Part shown: positions 1 through 46,332 of the stretch, piece by piece
How the letters are laid out: the number at the start of each line of letters is the position of its first letter
Numbering within the stretch: the stretch's first letter is position 1
Assembly: GCA_030019255.1 (NCBI GenBank)
Contig: JASEFK010000018.1
Location: 420 to 46,751, forward strand
Source of the DNA: Actinomycetota bacterium
Lineage (GTDB): Bacteria; Actinomycetota; Geothermincolia; Geothermincolales; RBG-13-55-18
Direction of reading: 5' to 3'
DNA length: 46,332 nucleotides
Notes under the pieces: generated by a model
What the model was told of the DNA's origin: nothing
Database searches by the model: none
The model's input: only the letters and a program-made list of their open reading frames with translations
Position numbers and translations under genes: made by a program

Positions 1-164
1 CCATCTCCACCCCCTCGGGGAGGGTGATGGTCATGCCCGGGGACAACACGGAGATGAACGTGGAGCTCATCTACCCCATCGCCATGGAGGAGGGCCTGCG
101 CTTCGCCATCCGCGAGGGCGGCCGTACGGTGGGGGCCGGAAGGGTGGTGGAGATAATCCGGTAG
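1..164 (+). CDS. tuf: Elongation factor Tu, C-terminal end (partial)
   Basis: This is the 3' end of the GTPase that delivers aminoacyl-tRNA to the ribosome; the gene begins before the window. The reading frame has codons starting at position 3 and ends at TAG 162-164. The translated end includes [19 protein letters not shown] and finishes with [14 protein letters not shown], the classic C-terminal beta-barrel (domain 3) signature of EF-Tu. rpsJ follows 24 bases later, the usual str-to-S10 operon junction, so the two are probably co-transcribed. Confidence 0.97.
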
Positions 165-188
165 GCGAGAAACCCGAGGTTTAGTGGA

Positions 189-503
189 ATGGCCAAGCCC
201 AGGCAAAAGATAAGAATAAGGTTAAAGGCGTACGACCACGAGATAATCGACCGCTCCGCGAAGCAGATCGTGGAGACGGCCAAGCGGACGGGAGCTTCCA
301 TCTCGGGGCCGGTTCCCCTGCCCACCGAGAAGCACGTGTACTGCGTGATCCGCTCCCCGCACGTGAACAAGGATTCGCGGGAGCACTTCGAGATGCGGGT
401 CCACAAGAGGCTTATAGATATACTGGACCCCACGCCGAAGACGGTGGACTCGCTGATGCGCATGGATCTTCCGGCGGGAGTGGATATCGAGATCAAGCTG
501 TGA
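189..503 (+). CDS. rpsJ: 30S ribosomal protein S10
   Basis: This is a small-subunit head protein that also acts as NusE in antitermination. It has 104 aa, the normal length. It opens [20 protein letters not shown], and the body has the S10 motif GPVPLPTEK and the end [12 protein letters not shown]. It starts with ATG behind a GAGG-type ribosome-binding site and is the first gene of the S10 block after tuf. Confidence 0.98.
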
Positions 504-567
504 CTCGTAGCGCGGTGGAGGCTGGAGGGCGCGGGAGCCGTCTTCGCGCCGTGGAGAGGTGGGAAAG

Positions 568-1230
568 TTGAAGGGAATCATCGGAAGAAAGATAGCCATG
601 ACGCAGATCTTCGCCGAGGACGGGAGGATCATCCCGGTCACGGTGGTGGAGGCCGGTCCCTGCACGGTTGTCCAGGTGAAGACGGTGGAGAAGGAGGGCT
701 ACAACGCCGTGCAGCTGGGATTCGGCCCGGTGCGCGAGAAGAAGGTGAACAAGCCGCTGCGCGGCCACTTCGAGAGCAAGGGCCTGGAGCCCCACCGGCA
801 CCTGGCGGAGATCCGGGTGGACGACCCCTCCGCCTACCAGGTGGGCCAGAAGGTCACCGTGGAGTCCTTCGCCAAGGGAGAGAGGGTGGACGTCACCGGA
901 AAGTCCAAGGGCAAGGGCTTCGCAGGAGTGGTCAAGCGGCACGGCTTCGGCGGGGGACCGGCTTCCCACGGGGCCCATTTCCACCGCGCCCCGGGTTCCA
1001 TCGGAGCCTGCGCCACGCCCTCCCGGGTGTTCCGGGGATCCCGCATGCCCGGCCGGATGGGGGGCGAGAGGGTCACCGCCCTCAACCTGGAGGTCGTGGA
1101 CGTGAAGCCGGAGCGCAACCTCCTGCTGCTCAAGGGCAGTGTTCCGGGTCCCAGGGGAGGGCTCCTGGTCATCCGGGAATCGGTCAAGGGACGTCGCAAG
1201 CGAAGTAGGAAAGCCCACGTGCTGACCTGA
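568..1230 (+). CDS. rplC: 50S ribosomal protein L3
   Basis: L3 is a primary 23S rRNA-binding protein near the peptidyl-transferase centre. With the start used here it has 220 aa and opens [15 protein letters not shown]. An in-frame GTG lies at 559, but the GAGGTGG at 556-562 would overlap it and sits correctly about 5 bases before TTG 568, so TTG 568 is preferred. The central [19 protein letters not shown] and the [20 protein letters not shown] loop are diagnostic of L3. Confidence 0.96.
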
Positions 1231-1240
1231 GAGGACGAGG

Positions 1241-1891
1241 ATGGAGCAGGTCATGAAGTCGGTTCCGGTCTACGACCTGGAGGGAAACAAGACGGGTGAG
1301 GTCCAGCTGAAGGACTACTACTTCGGCTGCGAAATAAACATCCCCGTCATGCACCTGGTGGTCCGGCGCCAGCTGGCCGCCGCCCGCCGGGGCACCGCTT
1401 CCACCAAGAACCGCAGCGCGGTCAGCGGGGGCGGCCGGAAGCCCTGGCGCCAGAAGGGGACGGGAAGGGCCCGTGCTGGCTCCATCCGCTCGCCCCTCTG
1501 GCGGGGAGGAGGCACCGTGCACGGCCCGCAACCCCGGGACCACAGCTTCAAGGTAAACCGCAAGGTTCGGAGGCTGGCCCTGCGCTCGGCCCTGAGCGCC
1601 CGGGCCGGCGAGGACCGGGTGATGGTACTCGAGGACTTCACCTTCTCCGAGCCCAAGACCAAGTTGGCGGCGGCGGTGTTCCGGGCCCTGGGGGTGGAAG
1701 ACAACGTGCTCCTGGTGCTGCCGGAGGAGGACGAGAACGTGGTCAAGTCCATGCGCAACCTTCCCTTCGTGGAGGTCATCCGGGTGGAGGACCTGAACAC
1801 TTACGACGTGCTGGCTAACGACCGGGTGATCTTCACCCGTAGCTCGCTGGACAGGCTGCAGGAGGGGGTGCAGGATGAAGGATCCGCGTGA
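1241..1891 (+). CDS. rplD: 50S ribosomal protein L4
   Basis: L4 lines the peptide exit tunnel. This one has 216 aa and shows the L4 tunnel-loop signature (GGRKPWRQKGTGRARAGSIR, about residues 66-85) and the terminal domain ending with VYDVLANDRVIFTRSSLDRL-like sequence. ATG 1241 follows GAGG at 1231-1234. A second ATG at 1253 would give a start closer to the family norm (MKSVPVYDLEG). The 3' end overlaps rplW by 17 bases, suggesting translational coupling. Confidence 0.96.
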   Translation: MEQVMKSVPVYDLEGNKTGEVQLKDYYFGCEINIPVMHLVVRRQLAAARRGTASTKNRSAVSGGGRKPWRQKGTGRARAGSIRSPLWRGGGTVHGPQPRDHSFKVNRKVRRLALRSALSARAGEDRVMVLEDFTFSEPKTKLAAAVFRALGVEDNVLLVLPEEDENVVKSMRNLPFVEVIRVEDLNTYDVLANDRVIFTRSSLDRLQEGVQDEGSA

Positions 1892-2168
1892 TGTCATCAT
1901 CCGGCCGGTGATCTCCGAGAAGAGCTATAACCTCCTGGATCAGAACAAGTACACCTTCGAGGTACATCCCAAGGCGCGGAAAACGGAGATCCGCCAGGCG
2001 GTGGAGCAGATCTTTAACGTTAAGGTCACCGGGGTGAATACGATAAAGGTTCCTCCCAAGCCGCGCCGCAGGGGTTGGACCTCAGGGCGCACGGCGGCGA
2101 GGAAGAAGGCCGTGGTAACCCTGGCGCCGGGGTACAGCATCGAGTTCTTCGAGGGACCGCTGGGTTGA
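1875..2168 (+). CDS. rplW: 50S ribosomal protein L23
   Basis: L23 sits at the tunnel exit and docks SRP and trigger factor. It has 97 aa, with the typical opening MKDPRDVIIRPVISEKSY and the VNTIKVPPKPRRRG loop. Its ATG lies inside the end of rplD after GGGGGTGCAGG, so the overlap probably couples the two translations. Confidence 0.97.
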   Translation: MKDPRDVIIRPVISEKSYNLLDQNKYTFEVHPKARKTEIRQAVEQIFNVKVTGVNTIKVPPKPRRRGWTSGRTAARKKAVVTLAPGYSIEFFEGPLG

Positions 2169-2189
2169 TGGAAAAAGGATGGTAAAAAA

Positions 2190-3017
2190 ATGGGTATTAA
2201 GAGATATAAGCCGACCTCGCCGGGAAGGAGGTTCACCGTTCTATCCGACTTCCAGGAAATTACCAAGAAGGAGCCGGAGAGGAGCCTCCTTGCCCCCCTG
2301 AACTACAAGGCGGGTCGCAATAACCGGGGACGCATAACCACCCGCCACAAGGGTGGTCGGGTGAAGAGGCGCTACCGGATCATCGATTTCAAGCGGGACA
2401 AGGACGGAATCCCGGCCAAGGTGGTGGCCATAGAGTACGATCCCAACCGTACCGCGCGCATCGCTCTGCTGCACTATGAGGACGGGGAGAAGCGCTATAT
2501 CCTGGCTCCTCTGAACCTCAAGGTGGGAGACCGGGTGATGTCGGGTCCGGATGCGGATATCAAGCCGGGCAACGCCCTACCCCTCTCGGCCATACCCGTG
2601 GGAACCACCATCCACAACATCGAACTCAAGCCGGGAGCGGGGGGGAAGATGGTGCGCGCCGCGGGGGGCGCCGCCCAGCTTATGGCCAAGGAGGGTGAGT
2701 TCGCCCACATAAGGCTCCCCTCAAGCGAGGTGCGCCTGGTGAGCCTGAAGTGCCGGGCCACGGTGGGCCAGCTGGGCAACGTGGAACACGAGCTGCAGAG
2801 CGAGGGCAAGGCGGGACGGGGCCGCTGGAAGGGCCGCCGTCCCACGGTGCGCGGAACGGTGATGAACCCCGTGGATCATCCCCACGGGGGAGGGGAGGGC
2901 AAGTCCTCCGCCGGGCGGCACCCGGTGACCCCCTGGGGCAAACCCACTCTGGGGTACCGGACGCGGAAGAAGAACAAGCCCTCCAACAAGTACATCGTGC
3001 GTAGGCGGAAGAGCTGA
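2190..3017 (+). CDS. rplB: 50S ribosomal protein L2
   Basis: L2 is a universally conserved 23S-binding protein needed for subunit association and peptidyl-transferase activity. It has 275 aa, the normal length. It carries the family signature [17 protein letters not shown] near residue 50 and the functional loop [14 protein letters not shown] near residue 225, containing the conserved histidine. The C-terminus is the usual basic [18 protein letters not shown]. Confidence 0.98.
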
Positions 3018-3032
3018 GAGAGGGAGGTAGCC

Positions 3033-3317
3033 TTGGGCAGGTCTTTGAAGAAAGGACCCTACATAGACGAGAAGCTCTATTTCAAGATCGAGGAGCTTAA
3101 CCGGCGTAATGAGAAGAGGGTCATCAAGACCTGGTCCCGCAGATCGACCATCTTCCCAGAGATGGTGGGGCACACTATCGCCGTTTACGACGGGAAGAGG
3201 CACGTTCCGGTGTATATAACCGAGAACATGGTGGGGCACAAGCTGGGGGAGTTCGCTCCCACCCGACGCCGCACCAAGCACGGGCACGCCCACGAGAGGC
3301 CCACCCGGTTGAAGTAG
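3033..3317 (+). CDS. rpsS: 30S ribosomal protein S19
   Basis: S19 is a head protein that contacts the A-site finger and tRNA. It has 94 aa: [15 protein letters not shown] at the start and the motif [17 protein letters not shown] near the end. The start is TTG 3033, 5 bases after AGGGAGG (3021-3027). No ATG or GTG fits better, so this is a real TTG start. Confidence 0.96.
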
Positions 3318-3345
3318 TAGCCGAAGGAAAGGCAGGAGACGGAAC

Positions 3346-3768
3346 ATGGCCGAGGTTCAGGAAGGCGGCGTGACGGTCCGGGCGGTGGCCCGTTACGTGA
3401 GGGTCTCCCCCTACAAGGCGCGCCAGGTGGCCGACCAGATCCGGGGGAAGGACCTGGAGGAAGCTCGCTACATAATCCGGTTCTCCCCCAAGGCCGCGGC
3501 GCGCCTGGTGGGCAAGGTGCTGGAGTCCGCGGTGGCCAACGCGGAGAACAACAACGGCCTGCGGGCCGAGGACCTGGTGGTGGTCAACTGCTACGTGGAT
3601 GAGGGTCCCACTCTGAAGAGGTGGAGGCCGCGGGCCCTGGGAAGGGCCACCCGTATCCGCAAGCGCACCAGCCACATCACGGTGGTCCTGGGCGAGAGGG
3701 AGGGCCTTGAGGGAAGCGGCAGGCGACGCGGCGGTCGCGGCCGCTCCGGAGCGCGAAGGAAAGGATGA
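3346..3768 (+). CDS. rplV: 50S ribosomal protein L22
   Basis: L22 lines the exit tunnel. The core (residues about 8-122) is standard: [20 protein letters not shown], then the conserved [12 protein letters not shown] and the beta-hairpin [20 protein letters not shown]. The last 18 or so residues are an extra Gly/Arg-rich basic tail ([18 protein letters not shown]), making the protein 140 aa against about 110 in E. coli. Such tails are common in actinobacteria. rpsC begins 7 bases after the stop. Confidence 0.96.
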
Positions 3769-3775
3769 AGTAGGC

Positions 3776-4582
3776 GTGGGTCAGAAGGTTCATCCGTACG
3801 GTTTCCGTCTAGGGATCATCTATGACTGGAAGTCCCGCTGGTTCGCCACCCGGGATTACGCCGACCTCCTCCAGGAGGACCTGGCCATACGGCGCTACAT
3901 CCGGGAATACATGAAGAGGGCGGCCATATCCCGGGTGGAGATCGAGCGCACTTCCAAACGGGTCAAGGTGGACATCTTCACCGCCCGTCCGGGAATCGTC
4001 ATCGGCCGCCGGGGCGCGGAGGTGGACCGCATCAAGCGGGACCTCTCCGAGATGACCGGCAAGGATGTCCAGGTGAACATCCAGGAGATCGACACGCCGG
4101 AGCTGGACGCCTTCCTCGTGGCCCAAAACGTGGCCGAGCAGCTGGAGGGCAGGGTGTCCTTCCGGAGGGCCATGAAGAGGGCGGTACAGAACGCCATCCG
4201 CGCCGGGGCCAAGGGAATCAAGATTTCCTGTGCCGGGAGGCTGGGGGGAGCGGAGATGGCCCGGACGGAGTGGTACCGGGAGGGAAGGGTGCCCCTGCAG
4301 ACCCTGCGCGCGGACATCGATTACGGCTTCTGCGTGGCCCGCACCACCTTCGGGGTCATCGGGGTCAAGGTATGGATATACAAGGGACTCATTGGCGAGC
4401 CGGACCGGAAGTCCAGGGAGAAGGCCGTGGAGGAGAAGCGTCCCCTGGGCGTGGCGGCGGGTACGCTCGTGGAGGCGGAGCCCGAGGAAGAGGAGGAGGC
4501 GCTTCGGGAGCCCGCGGCCGGGCCGGAGGAGGACGAGGACTACGATTACCGGGAGGTTGAAGCTGATGCTGATGCCTCGTAA
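3776..4582 (+). CDS. rpsC: 30S ribosomal protein S3 with acidic C-terminal extension
   Basis: S3 is a head protein with a KH domain that forms the mRNA entry site. The start is GTG 3776 ([18 protein letters not shown]). The KH motif [20 protein letters not shown] lies near residue 75, and the C-terminal core [17 protein letters not shown] is present. It has 268 aa, about 35 more than E. coli S3. The extra tail after residue about 225 is Glu/Asp-rich (for example PEEEEEAL and PEEDEDYDY), unlike the basic body. The 3' end overlaps rplP by 17 bases. Confidence 0.96.
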
Positions 4583-4988
4583 GATCAGACACCGCAAGGT
4601 GCAACGTGGGAGGCTCAAGGGCCGGTCCAAGGGAGGCACGGAGGTCCACTTCGGGGATTATGGGCTGCAGGCCCTGGAACCGGCCTGGGTCACGGCCCGT
4701 CAGATCGAAGCGGCCAGGGTAGCCATCACCCGTCACGTGAAGAGAAGCGGGAAGGTGTGGATCAACATCTTTCCCGACAAGCCGGTATCCAAGAAACCTG
4801 CCGAGACGCGCATGGGTAGCGGAAAGGGCAACCCCGACCACTGGGTAGCGGTGGTCAAGCCCGGAAGGGTGATGTTCGAGCTTGCCGGGGTCCCCGAGCA
4901 TGTGGCCCAGGAGGCCATGCGCCGGGCGGCCCACAAGATGCCCATGAAATGCCGTTTCGTAAAACGTGTTGGCATGGGTGGTGAGTGA
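4566..4988 (+). CDS. rplP: 50S ribosomal protein L16
   Basis: L16 organises the A-site region of the 50S subunit. It has 140 aa and starts [19 protein letters not shown] at ATG 4566, 9 bases after GGGAGG (4551-4556). The frame is open far upstream, but that is only a shadow of rpsC. The conserved [20 protein letters not shown] and [19 protein letters not shown] motifs are present. Start and rpsC stop overlap. Confidence 0.96.
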
Positions 4989-4990
4989 GC

Positions 4991-5197
4991 ATGGTAAAGG
5001 CCAGGGAGCTTCGCCAGTATTCATACGAGGAGCTGTTGCAGAAGCTGCGGGAGGCCAAGGAGGAGCTCTTCAACCTCCGCTTCCAGGCGGCCACCGGGCA
5101 GCTAGACAATACGGCGCGCATCAAGGAGACCAAGAAGGACATCGCGCGCATCTGCACGGTCATCCGAGAGTACGAGATGAGCGAGAAAGCCGGGTAA
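4991..5197 (+). CDS. rpmC: 50S ribosomal protein L29
   Basis: L29 is a small helical protein near the tunnel exit. It has 68 aa: [19 protein letters not shown], then [19 protein letters not shown], the L29 signature. ATG 4991 is preferred over an in-frame GTG at 4985, because the GGGTGG upstream gives workable spacing only for the ATG. It lies 2 bases after the rplP stop. Confidence 0.95.
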
Positions 5198-5225
5198 GGC
5201 CGGGTGAAAGGAAGGGAACCGGAGG

Positions 5226-5486
5226 ATGGCGGAACGGACGACGCGGAGAAAGGTGCGCATGGGCACGGTGGTCTCCGACAAGATGGACAAGACCATCGTG
5301 GTCAAGGTGGAGACGCGCATGCCCCACCCGCTGTACGGCAAGATCGTGACCCGCAGCAAGAAGTACAAGGCGCACGACGAGGAGAACCGCTGCCGGGTGG
5401 GTGACGTGGTGAAGATCATGGAGACCAGGCCCCTGTCCCGCACCAAGCGCTGGAGGCTGCTGGAGATCGTGGAACGTGCGGAGTAG
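5226..5486 (+). CDS. rpsQ: 30S ribosomal protein S17
   Basis: S17 is a primary 16S rRNA-binding protein with an OB fold. It has 86 aa, with the diagnostic [17 protein letters not shown] and [19 protein letters not shown] segments and the end [21 protein letters not shown] 5226 follows GGAACCGGAGG at normal spacing. Confidence 0.97.
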
Positions 5487-5517
5487 GCGAAAGCGGTCCG
5501 CGGTTCGGAGGTAGGAG

Positions 5518-5886
5518 ATGATACAGCAGGAATCGCGAGTGAAGATAGCCGACAACACGGGCGCCCGTGAGCTCCTGGTGATCAAGGTCCTGGGGGGTTC
5601 CGGGAGGCGCTATGCCGGCGTGGGGGACATCGTGGTGGGCACGGTGAAGTCAGCCATCCCCGGTGGGTCGGTGAAAAAGGGCGACGTGGTGAAGGCGGTG
5701 GTGGTGCGCACCAAGAAGGAGAGGCGGCGCAAGGACGGATCCTACATCAAGTTCGACGAAAACGCAGTGGTGCTGATCAACGAGGCCAAGGATCCACGGG
5801 GCACGCGCATCTTCGGCCCGGTGGCCAGGGAGCTTCGGGAGAAGAAGTTCATGAAGATCGTCTCCCTGGCCCCGGAGGTCCTTTGA
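5518..5886 (+). CDS. rplN: 50S ribosomal protein L14
   Basis: L14 is part of inter-subunit bridges B5 and B8 and the binding site of RsfS. It has 122 aa, the usual length: [20 protein letters not shown] at the start and [20 protein letters not shown] near the end. ATG 5518 follows GGAGGTAGGAG. Confidence 0.98.
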
Positions 5887-5913
5887 GCCGCGGACGGCGA
5901 GGAGTGGAAAAAG

Positions 5914-6234
5914 ATGGCAGGACTGAAGATAAAAAAGGGCGACCGGGTACAGGTGATCTCCGGGAAGGACCGGGGGAAGCAGGGCAAGGTCCTGCGCAGT
6001 TTCCCCCGGGAGAGACGGGTGATCGTGGAGGGCGTGAACCTGGTCAAGAGGCACACGCGGCCCAGCCAGGAGAACCCCCAGGGTGGGATCGTGACCAAGG
6101 AGGCGCCCATCCACGTCTCCAACGTGGCCCTGGTATGCGGGTCATGCAATCGGCCCATACGGGTGGCCTACCGGTTCGATTCCGAGGGCAACAAGCGGCG
6201 CTTCTGCCGCAAGTGCGGCGCGGACATCGACTGA
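5914..6234 (+). CDS. rplX: 50S ribosomal protein L24, zinc-ribbon form
   Basis: L24 is an early 23S assembly initiator with a KOW domain ([20 protein letters not shown], residues 7-26). It has 106 aa. The C-terminal part carries two Cys-x2-Cys pairs (C75/C78 and C98/C101) that look like a zinc ribbon, as in the longer actinobacterial and Firmicutes versions. Confidence 0.96.
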
Positions 6235-6264
6235 GGATAAGGGATCTTGAACGAGGAAGGGAAC

Positions 6265-6810
6265 ATGGCTCCGAGGCTGAAGGAGAAATATCGCAAGGAA
6301 GTGGTGCCGGCCCTCAAGGAGAGGTTCGGGTACCGCAACGATATGGAGGTCCCGCGACTGGAGAAGATCGTGGTCAACATGGGAGTGGGAGAGGGAGCCC
6401 ACGACCCCAAGGCCATCGACGGGGCCATGAAGGACCTGGCACTGATCACCGGCCAGAAGCCCAAGCTGAACCGGGCCAAGAAGTCGGTGGCCGGCTTCAA
6501 GCTGCGAGCCGGGATGTCCGTAGGTTGCAAGGTCACCTTGCGGGGAGACCGCATGTACGAGTTCCTGGACCGACTTATGTCCCTGGCCATCCCGCGGGTG
6601 AGGGACTTCCGGGGGTTGAACCCCAAGTCCTTCGACGGGAGGGGTAATTTCACCATGGGGCTTGAGGAACAGCTGGTGTTTCCGGAGATAGACTACGACG
6701 ACATCGACAGGGTGAGAGGGATGGACATAACCATCGTGACCACGGCCAAGACTGACGAGGAGGGGCGGGCCCTGCTGGATGCGCTGGGCATGCCCTTCCG
6801 TGGCAAGTGA
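6265..6810 (+). CDS. rplE: 50S ribosomal protein L5
   Basis: L5 binds 5S rRNA and contacts the P-site tRNA. It has 181 aa from ATG 6265 ([19 protein letters not shown]). A TTG at 6247 is in frame, but GAGGAAGGG (6253-6261) lies between the two and favours the ATG. The conserved [34 protein letters not shown] and [17 protein letters not shown] segments are all present. Confidence 0.95.
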
Positions 6811-6822
6811 GCAGGAGGCGGC

Positions 6823-7008
6823 ATGGCGAAGAAGTCCTTGATTGCCAAGCAGAAGAGACCTCCCAAGTACCGCACCCGGGCCTACAACCGTTGCAAACGT
6901 TGCGGGCGGCCGCGAGGGTATTTCCGCAAGTTCGAGCTCTGCCGCGTGTGCCTGCGCGAGCTGGCGCACGAGGGCGAGATCCCCGGGCTCACCAAGTCGA
7001 GTTGGTAA
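6823..7008 (+). CDS. rpsZ: 30S ribosomal protein S14, zinc-binding (type Z)
   Basis: This is the short, zinc-containing S14 (61 aa, [20 protein letters not shown]). Cys24, Cys27, Cys40 and Cys43 form the zinc site. It is the type usual in Gram-positive bacteria and thermophiles. It sits between rplE and rpsH, its standard place in the spc operon. If a zinc-free paralogue exists, it is elsewhere. Confidence 0.97.
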
Positions 7009-7021
7009 GGAGGCGATGGAG

Positions 7022-7420
7022 ATGACCATGACCGATCCCATCGCGGACATGCTGACCCGCATACGGAACGCCAGCGCCGCCCGTCACGAGTGGGTGGAGA
7101 TGCCCAATTCCAAGATGAAGCATTCCATCGCCGAGATACTGAAGAGGGAGGGATTCATCGCCGACTTCGAGGTGGTTAAGGGCAAGAGCTACGACACCCT
7201 CAGGATAAAGTTGGCCTACGGGCCCAACCGCGAATCCCTCATCAACGGGATCAAGCGCATCAGCAAGCCCGGCCTGCGGGTGTATGCCAAGAAGGCCCAG
7301 ATGCCGAGGGTGCTGGGAGGCCTGGGAATCGCCATCATTTCCACCTCCAAGGGCCTTCTGACCGACCGGGAGGCGCGGGAGAAGAACGTGGGAGGCGAGG
7401 TCATCGCCTACGTCTGGTGA
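7022..7420 (+). CDS. rpsH: 30S ribosomal protein S8
   Basis: S8 is a primary binder of the 16S central domain and the regulator of the spc operon in E. coli. From ATG 7022 it has 132 aa, the canonical length: [25 protein letters not shown] (7006-7013) lies 8 bases before this ATG but only 2 before an alternative ATG at 7016. The end [20 protein letters not shown] is the S8 signature. Confidence 0.96.
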
Positions 7421-7460
7421 CGGAAAGGACGCAAAGCGGGATAAGCGCTGGAGGTAGCAG

Positions 7461-7997
7461 TTGTCCAGGATAGGCAGAATGCCCATACCCGTCCCGGAGG
7501 GGACGGAGGTGAGGATAGAGGGTAACCGGGTGACGGTGAAGGGCCCCAAGGGAGAGCTCACCCAGGAGTTCCACCCGGACATGATCATTGAGATGGAGGA
7601 GGGTGCCATCCGCGTGAGGCGACCCTCGGATTCCAAGTTCCACAAGTCGCTGCACGGCCTCACGCGCAGCCTGCTAGCCAACATGGTGGAGGGGGTCACT
7701 AGGGGGTTCGAGAAGAACCTGGAGATCCACGGGGTGGGCTACCGGGCGGTGGCCAAGGGCCCGGACATCGAGCTCTCCCTGGGTTTCTCCCACACCGTGC
7801 TGGTGAAGGCTCCCGAGGGGGTAGAATTCGAGCTGGTGACCCCCACCAAGATACGGGTGAAGGGGGCGGATAAGCAGAAGGTGGGGGAGATAGCGGCCAA
7901 GATAAGGGCGTTGCGCAAGCCCGATCCCTACAAGGGCAAGGGCATCCGTTACGCCGGGGAACAGATCCGGCGCAAGGCCGGCAAGGCCCTCAAGTAG
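7461..7997 (+). CDS. rplF: 50S ribosomal protein L6
   Basis: L6 sits near the sarcin-ricin loop and the factor-binding site. It has 178 aa, starting MSRIGRMPIPVPEGTEV at TTG 7461, 5 bases after GGAGGT. The second domain ends with the conserved KPDPYKGKGIRYAGE and RRKAGKALK. The very end of this gene seems to be part of the tandem duplication that follows. Confidence 0.97.
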   Translation: MSRIGRMPIPVPEGTEVRIEGNRVTVKGPKGELTQEFHPDMIIEMEEGAIRVRRPSDSKFHKSLHGLTRSLLANMVEGVTRGFEKNLEIHGVGYRAVAKGPDIELSLGFSHTVLVKAPEGVEFELVTPTKIRVKGADKQKVGEIAAKIRALRKPDPYKGKGIRYAGEQIRRKAGKALK

Positions 7998-8216
7998 TCG
8001 GAGAACGCCTCGATCCGGGGAATGGAGCGACGGGGCATGGACAAGGCCAAGGAAAAGAGGATGAAGAAGGAGCGCCGCCGTAAGCGAGTGTGCAAGCAGG
8101 GCCAGCCCCCGAAGTAGTGGTCGAGTGACTCGATTCCGGAAATGGAGCGGTAAGGTATGGACAAGGCCAAGGAAAAGAGGATGAAGAAGGAGCGCCGCCG
8201 TAAGCGGGTGCGCAAG
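7986..8216 (+). repeat. Tandem partial duplication of the rplF-rplR junction (period 120)
   Basis: Two copies of the rplF end, spacer and rplR start lie in tandem with an offset of exactly 120 bases. The clearest stretch is 8037-8086 against 8157-8206, identical over 50 bases, with two differences in the next 10. The spacers before each ATG are also alike (CTCGAT, CCGG and AATGGAGCG shared). Each copy is preceded by an AAGTAG stop context resembling the last codons of rplF. Spacer divergence with near-identical coding bases suggests the event is not brand new. Confidence 0.9.
8037..8117 (+). CDS. 26-codon chimeric micro-ORF: L18 N-terminus joined to an rplF-like end
   Basis: ATG 8037 to TAG 8115-8117 encodes 26 aa. 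The first 18 residues equal the first 18 of L18 ([18 protein letters not shown]), then it diverges (CKQGQPPK) and stops in a context resembling the end of rplF. It is the expected product of a tandem duplication joining rplR start to rplF end. GGAG at 8024-8027 and CGGGG before the ATG could serve as an RBS, as for true rplR. It may be translated into a very basic peptide or be a decaying remnant; the sequence cannot decide. Confidence 0.5.
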   Translation: MDKAKEKRMKKERRRKRVCKQGQPPK

Positions 8217-8519
8217 AAGATATTCGGCGTGCCGGAGAGGCCGAGGCTCTCGGTCTTCCGCAGCAACCGGCACATCTATGCCCAGATCATCGACGACACC
8301 GTAGGGCATACCCTGGCCAGCGCTTCCTCCATGGAGAAGGGTTTGGACCTGGAGGGGAAGAAGAAGACCGAGGTGGCCATGGAGGTGGGGCGTCTCCTGG
8401 CGGCCAGGGCCCGCGAGAAGGGAATCGTCAAGGTGGTCTTCGACCGGGGCGGCAATCTATATCACGGAAGGGTTAAGGCCCTGGCGGAGGGAGCCCGAGA
8501 GGGAGGACTGGAGTTCTGA
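8157..8519 (+). CDS. rplR: 50S ribosomal protein L18
   Basis: L18 binds 5S rRNA and brings it into the central protuberance. It has 120 aa: a very basic N-terminus, [20 protein letters not shown]-like core, and the closing [28 protein letters not shown]. This is the complete copy; a truncated 5' copy lies 120 bases upstream. GGAG (8144-8147) and TAAGG just before ATG are possible ribosome-binding sites. Confidence 0.97.
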
Positions 8520-8553
8520 TGCCTTCCCGGATGGAAAGAGCTGGAGGTAATTC

Positions 8554-9072
8554 ATGCCCAAGATAGACCCGACCGTTCTCGAGCTGGAGGAGAAAGTCGT
8601 CCACATCAACCGCGTGGCCAAGGTAGTGAAGGGAGGGCGCCGCTTCAGCTTCACCGCCCTGGTGGTGGTGGGAGACAGGGCGGGCGTGGTTGGCTATGGC
8701 TATGGGAAGGCCCGTGAGGTCCCCCTGGCCATCCAGAAGGGCGTGGAGAAGGCCAAGCGCAACCTCTTCAAGGTCCCCACCAGGGGGACCACCATCCCCC
8801 ACCAGGTGGTGGGGAAGTTCGAGTCCTCGCGGGTTCTCCTTAAGCCGGCCAGCGAGGGGACCGGGGTCATAGCCGGAGGCCCGGTGCGCGCGGTGATCGA
8901 GCTAAGCGGCATCCAGGACGTGCTCACCAAGACCTACGGATCCCGCAACCCGGTCAACGTGGTCAAGGCCACCTTCGAGGGGCTTAAGGCCATCAGCCGG
9001 GCCCGGGAGGTGGCGGAGATAAGAAGGGCGCAGTTGCGCAAGGCCCGGGAGAAGGAGGCGGTTAAGGGATGA
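8554..9072 (+). CDS. rpsE: 30S ribosomal protein S5
   Basis: S5 acts in decoding fidelity and mRNA unwinding at the entry site. It has 172 aa. It shows the S5 double-stranded RNA-binding segment [20 protein letters not shown] and the C-terminal [19 protein letters not shown] and [19 protein letters not shown] 8554 follows GGAGG. Its stop overlaps the start of rpmD (ATGA). Confidence 0.97.
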
Positions 9073-9266
9073 GTGCGGAGGGGAGGAAGCTTCGCGTCAC
9101 CCTGGTGCGCAGCCTCATCGGCCGTCCTCCGAAACAGCGGCGCACCATAAGGGCCCTCGGGCTGAAGCGGATCAACCATTCCGTGGTCCACCGGGATACC
9201 CCGGAGATCAGGGGGATGGTCAGGCGGGTGACCCACCTGGTGAAAGTGGAACCCCTCGAGGAGTGA
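9069..9266 (+). CDS. rpmD: 50S ribosomal protein L30
   Basis: L30 is a small surface protein of the 50S subunit. It has 65 aa with the L30 pattern [19 protein letters not shown], then [20 protein letters not shown]. It overlaps rpsE by 4 bases (ATGA), consistent with coupled translation. An unusually long spacer of 155 bases follows before rplO. Confidence 0.96.
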
Positions 9267-9421
9267 GGTGGGCCGACGGTACGATTGCGGCACGCTGCTG
9301 GCCGCGGATTGAAAGGAGCTTGCCTGCTCGGGATGACACCACTGAGTGGCAGGCGGGCATGGTGGTGAAGAAAGAGCACACGGAGTAGATAACGGGAGAG
9401 GGAGATTAACGGGAGACAGAG
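9267..9421 (+). other. Long intra-operon spacer between rpmD and rplO
   Basis: These 155 bases lack a recognised gene, unlike neighbouring gaps of 0-40 bases. An inverted pair GCCTGC (9322-9327) and GCAGGC (9349-9354) could form a hairpin. A 22-codon frame from TTG 9320 to TAG 9386-9388 lies behind AAAGGAG, but with only 1 base between the two. Its middle (RDDTTEWQAGMV) weakly resembles the end of L30 ([10 protein letters not shown]), so it might be an old, decayed duplication. That is only a suggestion. Confidence 0.4.
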
Positions 9422-9865
9422 ATGACGCTGAAGATACATGACCTTAAGCCGGCGCCGGGTTCCACCCACCCCCCCAAGCGGGTGGGAAGGGGAAGGTCGT
9501 CCGGGCACGGGAAGACCAGCGGCCGGGGCCAAAAGGGCCAAAAGGCCCGCGGCAAGACCCGCATCGGCTTCGAGGGCGGGCAGATGCCACTCCAGAGAAG
9601 GATACCCAAGCTGCGAGGTTTCCGGCCGCGGGACAAGAAGGAATACCACCTGGTCAACGTGGAGAAGCTCAACCTCTTCATGGAGGGAGAGGTGGTGACC
9701 CCTGAAGCGCTGGTGGAGAAGGGTATTCTGAAGAAGTTGCGGCACGAGGTGAAGATACTGGGTCGCGGCGAGCTGGAGCGGGGGCTTATTGTGCGCGCCA
9801 ACGCCTTCACCAGGGGAGCGGTGGCCAAGATCGAGGCCGCGGGCGGAAGGGCCGAGGTGATCTGA
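9422..9865 (+). CDS. rplO: 50S ribosomal protein L15
   Basis: L15 is a late-assembly 50S protein. It has 147 aa: [20 protein letters not shown], the Gly-rich [19 protein letters not shown] segment (about residues 22-40) and the C-terminal [17 protein letters not shown]. secY starts 1 base after the stop. Confidence 0.97.
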
Positions 9866-9866
9866 T

Positions 9867-11820
<1,954 letters not shown>

Positions 11821-11918
11821 GGCTCCGCCGGTCGGGCGCGGGCAGGGCGAGGAGCAGCCGCCGCCCTCAAGCGAGGGAGGTCCCTTGGAGATCCGTTCCG
11901 GATGCGCGGGTGGAGTCC

Positions 11919-12665
11919 ATGATCATCAGGAAATCACGGGAGGAGATAAGGAAGATGAGGGAGGCCGGCCGCATAGTGGCCGGGGTCCTGGACATGCTGG
12001 AGAGGCACGTGCGGCCGGGAACTAGGACGGAGACCCTGAACCGGCTGGCCGACGACTTCATCCGCTCCCGGGGTGGCATCCCCTCCTTCCTAGGTTACCG
12101 GGGCTTTCCGGCCTCCATATGCACGTCCGTAAACGACGTGGTAGTCCACGGCATCCCGGGCAAGGAGCGGTTGAAGGAGGGGGACATCATCGGCATAGAC
12201 GTAGGGGTGATCCTGGACGGCTACCAGGCTGACGCCGCCCGCACCTACGCGGTGGGGGAGGTGAGCGACATCGCCAGGAGGCTCATGGAGGTCACCCGGG
12301 CCTCGCTGGAAGCGGGTATCGCCGCCTGCCGCTCCGGGAACCGGCTGGGAGACGTTTCCAATAGCATCCAGCGGGTGGTGGAGGGCGGGGGGTTCTCGGT
12401 GGTGGTACAGTTCGTGGGGCACGGCATAGGAAGGGAGATGCACGAGGAGCCCCAGATACCCAACTTCGGCCCCCCGGGTAGAGGCCCCCTGCTCCTGCCG
12501 GGCATGACCTTCGCCCTGGAGCCTATGGTCAACGAGGGGACCTACGAGGTGAGGGTAGAGGAGGACGGCTGGACGGTGCGCACCGCGGACGGCCGCCTGT
12601 CGGCACATTTCGAGCATACCGTGGCGGTGACCGAGGGAGACCCGGAGGTCCTCACCATTCCCTGA
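11919..12665 (+). CDS. map: Methionine aminopeptidase, type I
   Basis: It removes the N-terminal Met from nascent proteins. It has 248 aa from ATG 11919 (MIIRKSREEIRKMREAGRIV). Metal ligands are visible in order: GIDVGV Asp, QADAART Asp, VGHGIG His, ALEPM Glu and FEHTVAVT Glu. The upstream RBS is weak (GGAG, 3 bases before the ATG), and an in-frame GTG lies at 11910. The 98-base gap after adk shows no clear signal. Confidence 0.96.
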   Translation: MIIRKSREEIRKMREAGRIVAGVLDMLERHVRPGTRTETLNRLADDFIRSRGGIPSFLGYRGFPASICTSVNDVVVHGIPGKERLKEGDIIGIDVGVILDGYQADAARTYAVGEVSDIARRLMEVTRASLEAGIAACRSGNRLGDVSNSIQRVVEGGGFSVVVQFVGHGIGREMHEEPQIPNFGPPGRGPLLLPGMTFALEPMVNEGTYEVRVEEDGWTVRTADGRLSAHFEHTVAVTEGDPEVLTIP

Positions 12666-12695
12666 GGGAAAGGGGAAATCGCGGGCAGGAACTTC

Positions 12696-12724
12696 TGGAC
12701 TACCGGGATGTTGTTTGTTAGTAT
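12696..12724 (+). promoter_or_regulatory. Possible promoter upstream of infA
   Basis: TGGACT (12696-12701), 17 bases, then TAGTAT (12719-12724) matches the sigma-70 pattern at 4 of 6 positions in each box. It lies in a 121-base gap that is more AT-rich than its surroundings (TTGTTTGTTAGTATATGAAT). Internal promoters before infA are known in other bacteria; here it is only a pattern match. Confidence 0.35.
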
Positions 12725-12786
12725 ATGAATTCTGGTGCGAAAAGAAGAGCACGCCCGACGCAAGGGTGGCGTGGGGAGAGTGAGGA

Positions 12787-13008
12787 GTGGCCAAGAAGGA
12801 AGGCTCCGTAGAGGTCGAAGGAACCGTACTGGAACCCTTGCCCAACGCCATGTTCCGGGTGGAACTGGACAACGGGCACAAGATTCTGGCCCATATCTCC
12901 GGGAAGATGCGCATGCATTACATCCGGATACTGCCCGGGGACCGGGTGTTGGTGGAGATATCTCCCTACGATCTTACCCGCGGGCGCATAGTGTACCGAT
13001 ACAAGTAG
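12787..13008 (+). CDS. infA: Translation initiation factor IF-1
   Basis: IF-1 occupies the A site during initiation. It has 73 aa with the S1/OB-fold sequence [19 protein letters not shown], then the IF-1 signature [20 protein letters not shown] and the end [14 protein letters not shown]. It starts at GTG 12787 behind GGGGAGAGTGAGGA. Confidence 0.97.
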
Positions 13009-13062
13009 GTGAGGCACGCCGGCTGGAACGGCGGGAAGGAGAGGGAAAGGCAGAAACTGGAA

Positions 13063-13176
13063 ATGAAGGTGAGACCCTCGGTCAAGAAGATGTGCGACAA
13101 GTGCAAGATAATCCGCCGCCACGGCAAGGTGCTGGTCATCTGCCAGAACCCTCGCCACAAGCAGCGGCAAGGTTGA
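13063..13176 (+). CDS. rpmJ: 50S ribosomal protein L36, zinc form
   Basis: This 37-aa gene (ATG 13063 to TGA 13174-13176) encodes [19 protein letters not shown] followed by [18 protein letters not shown]. Cys11, Cys14, Cys27 and His32 are the zinc ligands of the C+ form of L36. The position between infA and rpsM is standard. GGAGAGGGAAAGG lies upstream. Confidence 0.97.
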
Positions 13177-13194
13177 AAACGAGGAGGTAGTGTC

Positions 13195-13569
13195 TTGGCG
13201 CGCATAGCTGGGGTAGACCTTCCGAGGGACAAGCGGGTGGAGATAGCCCTGACCTACATCTACGGAATAGGGAAGTCCACCTCCCTCAAGGTGCTGCGGA
13301 GCTGCAACATAAACCCGGACACCAAGGTCCGGGACCTCACCGACGACGAGGTGGTGAGGCTGCGCAACTACATCGACCAGAACCTCAAGGTGGAGGGGGA
13401 CCTGCGGCGGGAGGTGGCCCAGAACATCAAGCGCAAGATGGAGATCGGCTGTTACCAGGGTCTCCGCCACCGCATGGGCCTGCCCGTGCGGGGGCAGCGC
13501 ACCCACACCAACGCCCGCACCCGCAAGGGACCCCGCAAGACGGTGGGCGTGAAGCGCAAGAAGAAATAG
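13195..13569 (+). CDS. rpsM: 30S ribosomal protein S13
   Basis: S13 is a head protein that contacts tRNA and forms bridge B1. It has 124 aa, starting [20 protein letters not shown] at TTG 13195 after GAGGAGGTAGTG. The helix-two-turn-helix [12 protein letters not shown] and the basic tail [20 protein letters not shown] are diagnostic. Confidence 0.97.
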
Positions 13570-13588
13570 TTCCCCGCGGGGGAGGAAC

Positions 13589-13630
13589 ATGCCGGACGAA
13601 TCAGGTATCCAAAAGCAGGTGAAGAAGTAG
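13589..13630 (+). other. 13-codon micro-ORF with strong ribosome-binding site
   Basis: ATG 13589 to TAG 13628-13630 encodes MPDESGIQKQVKK. It lies in the 79-base gap between rpsM and rpsK, and GGGGGAGG (13578-13585) ends 3 bases before its ATG. The end QVKK-stop loosely resembles the RKKK-stop end of rpsM, so it could be a decayed duplication product. It may equally be chance. No function is claimed. Confidence 0.25.
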
Positions 13631-13648
13631 GACACAGGAGGTTGCCAG

Positions 13649-14047
13649 TTGGCGAGACCGACGCGAGGAAGGGGAAGAGGGAGAAAGAAGGAGAAGAAGA
13701 CGGTATTGCACGGTGAGGCGCATATCAAGTCTACCTTCAACAATACCATCATCACCATAACCGACAAGAACGGGGACACCCTCACCTGGAGCAGCAGCGG
13801 GACGGTGGGCTTCAAGGGTTCCCGCAAGAGTACCCCCTTCGCGGCCCAGCTGGCGGCCGAGAACGCGGCTAAGAAGGCCCAGGAGTTCGGGATGAAGAAA
13901 GTGGATGTCTTCGTCAAGGGGCCGGGATCGGGGCGCGAGACGGCCATCCGCACCCTGCAGGCCAACGGCCTGGAGGTGGTGAGCATCACCGACGTGACGC
14001 CCCAGCCCCACAACGGGTGCCGACCCAAAAAGAGAAGAAGGGTATAG
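13649..14047 (+). CDS. rpsK: 30S ribosomal protein S11
   Basis: S11 is a platform protein at the Shine-Dalgarno helix. It has 132 aa, starting at TTG 13649 after AGGAGGTTGCCAG. The conserved [39 protein letters not shown] and the end [17 protein letters not shown] identify it. Confidence 0.97.
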
Positions 14048-14059
14048 GGGTGGTGGGTC

Positions 14060-14686
14060 ATGGCACGCAATCTTGAGCCTTCCTGCAAGCAGTGCCGCCG
14101 CGAGGGAGTGAAGCTATTCCTGAAGGGGGCGCGCTGCGAAAGCGACAAGTGCGCCATGGAGCGCCGACCCTATCCTCCCGGGGAGCACGGGCGCGGGCGG
14201 GTCAAGGAGACCGAGTACCTGCTACAGCTCCGGGAGAAGCAGAAGGCCAAGCGCATCTACGGGGTTCTGGAGAGGCAGTTCCGGAACTATTACGGCCGTG
14301 CCAGCCGGCAGAAGGGGATTACCGGCGAGAACCTGCTCGTCCTGCTCGAAACCAGGCTGGACAACGTGGTCTACCGGGGAGGCCTGGCCTCCTCCCGGCA
14401 GGACGCCCGCCAGCTGGTGCGCCACGGCCACGTGACGGTCAACGGGCGCAAGGTGGACATCCCCTCCTACGAGGTGAGGGTGGGGGACGTGATCGAGCTC
14501 AAGGAGAAGAGCCGGGACCTGGTGCGAGTGCTCCAGGCGGTCCGCCTGGCCGAGGGGCGCCCCGTGGTCCCCTGGCTCCGGGTGGACCTGGACAAGAGGC
14601 GCATCGAGGTGGTGGCCAGGCCGAAGCGGGAGGACATCGACATCCCGGTCAAGGAACACCTGATAGTGGAGCTTTACTCCAAGTAA
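14060..14686 (+). CDS. rpsD: 30S ribosomal protein S4, zinc form
   Basis: S4 nucleates 16S rRNA 5'-domain assembly. It has 208 aa. The N-terminus carries Cys9, Cys12, Cys26 and Cys31, the zinc-binding C+ form. The S4 RNA-binding domain is clear ([18 protein letters not shown], then [20 protein letters not shown]). ATG 14060 follows GGGGTGGTGGG. Confidence 0.97.
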
Positions 14687-14713
14687 TCCGAGGGATATAG
14701 GAGGGAACAGGCG

Positions 14714-15658
14714 TTGGTGCTTGAAATGCAAAAGCCACACATAGTGGTGGACAAGGTGGAGGATTCCTACGGAAGGTTCATCATCGAACCCCTGGAGAGG
14801 GGTTTCGGACACACCCTGGGCAATTCCATGCGCCGTATCCTGCTCTCCTCCATCCCCGGCGCAGCCATAACCTCGCTGCGCATCGAGGGCGTGGTGCATG
14901 AGTTCAGCACCATCGAGGGGGTCAAAGAGGATACCATGGACATCATTCTCAACCTCAAAGGGGTTATCCTCCGCATCCTCGATGAGGGGCAACACACCCT
15001 GTTTCTGGACGTCACCGGTCCCAAAACGGTAACCGCCGGTGACATCCTGGCCCCGGCCGAGGTGGAGATAATCAATCCCGACCACAAGATATGTACCCTG
15101 AACGAGAAGGGTAAGCTGAAGATGGAGATGACTGCCCGCAAGGGCCGGGGTTACGTCTCGGCGGAGCGCATGGGCGGCCTGTACGAGGTGGCCGGCACCA
15201 TTCCCATAGATGCCATGTTCTCCCCCGTGGTCAGGGTGGCCTACCAGGTGGAGGACACCCGCGTAGGGCAGAGGGCGGACTACGACAGGCTGATCATGGA
15301 GGTGACCACGGACGGGAGCATAGGCCCCCAGGAGGCGCTACTCAGAGCAGCCCGGATACTAGTCAGCCACGCGGAGATATTTTTCTCCCTGGCCGAGGGC
15401 GAGGAGGGGATGGAGGAGACCATCTTCGGCCGGGAGGCCCAGGCGGCGGGCGCCAGGGAGATGCAGATCCCCATCGAGGACCTGGAGCTGCCGGTGAGGG
15501 TTTTGAACTGCCTGCACCGTGGGGGGATCAACACCGTGGGCCAGCTTATCGAGAAGACGGAGGAGGACCTTCTGGCCCTGCGCAGCTTCGGTGCCCGCTC
15601 CATTGAGGACGTGAAGGAGCAGCTGAGAAAGAGGGGACTCAGTCTGAAGGCCAAGTAG
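14714..15658 (+). CDS. rpoA: RNA polymerase alpha subunit
   Basis: It is the assembly platform of RNA polymerase. It has 314 aa. The N-terminal domain holds [20 protein letters not shown] (residues 22-41) and the C-terminal domain DNA-binding motif is [20 protein letters not shown] followed by [16 protein letters not shown]. The start is TTG 14714, 8 bases after AGGAGGG (14699-14705); GTG 14717 and ATG 14726 are in-frame alternatives. Confidence 0.97.
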
Positions 15659-15704
15659 GGGCTCATCGGTAAGAGGAAATATTCCAAGCGCGAGAGGTGT
15701 AGCT

Positions 15705-16055
15705 ATGCCGGAACCGAGGAAGGGAAGGAGACTGGGGGGAAGCGCGGCCCACCAGCGCGCCATGATGGCCAACCTGGCGCGCGCCCTCATAGAGCATGAG
15801 AGGATCAAGACCACGGAGGCCAAGGCCAAGGAGGTTCAGCCCCTGATGGACAAGCTGGTGGGGCTGGCCAAGCGGGGAGACCTGCATGCCAGGCGACAAG
15901 CCCTGGCCATCATTCCCGACCGGAACGTGATCCACAAGCTCTTTGCCGAAATCGGGCCGCGGTACGAGGACCGCGAGGGTGGCTACACCAGGGTGGTGAA
16001 GATAGGGCCTCGTCAGGGGGATGCTGCGCCCATGGCGGTGGTCGAGCTGGTCTGA
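15705..16055 (+). CDS. rplQ: 50S ribosomal protein L17
   Basis: L17 lies near the tunnel exit. It has 116 aa: [20 protein letters not shown] at the start, [17 protein letters not shown] in the middle and [20 protein letters not shown] near the end. It is the last gene of the alpha block and is followed by an intrinsic terminator. Confidence 0.97.
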
Positions 16056-16080
16056 TTCCAGGCACCAGGACCTGGATTTC

Positions 16081-16105
16081 CCCGCCCCCTTGAAGGGCGG
16101 GTTTT
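16081..16105 (+). terminator. Intrinsic terminator of the ribosomal-protein operon
   Basis: CCCGCCC (16081-16087) pairs with GGGCGGG (16095-16101) around a 7-base loop and is followed directly by TTTT (16102-16105). It begins 25 bases after the rplQ stop. The short T run makes it moderate in strength. Confidence 0.75.
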
Positions 16106-16168
16106 CCGTCCCCGCCGGCAACGTGGCCGCCCTGGCAAACGCTTCCTCTCCAACCTCTGGAGTGAGTC

Positions 16169-16933
16169 GTGGGTAACTACATGCTGACCCTCTGCTACGA
16201 GGGCACGGGTTACAAAGGCTTTCAGAAGCAGCCTGGCCTACCTACCGTGCAGGGGGAGCTGGAGAAGGCCTTGGAGCGGGTGGCGGAACGGGAATCCCCC
16301 CTCTACGCGGCGGGAAGGACCGATGCCGGAGTGCACGCCAGGGGGCAGGTGGTGAACTTCCACGGGACCCTCCGGGTGGCACTGGAGAGGATGCCGCGCG
16401 CCCTCAATGCCCTCTTGCCTCCGGACATCGCCGTCCTGGACTGCCGCGAGGTGGAGGAGGAGTTCCACGCTCGGCGCAGCGCCCTGGCCCGGGAATACGC
16501 CTATTACTTCCACCTGGGGGCGCAGCCCTCCCCATTCCTCAGGCGTTACGCGCTGCACGTGGGTAGGGAACTGGACGAGGAGGCCATGGCGGAGGCCCTC
16601 TCCGGTATCCTGGGTATCCACGACTTCGCCTCCTTCTGCCGCAGCGAGGAGGGGAGATCCACGGTGAGGGAGGTCATGGAGGCCCGGATCTCCAGGCGGG
16701 AAGAATTGCTCTGCGTGAGAGTGCGGGCCAACGCCTTCGCCTGGATGATGATGCGCATGCTCTGCGGGGCCCTCCTGGAGGTGGGGAGGGGGCGCCGGTC
16801 CCCGGAGGATTTCATGGCCCTTCTCGACGGTAGGGATGAACGCCGCGCCGTGCCGGCCCTCCCTCCCCACGGCCTCTTCCTGGAGAAGGTCTACTATCCC
16901 TTCGATCCGCCGCCGTCCAGGACCTCCGCTTGA
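16169..16933 (+). CDS. truA: tRNA pseudouridine(38-40) synthase TruA
   Basis: It converts uridines 38-40 of the anticodon stem to pseudouridine. It has 254 aa. The catalytic Asp is in AAGRTDAGVHARGQVVNF (about residues 48-65), and the N-terminal YEGTGYKGFQKQP and the segment HDFASFCRSEEGRSTVREV match the family. The start is GTG 16169 after CTGGAGTGAG. truA following rplQ is the actinobacterial order. Confidence 0.96.
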   Translation: MGNYMLTLCYEGTGYKGFQKQPGLPTVQGELEKALERVAERESPLYAAGRTDAGVHARGQVVNFHGTLRVALERMPRALNALLPPDIAVLDCREVEEEFHARRSALAREYAYYFHLGAQPSPFLRRYALHVGRELDEEAMAEALSGILGIHDFASFCRSEEGRSTVREVMEARISRREELLCVRVRANAFAWMMMRMLCGALLEVGRGRRSPEDFMALLDGRDERRAVPALPPHGLFLEKVYYPFDPPPSRTSA

Positions 16934-17028
16934 CGGGAAGAAGGCGGCACGGCCGGAGGGGGACTTCTCTCACCGGCTGGCGGCGGGGGTCCTGCCCTTG
17001 GGGTAAAAAATGGTGAAGGATCCGCGAT

Positions 17029-17060
17029 GAAAAGGCCGGCAGAAAACACCCGTTTCCGGC
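17029..17060 (-). terminator. Weak candidate terminator for the minus-strand lipoprotein/phosphomutase pair
   Basis: On the minus strand GCCGG (17060-17056) can pair with CCGGC (17039-17035), then C and TTTT follow toward lower coordinates. The stem has only 5 pairs and the loop is 16 bases, so support is weak. The rest of 16934-17157 shows no gene. Confidence 0.3.
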
Positions 17061-17157
17061 TCGTGTCAGTGGGGATTTCGGGGCCGTGCTTCCGGAAGCG
17101 GTGGGAACCAACGCCCGGGTGTTCTTCGTAACTTCAGTCCGGGACGGGGAAATGGTA

Positions 17158-18024
17158 TCAAGGTTTCCCCTCCGGAAGGGGCTGGAAGGTGTAGGCCAGC
17201 CGGAGGCGCTGCAGCTTCTCCACCCGGTCCAGGCCGGTCAGCTCCAGGGACAGGGCCACGGGATAAGGCGAGAGACCGCTAAGCCATATCCTGCCCCCCA
17301 GCCGGAAATCCAGGTTGGAAAAATATTCCTCAGCCTGGGCGGGGAGGATGTCGGCGGCCAGGGAGGGGTCGTATTCCAGGCGAAAGACCCGGCATTTCTC
17401 GCCCTGGCACTCCTCCTCGCCCTCCTCCCGGATCTCCCGGTACCTGGAAAAGAGTTCCAGGAAACTGCGTGGACGGTGCAGGGGGCCCGGAACCTCGGAA
17501 CCCTCGGCCGGTTTCTCCAGGCCGTCCCGGCGCAGGAAGAATGTTCCTTCCCGGAAGGAGACGGTGTAACGCTCCTCTCCCTCCGGGGAAGTCCTGGTCA
17601 TTTCCACCATGAAGTCGTCGCCGTCCAGCGCGCCCTCTCCCCGCTCCTCGCCGTAGGCGGTGTACCCGGATACCCCCACCCAGGTCTCCAGGCGGGTGCG
17701 GTAGGAGAAGGAGGCCAGCGAGGAAAGGCTTTCCAGCGCGGCCTTCACTTCCCCGTTCCCGGCTCCCTCCGTTGAGGATGAATCATTCCCGCAGCCCACG
17801 GACGACGCCAGGGCCAGTGCCAGGATCAGGACCGGGAGGAGGAAGAGGAAGGGGCGGTGCGGCGTGCCCCTACCCCTCTCCGGGAAGCGGTAGATGGCCG
17901 GGTTGCGAGGGCGGCGGGCGGAAGCGCCCGGGGATGGAAGCTTTCCTCCCCCGGCAGGACGGGAAGTCCCCGCCCTTCTTCCGGCATCTCGGGAGGGCGC
18001 GGGGGAAAGGAGAACGCCGATCAT
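17158..18024 (-). CDS. Putative lipoprotein of unknown function
   Basis: I do not recognise the family. The 288-aa frame has an Arg/Pro-rich stretch of about 55 residues, then a hydrophobic signal segment PFLFLLPVLILALALASSVG before a Cys (CGNDSSSTE), which resembles a lipobox. A Ser/Gly-rich linker and a mixed alpha/beta soluble part of about 200 residues follow; the latter resembles in style the LppX/LprG or outer-membrane carrier folds, but no motif proves this. The only in-frame starts (ATG 18024, GTG 18015) leave a long N-region before the signal and no clear RBS. It begins 3 bases after the phosphohexomutase stop, so it is probably translated by reinitiation. Confidence 0.65.
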   Translation of the reverse strand: MIGVLLSPAPSRDAGRRAGTSRPAGGGKLPSPGASARRPRNPAIYRFPERGRGTPHRPFLFLLPVLILALALASSVGCGNDSSSTEGAGNGEVKAALESLSSLASFSYRTRLETWVGVSGYTAYGEERGEGALDGDDFMVEMTRTSPEGEERYTVSFREGTFFLRRDGLEKPAEGSEVPGPLHRPRSFLELFSRYREIREEGEEECQGEKCRVFRLEYDPSLAADILPAQAEEYFSNLDFRLGGRIWLSGLSPYPVALSLELTGLDRVEKLQRLRLAYTFQPLPEGKP

Positions 18025-18027
18025 GGC

Positions 18028-19371
18028 TCAGGAGCGTATCAGGGCCAGGAGCTGGTCGCGCTTTTCCTCCATGAGCTCGCGCGTCCTGGCCTCCAGGTTG
18101 AGGCGCAGCAGGGGTTCAGTGTTGGAGGGGCGCACGTTAAACCACCAGTCATCGTATTCCACGGTGACGCCGTCCAGCCGGTCTATCCTCTTGGCCCCGG
18201 CGTGGAGGCGGGCGATCTCCTCCAGCTTGGCGGGGATGTCCTCCACCCGGCTGTTGATCTCCCCCGAGGCGTAGTATTTCTTGAAGGGCTTGAGGATCTC
18301 GGAGAGGGGCTTCCCCTCCCGGCTCACGATCTCCAGGACGTAGACCGCGGCGATGAGCCCCGAGTCGGCGCGGTAGTTGTCCCGGAAATAGTAGTGACCG
18401 GAATGCTCACCGGCGAAGATGGCTCCCGTCTCGGCCATGGTCTGCTTTATGAAGGAGTGGCCCACCCTTTCCCGGATGGGAACGCCCCCGCAGGCGCGGA
18501 TGGTCTCCGGAACGATCCAGCTGTTGATGCAGTTGTAGATGATCTTCTCTCCCGGGTGTTCCTGGAGGATGCGCCTGGCCACCAGGGCGGTGGTCAGGGA
18601 GCCGCTCACCGGTTCCCCCTTGTCGTCCACCAGGAACACGCGGTCGGCGTCGCCGTCGAAGGCCATCCCCAGGTCTCCCTGTGCCTCCAGCACCCAGCGT
18701 TGAAGGAGAGCGATGTTCTCCGGCTCGATGGGACTGGGCTGGTGGTGGGGGAATGAGCCGTCCAGCTCGAAGCAGTGAGGCACCAGCCGGCAGGGAAGGC
18801 GCTCGAAGAGGGCGGGGAGGATGAGGCCTGCCATGCCGTTGCCGGCGTCCGCCACCACCTTGAGTGGGCGGAGCACGGAGAGGTCGATGAAGCCCAGCAC
18901 GTGGTCGATGTAGCGGGGGAGCATGTCCCTTTCCTCCAGGCCTCCCCGGCCGGAGGCGGGGGGGAAATGTCCTCCCAGGACCAGGTCGCGGATCTCGGCG
19001 ATGCCGGTGTCCTCGCTTATGGGACCCGCCTTGCGGCGGCAGAGCTTGAGGCCGTTGTATTCCTTGGGGTTGTGGGAGGCGGTGAACATGGCGCCGGGCA
19101 GGTCCAGGTCCCCGGAGGCAAAGTAGAGCATGTCCGTGGAACAGAGCCCGATGTCCACCACGTCGGCTCCCTGGTCACGGGCCCCCTCGATGAAGGCCCG
19201 CGAGAGGGGTGGGGAGGACAGGCGCATGTCCCTACCCACCAGGATGCGGTCCTCGCCGATGAAGGTGACGAAGGCACGTCCCAGGAGGTAGCTTATCTCC
19301 TCGTTGATCTGCTGCGGATAGATGCCGCGTATGTCGTAGGCCTTGAATATGGAGGGATCGATTTTTTTCAT
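18028..19371 (-). CDS. manB: Phosphomannomutase/phosphoglucomutase
   Basis: It interconverts hexose-6- and hexose-1-phosphates (mannose and probably glucose) for nucleotide-sugar synthesis. It has 447 aa and the four phosphohexomutase loops: phospho-Ser TASHNP (Ser99), metal-binding FDGDADR (about residue 240), sugar-specificity GEHSGH and phosphate-binding RPSNTEP. The GEHSGH loop is typical of bifunctional PMM/PGM. A phosphoglucose/phosphomannose isomerase diverges from it across a 403-base gap, which supports a shared role in mannose/glucose-phosphate supply. Confidence 0.94.
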   Translation of the reverse strand: MKKIDPSIFKAYDIRGIYPQQINEEISYLLGRAFVTFIGEDRILVGRDMRLSSPPLSRAFIEGARDQGADVVDIGLCSTDMLYFASGDLDLPGAMFTASHNPKEYNGLKLCRRKAGPISEDTGIAEIRDLVLGGHFPPASGRGGLEERDMLPRYIDHVLGFIDLSVLRPLKVVADAGNGMAGLILPALFERLPCRLVPHCFELDGSFPHHQPSPIEPENIALLQRWVLEAQGDLGMAFDGDADRVFLVDDKGEPVSGSLTTALVARRILQEHPGEKIIYNCINSWIVPETIRACGGVPIRERVGHSFIKQTMAETGAIFAGEHSGHYYFRDNYRADSGLIAAVYVLEIVSREGKPLSEILKPFKKYYASGEINSRVEDIPAKLEEIARLHAGAKRIDRLDGVTVEYDDWWFNVRPSNTEPLLRLNLEARTRELMEEKRDQLLALIRS

Positions 19372-19774
19372 ATCCTGCCCCTTTTCCGTACCCGCAATGA
19401 AATCCGTTGTCCCGTGCCCCAGGGGGAACCAGCCATGGAATCTATCCCAGTGCTCCCATTGTGGTTTTATCGCTCCCGGATGCGCGCTTCACCTCCCTCT
19501 CCCCCAGAAAGCGCTGCCGTTCAGGTTTTCGGAGAGAGCGAGCCGTCGCGTAGGCGCAAAGACGAATACGCCTCGATCCCTGCGCCTCCCGGGTCCTTCC
19601 CGCCCATGCCGGTTCCCATGGCCGGGTGGAGGCTTCGCGCGCCCGATCCTCCGGGAACATGTTAAGATTTTAACACGCCCGGTTCGCGGTTACAGCCGGG
19701 ATTTCCGGCCTGCTCACGCCGCGGGAACGCCGGCTCACGGAAGGGCACCGGGGTGAAGGGAGAAAGGAGCGGCC
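19372..19774. other. Divergent intergenic region between manB and pgi/pmi
   Basis: These 403 bases hold the control region of two divergent genes. No gene of convincing composition was seen. The only striking element is a 16-base palindrome in an AT-rich patch (listed separately). I could not place a good -35/-10 pair for either direction. Confidence 0.6.
19660..19675. promoter_or_regulatory. 16-base perfect palindrome TGTTAA-GATT-TTAACA
   Basis: Two perfect 6-base arms flank a 4-base centre, 100 bases before the isomerase start. It stands out in a GC-rich context and looks like a dimeric repressor operator overlapping an AT-rich core region; on the minus strand it includes TAAAAT, a possible -10 box for manB. 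No matching regulator is known from this window. Confidence 0.4.
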
Positions 19775-20851
19775 ATGGAGGAGAGGGTGAACCTGGACGA
19801 CGTGATGGAGCTGGAGCAGCGGGACCCTGGGGGAATGCTCACCGCCGTGGAATCCTTTCCCCGGCAGTGCAGGGAGGCCTTGCGCATGGGGCGTGACCTC
19901 GTGGACCTCCCGGACGGGGAGGGTATCCGGCGCCTGGCTTACCTGGGCATGGGAGGCTCGGCCATCGGCGGGGATATCCTACGCGCCCTGCTTGAGGAGG
20001 CCACCGGGCTCCCCATAGGGGTGCACCGCTCCTACCGCCTCCCCGCCCTCCTTGGCCCGGATACCCTGGCCGTGGCGGCCAGCTATTCCGGGAACACCGA
20101 GGAGACCCTCTCCGCCTACGACGATGCCATATACTTGGGGTGCCGCCTCCTGGTTCTCACCTCGGGGGGACAGCTCCTGGAAAAGGCCCGCGGTTACCGG
20201 CATTCCTGCGTGGTCCTCCCGGCCGGGCTTCAGCCGCGGGCGGCCCTTGGATATCTCTTTTTGCCCGCCGCGGCGGTTGTGGAGCGCCTGGGGCTTATGC
20301 AGGGCTTCATCCGGGTAGCCTACGAGGCGGCGGACTACCTGGAGGAGAAGGCGGCGGTGTGGGGTCGCATTTCCTCCACGGGTCGCAACTTCGCCAAGCA
20401 GATGGCCTTGCGCCTGGCGGGAAAGATACCGGTGGTTTACGGCACGGAAGGGCTGCTGGAGGTGGCCGCCTACCGCTGGAAATGCCAGTTCAACGAGAAT
20501 TCCAAGGTCCCCGCCTTCCACCACGTCCTTCCGGAGATGAACCACAACGAGATCGTGGGATGGCACAGGCCGGACGATTTCAGCCGGCGCGTGGAGGTCA
20601 TCTTCCTCCTGGAGGAGGATGCCCACCCCCGCGTGGCGAAGCGGGTGGAAATAACCGCGGACATCCTGCGCGAGAAGGTGGGCGGAGTGACTGTTATCCG
20701 GGTGGGGGGCCGCACCCGTACGGAGAAACTGCTGGGCGCCATCTTCTTGGGCGACTTCGTCAGCGTCTACCTGGCCTTGCTCAACGGCGTGGACCCCACC
20801 CCCGTGGAGAGCATCGCCCTGCTCAAGGAGCGCATGGCCGGGGAGGGCTGA
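19775..20851 (+). CDS. Bifunctional phosphoglucose/phosphomannose isomerase
   Basis: It interconverts glucose-6-P or mannose-6-P with fructose-6-P. It has 358 aa with the two-SIS-domain layout of the PGI/PMI family: LGMGGSAIGGDILRALL (residues 57-73), SYSGNTEETLSAY (about 104-116), and the conserved ENSKVPAFHHVLPEMNHNEI near residue 245, where Glu and His act in catalysis. The family occurs in archaea, thermophiles and actinobacteria. ATG 19775 follows AAAGGAGCGGCC. Next to manB, it links fructose-6-P to mannose-1-P. Confidence 0.92.
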   Translation: MEERVNLDDVMELEQRDPGGMLTAVESFPRQCREALRMGRDLVDLPDGEGIRRLAYLGMGGSAIGGDILRALLEEATGLPIGVHRSYRLPALLGPDTLAVAASYSGNTEETLSAYDDAIYLGCRLLVLTSGGQLLEKARGYRHSCVVLPAGLQPRAALGYLFLPAAAVVERLGLMQGFIRVAYEAADYLEEKAAVWGRISSTGRNFAKQMALRLAGKIPVVYGTEGLLEVAAYRWKCQFNENSKVPAFHHVLPEMNHNEIVGWHRPDDFSRRVEVIFLLEEDAHPRVAKRVEITADILREKVGGVTVIRVGGRTRTEKLLGAIFLGDFVSVYLALLNGVDPTPVESIALLKERMAGEG

Positions 20852-20941
20852 CGGCGGCGATCGTGCGCCGGGGGGGAGGGGTCGGTTGAGGGTAATCTTT
20901 CGCTTCCCCTCCGCGGGAGCGGGAGTTCGGGGCTGGTGGGG

Positions 20942-21048
20942 GCGGAGGTCCGCAGGCGTGATGTCACCGACCCCGGGGAGGGTTTCGGCTGGAACGTTAA
21001 GGCTGCAAAACGTGCGGAGGTCCGTGGGCGTGATGTCACCAACCCCGG
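20942..21048 (+). repeat. Direct repeat, two 35-base copies 72 bases apart
   Basis: Copies at 20942-20976 and 21014-21048 agree at 32 of 35 positions. Both start GCGGAGGTCCG and both contain GGCGTGATGTCACC and end CCCCGG. The offset is a multiple of three. The origin is unknown; the copies are too few and too long-spaced for a CRISPR. Confidence 0.85.
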
Positions 21049-21088
21049 ATGCATGGAGAGTCGAGGGCCGAGGCGGTCCCAGGGCGAT

Positions 21089-21158
21089 GCCCGTTCCCTT
21101 GAATTCCCGGTCGCGGGGGGGGACCGCGCGGAAGCGGGCGGCGGCGCGGGGAACGGGC
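21089..21158 (+). repeat. 10-base inverted repeat with 50-base loop upstream of pnp
   Basis: GCCCGTTCCC (21089-21098) is the exact complement of GGGAACGGGC (21149-21158). The loop is G-rich and could itself fold (GGTC pairing GACC). A transcript reaching pnp would carry this stem about 95 bases before the start codon. Confidence 0.6.
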
Positions 21159-21253
21159 CTTGGGGCCGAGAGGACGGCCGGGAATCGGAGCGCGTCGGTT
21201 ACATGTTTGTGCCGTTGGCCATGCGGGATAAGGATGGAGAGGGGAAGAGGAAG

Positions 21254-22099
21254 ATGAAGTCAGGACATGACGGTTCTACGGAGGCGGCGGCGGGGTTCTT
21301 GGCCTCTGTGCTGGAGGGCGAGAGGCTTCCCCTCCCGAAGAAAGCGGTTGTCCTGGGAAGCGGCCAGGGGGAAGCGGTGCCCGCCGCGGCACGGGCAGTG
21401 GAGGTGGCCTTCGAGGAGATACCGGGGTGGCCGCGCGCGGGGGTTCCCGGTCACGCGGGGACTGTTCTCCTGGGAGAGTACGGGGAAAGGGGCGTCCTCT
21501 TCCAGAAGGGCAGGCTCCACTATTACGAGGGCCTGGCCATGGATGAGGTGGCCTTCCCGGTGCGCGTGATGGCCTCCCTCGGGGTGCGGAGGCTGCTGCT
21601 GTGCAACGCGGCGGGAGCCCTGAACCCGGCCTTCGAGCGCGGTTTCCTGATGCTGGTCCGGGATCACGTGAACCTCATGGGGGTGAATCCCCTGCGTGGC
21701 GTGCGGGACGCCGCCGGCACCCCGGCCTTCGTCGATCTCTCCGACCTGTACGACGCGGGGTGCGGCGACTTCCTGCTCGGGAAAGCGCAGGCCGAGGGCT
21801 GGCCGCTGGTGGAGGGGGTGCTGGTGGCGGTTTCCGGGCCCTCCTACGAGACGGGAGCGGAGCTGCGCTTCCTGCGCCTCATAGGCGGAGACGCGGTGTC
21901 CATGAGCCTGGTCCCCGAGGCCCTTTACGCCCGCTACCTGGGAATGAAGGTGAACGGCGTGAGCGTGATAACCAACACCTGGGACCTGCGCAGGCCCCAA
22001 CCCGTCTCCCACGAGGAGGTGCTGCGGACGGCATCCATGTCCGCCCCCGTTCTCAGGAGCCTTATCCAGTCCTGGCTGGAATACGAAACGTCGACGTGA
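21254..22099 (+). CDS. Purine nucleoside phosphorylase (trimeric PNP/MTAP family)
   Basis: It phosphorolyses purine nucleosides to base plus ribose-1-P for purine salvage. It has 281 aa from ATG 21254, behind GGGGAAGAGG. Family motifs: VVLGSGQG (phosphate site), GRLHYYEG, LLLCNAAGALNP, VAVSGPSYETGAELRFL and DAVSMSLVPEA. The GPSYET-AE form is typical of inosine/guanosine PNP (punA/deoD2 type). The frame stays open to 20936 but that part is not homologous, so the later start is preferred. Confidence 0.9.
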   Translation: MKSGHDGSTEAAAGFLASVLEGERLPLPKKAVVLGSGQGEAVPAAARAVEVAFEEIPGWPRAGVPGHAGTVLLGEYGERGVLFQKGRLHYYEGLAMDEVAFPVRVMASLGVRRLLLCNAAGALNPAFERGFLMLVRDHVNLMGVNPLRGVRDAAGTPAFVDLSDLYDAGCGDFLLGKAQAEGWPLVEGVLVAVSGPSYETGAELRFLRLIGGDAVSMSLVPEALYARYLGMKVNGVSVITNTWDLRRPQPVSHEEVLRTASMSAPVLRSLIQSWLEYETST

Positions 22100-22244
22100 G
22101 ATGGTGACCTCCAGTTTCCCCTGCTCGTCCCTCCCCGAGCCGTGTCCCGGCCGTCCCGCGGCGAACCGCTCCCGGCTTACCGGCACGCGTCGTTCCCACG
22201 CCCCCTAAACATTGGTAAATAATGGTATGGCAATATCCATCACC

Positions 22245-22262
22245 AAGGCATCGGGATGCCTT
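22245..22262 (+). other. Perfect hairpin AAGGCAT-CGGG-ATGCCTT
   Basis: A 7-base perfect stem (8 if the loop is tightened) with a CGGG loop. It is followed by GCGTTTCGG rather than a T run, so an intrinsic terminator for pnp is possible but weak. It lies 145 bases after the pnp stop. Confidence 0.4.
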
Positions 22263-22301
22263 GCGTTTCGGTGCGCGCTTTCCGGATTAAAGGTTGAGAG
22301 G

Positions 22302-22340
22302 CCGCCCTGTCAAACCTGTACACATCCGGTGTAAGGGCGG
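22302..22340 (+). other. Nested hairpin upstream of the rplM promoter
   Basis: CCGCCCT (22302-22308) is complementary to AGGGCGG (22334-22340). Inside it, ACAC (22320-22323) pairs with GTGT (22329-22332) around ATCCG. The two-tier layout resembles a small structured RNA or an attenuator. It lies upstream of the predicted -35 box, so it would only be transcribed from a more distal promoter. Confidence 0.35.
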
Positions 22341-22396
22341 GAAGTAAGGTCTCTGATGCCGTACCTTCAAGTAGGCGCTCTTGGGATTGCCTTTCC

Positions 22397-22425
22397 TTGA
22401 CACCGGGAGGGGCGGCCTCTATCAT
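22397..22425 (+). promoter_or_regulatory. Strong sigma-70-type promoter for rplM-rpsI
   Basis: TTGACA (22397-22402) is a perfect -35 box. A 17-base spacer leads to TATCAT (22420-22425), 5 of 6 matches to TATAAT. Transcription would start near 22432, giving a leader of about 36 bases before the rplM ATG. Confidence 0.85.
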
Positions 22426-22467
22426 TATAGTTTGTCGTGCTGTGAAAAAGTGACGAGGCGACGCGGT

Positions 22468-22905
22468 ATGATGAAGACCTACAGCACCAAGAAGGCGGAC
22501 ATACAGCGCCGGTGGTACCTGGTGGACGCCCAGGGCATGGTCCTGGGGAGGCTGGCCTCCGAGGTGGCCAAGATCCTCAAGGGCAAGAACAAGACCATCT
22601 ACGTTCCCCATATGGACGTGGGCGACCACGTGGTGGTGGTCAACGCGGACAAGGTGGTCCTCACCGGCGACAAGTTGGACAAGAAGAAGTACTACCGGCA
22701 TTCCGGTTACCCGGGAGGTCTGCGGGAGTTCACCTACCGCACCCTCATGCGGGACAAGCCGGAGCTGGTGGTGGAGAAGGCGGTGCGGGGGATGCTCCCC
22801 AAGAACCGCCTAGGCCGGGCCATGATCCGGAAGCTGCACGTGTACGCCGGACCGGATCACCCCCACCAGGCCCAGAAGCCGGAAAAGATCTCTTTGGGCG
22901 CTTGA
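22468..22905 (+). CDS. rplM: 50S ribosomal protein L13
   Basis: L13 is an early 23S-binding assembly protein. It has 145 aa, with [35 protein letters not shown] and the L13 signature [20 protein letters not shown] 22468 is 9 bases after GAGG (22455-22458); a second ATG at 22471 gives the more typical [11 protein letters not shown] start. It is the first gene after the strong promoter. Confidence 0.97.
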
Positions 22906-22928
22906 GCATGGGAAGGCAGGTGTGACCT

Positions 22929-23321
22929 TTGCCGCAGCATCTGGGTTACGGAACGGGCAGGAGGAAGGAGGCCGTGGCCAGGGTATGGCTGTACCCCGGC
23001 GAGGGCGAATTCGTCATCAACGGCAGGAGCCTGGAGGAATATTTTCCCCGTCAGACCCTGCGGGACCAGATCATGCAGGCCCTGGTGGCCGCGGGTAGCG
23101 TGGGACGCTACAAGGTGGTGGCCACCATCCGGGGAGGGGGCATTTCCGGTCAGGCCGGGGCCCTCCGCCACGGCATAGCCCGCGCCCTGGTGGACTGCGA
23201 CGAGACCCTCCGTTCCGAGCTGAAGAAGGCCGGACTCTTGCGCCGCGACCCCCGCATGAAGGAGCGCAAGAAGTACGGCCTCAAGAAAGCGCGCAAGCGA
23301 CCCCAGTTCTCCAAGCGCTGA
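22929..23321 (+). CDS. rpsI: 30S ribosomal protein S9
   Basis: S9 has a C-terminal tail that reaches the P-site tRNA. It has 130 aa: [20 protein letters not shown] near the start, [19 protein letters not shown] in the middle and the invariant tail [12 protein letters not shown]. The start is TTG 22929 behind GGAAGGCAGGTGTG. Confidence 0.97.
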
Positions 23322-23441
23322 CCTCCCGGATTCAGAGAGTATTCCCATTTCTTGGAGAGGCTATACCGCCCTGTGCAGCTTCATGTTTGTTCCATCACCA
23401 AGAGCCTCGGCGCGAAACCGGGTGCCAGGACCACGCTTGCC

Positions 23442-23471
23442 TTGAAGGCCGGAAAGTCAGGGTGCTATAGT
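23442..23471 (+). promoter_or_regulatory. Candidate promoter for glmM-glmS
   Basis: TTGAAG (23442-23447), an 18-base spacer and TATAGT (23466-23471) resemble a sigma-70 promoter; the -10 box matches 5 of 6. It lies in the 254-base gap after rpsI, about 100 bases before the glmM start. Confidence 0.55.
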
Positions 23472-23575
23472 CCTTTAGGGGCGTTGGGAGAATAAAAAAT
23501 CGGGCCTTGGACGGGAGTGACAGTGAGGAGCCGTTTCCGGGTCCGGGCCGAGCGAGCATAGGATAGGACGGAGGC

Positions 23576-24934
23576 ATGGGAAGGGGAGACGACGAGCGGC
23601 CCCGCCTCTTCGGGACCGACGGGGTGAGGGGAGAGGCCAACGTGGAGCTCACCCCCGAGTTGGCCATGCGCCTGGGCTGGGCGGCCGTGGAGGTGTTGGC
23701 CGGCGACAACCCCAGGCCACGCTTGCTGCTGGGAAAGGACACCAGGCTGTCCGGGGACATGTTGGAGGCGGCCCTGGTGGCGGGGATCTGCTCTGCGGGA
23801 GGCGAGGTGGAGCTCCTGGGGGTGGTCCCCACCCCGGCGGTAGCCTACCTCACCTGTTCCAGGGGGGCCGACGCGGGGGTGGTTATCTCCGCTTCCCATA
23901 ACCCGGCTCGGGACAACGGCATCAAGTTCTTCCACCGGGACGGCTACAAGCTCCCCGACGAGCTGGAGCGGGAGATGGAACGCCTGGTGGGGGGCGTCGA
24001 GTCCCACCCCAAGCCGCGCGGGGACCAGGTGGGATGTTCCCGCCCGGCGGCCGGAGCGGAGGAGGAATACCTGGAACACCTGCTTTCCGTGGCCCGGCCC
24101 GACCTCTCCGGGATAAAGGTGGTGGTGGACTGCGCCCACGGGGCATCCTATCGAGTGGCCCCGGAGCTGCTGCGCCGCCTGGGAGCCCGGGTGGTGTCCC
24201 TGCACGTGGAACCCGACGGGTTGAACATCAACCGGGAATGCGGTTCCACCCACTGTGCGACCCTGCAGAAGAGGGTGGTTGAGGAAGGGGCCCTGCTGGG
24301 CCTGGCCTTCGACGGAGACGCCGATCGCCTGATCGCCGTGGACGAGGAGGGGAACCTGGTGGACGGGGACCACATCATGGCCATCTGCGCGGTGCGCATG
24401 AAGGAGGAGGGGACCCTCAGGGACAACGCGGTGGTGGTCACGGTCATGTCCAACCTGGGATTCCACCTGGCCATGGAGCGGGAGGGGATAAAGGTCCACC
24501 AGACGGCGGTGGGCGACCGCTACGTGCTGGAGAGGATGCTAGAGGGGGGCTTCAACCTGGGAGGAGAGCAGTCGGGCCACATCATCTTCCTGGATCACTC
24601 CACCACCGGGGACGGGCTGGTGACCGCGCTCAAGCTCCTAGAAGCGGTGAGGGAGACGGGGGAGAGACTTTCCGACCTCTCGCGGCTGGTGGTCAAGGTG
24701 CCGCAGGTGCTGGTCAACGTGAGGGTCAGGGACAAGGAGGCCTGGAGGGAGCACGAAGCCCTGCTTTCCGCCCTGCGGTCCTGGGAGGAGCGCCTGGGGG
24801 ACCGGGGACGGGTACTCCTGCGTCCCTCGGGTACGGAACCCGTCCTCAGGGTGATGGTGGAAGCCCTGGACGGCGAGCTGGCCGAGAGGGCGGTCCGGGA
24901 GCTGGCCGCCCTGGTGGAGAGGGAGATGGGTTGA
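23576..24934 (+). CDS. glmM: Phosphoglucosamine mutase
   Basis: It converts glucosamine-6-P to glucosamine-1-P on the way to UDP-GlcNAc for peptidoglycan. It has 452 aa. The N-terminus RLFGTDGVRGEAN is the GlmM signature. The catalytic phospho-Ser is in ISASHNP (Ser107), the metal loop is FDGDADR, the sugar loop is GGEQSGH (GlmM-type) and the phosphate loop is RPSGTEPVLRVM. glmS begins 1 base after its stop, so substrate supply and use are coupled. Confidence 0.97.
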   Translation: MGRGDDERPRLFGTDGVRGEANVELTPELAMRLGWAAVEVLAGDNPRPRLLLGKDTRLSGDMLEAALVAGICSAGGEVELLGVVPTPAVAYLTCSRGADAGVVISASHNPARDNGIKFFHRDGYKLPDELEREMERLVGGVESHPKPRGDQVGCSRPAAGAEEEYLEHLLSVARPDLSGIKVVVDCAHGASYRVAPELLRRLGARVVSLHVEPDGLNINRECGSTHCATLQKRVVEEGALLGLAFDGDADRLIAVDEEGNLVDGDHIMAICAVRMKEEGTLRDNAVVVTVMSNLGFHLAMEREGIKVHQTAVGDRYVLERMLEGGFNLGGEQSGHIIFLDHSTTGDGLVTALKLLEAVRETGERLSDLSRLVVKVPQVLVNVRVRDKEAWREHEALLSALRSWEERLGDRGRVLLRPSGTEPVLRVMVEALDGELAERAVRELAALVEREMG

Positions 24935-24935
24935 G

Positions 24936-26762
24936 TTGTGCGGCATCGTGGGCTACTCGGGACACAGGCCGGTTGCCGCCACCCTCTTCCACGGCCTGCG
25001 CCGCCTTGAATACCGCGGTTACGACTCGGCGGGCCTGGGCATCCAGGAGGAGGGCGGTATAAGGGTGGTCAAGCGGCGGGGCAACCTGGACCACCTGGAG
25101 CCGCACCTCGGGGAACTGCCTACTGAGGGGGGCACCGGTATCGCCCATACCCGCTGGGCCACCCACGGGATACCCTCCACGGAGAACGCCCACCCGCACC
25201 TGGACTGTACGGGGCGGATAGCCGTGGTGCACAACGGCATCATCGAGAACTTCCAGGAACTGGAAAAGGAACTCACCTCGCGTGGCCACCGCTTTCGCTC
25301 TCGCACTGACACCGAGGTGCTCGTGCACCTGGTTGAGGAGAACTACCACGGGGACCTCCTGGAGGCGGTGCGCGCCGCGTTGCCCGAAATAAGGGGGACC
25401 TACGCCGCGGTCTTCATGAGCGTCGGGGAGCCGGGGGTCCTGGTGGGCGCACGCCGGGACAGTCCCCTGCTCATCGGGCTGGGGGAGGGGGAGAACTTCC
25501 TGGCTTCGGCCACCCTGGCCTTCCTGGATTTCACCCGCCGGGCGGTTTCCCTGGAGAACGGCGACCTGGTAAGAGTTACCAGCAATGACTGGAAGATTGT
25601 GGATATTTCCGGTGAAGCCGTGGAGAGGAGGGTCTTCGAGGTCCCCTTCGACGCCACGGCGGTGGAGAAGGGCGGCTACGCCGATTTCATGCTCAAGGAG
25701 ATCCACGAGCAGCCCCAGGCCTGGATGGATACCCTGCGGGGAAGGTCGGGCCCCGGGGGAAGGCTGCGCATCGAGGAACTGGAGGCTGACCGGTTCGACC
25801 TCCGCGAGATCAACCGCATCATCTTCGTCTCCTGCGGCACCTCCTACCACGCCTCCCTCCTGGGGCGCTACGTCATGGAGGGATGGATGGACATCCCCGT
25901 GGAGGTGGACATATCCTCGGAGTTCTATTACCGCGCCCCCAAGCTCGACCCGCACTGCCTGGTGGTGGCGGTCAGCCAGTCCGGGGAAACGGCGGACACC
26001 ATGAGCGCAGTGCGCTGGGCCAAGCACTGCGGCGCTCCCACCCTGGCCGTGGTCAACGTGGTGGGGAGCATGATGGCCAGGGAGTCGGACGGCGTGCTGT
26101 ATACCCATGCCGGACCGGAGATAGGGGTGGCGGCCACCAAGACCTTCCTGGCCCAGGTGGCGGCGGTCTATCTGCTGGGCCTCTACCTGGGGCAGGAGCG
26201 GGGACTCCTGGGGCCGGAATTCGTGAGCCGGACCTTCCGGGAGCTGGAGGACCTCGCCGGCCGAATCGAAGAGGTGCTCGGGGACACGGAGCAGGTGGAA
26301 CGTTGCGCCGACAAGTACTGCCGCTGCGAGGATTTTCTCTTCCTGGGACGAAACATAAACTATCCCCTGGCCATGGAGGCGGCCCTGAAGCTCAAGGAGA
26401 TATCCTACATCCACGCCGAGGGATATCCCGCGGGAGAGATGAAGCACGGCCCCATCGCCCTTCTGCACCCAGGCTTCCCGGTGGTAGCCCTGGTGCCGCG
26501 GGATTCCGTTTACCCCAAGATGAGGGGCAACGTCGAGGAGGTGAGAGCCCGCCAGGCCCCGGTCATCGCCGTGGCCACGCGAGGGGATGTGGAAATCGGA
26601 CGTTGCTGTGAAGAGGTCATCTACGTCCCAGAGGTGAAGCCACAGTACTACCCGGTGGTCATGGCACCGGCCCTGCAGCTCTTCGCCTACCACGTGGCCA
26701 AGATGCGGGGATGCAACGTGGACCAGCCGCGCAACCTGGCCAAGACGGTCACCGTGGAGTGA
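24936..26762 (+). CDS. glmS: Glutamine-fructose-6-phosphate aminotransferase (isomerizing)
   Basis: It makes glucosamine-6-P from fructose-6-P and glutamine. It has 608 aa. The start is TTG 24936, so that Cys2 of MCGIVGYSG is the N-terminal nucleophile of the class II glutamine amidotransferase domain (about residues 1-220; AHTRWATHG and HNGIIENFQEL present). Two SIS isomerase domains follow (SCGTSYHASLLGRYV, SQSGETADT). The end LAKTVTVE is the family C-terminus that closes the active site. Confidence 0.97.
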   Translation: MCGIVGYSGHRPVAATLFHGLRRLEYRGYDSAGLGIQEEGGIRVVKRRGNLDHLEPHLGELPTEGGTGIAHTRWATHGIPSTENAHPHLDCTGRIAVVHNGIIENFQELEKELTSRGHRFRSRTDTEVLVHLVEENYHGDLLEAVRAALPEIRGTYAAVFMSVGEPGVLVGARRDSPLLIGLGEGENFLASATLAFLDFTRRAVSLENGDLVRVTSNDWKIVDISGEAVERRVFEVPFDATAVEKGGYADFMLKEIHEQPQAWMDTLRGRSGPGGRLRIEELEADRFDLREINRIIFVSCGTSYHASLLGRYVMEGWMDIPVEVDISSEFYYRAPKLDPHCLVVAVSQSGETADTMSAVRWAKHCGAPTLAVVNVVGSMMARESDGVLYTHAGPEIGVAATKTFLAQVAAVYLLGLYLGQERGLLGPEFVSRTFRELEDLAGRIEEVLGDTEQVERCADKYCRCEDFLFLGRNINYPLAMEAALKLKEISYIHAEGYPAGEMKHGPIALLHPGFPVVALVPRDSVYPKMRGNVEEVRARQAPVIAVATRGDVEIGRCCEEVIYVPEVKPQYYPVVMAPALQLFAYHVAKMRGCNVDQPRNLAKTVTVE

Positions 26763-26794
26763 GTTGTACGGAGCCGCCGGAGGAGAGGAGGTCC

Positions 26795-27181
26795 ATGCAG
26801 GTCCTGGGAATAGGCGTGGACATGGTGGAGATCGCCAGGATCGAGAGGGCGCTGGCGCGACACGAGAAGTTCGCGTCTCGCCTTTTTTCCGCCCGGGAGC
26901 GGGAGAGGTGCCTGGACTGCGCCCGTCCCGCCAGGCGCTTCGCCGCGTGCTTCGCGGCCAAGGAGGCCGCCTCCAAGGCCATGGGAACGGGGATAAGGGG
27001 GTTTTCCTGGCGGGAGCTGGAACTTCTGGCCGACGAGAAGGGACGCCCGGTACTGATGCTCTCCGGAAAGGCACGGGAGGTCGCTTCCCGCATGGGCATA
27101 CGGGAGATACTGGTGAGCGTTACCCACACCCGGGACGCGGCCCTGGCCGTCGCCCAGGCGCTGGGGAAGGATGAGCGATGA
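26795..27181 (+). CDS. acpS: Holo-acyl carrier protein synthase
   Basis: It transfers 4'-phosphopantetheine from CoA to acyl carrier protein. It has 128 aa from ATG 26795 after GGAGAGGAGG. Motifs: GIGVDMVEIARIERAL (metal-binding Asp), FAAKEAASKAMGTGI (Glu-Lys pair) and VSVTHTRDAALAVA. It overlaps the next gene by 4 bases (ATGA). Confidence 0.96.
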   Translation: MQVLGIGVDMVEIARIERALARHEKFASRLFSARERERCLDCARPARRFAACFAAKEAASKAMGTGIRGFSWRELELLADEKGRPVLMLSGKAREVASRMGIREILVSVTHTRDAALAVAQALGKDER

Positions 27182-28725
27182 TCAGGGTGCTCTTTCCGCA
27201 GGAGATGGCGGAGCTGGACCGCGCCGCCGAAGGAGAAGGGATACCCTCGCGGGAGCTCATGGAGAGGGCCGGCCGGGCGGTGGCGGAACAGGCCCGGGAC
27301 ATGCTCGGCGGCCTGTGCGCCGGCCGACGGGTGGTGGTGGTGGCGGCCAAGGGGAACAACGGCGGGGACGGGCTGGTGGCGGCGCGCTACCTTGCTTCCT
27401 GGGGAGCCCGGGTGGAGGTCTTCCTCCTAGCCCGGCCGGAAGAGCTCTCCCCCGACGCGGCGCTCAACTACCGCCGTTACCGGGAGCAGGGCGGCCGGGT
27501 AAGGACCGGTGAACCCGCCCTCCTGGAGGAGATGCTGCACGAGGCCGACCTGGTCATAGACGCCCTCTTCGGCTTCGGCTTCCGGGGCCGCGCCGAGGGT
27601 CCCTTCGCCAAAGCCATCGAGATCCTCAACCGCAGCGGGGTTCCGGTGCTCTCCGTGGACCTGCCCTCCGGGGTGGACGCCTCCACGGGGGCCGTGGAAG
27701 GACCGGCGGTGGAGGCCAAAAGGACGGTCACCCTGGCCTGGCCCAAGGTGGGCCTTTACCTCTACCCGGCGGCGGAGAAAGTGGGAGAGCTGGTGGTGGC
27801 GGATATCGGCATCCCCGTCCATCTCCTCCGCGCCTTAGTGAAGAGCGACCTGTACGCCCTGGAGGAAGAGGACGCCACGGACATGCTTCCCCGCCGACCA
27901 CCCCACGCCCACAAGGGCATGTGTGGAAGGGTCCTGGTTGTGGCGGGCTCCACCGGCCTCACGGGTGCAGCGGCCCTGTGTGCCCGCGCAGCCATGCGTT
28001 CCGGGGCCGGGGTGGTTACCCTGGGCATACCCTACTCCCTCAACCCCATCATGGAGGTCAAGCTCACCGAGGTCATGACCCTCCCCCTGCCGGATGACGG
28101 CGAGGGCCACCTGGCGGAGGAAGCCGCCCGGGTGGTCCTGGAGGCCCTGCCCTCCTTCGACGTACTGGCCCTGGGGCCCGGCCTGGGGACCTCCCCGGGC
28201 ACGGTGTCCGCCGTTCGGAGGCTGGTGTCCGAGGCCCCGCGCCCCCTGGTGCTGGATGCCGACGGTTTGAACGGAGTGGTCGGACAACCCTCGGTCCTGG
28301 AGGAGAGGGAAGGACCGGCAGTGATAACCCCGCATCCCGGGGAGCTGGGGAGGCTCCTGGGTCGCAGCGGCGCGGAGGTACAGCGGGACCGCCTGGGCAG
28401 CGCCCGGGAGGCCGCCCGGCGCTTCGGCTGCCCCGTGGTCCTCAAGGGAGCGAACACGGTGATCGCCGAGCCCGGGGGCAGGGCCTGCTTCCATCCCCTG
28501 GCCCTGCCGGAGCTGGCCACCGCGGGAAGCGGGGACGTGCTCACCGGGTGCCTGGCCGCCCTGCTGGCCCAGGGGCTTTCCCCCATGGATGCGGCGCTGT
28601 GCGCGGTGGTGGTTCACGGGAAGGCGGCGCGGCTGGCCTCCAGCGTGGTGGGAGGGGTGGGCATGGTGGCCGGTGACGTGATATCCCACCTGCCCCTGGC
28701 CCTGGCCGGCCTGGGGAAGAGGTGA
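27178..28725 (+). CDS. nnr: Bifunctional NAD(P)H-hydrate epimerase / ADP-dependent NAD(P)H-hydrate dehydratase
   Basis: It repairs damaged NADH/NADPH hydrates. It has 515 aa in two domains. The N-terminal YjeF epimerase part (about 1-215) has KGNNGGDGLVAARYL and DALFGFGFRG. The C-terminal ribokinase-like dehydratase part (about 225-515) has VVAGSTGLTGAAALCARAA, ALGPGLGT, LVLDADGLN and the ATAGSGDVLTGCLAALLAQG nucleotide site. acpS-nnr-alr is a common gene order. Confidence 0.95.
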   Translation: MIRVLFPQEMAELDRAAEGEGIPSRELMERAGRAVAEQARDMLGGLCAGRRVVVVAAKGNNGGDGLVAARYLASWGARVEVFLLARPEELSPDAALNYRRYREQGGRVRTGEPALLEEMLHEADLVIDALFGFGFRGRAEGPFAKAIEILNRSGVPVLSVDLPSGVDASTGAVEGPAVEAKRTVTLAWPKVGLYLYPAAEKVGELVVADIGIPVHLLRALVKSDLYALEEEDATDMLPRRPPHAHKGMCGRVLVVAGSTGLTGAAALCARAAMRSGAGVVTLGIPYSLNPIMEVKLTEVMTLPLPDDGEGHLAEEAARVVLEALPSFDVLALGPGLGTSPGTVSAVRRLVSEAPRPLVLDADGLNGVVGQPSVLEEREGPAVITPHPGELGRLLGRSGAEVQRDRLGSAREAARRFGCPVVLKGANTVIAEPGGRACFHPLALPELATAGSGDVLTGCLAALLAQGLSPMDAALCAVVVHGKAARLASSVVGGVGMVAGDVISHLPLALAGLGKR

Positions 28726-28742
28726 AGAGGAGGAACAACCGG

Positions 28743-29198
28743 ATGAAGTCGGCAAGGGAGATCATGAACCCCTCGCCCATCACCGTGGGCCCGGAGGCCT
28801 CGGTGCGGGAGATGGCCGGGATCATGGTGGAGAACCGCATCCGCTGCCTTCCGGTGGTGGACGAGGAGGGGAAACTTCTGGGGGTGGTGGACGAGGAGGA
28901 CCTGGTGCACCAGGACGCCCGGGTTCATTTCCCGACTTTCATCCATTTCCTGGAAAGTTACCTTTTCCTCCCCTCCTCCCTGAAGCGTTTCGAAAAGGAA
29001 CTGCGCCAGGCTCTCGGCTCCACGGCCCGCGACCTCATGGAGGAGGACTACGTTTCCGTGAGTCCCCTGGCCAGCGTGGAGGAGGTAGCCACGCTCATGC
29101 TGGACCGGGACCTGGAGTACGTTCTGGTGGTGGAGAACGACAATTTGGTGGGGATCATCACCAGGGGGGACATCCTGCGCACCATCGCCGAGGGCTGA
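28743..29198 (+). CDS. Two-CBS-domain protein
   Basis: This is a small regulator-like protein of 151 aa containing two CBS motifs (about residues 1-60, MNPSPITVGPEASVREMAGI; and about 95-150, EDYVSVSPLASVEEVATLML). CBS pairs usually bind adenine nucleotides. The domains are separated by an aromatic-rich helical linker (HFPTFIHFLESYLFLPSS) seen in many stand-alone bacterial CBS proteins. ATG 28743 follows GAGGAGG by 9 bases; GTG 28722 is an upstream alternative overlapping nnr. Its partner is not evident. Confidence 0.9.
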   Translation: MKSAREIMNPSPITVGPEASVREMAGIMVENRIRCLPVVDEEGKLLGVVDEEDLVHQDARVHFPTFIHFLESYLFLPSSLKRFEKELRQALGSTARDLMEEDYVSVSPLASVEEVATLMLDRDLEYVLVVENDNLVGIITRGDILRTIAEG

Positions 29199-29230
29199 GC
29201 GACGAGGAACATAGGGGGGAGGGGAAGAGC

Positions 29231-30388
29231 TTGCGGATGGAGGGAACGGGGGTTTCGCCCGGGGGCGGTTTCCCCTACCGGCCCACCCGCGCGGAGATAG
29301 ACCTCGGGAACATCCGCCACAACGTCCGCACCTTCGTGGACCTGGTGGGTCCCTCCTGCCGGGTGATGGCCGTGGTTAAGGCCGATGCCTACGGCCACGG
29401 GGCGGTGGAGGTCTCCAGGGCCGCCCTAGAGGCGGGAGCCTCGCGGCTGGGGGTAGCCCTGGTGGAGGAGGCCGAGGAGCTCAGGGAAGCCGGTATCGAC
29501 GTCCCCCTGCACCTCCTCTTCGAGCCGCCCCCTGAGGCTGCCGACCGGGTGGTGGAGTTGGGCCTGGTGCCCACGGTCTACACTTCTCGTTACGCCAGGG
29601 AGCTTTCCCGTTCCGCGGCCTCCCGGGGAAGGCTGGTTCCCGTGCACATCAAGGTGGATACCGGCATGCACCGCGTGGGCGTTTCCCCGGAGGGCGCGCT
29701 GGGACTGGCGGAGGAGGTGTGCGGTCTACCCGGGCTGGAGCTGGAAGGGGTCTACACCCACCTGGCCACGGCCTCCGAGCCGGGGGACCCCTTCGCCGCG
29801 GAGCAGGTGGATAGGCTGGATGCCGTGGTGTGGGCGCTGCGGAATGGGGGACTGCAGGTGCCCCTGGTCCACGCGGCGGCCTCGGGGGCAGCTCTCTCCC
29901 TCCCCCGCTCCCGCTTGGACATGATACGCCTGGGCATCGCCATGTACGGGCTCCTGCCGGGACCCGCCTACGCGGGGACGGTGGACGTCCGCCCGGCGCT
30001 TTCGCTGCGAACCCGCATAGCTCACGTGTTCAGAGCCCACCAGGGTGAGGGGGTTAGTTACGGCCTCACTTATCGCTGTCCGGGGGACACCTGGCTGGCG
30101 GTGCTCCCGGTGGGCTACGCGGACGGACTCCCGCGGGCCCTCTCCAACCGCTGGGAAGTCCTCATAGGGGGGAAATCCTACCCCCTAGTGGGCACGGTTT
30201 GCATGGACCTGTGCATGGTGGACCTGGGGGAGGACTACTATCATCCGGGCGAAGAGGTCACGGTCATCGGGGGATGGGGGGAGGAACGGGTGGGCGTGGA
30301 GAGAATGGCGGAGCTTCTGGGGACCATCAACTACGAGGTGGTCTGCGCCATAGGCAAGAGGGTTCCCCGGGTGTACGCGGACCGTTGA
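29231..30388 (+). CDS. alr: Alanine racemase
   Basis: It makes D-Ala for peptidoglycan. It has 385 aa. Lys50 in VVKADAYGHG binds PLP; Tyr277 in VSYGLTYR is the second catalytic base. Other family sequences: [34 protein letters not shown] and VGTVCMDLCMVDLG. The start is TTG 29231, 6 bases after a G-rich SD; ATG 29237 is an alternative. Confidence 0.96.
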   Translation: MRMEGTGVSPGGGFPYRPTRAEIDLGNIRHNVRTFVDLVGPSCRVMAVVKADAYGHGAVEVSRAALEAGASRLGVALVEEAEELREAGIDVPLHLLFEPPPEAADRVVELGLVPTVYTSRYARELSRSAASRGRLVPVHIKVDTGMHRVGVSPEGALGLAEEVCGLPGLELEGVYTHLATASEPGDPFAAEQVDRLDAVVWALRNGGLQVPLVHAAASGAALSLPRSRLDMIRLGIAMYGLLPGPAYAGTVDVRPALSLRTRIAHVFRAHQGEGVSYGLTYRCPGDTWLAVLPVGYADGLPRALSNRWEVLIGGKSYPLVGTVCMDLCMVDLGEDYYHPGEEVTVIGGWGEERVGVERMAELLGTINYEVVCAIGKRVPRVYADR

Positions 30389-30500
30389 ACCCGCCGGCGA
30401 GACGGTGGCGCACGGGACGCCGTTTAACCTCCGCGGCTCCGGGTATGATTATTTACGGGAGCGCGGACGGCCTCCCGGCCATCCCCGATCGAGGGAGTGG

Positions 30501-31058
30501 ATGGGCAACAACATACTGGTGAGGGGCAGCCCGGGTAGCGGAAAGACCATCCTGGCGATGAGGGTGGTGGAGGACCTCGCTGGGCATGGGTTCAAGGTTG
30601 CGGGTTTCGTGACCGAGGAAATCAGGGAGGGGAAGACCCGGCGCGGTTTCCGTATCCGGGACTTAGGCGGCGGAGAGGCCGTCATGGCTCATGTAGATTT
30701 CCGCGGCGGGCCCCGGGTGGGCAAGTATACCGTCGACCTCAAGGCCCTGGAGGAGGTAGCCCTCCGGGCCATGGACAAGGCGCGCGGGGGAGCGGACCTG
30801 GTGGTCATCGACGAGATAGGGAAGATGGAAGCCCTGTCCGCCGCGTTCCGGGAGCGAGTGGTGAAACTCCTGGACCTGCCCACCGCCCTGCTGGCCACTA
30901 TCCCCACGGGCGAACATCCCTTCGTGCTATCCCTGCTCGAGCGGCGGGACGTCTCCGTCTACGACATCGACAGGCGGAACCGGAACAAGATGAAGGAGGT
31001 GGTAGAGGAGGACCTGCTCAGGATCCTGGGCCACAGGCGAAGTCCCCGGATGAACTGA
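30501..31058 (+). CDS. THEP1-type nucleoside-triphosphatase (COG1618-like)
   Basis: It is a small P-loop NTPase of 185 aa. Walker A is GSPGSGKT (residues 9-16); Walker B is LVVIDEIGKME (about 100-110), the exact form of the THEP1/cancer-related NTPase family, found mostly in archaea and thermophiles and also in eukaryotes. The intermediate GFVTEEIREGKTRRGFRI is also family-typical. The biological role of bacterial members is unclear. It lies 112 bases after alr and 12 before the next gene, so it forms a pair with it. Confidence 0.88.
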   Translation: MGNNILVRGSPGSGKTILAMRVVEDLAGHGFKVAGFVTEEIREGKTRRGFRIRDLGGGEAVMAHVDFRGGPRVGKYTVDLKALEEVALRAMDKARGGADLVVIDEIGKMEALSAAFRERVVKLLDLPTALLATIPTGEHPFVLSLLERRDVSVYDIDRRNRNKMKEVVEEDLLRILGHRRSPRMN

Positions 31059-31070
31059 AGGAGGAATCCG

Positions 31071-31496
31071 ATGATGAAGATCTGTCCTTCCTGCTATGCC
31101 GTTTGCGTGGACCAGAAGTGGTGTTTCGACGAGAGGATGCGCCAGAAGGCCATGAAGAGCAACGGGTGGGAGAAACACCTCTGTCCCGGTTGCGATAAGG
31201 TGGCCAGGGGGAAGGTGGACGGCGTAGTGTATCTGAGGGGGGACTTCCTGCGCACGCATCACGAGGAGGCCAAGAATCTCATCCGCAGCGTGGCGGAGAA
31301 AAAGCTGCGCAAGAACATTGCCGCTCGCATCGCTCATATCGAGGAGAAGGACGACGAGATCGTCATCCAGACCACCGACCGGACCCTGGCTGAACGCCTG
31401 GGAAAGGAATTCGAGAGGGCCTATTCCGGCCGGCTGGATATCCAGTGGCAGCATGGGGCGGACTTCGCCCGCGTCTACTGGACGCGGGAAGGGTGA
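31071..31496 (+). CDS. BCAM0308-like zinc-ribbon protein (NMD3-N-like)
   Basis: It has 141 aa. The N-terminus has Cys5/Cys8 and Cys38/Cys41 (CPSC and CPGC) forming a probable zinc ribbon, with extra Cys12 and Cys18. The following GKVDGVVYLRGDFLRTHHEE and KNLIRSVAEKKLRKN segment resembles bacterial proteins annotated as BCAM0308 family, whose zinc ribbon recalls that of ribosome-export adaptor NMD3. The function is unknown. AAGGAGG ends 6 bases before ATG 31071. It is probably co-transcribed with the upstream NTPase. Confidence 0.7.
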   Translation: MMKICPSCYAVCVDQKWCFDERMRQKAMKSNGWEKHLCPGCDKVARGKVDGVVYLRGDFLRTHHEEAKNLIRSVAEKKLRKNIAARIAHIEEKDDEIVIQTTDRTLAERLGKEFERAYSGRLDIQWQHGADFARVYWTREG

Positions 31497-31497
31497 G

Positions 31498-31553
31498 CCC
31501 CGGCGACCCGGACGGGACGGGAAAGGGGATCGCGCCCCGTTCCCGCGCCGGGG
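31498..31553 (+). other. Long GC-rich two-part hairpin after the zinc-ribbon gene
   Basis: CCCCGGCG (31498-31505) pairs exactly with CGCCGGGG (31546-31553). Inside, a CGGGA-CGGG series pairs with CCCG-TTCCCG with a bulge. It begins 1 base after the stop codon of the zinc-ribbon gene (TGA 31494-31496). No T run follows, so it may stabilise the mRNA 3' end or act as a non-canonical terminator. Confidence 0.5.
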
Positions 31554-31673
31554 AAAGGTGGGGTCGCTGTCCGGGCATCGTCATGTGCCATCAGGTACCG
31601 GCTGTATAGGGAATGTTGCTTCCGCCACGGACAGCCCACGGGAGCGAGATGCGGCTTGCAGTCCCGTCTGTTA

Positions 31674-31679
31674 TATAAT
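31674..31679 (+). promoter_or_regulatory. Perfect TATAAT -10-like box upstream of cca
   Basis: TATAAT lies in TTATATAATC, 135 bases before the cca start. No good -35 box is found at 15-19 bases; TTGCAG at 31656 is too close (12). A second AT-rich stretch 30 bases downstream (GAAAAT at 31707, 17 bases after TTGCGC) is an alternative. Confidence 0.35.
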
Positions 31680-31813
31680 CTCCTTGCGCCGGTTACCAAG
31701 CTCATGGAAAATCATGTAAATTACCCGGATCTTCATCTCCAGCCCGTATTGAGGCCGCGTGACGGAGGGGCAGGGAGCAGGAGCGGGGTTCCGTAGATCG
31801 ACGGGAGCGGGCC

Positions 31814-33385
31814 TTGAGGGAACTCAGGAGGACGCTGTCCATCCGAAACCTGGCCGCCGAGGACCCCTTCGTAGGGGAGCTGGTATCCTTCCTGGCGGGG
31901 GGTCCGGAAACCGTCTTCCTGGTGGGAGGATACCTCCGCGATTACCTGCTGGGCAGCATTTCCGATGACGTGGACCTCGTGACCACTGGAGACCCATCCC
32001 TACCCGCTTCCATGGCGGCGGCGCGTTTCGGGGCGCGGCATTTCCTCCTGGACGGCAAGGAGCGTATCTACCGGGTGGTGGTGAAAGACGGCGGACGGCG
32101 CCGCACGGTAGACTTCTCCCCCCTGCGGGGCTTCAGCGTGGAGACGGACCTCTCCATGCGGGATTTCACCATCAACGCCATGGCCGTGGACCTGGGAAGG
32201 CTCACGGAGCAGGGAATTCTCCACCTCCCCCGAGACCTGGTCGATAAGTATTACGGTTGGAGGGACCTCGCCGCGGGGATCCTGCGCGAGTGCCACAAGG
32301 AATCCTTCCCGGCCGATCCGGTGCGCCTGGTACGGGCCCTGCGGTTCCGTCACCTGATGAGTCTGGAGTTCGAGGAACGCACCCTGAATCACCTGAAGAA
32401 ATACGCGCCTCTGGTCTCCCGCGCCGCCGGCGAGCGCGTGGCGGTGGAGATACTGGAGACCCTCTCCGGGGGAGGGAGCCACGGGGTCTTCGAGGACATG
32501 GAATCCTGCGGGCTGCTGGAACATCTCTTTCCCGAGTTAGTAAATACCGTGGGCTTGGAGCAGAACGCCTACCATCACCTGGACGTGTGGAACCATACCC
32601 TGGCGACTCTCGAGGAACTCGATAAGCTCCTGGAAGAACCTGGAAGGATTTACCCGGAACACGCCGGCATGATGACCCGGAGGATGGAGGAACCGATCCA
32701 GGAATACTATCCCCGCCGTTCCTTCCTCCGCCTGGCCGCCCTGTACCACGATGCCGGGAAACCCCTGACCTTCTCCCGGGGAGAGGACGGACGCATCCAC
32801 TTCCACGCCCACCAGAAGTTCAGCCAGGAGGCGGTCCTGAACCTGGCGGGAAGGTTGCGCCTCTCGCGCCGCGCCCGGGAATACCTGGGCTCGGTGGTCG
32901 GCCGTCACATGGATATCGGCCTGGCGCTCAGGCAGGAGTTGACTCCCCGGGCCCGTCGGAGGCTGGTGTACCGTTTGGGGGAGAACCTGGTGGACGTGGT
33001 GCTTCTGTCCACCGCCGACCGCTTCGCCACCCGGGGGCCCCTCACCACCCCCCAGGGCCTGGATAGATACGTGCGCGCCTGCCGGGAAATGCTGGGCGAG
33101 CTGGTGAGGGAGGAGGAGACGCCCCCCCTCATCCGGGGCCGGGACCTCATCCGGGAGCTGGGGATGGAAGAGGGCCCGGCGGTGGGGGAGGTCCTGAGGC
33201 GGGTGCGTGAAGCCCAGATGGAGGGAAGGATAAGCCGGCGGGAGGAGGCCCTCAGGCTGGCGGAGAGGCTGGTCCCCGCGGGCCTCGCGGAAACGGCACC
33301 CGGGTTCCGGGTGACGGACGCCGGGGCTGGAGCACCGGCAGGCGGGAAAAAGGAGGTTGACGAGGGGAATGGCCTTGAGGATTGA
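31814..33385 (+). CDS. cca: CCA-adding tRNA nucleotidyltransferase with HD domain
   Basis: It belongs to the class II polymerase beta superfamily that builds or repairs tRNA 3'-CCA ends. It has 523 aa. The nucleotidyl-transfer motif is LVGGYLRDYLLG (36-47) with metal Asp pair DVD (52-54); RDFTINAM and DPVRLVRALRF follow. An HD phosphohydrolase domain is centred at His312-Asp313 (LYHDAGKP), as in the longer bacterial form. The last 30 or so residues are a Gly/Ala-rich tail overlapping the next gene. The start is TTG 31814 with a modest SD. A poly(A) polymerase activity cannot be excluded from sequence. Confidence 0.9.
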   Translation: MRELRRTLSIRNLAAEDPFVGELVSFLAGGPETVFLVGGYLRDYLLGSISDDVDLVTTGDPSLPASMAAARFGARHFLLDGKERIYRVVVKDGGRRRTVDFSPLRGFSVETDLSMRDFTINAMAVDLGRLTEQGILHLPRDLVDKYYGWRDLAAGILRECHKESFPADPVRLVRALRFRHLMSLEFEERTLNHLKKYAPLVSRAAGERVAVEILETLSGGGSHGVFEDMESCGLLEHLFPELVNTVGLEQNAYHHLDVWNHTLATLEELDKLLEEPGRIYPEHAGMMTRRMEEPIQEYYPRRSFLRLAALYHDAGKPLTFSRGEDGRIHFHAHQKFSQEAVLNLAGRLRLSRRAREYLGSVVGRHMDIGLALRQELTPRARRRLVYRLGENLVDVVLLSTADRFATRGPLTTPQGLDRYVRACREMLGELVREEETPPLIRGRDLIRELGMEEGPAVGEVLRRVREAQMEGRISRREEALRLAERLVPAGLAETAPGFRVTDAGAGAPAGGKKEVDEGNGLED

Positions 33386-34316
33386 AGGGGTCAGGGTGGG
33401 ACATGCCGAGGACGGGGAGGGGGTTACCGGTTGTACGGTCGTCCTCCTGCCTCCCGGGACGAGAGGGGGCGTGGAGGTCCGGGGGGGAGCACCGGGCACT
33501 CGGGAGACGGATCTCCTCGATCCGGTGAACCTGGTGGAGGAGGTCCACGCCTTCCTTCTGGCCGGGGGGAGCGCCTTCGGGCTGGCCGCCTCCGTCGGGG
33601 TGATGCGCTTCCTCGAGGAATCGGGCGTGGGCTTCGATACCGGGGTGGCCCGCGTGCCCATCGTCCCCGCCGGTGTGATCTACGACCTGGGCATAGGCGA
33701 CCCGTCCGCCCGTCCGGACGAGGAGATGGGTTACCGGGCCTGCCTCGAGGCCTCCGAGGAGCTGATGCACCAGGGTAACGTGGGCGCGGGCATGGGGGCC
33801 ACGGTGGGTAAGATGCTGGGTTACCAGCGTTGCACCAAGGGAGGGCTGGGGACGGCCTTCTTCGAGGGGGATAAACTGAAGGTCTTCGCCATGGCGGTGG
33901 TCAACGCCTTCGGGGACGTGGTGGACGAGGAGGGACGGATCCTGGCCGGGGTCAGGGGTCCGGAGGGGGGATTCCTCTCCACGGAGCGGATGATGCGCCA
34001 GACCATGGGGGAAAGCCCTCCCACCCTTCCCGGCACCAACACCACCCTGGGCGTGGTGGTGAGCAACGCGCGCCTTTCCAAGACCGACGTCAACTGGGTA
34101 GCCCAGAGAGGACATCACGGCCTGGCCAGGGCCATATCCCCAAGCCACACCAAGCTGGACGGGGACCTGGTGTTCGCCGCGGCCACCGGGGAGGTGGAGG
34201 CCTCTGCCGACGTGGTGGGCGCCCTGGGCGCCTCCCTCCTGGCCGAGGCGGTGCGCAGCGCGGTGAGGCACGCGGAATCCGTGGCCGGGATCCCCGCCGC
34301 GCGGGACATAAGTTGA
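33369..34316 (+). CDS. P1-family peptidase (L-aminopeptidase/D-esterase, DmpA-like)
   Basis: It is a self-processing N-terminal-nucleophile hydrolase of 315 aa. Family motifs: IEGVRVGHAEDGEGVTGCTV at the start, FLLAGGSAFGLAAS, HQGNVGAGMGATVGKMLG and, near residue 223, PGTNTTLGVVVSNARL, where the family cleaves itself and exposes a Thr/Ser nucleophile. ATG 33369 is preferred (AAAGGAGG 12 bases and GAGGGG 2 bases upstream); TTG 33357 is the alternative. It overlaps the end of cca by 17 bases. Substrates are unknown. Confidence 0.88.
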   Translation: MALRIEGVRVGHAEDGEGVTGCTVVLLPPGTRGGVEVRGGAPGTRETDLLDPVNLVEEVHAFLLAGGSAFGLAASVGVMRFLEESGVGFDTGVARVPIVPAGVIYDLGIGDPSARPDEEMGYRACLEASEELMHQGNVGAGMGATVGKMLGYQRCTKGGLGTAFFEGDKLKVFAMAVVNAFGDVVDEEGRILAGVRGPEGGFLSTERMMRQTMGESPPTLPGTNTTLGVVVSNARLSKTDVNWVAQRGHHGLARAISPSHTKLDGDLVFAAATGEVEASADVVGALGASLLAEAVRSAVRHAESVAGIPAARDIS

Positions 34317-34329
34317 GGGGTGGCCCGAG

Positions 34330-34848
34330 ATGGACGTTTTCGAGGCCATGGAGAAGAGGCACAGCGTCCGGGCCTTCGATCCTTCGCGGGAGGTTTCGGA
34401 GGAGCTGGTGGAGCGGCTGCTGGCTTGCGCATGCCTCGCCCCCTCCGCCGGAAACGTGCAGCCCTGGCGTTTCGTGGTGGTGCGCGATCCTGGTTTGAAA
34501 GGGAAGTTGGCCGCGGCCGCCCTGGGGCAGGGCTTCGTGGCCCGGGCCCCGGTGGTGATCGTGGTCTGCGCCGACCTTGAGGCCCACGCCTCCAGCTACG
34601 GCCGCCGTGGCGTGGAGCTCTATTCCATACAGGACACCGCGGCCGCAGTGCAGAACATGCTCCTCGCCGCCACCGCCCTGGGCCTGGGGACCTGCTGGGT
34701 GGGAGCCTTCCGGGAGGAGGAGGTCTCCGGGGTGCTGGGTCTTCCCAGTGGCCTGCGGCCCCTGGCCCTGATACCGGTGGGATATCCCGCGCGCCCCGGG
34801 TCGCAACCCCGCAAGATGACGCCCGACCGCCTGACCACCTATCTGTAA
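34330..34848 (+). CDS. Nitroreductase-family FMN oxidoreductase
   Basis: It is a dimeric flavoprotein fold of 172 aa. FMN-phosphate contact RHSVRAFD (residues 10-17), APSAGNVQPWRF (about 37-48) and the DTAAAVQNMLLAATALGLGT helix (about 101-120) are the family motifs. It lacks an N-terminal ferredoxin domain. Specific substrate unknown. It follows the peptidase by 13 bases, so they are probably one operon with cca. Confidence 0.9.
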   Translation: MDVFEAMEKRHSVRAFDPSREVSEELVERLLACACLAPSAGNVQPWRFVVVRDPGLKGKLAAAALGQGFVARAPVVIVVCADLEAHASSYGRRGVELYSIQDTAAAVQNMLLAATALGLGTCWVGAFREEEVSGVLGLPSGLRPLALIPVGYPARPGSQPRKMTPDRLTTYL

Positions 34849-35202
34849 CCGGACCGCGGGATGCGCGGCGGCCAGCAAAGCCCGGAGGGCAAACCCGGGG
34901 CCGCGGCTTCCCGGAAAGGGAACCGGCGTTTTTCCATCATGGCCAACGGCGTCATTCTTCCATAGTTTTCCAATCATTGACCCGGGCCGGCGAAGGTTCA
35001 CCGCGAAAGGAGCACGCGAAAAGACCTTTACCGTCCCGGCATCCGGGGATTGGCGAATGGCGTGGGCATTCACCCCGTGGAGAAGCGGGATTATCCGCGG
35101 AGGCGAGGAAAATGGTGCTTCCGTGGTGACGTATGGAGTGGGCGTCAACCCTACGGAGGATAACCTTTCTGCGGAGGATAACCTTTACCGCGGGCCGAAT
35201 AC
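34849..35202. other. Intergenic region with imperfect direct repeats
   Basis: This gap lies between convergent genes (nitroreductase on plus, aminotransferase on minus), so a terminator region is expected. None with a T run is obvious. It contains the repeats at 35051-35180 (listed). No gene is supported. Confidence 0.6.
35051..35189. repeat. Imperfect direct repeats between convergent genes
   Basis: Two forms are visible. A 32-base unit at 35051-35082 matches 35127-35158 at 22 of 32 positions (shared ATGG-GTGGGC and ACCC cores), offset 76. Then GGAGGATAACCTTT occurs exactly twice, at 35156-35169 and 35174-35187, with period 18. Origin unknown. Confidence 0.6.
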
Positions 35203-36312
35203 TCAGGAAGCGCCGAAGAAGGACCGTATGGCCGCGATCACCGTTTCCTGCTCCTCACGGGTGAGGTGGGGGTACAAAGGGAGGGAAAGGACGCGGCGGG
35301 AAGCCTCTTCGGCCACCGGGCAGGGTGGGCCGGGATACCCGCGGAAGGGAGGTTGCCGGTGCACGGGAAGGGGATAGTGAATGACCGTCTCCACGCCTTT
35401 CTCGTCCAGGTGCCGGCGGAGGTCGTCCCGCCGGTCGCTGGTCACGACGAAGAGATGATAGACGTGTTCCTCGCCTTCCCGGCACTCCGGCAGGCCCAGG
35501 GGAAGGTCGGCGAAGGCCTTGATGTACCTCCGGGCCATTTCCCGGCGGCGCCGGTTCCATTCCGGTAGGTACTTGAGCTTGATGCGCAGGAAAGTCGCCT
35601 GCAGCTCGTCCAGGCGGCTGTTGGGGCCCACCTTGGCGAGAAGGTCACGTTCCACGCGGCCGTAATCACGGAGGCATCGCAACTCGTGGGCCAGCTCCTC
35701 GTCCGAGGTTACCACCATGCCCCCGTCCCCGTAGGCACCGAGGTTCTTGGTGGGGTAGAAGCTGAAACAGCCCGCCGCTCCGTAGGAACCTGTCATCTTT
35801 CCGTCCAGGGACGCCCCGTGGGACTGGGCACAGTCCTCCACCAGGAGAAGGCTGTGCCGCTCGGCCAACTTCCCCAGGGCGGGCATGTCCGCCGGGCGTC
35901 CGAAAAGGTGCACGGGGAGGATACAGCGTGTGCGGGGGGTGATCCTCTCCTCCGCGCTGGCGGGGTCCAGGGTGAGGGTGCGCGGGTCCACGTCGGCGAA
36001 CACCGGCACGGCGCCGGCGAGGTTCACGGCCACCGCCGTGGGAGGGGCGGTAAAGGCGGGAAGGATGACCTCGTCCCCTTCCCCGATTCCCAGGCCGCGC
36101 AGGGCGAGGAGCAGGGCGTCGGTGCCCGAGGCTACCCCTATGCCGTGCTTTACCCCACAGAAGGCGGCCAGCTCCCTTTCCAGGGATTCCACCTCCGGGC
36201 CCAGGATGTAACGGCCCCGTTTTACAAAGGAGGAGAAGGCGCGACCGAGTTCCTCTTGGAGTTCCCGGTCCTGGCGGGTGAGATCCAGAAAGGGTACCCT
36301 CGGTGCCTTCAA
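35203..36312 (-). CDS. DegT/DnrJ/EryC1-family PLP aminotransferase
   Basis: It is a sugar aminotransferase of 369 aa that probably acts on a nucleotide-linked keto-sugar. PLP features: GVASGTDALLLAL phosphate site (residues 59-71), VEDCAQSHGA with Asp160, and the Schiff-base Lys189 in SFYPTKNLGAYGDGG. The C-terminal HYPLPVH and PLYPHLTREEQ match the family. The best start is TTG 36312, whose TTGA overlaps the stop of the upstream epimerase; no ATG or GTG is available near the homologous start. It belongs to a three-gene minus-strand operon. Confidence 0.92.
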   Translation of the reverse strand: MKAPRVPFLDLTRQDRELQEELGRAFSSFVKRGRYILGPEVESLERELAAFCGVKHGIGVASGTDALLLALRGLGIGEGDEVILPAFTAPPTAVAVNLAGAVPVFADVDPRTLTLDPASAEERITPRTRCILPVHLFGRPADMPALGKLAERHSLLLVEDCAQSHGASLDGKMTGSYGAAGCFSFYPTKNLGAYGDGGMVVTSDEELAHELRCLRDYGRVERDLLAKVGPNSRLDELQATFLRIKLKYLPEWNRRRREMARRYIKAFADLPLGLPECREGEEHVYHLFVVTSDRRDDLRRHLDEKGVETVIHYPLPVHRQPPFRGYPGPPCPVAEEASRRVLSLPLYPHLTREEQETVIAAIRSFFGAS

Positions 36313-37355
36313 GTCGATCTCTTTCGGATCAGGGACGGTTTCACCCTGGAGGGGCGGAAATAGCGTTCGCCGTGCATGCGGTAGAAGGCGATGGTCTCCT
36401 GGAGCCCGGCACGGAAATCCCACTTGGGTTCCCACTCCAGGACGGCCCGCAGCCGCGAGATGTCCAGGACTATATCGCCGGGTTCCACGCAAGCGCGCTC
36501 CGGCGGATAGGGGGCCAGGGACCAGTCGGTTCCCGCCTCCTCGCTCACCGCCTGCGCTGCCTCGGCCACGGTTATGGATTTCCCGGAGGCCAGGTTGAGG
36601 GACATACCCCGGCATTCCGGGTCGGCGGCGGCCAGGAGCAGGGCTTCCACGGCGTCCTCCACGTAGAGAAAGTCCCTGGCCTGGGTCCCATCTCCGAAGA
36701 CGCGTATCTCCTTCCCTTGCAGTCCCAGGCGGATGAACCAGTTCAGGAACCCCTGCCCGTCGTGCATCATCTGGTGGCGGGGCCCGAAGACGTTGGTGAG
36801 GCGCAGGGAGAGGTAGCTTATGCGCCCTTGTTCGTGGAAGATGCGGTGGTATTCCTCCACGGCGGTCTTGTGCACCCCGTTGATGTCCACCGGGCGGAGG
36901 GGATGGTCCTCGTTCACCGGCAGGTAGAGGGGACTGCCGTACTGGCTCCGGGAACCGGTGTATATCACGGGGATCCCTGGATTGAGCTCCGCCAGGGCGC
37001 TCAGGAAGCGCAGCTGGCTCACGCAGTTCCTCTTCAGATCGCGAAGGGGATGGTGCAGGGATCCTACGTGGCTCACGCAGGCGGCGAGGTTGAAGACCAA
37101 ATCCTGCCCCGGGAGATGTTCGGACAACGCGCGGGTGGCGCCGATGTCCGAGACCACCAGGGTGACCTCCTCCAGGACGTCCTCCAGGTTGAAGAGGTTG
37201 GCGCCCTGGTCGGGAAAACAGGCGTCGATCACCGTGACCCGGGAGCCCATGGCGACCAGGCGGCGCACCAGGTTGCTCCCGATGAACCCCAGGCCCCCGG
37301 TGACCAGCACCCGACGACTCCGGTAATATTCCTCCAGCCTCTGCCCGTCCCGCAT
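36309..37355 (-). CDS. NAD-dependent epimerase/dehydratase (extended SDR), Tyr-to-Asn variant
   Basis: It is a nucleotide-sugar modifying extended SDR of 348 aa. The Rossmann NAD motif is VLVTGGLGFIGSNLVRRL (residues 16-33). The C-terminal half is typical (FGPRHQMMHDGQGFLNWF, GDGTQARDFLYVEDAVEALL, LNLASGKSITVAE). The usual YxxxK active site reads NGVHK (Asn159-Lys163), so the catalytic Tyr is replaced by Asn while Lys is kept. ATG 37355 has AAGGGAG 9 bases upstream and starts 1 base after the preceding stop; an ATG at 37403 would overlap the upstream gene by 47 bases. Confidence 0.9.
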   Translation of the reverse strand: MRDGQRLEEYYRSRRVLVTGGLGFIGSNLVRRLVAMGSRVTVIDACFPDQGANLFNLEDVLEEVTLVVSDIGATRALSEHLPGQDLVFNLAACVSHVGSLHHPLRDLKRNCVSQLRFLSALAELNPGIPVIYTGSRSQYGSPLYLPVNEDHPLRPVDINGVHKTAVEEYHRIFHEQGRISYLSLRLTNVFGPRHQMMHDGQGFLNWFIRLGLQGKEIRVFGDGTQARDFLYVEDAVEALLLAAADPECRGMSLNLASGKSITVAEAAQAVSEEAGTDWSLAPYPPERACVEPGDIVLDISRLRAVLEWEPKWDFRAGLQETIAFYRMHGERYFRPSRVKPSLIRKRST

Positions 37356-37356
37356 G

Positions 37357-40300
37357 TCAAATTTCTCCCTTGCGCCATAACCGTATCCATAATGAAACAT
37401 CACCCCTCACCATGGCAAGCAGGTTCCGGAGGCGGAAGAACTGGCTCTTCCCCTCCCGGCGGGGAAGGTGGCGCACGGGCACTTCGGCGAAAACGGCACC
37501 TGCCGCCTGCAGGCCCTTCACCAGCTCTACGCATATGGAGCCTCCCTCCGAGCGCAGGTCGAGGCTCCTGGCCAGGTCACCGCGCATGAGCCGGAAGTCG
37601 CAGTCCACGTCCCGGATGGGAACCAGGAAAAGGCGGCGCACCACCCGGTTGTATATGCCTCCCAGCACCACGCGGTACCAGGGGTCGCTGCGGGATTCCT
37701 TGTACCCGTTGACCACGTCGGCAACCCCGGTCAGGGCGTGGAGCTTGCGCAGTTCCTCCACGTCGTACTGGCCGTCGCTGTCAGTGTAGAAAATCCAATT
37801 TTTGGAAGATATCTTTATCCCGCTGCGCAGGGCCGCCCCGTAGCCGCGGTTGCGGTCGTGCCGGACCACCCTCACCTCGGGGTGGGCGGCGGCCACGGAA
37901 TCGATGACCACACCCGAGGCGTCGGAGCTCCCGTCGTCCACGATGATGACCTCGTAATCGTCCGTCAGCTCCCGCAGCACCCGGAGGGCCTTCTCCACCA
38001 CCTCCCCGATGGTGGCGGAATCGTTGTAGCAGGGGAAGAAGGCGCTTATCCCCCCGGAGTCGGGCGGAGGAAGAGAGGTTTTTTCGCTTTCCTTTGCTCG
38101 TTCTCGGGCCCGCTCCCGGCGCAGGGACAAGACCAGGAGGCCGAGGAAGGCGGCCAGGGAAAGGAGGCTGATCACCCCTCCCGCGAGCAGCCCCGGCGAA
38201 CGGTAGCGGAGGGAGACCCGGTGTTCGCCCGCCGGCAGGTAAAGGGCGGTCAGGAAACCATAGGCGGAGAACAGGGGGCGTTCCTCCCCGTCCAGGAAGG
38301 CTTTCCACCCGGGCAGGTAATCCTGGTTGAGCACAAGCACGGTATCTCCGGTGCCCGAGGTCCGGAGAAGGAGACCGTCGCCGCCCCTTTCCAGCACTTC
38401 CACCCTCGTTTCCCCTTCCGGCCTGGAAATATTTTCTATTCGCCGCCGCGTCGCGGGATCCACCTCGGCGCGCGAGAGTATGACCTCGCCCTCGCGGTAT
38501 CCCTCCCAGAAGGCCAGGTCCACCGCGGCTTTCCAGTCGTCTACCCACCGCACTTCCCAGGCGGTGAAGGCCTGTGGTGCGGGGTCCCCCACCCGGTAAA
38601 CGGCGTACCTCCCGTCGGAATAGACCGGGGCCCAGGGCAGGAGGGGCACCGACCTGCCATCCTCGTCCACCAGGCTGACGGCGGCCAGGCGGGAGCCCCG
38701 CAGCCCCTCGGAGCAGAGGGAGAAGACCGAGAGGCGGTCGGTGTGGCGCAGGCGGAGGGGAATCCTTATCTCCAAGGCCTCCCGCCCGTCGCCGAAACCG
38801 GGAGAGCGGAACCTCACCCTCTGGAAGTTGACCGGTCCCTGGTCGTACATCACGGAAAGGAAATAGTCCTCCTCTCCGGTGTCCTTTTCCAGGACCAGCA
38901 GGGGCAGGTCCTGCAGCCGCCCTCCCCGGCGGGCCTGGAGCTTGAGATGGACGGTTCCCAGGGATTCCGGGTCCAGAATGGGTCCGTCCAGCAGCAGCCG
39001 CAGCTCTCTTCCCTTGACCGAGGGGTCGACGGCGTAATCGACGCTGCCCATCCAGGAGGGGAAGGTAAAAGGAGAACCCAGGTCGTATGCCGTGCCCCGT
39101 ACCCTGACCAGGTTGGAGAGGAGGACCTTCACCCCCGCCAGGGCCAGAGCCCTGTCCCTGGGTTCCACCTGGAGGAGTCCCAGGAAGCGGTCTACCCTGG
39201 CGGGCGGGATGGTGGAGAATCCGAAGGCATCTTCCAACCCGTATGGGAGGAGCTGGTTGGGGGCCAAGGAGAACTCCCCCCGCTTCACCCCCGGCTCACC
39301 CAGAAGGGCCACCCTGCCGCCGGCGCTATCTTCCTCCAGTACGTCCAGCACCGGAGGCCGGTAATCGGCCCGGTTGCGAGGGATGGGCTTGAACACCAGG
39401 CCGGCGACGTAAAAGACGTCCAGGACGGCCAGGATGACCACCAGGGCGGCCACCGTCCTCCTGCCGTTGACCCCCCTCCAGGGATATTTCAACAAGAACA
39501 GAAAGAGGACCAGGAGGCCCACGGGGATCAGAAGCTCCACGTGGGGGGAGGTGAAGTAAGCGGCCAACCCGTCCAGGACCTGCGAAGCGGAGATCTTGAT
39601 GCCGGAGAGGAAAGGGCCGCTCACGGCGGCGGCGAAATCCCGGAAATGGAGCACGTCGGTGCGGTAAAGCAATACGAAAAGCGCGAGAAGGGCCGCGGAA
39701 GCGGTGGCGAAGACGGTCCATCCCCGAAGGATGCCGTGAAGCTGGTCCGGTTCCAGTTCCTCCCCGCGCCAGCGGTCGAAGCCCATGGCCCCCAGGACGA
39801 GGAGGCAGAGGTTGGTGATCAGGAAGAAACGACCGGGACCCTTGAGCACGTGAAAGCCGGGGAGATGACGCAGGACAGGCCACAGCAGCCCCTGGTTCCC
39901 CAGGCTTAAGAGCAGTGCAACCACGCCCGCCCAGAAGAGGAAAGGGGCCGGCCAGCGGCGCGGTTTCCTCAGGGCCGCGGGGGCGAAGAGGAGGGGCAGG
40001 ATTCCCGCGTAAATGTAGGTCTCCTCGAAGGTCCAGGCCCCGAGGTACCCGCTCTGGGCCAGGCCCCTGCCGAAGGCGCGGGGGAAGAAGACGCCCGCGA
40101 GCTGGAGGACGGGCAGGTTACCCACGTTGGACAGGGAGGAGGAGAGGCCGCCCGCCCGGTAGGAACTGTTCACCAGGTGGTAACTGGGAAGGTTCTGGAT
40201 CATCCCCAGGCCGAGGCCCAGGGCGACGGACCCTCCCCAGCGGGCCAGGGCCGCCATCCTGGAACTTCGCTGTGAAGCCTCCGGGTGCAGGAAGACGTAG

Positions 40301-40923
40301 AAGAAGGACAGGAGCACCTCGATGAGGGGTATCATCAGGAACCCGGAGAGAAACTGGAGGCCGAGAACGCCCCCGGCCAGGAGGTGGAACGAAAACCGAT
40401 TTTCCTGAAGGGCCCTTTCCAGGAGGTACAGGAAAAGGGGAATCCAGGCCAGGGTGGCCACCACGTTGGGATGCACCAGGTGGGCGAGGAAGAAGCCCGA
40501 CAGCATGAAGGGGGCGGCGGCAAAGCAGGATGCGGAACGGCCCAGGCGGAGGAGCCGGCAGTAGAGGTAGAGAAAGCATCCGCCCAGAAGGTAGTGGAGG
40601 ACCAGGAAGTAATTGAACCCCGCAGTGGAAGGAAGGAGCATGAAAGGCGGGGTCAAGGGGTAGAATAAGGCCATCTCGCTGTCGGCGAAGAGCGGGAACC
40701 CGCAGTATATGCCGGAGCACCAGAAGGAGAAGTCCCCGCTCCGCAAAAGTCCCGAGAGGTATTTCCAGTTGGGCAGGTAATAGTTCCTGATGTCCGAGAT
40801 CCAGGGCACCTTCCGGAGAAGGAGAAGTTGGCGGAAAAATAGAAAAACGGTACCCGCGAGGAGGAGAAGGGGCCAGATTCTCCTCCCTTCCTTACCCCCG
40901 ATCACCCTTGTCCCGTTCTCCAT
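37357..40923 (-). CDS. Large membrane protein: YfhO-like GT-C domain fused to a GT2 glycosyltransferase
   Basis: This 1188-aa protein starts with many hydrophobic segments (first at IWPLLLLAGTVFLFFRQLLL) and SDIRNYYLPNWKYLSG, the loop of YfhO/GT-C-like membrane proteins. A large extracytoplasmic part follows and ends with NQDYLPGWKAFLDGEERPLF and AGEHRVSLRYRSPG, the YfhO C-terminal signature, then a last TM. From about residue 955 a GT2 domain follows: ISAFFPCYNDSATIGE, VDDGSSD, YTDSDGQYD and a polyprenyl-type DCDFRLMRGD. It probably transfers sugars from lipid carrier donors outside the cell and makes the donor with its GT2 part. ATG 40923 is the most plausible start, but its SD is tight. 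Confidence 0.85.
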   Translation of the reverse strand: MENGTRVIGGKEGRRIWPLLLLAGTVFLFFRQLLLLRKVPWISDIRNYYLPNWKYLSGLLRSGDFSFWCSGIYCGFPLFADSEMALFYPLTPPFMLLPSTAGFNYFLVLHYLLGGCFLYLYCRLLRLGRSASCFAAAPFMLSGFFLAHLVHPNVVATLAWIPLFLYLLERALQENRFSFHLLAGGVLGLQFLSGFLMIPLIEVLLSFFYVFLHPEASQRSSRMAALARWGGSVALGLGLGMIQNLPSYHLVNSSYRAGGLSSSLSNVGNLPVLQLAGVFFPRAFGRGLAQSGYLGAWTFEETYIYAGILPLLFAPAALRKPRRWPAPFLFWAGVVALLLSLGNQGLLWPVLRHLPGFHVLKGPGRFFLITNLCLLVLGAMGFDRWRGEELEPDQLHGILRGWTVFATASAALLALFVLLYRTDVLHFRDFAAAVSGPFLSGIKISASQVLDGLAAYFTSPHVELLIPVGLLVLFLFLLKYPWRGVNGRRTVAALVVILAVLDVFYVAGLVFKPIPRNRADYRPPVLDVLEEDSAGGRVALLGEPGVKRGEFSLAPNQLLPYGLEDAFGFSTIPPARVDRFLGLLQVEPRDRALALAGVKVLLSNLVRVRGTAYDLGSPFTFPSWMGSVDYAVDPSVKGRELRLLLDGPILDPESLGTVHLKLQARRGGRLQDLPLLVLEKDTGEEDYFLSVMYDQGPVNFQRVRFRSPGFGDGREALEIRIPLRLRHTDRLSVFSLCSEGLRGSRLAAVSLVDEDGRSVPLLPWAPVYSDGRYAVYRVGDPAPQAFTAWEVRWVDDWKAAVDLAFWEGYREGEVILSRAEVDPATRRRIENISRPEGETRVEVLERGGDGLLLRTSGTGDTVLVLNQDYLPGWKAFLDGEERPLFSAYGFLTALYLPAGEHRVSLRYRSPGLLAGGVISLLSLAAFLGLLVLSLRRERARERAKESEKTSLPPPDSGGISAFFPCYNDSATIGEVVEKALRVLRELTDDYEVIIVDDGSSDASGVVIDSVAAAHPEVRVVRHDRNRGYGAALRSGIKISSKNWIFYTDSDGQYDVEELRKLHALTGVADVVNGYKESRSDPWYRVVLGGIYNRVVRRLFLVPIRDVDCDFRLMRGDLARSLDLRSEGGSICVELVKGLQAAGAVFAEVPVRHLPRREGKSQFFRLRNLLAMVRGDVSLWIRLWRKGEI

Positions 40924-41470
40924 CTCCCGATCCGCATATGCCCCTCCCCTTCTTCGGGGTGTTGATGGGTCACCTGATCCTTGAACCTCCGTAGATGCCC
41001 GCGATCTCACCTTGCCTCCCGAGCGCGGTCCTTGCAAGGAAGTAAGTGCTCCTCCCTTCCTCGGGGTGCAGGCATCTCCTCCCGGCAGGTCCCGACGGTG
41101 CCTGCGGCTTTACCTGTCTCCGAGGAGCGGTTCGAGCAATAAGATATACCTCGCCTGCCTCCAGCACAACAAGCTGCGCCCCCTTCCTCCCGTTGACCTT
41201 GTTTTGGCACGAGGAAAGGCTGGTCTTCAAGCATTTTCAACCCTGAAAGCGACCACTGGGCCCGTCCAGCGCGCCCACATCCATGGCCTTTTTTATAAGA
41301 GATGGTTAGCGATATGCCTGGAGAGGAAACCTGCGGCGCTTGCCGGGAAACTTCCTTCCGCGGGTCGCCTGGGGGGAAGGGTGGGGTTTCTTGGAGGTGA
41401 CAGCTGGACGAGAGGCCTACGGATGGAGGCGGGACCCGCGCCCGCGTTATATCCGCGTTGAGGGCGCACA
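40924..41470. other. Long intergenic region between divergent yfhO-like gene and fmdB
   Basis: About 550 bases without a recognised gene before the fmdB promoter. The part 40990-41168 contains two diverged copies of an approximately 75-base unit (listed). A minus-strand frame (41230-40970, TTG start) reads through both copies and repeats a peptide motif, but it has no clear RBS. The segment 41280-41300 is AT-rich. Confidence 0.6.
40990..41168 (-). repeat. Two degenerate repeat units, 102-103 bases apart
   Basis: Copy 1 is about 40990-41067 and copy 2 about 41093-41168, with about two-thirds identity by eye and small indels. Read on the minus strand in one frame both encode similar peptides: YFLARTALGRQGE in one and YLIARTAPRRQVK in the other, 34 residues apart. 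This suggests either a decayed coding repeat or a dispersed repeat family. Confidence 0.5.
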
Positions 41471-41499
41471 TTGTCCCCCGGCACGGAGGGTAATAGAAT
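41471..41499 (+). promoter_or_regulatory. Promoter for fmdB-type gene
   Basis: TTGTCC (41471-41476), 17 bases, TAGAAT (41494-41499): -35 matches 4 of 6 and -10 matches 5 of 6. The predicted transcript would begin near 41506, leaving a leader of about 18 bases that holds the AAAGGAAGG ribosome-binding site. Confidence 0.65.
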
Positions 41500-41523
41500 T
41501 ATTTCGAAAGGAAGGTGATGTTT

Positions 41524-41760
41524 ATGCCCTTCTACGAATACAAGTGCGGAGATTGCGGTGAGACCTTCGAATATTTCGCCCGCAGCATGTCGGACGCGGC
41601 GGAGTGCTGTTCCCGCTGCGGGAGCCGGGAGATAAAGAAGCTCTTCTCCTCCTTCGGGTTCAAGAGCGGGTCCGCTTCCTCGGGGGATTTCCGCTCCTCG
41701 GCCTCCTCTTCCAGCTGTTCCTCCTGCACCGCCACCAGCTGCTCCTCCTGCAAGCCCTGA
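41524..41760 (+). CDS. FmdB-family zinc-ribbon protein
   Basis: It is a small putative regulatory protein of 78 aa. MPFYEYKCGDCGETFEYF and CSRCGSREIKKLFSSF give the two Cys-x2-Cys pairs of the FmdB zinc ribbon. The C-terminal 27 residues are Ser/Cys-rich (SSCSSCTATSCSSCKP), a low-complexity tail seen in many family members. ATG 41524 is 8 bases after AAAGGAAGG; ATG 41518 is only 2 bases away and less likely. Function unproven in this organism. Confidence 0.9.
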   Translation: MPFYEYKCGDCGETFEYFARSMSDAAECCSRCGSREIKKLFSSFGFKSGSASSGDFRSSASSSSCSSCTATSCSSCKP

Positions 41761-42063
41761 AGGAACGCCATCCGGCGCCGCTTCATCACCTGGGGACAGG
41801 CAGGCAAGAAAGGCCGCGGCATAAGGGGCGGGGAGGGCGGGGACTGAAAACCTGGATGCAAGGATACCTCACGCCTTTCCTTCCGTCGCTTACACTGGCC
41901 CCAATACCTTCCCCACCATGCACGTCGCGCCCATCCCCGGGGTTGTAAAAGCGGGTCGCCGGTTATTGAATATATTTAACCCCGAAGGGCGGAGTCGGAT
42001 TCCGCCCGCCGGGAGGGATGGTTTAGGCCGGAGGTCCCTTTAGCGGAGGGTTGGGAGGTGGAT
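41761..42063 (+). other. Intergenic region with candidate promoter and hairpin upstream of the UDG gene
   Basis: This 303-base gap holds no gene. A candidate promoter is TTGTAA (41943-41948), 17 bases, TTGAAT (41966-41971). Downstream, GGGCGGA (41987-41993) pairs with TCCGCCC (42001-42007) around 7 bases, which would place a stable stem in the leader of the following gene. Confidence 0.5.
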
Positions 42064-42720
42064 ATGGGGGACTGGAGAGAAGCGACCACCCTGGAGGAGC
42101 TCTACGAGGCCATCAAGGACTGCATGGCCTGCTCCCTCGGAATAACCCGTACCAACCTGGTCCTGGGGAGCGGCAATCCGGATGCAGAGATCATGTTCGT
42201 GGGGGAGGCCCCCGGTTTCCACGAGGACCGCCAGGGGATACCCTTCGTGGGCCCGGCCGGCCAGTTCCTGGACCAGCTGCTGCGGTCCATCGGGCTGCAG
42301 CGTTCCCAGGTCTACATCGCCAATACCCTGAAATGCCGCCCCCCGGAAAACCGGGACCCGCTGCCCGAGGAACTGTCCGCCTGCACCCCCTACCTCTACA
42401 AGCAGATAGAGATAATCAGGCCGCGCATCATCTGCACGCTGGGCAACCATGCCACCAAGATACTTCTGCGCACCGGGACGGGTATATCCCAGCTCCATGG
42501 CAAGCTCATCCGCAAGGGGGGTCTGGCCTACGTTCCCCTTTTCCATCCCGCGGCCGCCTTGCACAAGCCTCCCCTGAAGGCCGTTCTGGTGGAGGATTTC
42601 CAGAGGCTGAAGGAGCACCTGGACGCGGAAAGGGTGCGCTGGGAAGCCGGGGAGGGGCCTTCGGAGGAGGCGGTCCCGGCTGCAGCGGACGAACAGCCGG
42701 AGCAGATGGGCCTCTTCTGA
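42064..42720 (+). CDS. Family 4 uracil-DNA glycosylase (Fe-S)
   Basis: It removes uracil from DNA. It has 218 aa. Four Cys (Cys20, Cys23, Cys91, Cys107) match the 4Fe-4S ligand spacing of thermophilic family 4 UDGs. Motif GEAPGFHED (47-55) and the FHPAA motif (His161) are the active-site motifs. The last five residues are QMGLF, resembling a sliding-clamp-binding pentapeptide after an acidic/Pro linker. ATG 42064 is 5 bases after GGGAGG; GTG 42058 is possible. Confidence 0.93.
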
Positions 42721-42738
42721 AGGGGTGTTGGCCTTACC

Positions 42739-43248
42739 GTGGCGACGGAGAGGGATTCCGGGACCGGTGGCTTGCTTCCTGCCTTCCAAACGCGGGGGGA
42801 GGGGGAGACCCGGAAGCTGGCCTCCCGCCTGGCCGAGCTCCTCCAGCCGGGGGACGTCATACTTCTGGTGGGCGAGCTGGGGACCGGCAAGACCTCCTTC
42901 GTCCGGGGTCTGGCCGAGGGCCTTGGGGTGGGGGAGAGGGTGGTGAGCCCCACCTTCACCCTGCTCAGGGAATACCGGGGTCGCCTTCCCCTTCACCATC
43001 TCGACGCTTACCGACTGGAGGGCGCCTCGGATCTTCTTGACCTCGGCGTGGAGGAACTCCTGGGAGGCGAAGGGGTGGTCGCCGTGGAGTGGGGCGACCG
43101 GGTGAGGGAGTTCTTCCGCGATGAATACCTGGAGGTGGACCTCTCCTACGGCGAAGAGGAAAACGAGCGGGTCGTCCGCCTGGTTCCCAGGGGAGGAACC
43201 TGGGGGGAGAGATTGAAAGGTTTGGAGAAGATTCCTGATGGAAAATAA
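42739..43248 (+). CDS. tsaE: tRNA threonylcarbamoyladenosine biosynthesis ATPase TsaE
   Basis: It is the ATPase of the t6A37 tRNA modification complex. It has 169 aa. The P-loop GELGTGKTSFVRGLAEGL (about 48-65), VVSPTFTLLREY (switch) and HHLDAYRLEG with VAVEWGDRV are family motifs. The start is GTG 42739, with AGGGGTG upstream at loose spacing. It overlaps tsaB by 11 bases. Confidence 0.95.
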   Translation: MATERDSGTGGLLPAFQTRGEGETRKLASRLAELLQPGDVILLVGELGTGKTSFVRGLAEGLGVGERVVSPTFTLLREYRGRLPLHHLDAYRLEGASDLLDLGVEELLGGEGVVAVEWGDRVREFFRDEYLEVDLSYGEEENERVVRLVPRGGTWGERLKGLEKIPDGK

Positions 43249-43942
43249 TGGACGCTGGCTTCTGGCCATGGACCTTGCTGGACCGCGGGGGCTGGTGGTC
43301 CTCGAGGGTCCGGGGGTGATGCTTCACAGCTCTTGGGAGGGAGGGGAACGGGCGAGGCTCCTTTTCACCGTCGCCGGTGACCTGCTGCGCGAGGCGGGCA
43401 TCACGCCGCGGGACCTGGGGTTGTTGGGGATAGGCAGGGGGCCTGGGTCCTTCACCGGGATCCGCATGGGGGTTATGGCCGCCAAGGCGCTGGCCGAGGT
43501 GCTGGGGTTACCCTTGGTGGCCCCGGATAGCCTGGCGGCGGCGGCCGTGGGACCGGAGGGCACGGAGAATGTCTTCGTGGCCCTGGACGCTAGGCAGGGG
43601 GAGATCTACAGCGCCCTCTTCCGGATGGAGGGCCACGGCGGGTTCGCCTTCCCGAAGCTTCTCGCGGGGCCGCTGGTGTGCGGACCCGAGGAGACGGCCC
43701 GTTTTCTGGTAGAGAGGATGATCGGCCTGGAGGGAGAGCTTCTCCTGGTGGGAAGCGGCGTAGGCGCTTACCCGGATGTCTGGCCGCGGGAAGCGCGCCG
43801 GGCGGAGAGACGGGGGCCGGATCCCGCCGGGCTGGCATGGCTGTGCCGGGAGCTTCACGGGCGGGGCGAGGTGGAGGACCACCTCTCCCTGATTCCCCTG
43901 TACCTGAGGCGGCCGGACGTGGGCGAGGTGAGGAATGTCTGA
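43238..43942 (+). CDS. tsaB: tRNA threonylcarbamoyladenosine biosynthesis protein TsaB
   Basis: TsaB partners TsaD and TsaE in t6A synthesis. It has 234 aa with IGRGPGSFTGIRMGVMAAKALA (about 67-88) and FVALDARQGEIYSALFRM, the TsaB core. The N-terminal ASKHA motif is partly unusual (AMDLAGPRGLVVL, where Thr/Ser are more common after Asp). The end IPLYLRRPDV is standard. It overlaps rimI by 8 bases. Confidence 0.94.
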   Translation: MENNGRWLLAMDLAGPRGLVVLEGPGVMLHSSWEGGERARLLFTVAGDLLREAGITPRDLGLLGIGRGPGSFTGIRMGVMAAKALAEVLGLPLVAPDSLAAAAVGPEGTENVFVALDARQGEIYSALFRMEGHGGFAFPKLLAGPLVCGPEETARFLVERMIGLEGELLLVGSGVGAYPDVWPREARRAERRGPDPAGLAWLCRELHGRGEVEDHLSLIPLYLRRPDVGEVRNV

Positions 43943-44456
43943 GGGGACGCGCCTCCCGGAACTTCTCATAAGGCGCATGCAACCGGAAGACCTCCCCGAG
44001 GTCATGGAGCTGGAGAGGAGGGCTTTCTCCAGCCCCTGGACGGAGGAAATGTACCGTCGGGAGCTGGAGAAATGGGAGGGTTGTTACCTGGTGGCCCGCA
44101 GCGGCGGGGAACTGGTAGGTTACGGCGGAGCGCTACTTATTCTTGACGAGGCGCACGTCATGACCCTGGCCGTGCGCGAGGATCTGCGCCGCAGGGGCAT
44201 AGGCGCCAGGCTGCTCCTGGAGCTGGTGCGGAAGACGGAGAGGATGGGAGCGCGTTTCCTGACCCTGGAGGTGCGCAAGTCCAACCGCCCGGCCATAGAG
44301 CTCTACACCCGGTTCGGCTTTCAGGTCATGGGGGAACGGAAACAGTATTACCTGGACAACCTGGAGAACGCCCTGATCATGTGGACGGAGGACATCACCA
44401 CTCCGGAGTACAGGAAAAGACTGGAAGAACTGGAGCGAAGGTACGGGGCGGTTTGA
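43935..44456 (+). CDS. rimI: Ribosomal protein S18-alanine N-acetyltransferase (GNAT)
   Basis: It is a GNAT acetyltransferase of 173 aa. Motif A (acetyl-CoA binding) reads VMTLAVREDLRRRGIGARLL, with the R-x-x-G-I-G turn, and motif B is LEVRKSNRPAIELYTRFGF. The tail ENALIMWTEDI is typical of RimI. The cluster tsaB-rimI-tsaD is common in Gram-positive bacteria. ATG overlaps the tsaB end; tsaD begins 1 base after the stop. Confidence 0.94.
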   Translation: MSEGTRLPELLIRRMQPEDLPEVMELERRAFSSPWTEEMYRRELEKWEGCYLVARSGGELVGYGGALLILDEAHVMTLAVREDLRRRGIGARLLLELVRKTERMGARFLTLEVRKSNRPAIELYTRFGFQVMGERKQYYLDNLENALIMWTEDITTPEYRKRLEELERRYGAV

Positions 44457-44457
44457 C

Positions 44458-45498
44458 ATGGGCGCGGACTTCCTGCTGGGCATCGAGACCTCCTGCGACG
44501 AGACCTCCGCGGCGGTGGTGGAGCGCGGGGGGAAGGTGAGTTCGCTGGTCATCTCCTCCCAGGCCCGCTTACATTCCAAGTACGGAGGCGTGGTCCCCGA
44601 GGTGGCCGGGCGGGCTCACCTGGAGGCCCTTCTTCCCGCCGTGCGGGAGGCACTGTCCCAGGCGGGCATCGGCTACCGGGACCTGAGGGGGGTGGCGGTG
44701 ACCCGGGGGCCGGGGCTCATCGGGTCCCTCCTGGTGGGACTCACCGCGGCCAAGGCGATATGCTTCGCCCTGGACCTGCCCCTCCTGGCGGTGAATCACC
44801 TGGAGGCTCACATATACGCTAACTTCCTCCATTTCCCGGGCCTGGAGCCACCGCTCCTGGCCTTCGTGGTCTCCGGGGGCCACACCTTGCTGGTGCACAT
44901 GCTGGGCCACCGTCGCTACCGGATACTGGGAAAGACCCTGGACGACGCCGCCGGGGAGGCCTTCGACAAGATCGCCCGCTTCCTGGGATTGGGCTATCCC
45001 GGCGGTCCGGAAATCGACCGCCTCTCAAAGGAAGGGGACCCCCGGGCGATTCCCTTCCCTCGAGCCCTCCTGCACGACGGGACCTACAACTTCTCCCTCT
45101 CCGGGCTGAAGACGGCGGTCATCAATTATGTGCGCAGGGTGCGGGCGGAGGGGAAGGAGGTCCCGGTGGCGGACGTGGTCGCCTCCTTCCAGGCGGCGGT
45201 GGTGGAGGTCCAGGTGCACAAGATCACCCGGGCGGTGGAGGAGACGGGCGCGAGGAGGGTGGTGCTGGCCGGAGGGGTCGCCGCCAACAGCTATCTCCGC
45301 AGCAGCCTCCGGGGGGCCCTGGAGTCGCGGGGGGCGGAGCTCTTCTACCCTCCCCTGAACCTGTGCCTGGACAACGCGGCCATGGTGGCCTACCTGGGAT
45401 GGCGCATGCTGGAGGAGGGGGACGTGGCGTCCCTGGACGTGGATGCCGCGGCCACCCTGCCCCTCCCCGGGGAGTCCCCGGATGGAGTCCCCGGGTGA
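44458..45498 (+). CDS. tsaD: tRNA N6-adenosine threonylcarbamoyltransferase TsaD
   Basis: It transfers threonylcarbamoyl to A37 of ANN-decoding tRNAs. It has 346 aa. LLGIETSCDETSAAVVE at the start, metal-binding HLEAHIYANFL, SGGHTLLVHM, GEAFDKIARFLGLGYPGGP and the C-terminal VVLAGGVAANSYLR and NAAMVAYLG all match. It closes the tsaE-tsaB-rimI-tsaD operon. Confidence 0.97.
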   Translation: MGADFLLGIETSCDETSAAVVERGGKVSSLVISSQARLHSKYGGVVPEVAGRAHLEALLPAVREALSQAGIGYRDLRGVAVTRGPGLIGSLLVGLTAAKAICFALDLPLLAVNHLEAHIYANFLHFPGLEPPLLAFVVSGGHTLLVHMLGHRRYRILGKTLDDAAGEAFDKIARFLGLGYPGGPEIDRLSKEGDPRAIPFPRALLHDGTYNFSLSGLKTAVINYVRRVRAEGKEVPVADVVASFQAAVVEVQVHKITRAVEETGARRVVLAGGVAANSYLRSSLRGALESRGAELFYPPLNLCLDNAAMVAYLGWRMLEEGDVASLDVDAAATLPLPGESPDGVPG

Positions 45499-45517
45499 GG
45501 GGTGAGGGGAACCGGGA

Positions 45518-45537
45518 CGTCGGCTGACGGACTTTTT
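45518..45537 (+). terminator. Weak candidate terminator after tsaD
   Basis: CGTC (45518-45521) pairs with GACG (45526-45529) around GGCT, then GAC and TTTTT (45533-45537). A 4-base stem is weak, so this is tentative. The remaining bases to 45630 show nothing else. Confidence 0.3.
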
Positions 45538-45630
45538 ACATGCCATGCCGCGGGGGGCTTGACACGTCCACGGTGCAAGGTCCCCGCTCCTTCCTTGATG
45601 CCTGCGACACGCCCCAGGCGACTGTTGGGT

Positions 45631-45954
45631 TCAGCCGCACTGACGGTCCAGCTCGTCCAGAAGGTAGAGAGCGGCGTAGGCGGCGGACGGACCGCCGCCC
45701 ATGAGAATGCCGGCTCCCGCGGCCTCCAGTATCTCCTCCCGGGAGGCTCCCGCCTCTAGCGCTCCCCGCACGTGCACGCGGATGCAGGGCTCGCACCTCA
45801 CGGCCACCGAGGCCCCAACCAGGATGAGGCGCTTGACCTTCACGCTGAGCGCCCCCTCGCTGAGGACACTGTCGTGCAGGCCGGAGAAGGATTCCATGAC
45901 CCTGGGGAGCTCCTCTCCCAGGCGCTGCATGATCTGGTGGGCATCACCTTCCAA
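45631..45954 (-). CDS. Carboxymuconolactone decarboxylase/AhpD-like protein
   Basis: It is a small CMD-fold protein of about 107 aa. The core LSVKVKRLILVGASVAVRCEPCIRVHVR contains the Cys-x2-Cys-x3-His motif used by AhpD-type peroxidase/disulfide chemistry. GASREEILEAAGAGILMGGG follows. The start is uncertain: TTG 45954 has GGTGAGG upstream; GTG 45963, ATG 45930 and TTG 46020 are in frame, the last adding 22 residues with extra Cys. It diverges from groES. Confidence 0.82.
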   Translation of the reverse strand: MEGDAHQIMQRLGEELPRVMESFSGLHDSVLSEGALSVKVKRLILVGASVAVRCEPCIRVHVRGALEAGASREEILEAAGAGILMGGGPSAAYAALYLLDELDRQCG

Positions 45955-46040
45955 GTTCCTCACCCCCGTCTTACAATCGCATCCGCCCGTCTTCGTCGGA
46001 ACCTGAAACGGAAGATGCAAAGATTTTACACCCTAACCTC

Positions 46041-46069
46041 TTGATTTCCCGGGACCTTTGTATTATCCT
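46041..46069 (+). promoter_or_regulatory. Candidate promoter of groES
   Basis: TTGATT (46041-46046), a 17-base spacer and TATCCT (46064-46069) resemble a sigma-70 promoter (4 of 6 in each box). The CIRCE element starts 5 bases after the -10 box, so HrcA binding would cover the transcription start. Confidence 0.6.
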
Positions 46070-46073
46070 CTCT

Positions 46074-46100
46074 TTAGCACTCTCGAGAGTAGAGTGCTAA
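46074..46100 (+). promoter_or_regulatory. CIRCE operator (HrcA binding site)
   Basis: TTAGCACTC (46074-46082), 9 bases, GAGTGCTAA (46092-46100) is a perfect match to the CIRCE consensus. It marks heat-shock control of groES(L) by the HrcA repressor and lies 115 bases before the groES ATG. Confidence 0.97.
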
Positions 46101-46214
46101 CATATTTAAGATCTGAGTGATAACACTCTATTCCCGGGAGTGCCAGCGAAAGTTTTAGCTTGTTTTAAAAGGATGGGTAAAGCCTAAAAAAGAGAGGATA
46201 GGAGGGATGCGTAG

Positions 46215-46332
46215 ATGAAGCTGAAGCCGCTGGGTGATCGGGTACTGGTCAAGCCGGGCGAGAGCGAGGAGCGGACCAAGTCCGGTCTGGTTATACCCGA
46301 CACCGCCAAGGAGAAGCCCCAGGAAGGTGAAG
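46215..46332 (+). CDS. groES: Co-chaperonin GroES (partial)
   Basis: It is the lid of the GroEL chaperonin. It is cut by the window end after 39 codons. [20 protein letters not shown], then [18 protein letters not shown], is the GroES N-terminus. ATG 46215 is 8 bases after GGAGGG. It is regulated by the CIRCE element upstream. Confidence 0.97.

Follow-up and report, generated by a model that had tools for sequence, protein, structure and literature searches.

The locus lies on the minus strand of the window, by which we mean the whole 46,332-nucleotide stretch that was analysed, and comprises one long fused gene followed by genes for an extended SDR and an aminotransferase. Its features, with the evidence for each in brackets, are as follows.

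37357..40923, minus strand: fused GT-C (YfhO/AftD-like) and GT2 (DPMS/ArnC-like) protein, 1188 aa (open reading frame, Pfam, 13-row alignment, model and fold matches)
39394..40875, minus strand: GT-C membrane part, predicted TM1–TM13, residues 17–510 (model helices, positive-inside test, fold matches)
40630..40821, minus strand: first extracytoplasmic loop EL1, residues 35–98, with invariant D44 and D81-S-E83 (conservation)
38191..39393, minus strand: beta-rich extracytoplasmic domain, residues 511–911 (model secondary structure)
38089..38190, minus strand: TM14, residues 912–945, predicted to bring the chain back to the cytosol (model helix 912–945, basic stretch)
38053..38088, minus strand: linker between TM14 and GT2, residues 946–957, the frame-break site in genus g3 (alignment, g3 frames)
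37360..38052, minus strand: GT2 domain, residues 958–1188 (Pfam, NCBIfam, alignment, fold, conservation)
36309..37355, minus strand: extended SDR of the epimerase/dehydratase fold (Pfam, spacing, active-site alignment)
35203..36312, minus strand: DegT/DnrJ/EryC1/StrS aminotransferase, probably C3-type (Pfam, NCBIfam, solved relatives)

A single frame carrying two halves

The open reading frame at 37357–41037 (minus strand) runs for 1226 codons without a stop from a TTG; the ATG at 40923, which the original prediction took as the start, gives 1188 residues and agrees with the homologues. This one frame carries both halves, and the fusion of a YfhO-like half to a GT2 glycosyltransferase, as originally predicted, is real. 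A Pfam search finds PMT_2 (144–257, 26.3 bits against a cut-off of 26.1), YfhO (PF09586, 896–957, 41 bits against 28.5, covering only profile positions 774–835 of 835) and Glycos_transf_2 (998–1100, 81.8 bits against 23.3) within it, the coordinates being in the 1226-residue numbering from the TTG. Beyond the C-terminal piece of PF09586, the Pfam assignment of the GT-C half lies just at threshold. An Rfam scan of the window gave no match at gathering scores, and a promoter and terminator scan of 40800–42100 yielded nothing useful for the fusion operon.

A sequencing error, frameshift or assembly join, which the original prediction had named as a way in which two genes might falsely appear as one, is excluded because 13 of the 59 genomes searched, the present one counted, hold the same joined frame full-length and unbroken; no evidence supporting an artefact was found, and its probability is negligible. 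Identity among the fused orthologues is 37–82% in the 13-row alignment, and a fourteenth genome (G004) has the two sides of the junction in a single 587-aa frame at a contig end. Fusion is not absolute throughout the lineage. Both genomes of g3 (G005 and G009), the sister genus of the fused lineage, encode YfhO and GT2 in different frames with the break at the linker, G009 having YfhO, GT2, SDR and aminotransferase as four genes in the same order, and G017 has the GT2 without the YfhO part; in G003 and G014, two members of the 15-genome family, no match reached E<=1e-60.

The statement that the two proteins are usually separate is supported: among 80 GT2 relatives from named genomes, 74 are without YfhO fusion, five, all from Actinomycetota, are fused, and one belongs to the fused lineage but is split, while csbB and yfhO are two genes of one operon in Bacillus subtilis according to excerpts of PMC5836110. 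A quick tree of the GT2 domains, built without L054–L059 (duplicates) and without GT2 matches that scored below 200 bits or spanned no more than 190 positions, gave the 17-row set an SH-aLRT of 83, which is below the starred level. In Chloroflexota (400 genomes searched, 205 matched, at most two candidates scored per genome), no YfhO–GT2 fusion spanning both halves was found among the matches listed; three YfhO proteins (L192, L193 and L194) cover most of the GT-C half and have no GT2, SDR or aminotransferase within the fetched stretch, and in G464, G670 and G741 a GT2 match lies about 1–5 kb from a YfhO match on the same strand. Long frames preceding the GT2 at L060 (673 aa) and L115 (546 aa) look like read-through and not like fusions, since they have neither a Pfam match nor a TM segment. 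A search of an open-licence collection of papers turned up no description of a YfhO or GT-C fusion with GT2, which does not by itself make it unpublished.

Fold and predicted topology of the two halves

In the predicted model of the whole protein (pLDDT 80.3, pTM 0.73), residues about 14–934 adopt a GT-C fold of the AftD/STT3 class, the match spanning most of the membrane part (AftD 6w98: Z 23.7, 4.4 A, 574 residues aligned, 14% identity; STT3 8agc: Z 22.5, 4.3 A, 444 residues). Residues about 954–1183 fold like dolichyl- and undecaprenyl-phosphate sugar synthases (DPMS 5mlz: Z 25.2, 2.2 A, 223 residues; ArnC 9bhe: Z 23.4, 2.5 A, 220 residues; GtrB: Z 21.1) and contain the invariant motifs DDGSxD, DxDGQY and DCDFRL, suggesting, by fold and motifs only, a GT-A-fold polyprenyl-phosphate sugar synthase. 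The 13-row alignment has 174 invariant columns, 68 of them in GT2, 16 in EL1 and 16 in EL4, against one in all internal interhelix loops together. The D81-S-E83 stretch is invariant in 13 of 13 rows, and the D44 position is Asp in all YfhO rows that cover it; parts of EL1 and EL4 (residues 69–78, 251–268 and 286–300) are modelled at pLDDT below 50. The active centres of both heads thus look kept.

The predicted topology comprises 13 TM helices, with borders taken from our reading of the model helices, then an outer domain of about 400 residues, and TM14 leading to a cytosolic GT2. Over the whole protein, K+R density is 0.199 on the predicted inside flanks versus 0.079 on the outside flanks, favouring the cytosolic side for GT2 that the original prediction had proposed; a GT2 domain outside the membrane is not supported. 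As bounded, the flank after TM14 has a K+R density of 0.103, lower than the 0.123 of the flanks of the outer domain; the reason is that the basic stretch LRRERARER, which comes right after the hydrophobic core of TM14, falls within the model's helix; residues 945–950 there have pLDDT below 50. The fold, the placement of the invariant residues and the charge topology agree in suggesting that synthesis of a donor in the cytosol is joined to transfer outside the membrane, as had been predicted.

It may also be that glycosyltransferase activity resides in the GT2 head alone and that the YfhO/AftD-like half, its transfer activity lost, serves as a membrane anchor, a scaffold or a flippase for the lipid-linked sugar. 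A fused anchor is plausible in that a TM hairpin is missing from most GT2 proteins of this lineage (counting the GT2 domain and everything C-terminal to it, no TM segment is predicted in 71 of 74 unfused relatives and one in 3 of 74), and in the fusion, too, the hairpin is absent C-terminal to GT2. GtrA-type flippases were found in none of the 15 family genomes, the present one included, by a search that gave a signal in 7 of 14 known genomes, and a precedent exists in Ppm1 of Mycobacterium tuberculosis, in which, according to excerpts of PMC3485146, a DPM synthase is fused behind a membrane-anchored domain and the halves are separate operon genes in relatives. However, the invariants of EL1 and EL4, including D44 and D81-S-E83, are retained even where identity of the membrane part among the fused sequences falls to 40–42%, which exceeds what an anchor needs, and the GT-C half has kept its large outer domain; we regard the loss of transfer as unlikely.

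Operon partners and unfused relatives

The ATG of the SDR gene stands 1 nt past the stop of the fusion, and the probable TTG start of the aminotransferase overlaps the SDR stop. Both genes follow the fusion in 12 of the 14 fused genomes; in G015 the aminotransferase accompanies the fusion and no SDR lies behind it. The SDR departs from the catalytic YxxxK, which is present in the five PDB relatives listed: Asn occupies the expected Tyr position in 55 of 55 sequences, and Lys is kept in 50 of 55. Among high-scoring rows Asn occurs in 65 of 65 (61 without duplicate genomes), a count that leans toward Asn because only Asn-bearing sequences went into the defining profile. As a control, the SDRs with low scores at the same loci have Tyr in 10 of 12 (one His, one Met), and those scoring between 150 and 340 bits divide into five with Tyr and two with Asn.

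The prediction of an amino or deoxy sugar is supported for the amino sugar by the family of the aminotransferase. All 65 rows examined (60 once duplicate genomes are removed) have its PLP-binding Lys, a feature that fits C3 and C4 types alike. The best 13 solved chains match at 265–380 bits, headed by 7b0d and including 2oga, which we take to be DesV, together with QdtB and WbpE; DesV, QdtB and WbpE are C3 sugar aminotransferases. Lower matches are NtdA (213 bits), also a C3 enzyme, perosamine synthetase (193) and ArnB (182). The best NCBIfam models, all far under their cut-offs, are of C4 types (PseC, 214 bits; ArnB, 212; dTDP-4-amino-4,6-dideoxygalactose transaminase, 211). The aminated carbon is less sure than the amino group itself: the solved relatives make C3 probable, whereas NCBIfam leans to C4.

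In other phyla the GT2 stands alone as a protein that mostly has no TM segment; genes for the same SDR and aminotransferase often lie close by, and a separate GT-C gene sometimes adjoins it. The GT2–SDR–aminotransferase cassette occurs in Acidobacteriota, Chloroflexota and candidate phyla, as well as in a single archaeal bin. At the 74 unfused loci, an SDR is found in 41, an aminotransferase in 37, both in 26 and neither in 22 (within 3.5 kb, same strand). A large TM-rich gene lies within 150 bp of GT2 in 19 of 74, versus 27/330 or 29/330 for the other open reading frames of the loci (Fisher p = 1.4e-4 to 2.1e-4 with equal neighbour pools), and in 49 of 74 no TM-rich gene lies within 600 bp of the cassette. 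Twenty TM-rich genes adjoining the cassette were scanned: seven have PMT_2, YfhO or DUF2079, eleven match nothing in Pfam, and the other two are of different kinds (TPR and AI-2E transporter).

These loci also bear on whether the two heads serve different pathways, having been fused merely for co-expression, with the GT2 product feeding other GT-C enzymes as well. Other partners do exist, since contig C9 of the same genome has another YfhO (784-aa frame) near a GT2 of another type, and separations inside the fused lineage seem tolerated. Against this, a single fusion has been kept across deep divergence and the same GT2 lineage adjoins GT-C genes in some other loci, which makes separate pathways quite improbable.

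Proposed mechanism and comparison with known systems

We consider it likely that the fusion works with two heads in transmembrane glycosylation and is a single-chain counterpart of CsbB/YfhO or ArnC/ArnT. From what was computed, namely one conserved frame with two folds, the predicted topology, the operon layout and the aminotransferase family, we infer substrates, reactions, a flip, an acceptor and an advantage of fusion as follows. The SDR and the aminotransferase would supply an amino sugar in NDP-activated form, its nitrogen probably at C3, and the C-terminal GT2 head would transfer this sugar to polyprenyl phosphate at the cytosolic face. The lipid-linked sugar would then be flipped by another protein, possibly of Wzx or EamA type, and the N-terminal GT-C head would pass the sugar, outside, to a cell-surface acceptor held by the outer domain. 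Fusion would keep the making and the use of the carrier lipid in one place and at a one-to-one ratio.

As regards the flip, with no GtrA found in the family, one part of the best-known three-component model is missing. Absence of GtrA is no hallmark of fusion, a notion rejected because 27 of the 46 unfused-GT2 genomes searched (of 74), whose completeness is not stated, likewise show none. PF01943 occurs in the present genome, and a Wzx-type alternative to GtrA has been proposed in other systems, according to excerpts of PMC8035078. That the protein works without a dedicated flippase, the lipid-linked sugar moving through or along the GT-C half of its own chain or oligomer, and with an unusual amino sugar supplied by a new Asn-for-Tyr type of SDR, seems to us a rather improbable extension.

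The CsbB–GtcA–YfhO systems of B. subtilis, Staphylococcus aureus and Listeria, which act on lipoteichoic or wall teichoic acid, likewise pair a GT-A-fold synthase with a YfhO GT-C; they consist of separate proteins, whereas here a single chain begins with the GT-C, no GtrA was found in the family, no TM hairpin follows GT2, and the operon adds the SDR and aminotransferase. Excerpts of PMC5836110 describe GT-C proteins of this type as having 8–13 TM helices and an acidic DxD-like motif in an outer loop; the fusion has the GT-C fold, D81-S-E83 in EL1 and, by our reading of the model, 14 TM helices, one more than that range allows. The outer-transferase role of YfhO enzymes is there assigned by genetics, biochemical proof being called lacking as of 2018 (PMC5836110).

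A second comparison is the Arn pathway. This route to 4-amino-arabinose (ArnA/B/C/E/F/T) employs a nucleotide-sugar SDR, a DegT aminotransferase, the GT2 ArnC and a GT-C transferase. The present locus similarly has an SDR, a DegT aminotransferase, an ArnC-fold GT2 and a GT-C, and a small EamA/TMEM234-type membrane gene adjoins three unfused cassettes. In contrast, the solved aminotransferase relatives suggest C3, the three-gene operon is without formyltransferase or deformylase, and the NCBIfam equivalogs score far lower than their cut-offs (ArnB, 211.7/631 bits; ArnC, 68.3/529 bits). In NCBIfam the two halves match models from one known system, Pgf of Streptococcus, which consists of three separate proteins (PgfS, PgfM1 and PgfM2), all matches being far under cut-off (PgfS on GT2, 44.1/500 bits; on the GT-C half, PgfM2, 53/1500, and PgfM1, 24.3/1400). 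Ppm1, as far as the excerpts describe it, resembles the fusion in having its synthase, here for polyprenyl-phosphate mannose, behind a membrane domain; in comparable proteins from the same phylum (L187 and L188), the membrane half is an apolipoprotein N-acyltransferase and not a GT-C. AftD, the mycobacterial arabinofuranosyltransferase, is the solved protein whose fold comes nearest to the GT-C half together with its outer domain, with low identity and no GT2 in its aligned chain range. The "Component 27" family of YfhO-like glycosyltransferases, obtained by AlphaFold clustering, places YfhO-annotated proteins near STT3/PglB and shares the YfhO annotation with the fusion; the excerpts of PMC10584680 describe no fusion, and the present protein is a candidate member.

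In this little-known bacterial group, one membrane protein appears to combine two sugar-transfer jobs for which related bacteria use separate proteins. A natural fusion of YfhO with a donor-making enzyme, long kept, is independent evidence that both act in sequence, and it offers one protein for reconstituting donor synthesis, flipping and transfer, with the sister genus g3 giving the separate-gene version for comparison. The fusion also points to a GT2–SDR–aminotransferase cassette spread over several phyla.

Reading frame and distribution of the fusion

The minus-strand frame at 37357-41037 is open throughout its 1226 codons, and the start at ATG 40923 originally predicted for it, giving 1188 residues, agrees with the orthologue alignment; residues are numbered from this ATG unless stated otherwise.
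37357-40923 (-): fusion protein, GT-C (YfhO/AftD-like) half, linker and C-terminal GT2 (DPMS/ArnC-like)
36309-37355 (-): SDR
35203-36312 (-): DegT aminotransferase
41524-41760 (+): 78-aa Cys-rich protein, beginning MPFYEYKCGDCGETF
Pfam recognizes PMT_2 (at threshold), the end portion of YfhO, and Glycos_transf_2 in the fusion, and 21 NCBIfam models match it, each far below its own cut-off: ArnC scores highest on the GT2 part, followed by PpgS, AglJ, and PgfS, while PgfM2 and PgfM1 fall on the GT-C half. The nearest solved chains by sequence, namely ArnC, DPM synthase, and sll0501 (GtrB), all match the GT2 part.

The joining of a YfhO-like protein to a GT2 noted in the original prediction is real, and not a frameshift or sequencing error, as the full-length fusion occurs as a single frame without stops in 13 of 59 genomes (its own and 58 relatives searched), with 82 to 37% identity between the 12 other aligned rows and the window protein. 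In one further genome, G004, a single 587-aa frame situated at the end of a contig covers the junction on both sides. In a sample of the phylum (396 genomes, at most two candidates scored in each), the full-length matches came from the same 13 genomes. Within the family of 15 genomes, 11 are fused (including G004), two (G005 and G009) are split, and in G003 and G014 a match to the fusion was not found at E ≤ 1e-60. The named relatives comprise two bins of Candidatus Solincola and further bins of Actinomycetota. Contig C9 of the window's own genome (locus L050) encodes an additional YfhO of 766-784 aa, with a separate GT2 of a different type nearby on the opposite strand. The DNA at 41524-41760, a frame too short for the length limits applied in ORF calling, has 71-80% identity over 188-251 bp in all 10 related loci compared, and its product looks like a zinc ribbon of the FmdB type.

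Fold, topology and conserved residues

The AlphaFold2 model of the fusion (13 alignment rows) has a pLDDT of 80.3 and a pTM of 0.73, with values below 50 in stretches of the outer loops EL1 and EL4 (69-78, 251-268, and 286-300) and at the linker start. Structural alignment (VIA-align 2) superimposes residues 954-1183 on DPM synthase 5mlz (Z 25.2, 2.2 Å, 223 aligned) and 955-1181 on ArnC 9bhe (Z 23.4, 2.5 Å, 220 aligned), and in the GT-C half, residues 14-934 on AftD 6w98 (Z 23.7, 4.4 Å, 574 aligned) and 10-780 on STT3 8agc (Z 22.5, 4.3 Å, 444 aligned). By helix borders read by eye, the model comprises 13 TM segments followed by an outer domain (511-911) and a further segment, TM14 (912-945), predicted to return the chain to the cytosol; a scan by hydropathy only gives 18 segments, some of which are not TM in the model. 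With the N-terminus set inside, the K+R density at the membrane edges, averaged over the alignment, is 0.199 on the inner side versus 0.079 on the outer side. The flank directly after TM14, taken alone, has only 0.103, because a basic stretch (about 5 K/R per 15 residues) sits within the model's long helix.

Across the 13 fusion rows, 174 columns are invariant: 68 in GT2, 16 each in EL1 and EL4, 7 in EL5, 24 in the large outer domain, and a single one in all internal loops between helices together. EL1 carries D44 and D81-S-E83. Of the more distant YfhO rows, all that cover the D44 position have Asp there; conservation of the exact DSE does not extend past the fused lineage and the split forms related to it, an outside row (L109) having DGE. 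The GT2 retains DDGSxD, DxDGQY, and DCDFRL. From these conserved residues, both heads thus look catalytically alive, the roles presumed for the residues being those general to GT-A and GT-C enzymes.

The operon and unfused relatives of the GT2

The fusion stop (37359-37357) is separated by one base from the SDR ATG at 37355, and the likely aminotransferase start, TTG 36312, overlaps the SDR stop. Of the 14 fused genomes, 12 carry both genes downstream of the fusion. G015 lacks the SDR but has the aminotransferase, and in G001 a contig end intervenes. The operon is flanked by the same housekeeping genes in the family genomes.

The SDR model shows a complete nucleotide-sugar epimerase/dehydratase fold (pLDDT 89.8), closest to Mth375 6pnl (Z 42.9, 1.8 Å, 328 aligned). 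The Tyr position of YxxxK is Asn in 55/55 cassette SDRs, with the Lys retained in 50/55, and Asn in 65/65 SDR rows above 340 bits (61 rows without duplicate genomes), whereas Tyr occurs in 5/7 rows between 150 and 340 bits, in 10/12 below 150 bits, and in the intact YxxxK of all five closest PDB sequences printed. This subfamily, with DxNGxxK instead of YxxxK and the Asn invariant, extends over many phyla, often near this GT2 lineage and a DegT aminotransferase.

The PLP lysine of the aminotransferase is present in 65/65 rows (60 rows once duplicate genomes are removed). Its best solved matches are 13 sequences at 265-380 bits, headed by 7b0d (annotated as 'glutamine--scyllo-inositol transaminase'), 2oga (presumably DesV), QdtB, and WbpE, followed by NtdA (213 bits), perosamine synthetase (193 bits), and ArnB (182 bits). 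The best NCBIfam models are C4 types, each below its own cut-off: PseC (214.3 bits against 423.5), ArnB (211.7 against 631), and dTDP-4-amino-4,6-dideoxygalactose transaminase (211.3 against 375). Taking the 13-sequence top group and NtdA to be C3 enzymes, we lean towards action at C3 rather than C4.

In a scan of named genomes, the best 80 of 574 confirmed GT2 loci comprise 5 fused, 1 split (L059), and 74 without the YfhO fusion. Of these 74, 41 have an SDR on the GT2 strand no more than 3.5 kb away, 37 an aminotransferase, 26 both, and 22 neither; from domain start to C-terminus, 71 of the GT2s lack any predicted TM segment, and the other 3 have one. TM-rich genes (≥350 aa) lie within 150 bp of 19/74 unfused GT2s versus 27 or 29/330 soluble-looking ORFs elsewhere in these loci (Fisher p = 1.4e-4 or 2.1e-4), a crude control in which open frames substitute for genes; in 49/74 loci, no such gene lies within 600 bp of the cassette. 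Among 20 TM-rich cassette neighbors scanned, Pfam gives PMT_2 (5), DUF2079, YfhO, TPR, and an AI-2E transporter (1 each), with no match found for 11. Hand-picked extra loci have YfhO no further than 600 bp from the GT2 (L069, L072, L076, and L101; slightly below cut-off in L069 and L101), a PTPS_related protein adjoining it with YfhO about 3 kb further (L109), or a PMT_2 protein 435 bp away (L106). L061 has GtrA as a small membrane gene adjoining the unfused GT2, and L086, L106, and L120 have one of the EamA/TMEM234 type there.

Origin of the fusion and comparison with known systems

A quick tree was built from 98 GT2 domains, 14 of them fused and 84 separate. Every fused row sits in one 17-row set together with the separate GT2s of G005, G009, and G017 (SH-aLRT 83). 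The minimum is three changes, such as a single fusion followed by two separations, and the starred branches require at least two. The GT2 of G017 has a linker-like N-terminus without a preceding YfhO. In both genomes of the sister genus (G005 and G009), the break lies within the linker, the YfhO stopping past TM14 and a basic tail: a 278-aa GT2 frame begins inside the final YfhO codons of G009, whose YfhO is visible only from residue ~608 on owing to a contig end, and the GT2 frame start overlaps the YfhO stop in G005, where the GT2 has internal stops and the YfhO is broken elsewhere too. Both bins are incomplete, and an indel error could also produce such a split, but would need to have struck the same site twice. 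The YfhO-GT2 copy in G005 (L047), interrupted at several sites, is either a decayed gene or a poor assembly.

The fusion probably works like CsbB and YfhO, or ArnC and ArnT, in one chain. The former system, however, consists of separate proteins with GtrA, and the fusion has neither feature; in comparison with the latter, the fusion and cassette proteins score below the Arn equivalog cut-offs. GtrA (PF04138) was found in 0/15 family genomes and, in a second search, in 0/4 fused genomes and in 19/46 genomes with unfused GT2; its absence is therefore not peculiar to the fusion. As other flippase candidates, Polysacc_synt (Wzx-type) matches at two places in the own genome, and weak EamA-type matches occur in 14/15 family genomes (best E 7e-7).

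Three Chloroflexota YfhO/AftD-like proteins, L192:4865-7843 (993 aa), L194:4919-7930 (1004 aa), and L193:4240-8085 (1282 aa), span the greater part of the GT-C half and carry no GT2. Two further GT2 proteins are rich in TM segments, with GT2 as their sole Pfam domain: L181:1275-4148 (-) of Chloroflexota (958 aa; four TM segments, GT2, and ten hydrophobic segments), possibly a flippase-GT2-GT-C triple fusion, and L185:1611-4847 (-) of Actinomycetota (1079 aa; GT2 at 276-483, then eight TM segments). They suggest that joinings of GT2 to membrane parts recur. An Lnt-GT2 architecture is present in the same phylum as the fusion (L187 and L188), and PMC3485146 describes Ppm1 as a polyprenyl-phosphate mannose synthase joined to a different membrane domain and split in relatives. 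Given these precedents, the fusion is surprising for its tidiness rather than for its components.
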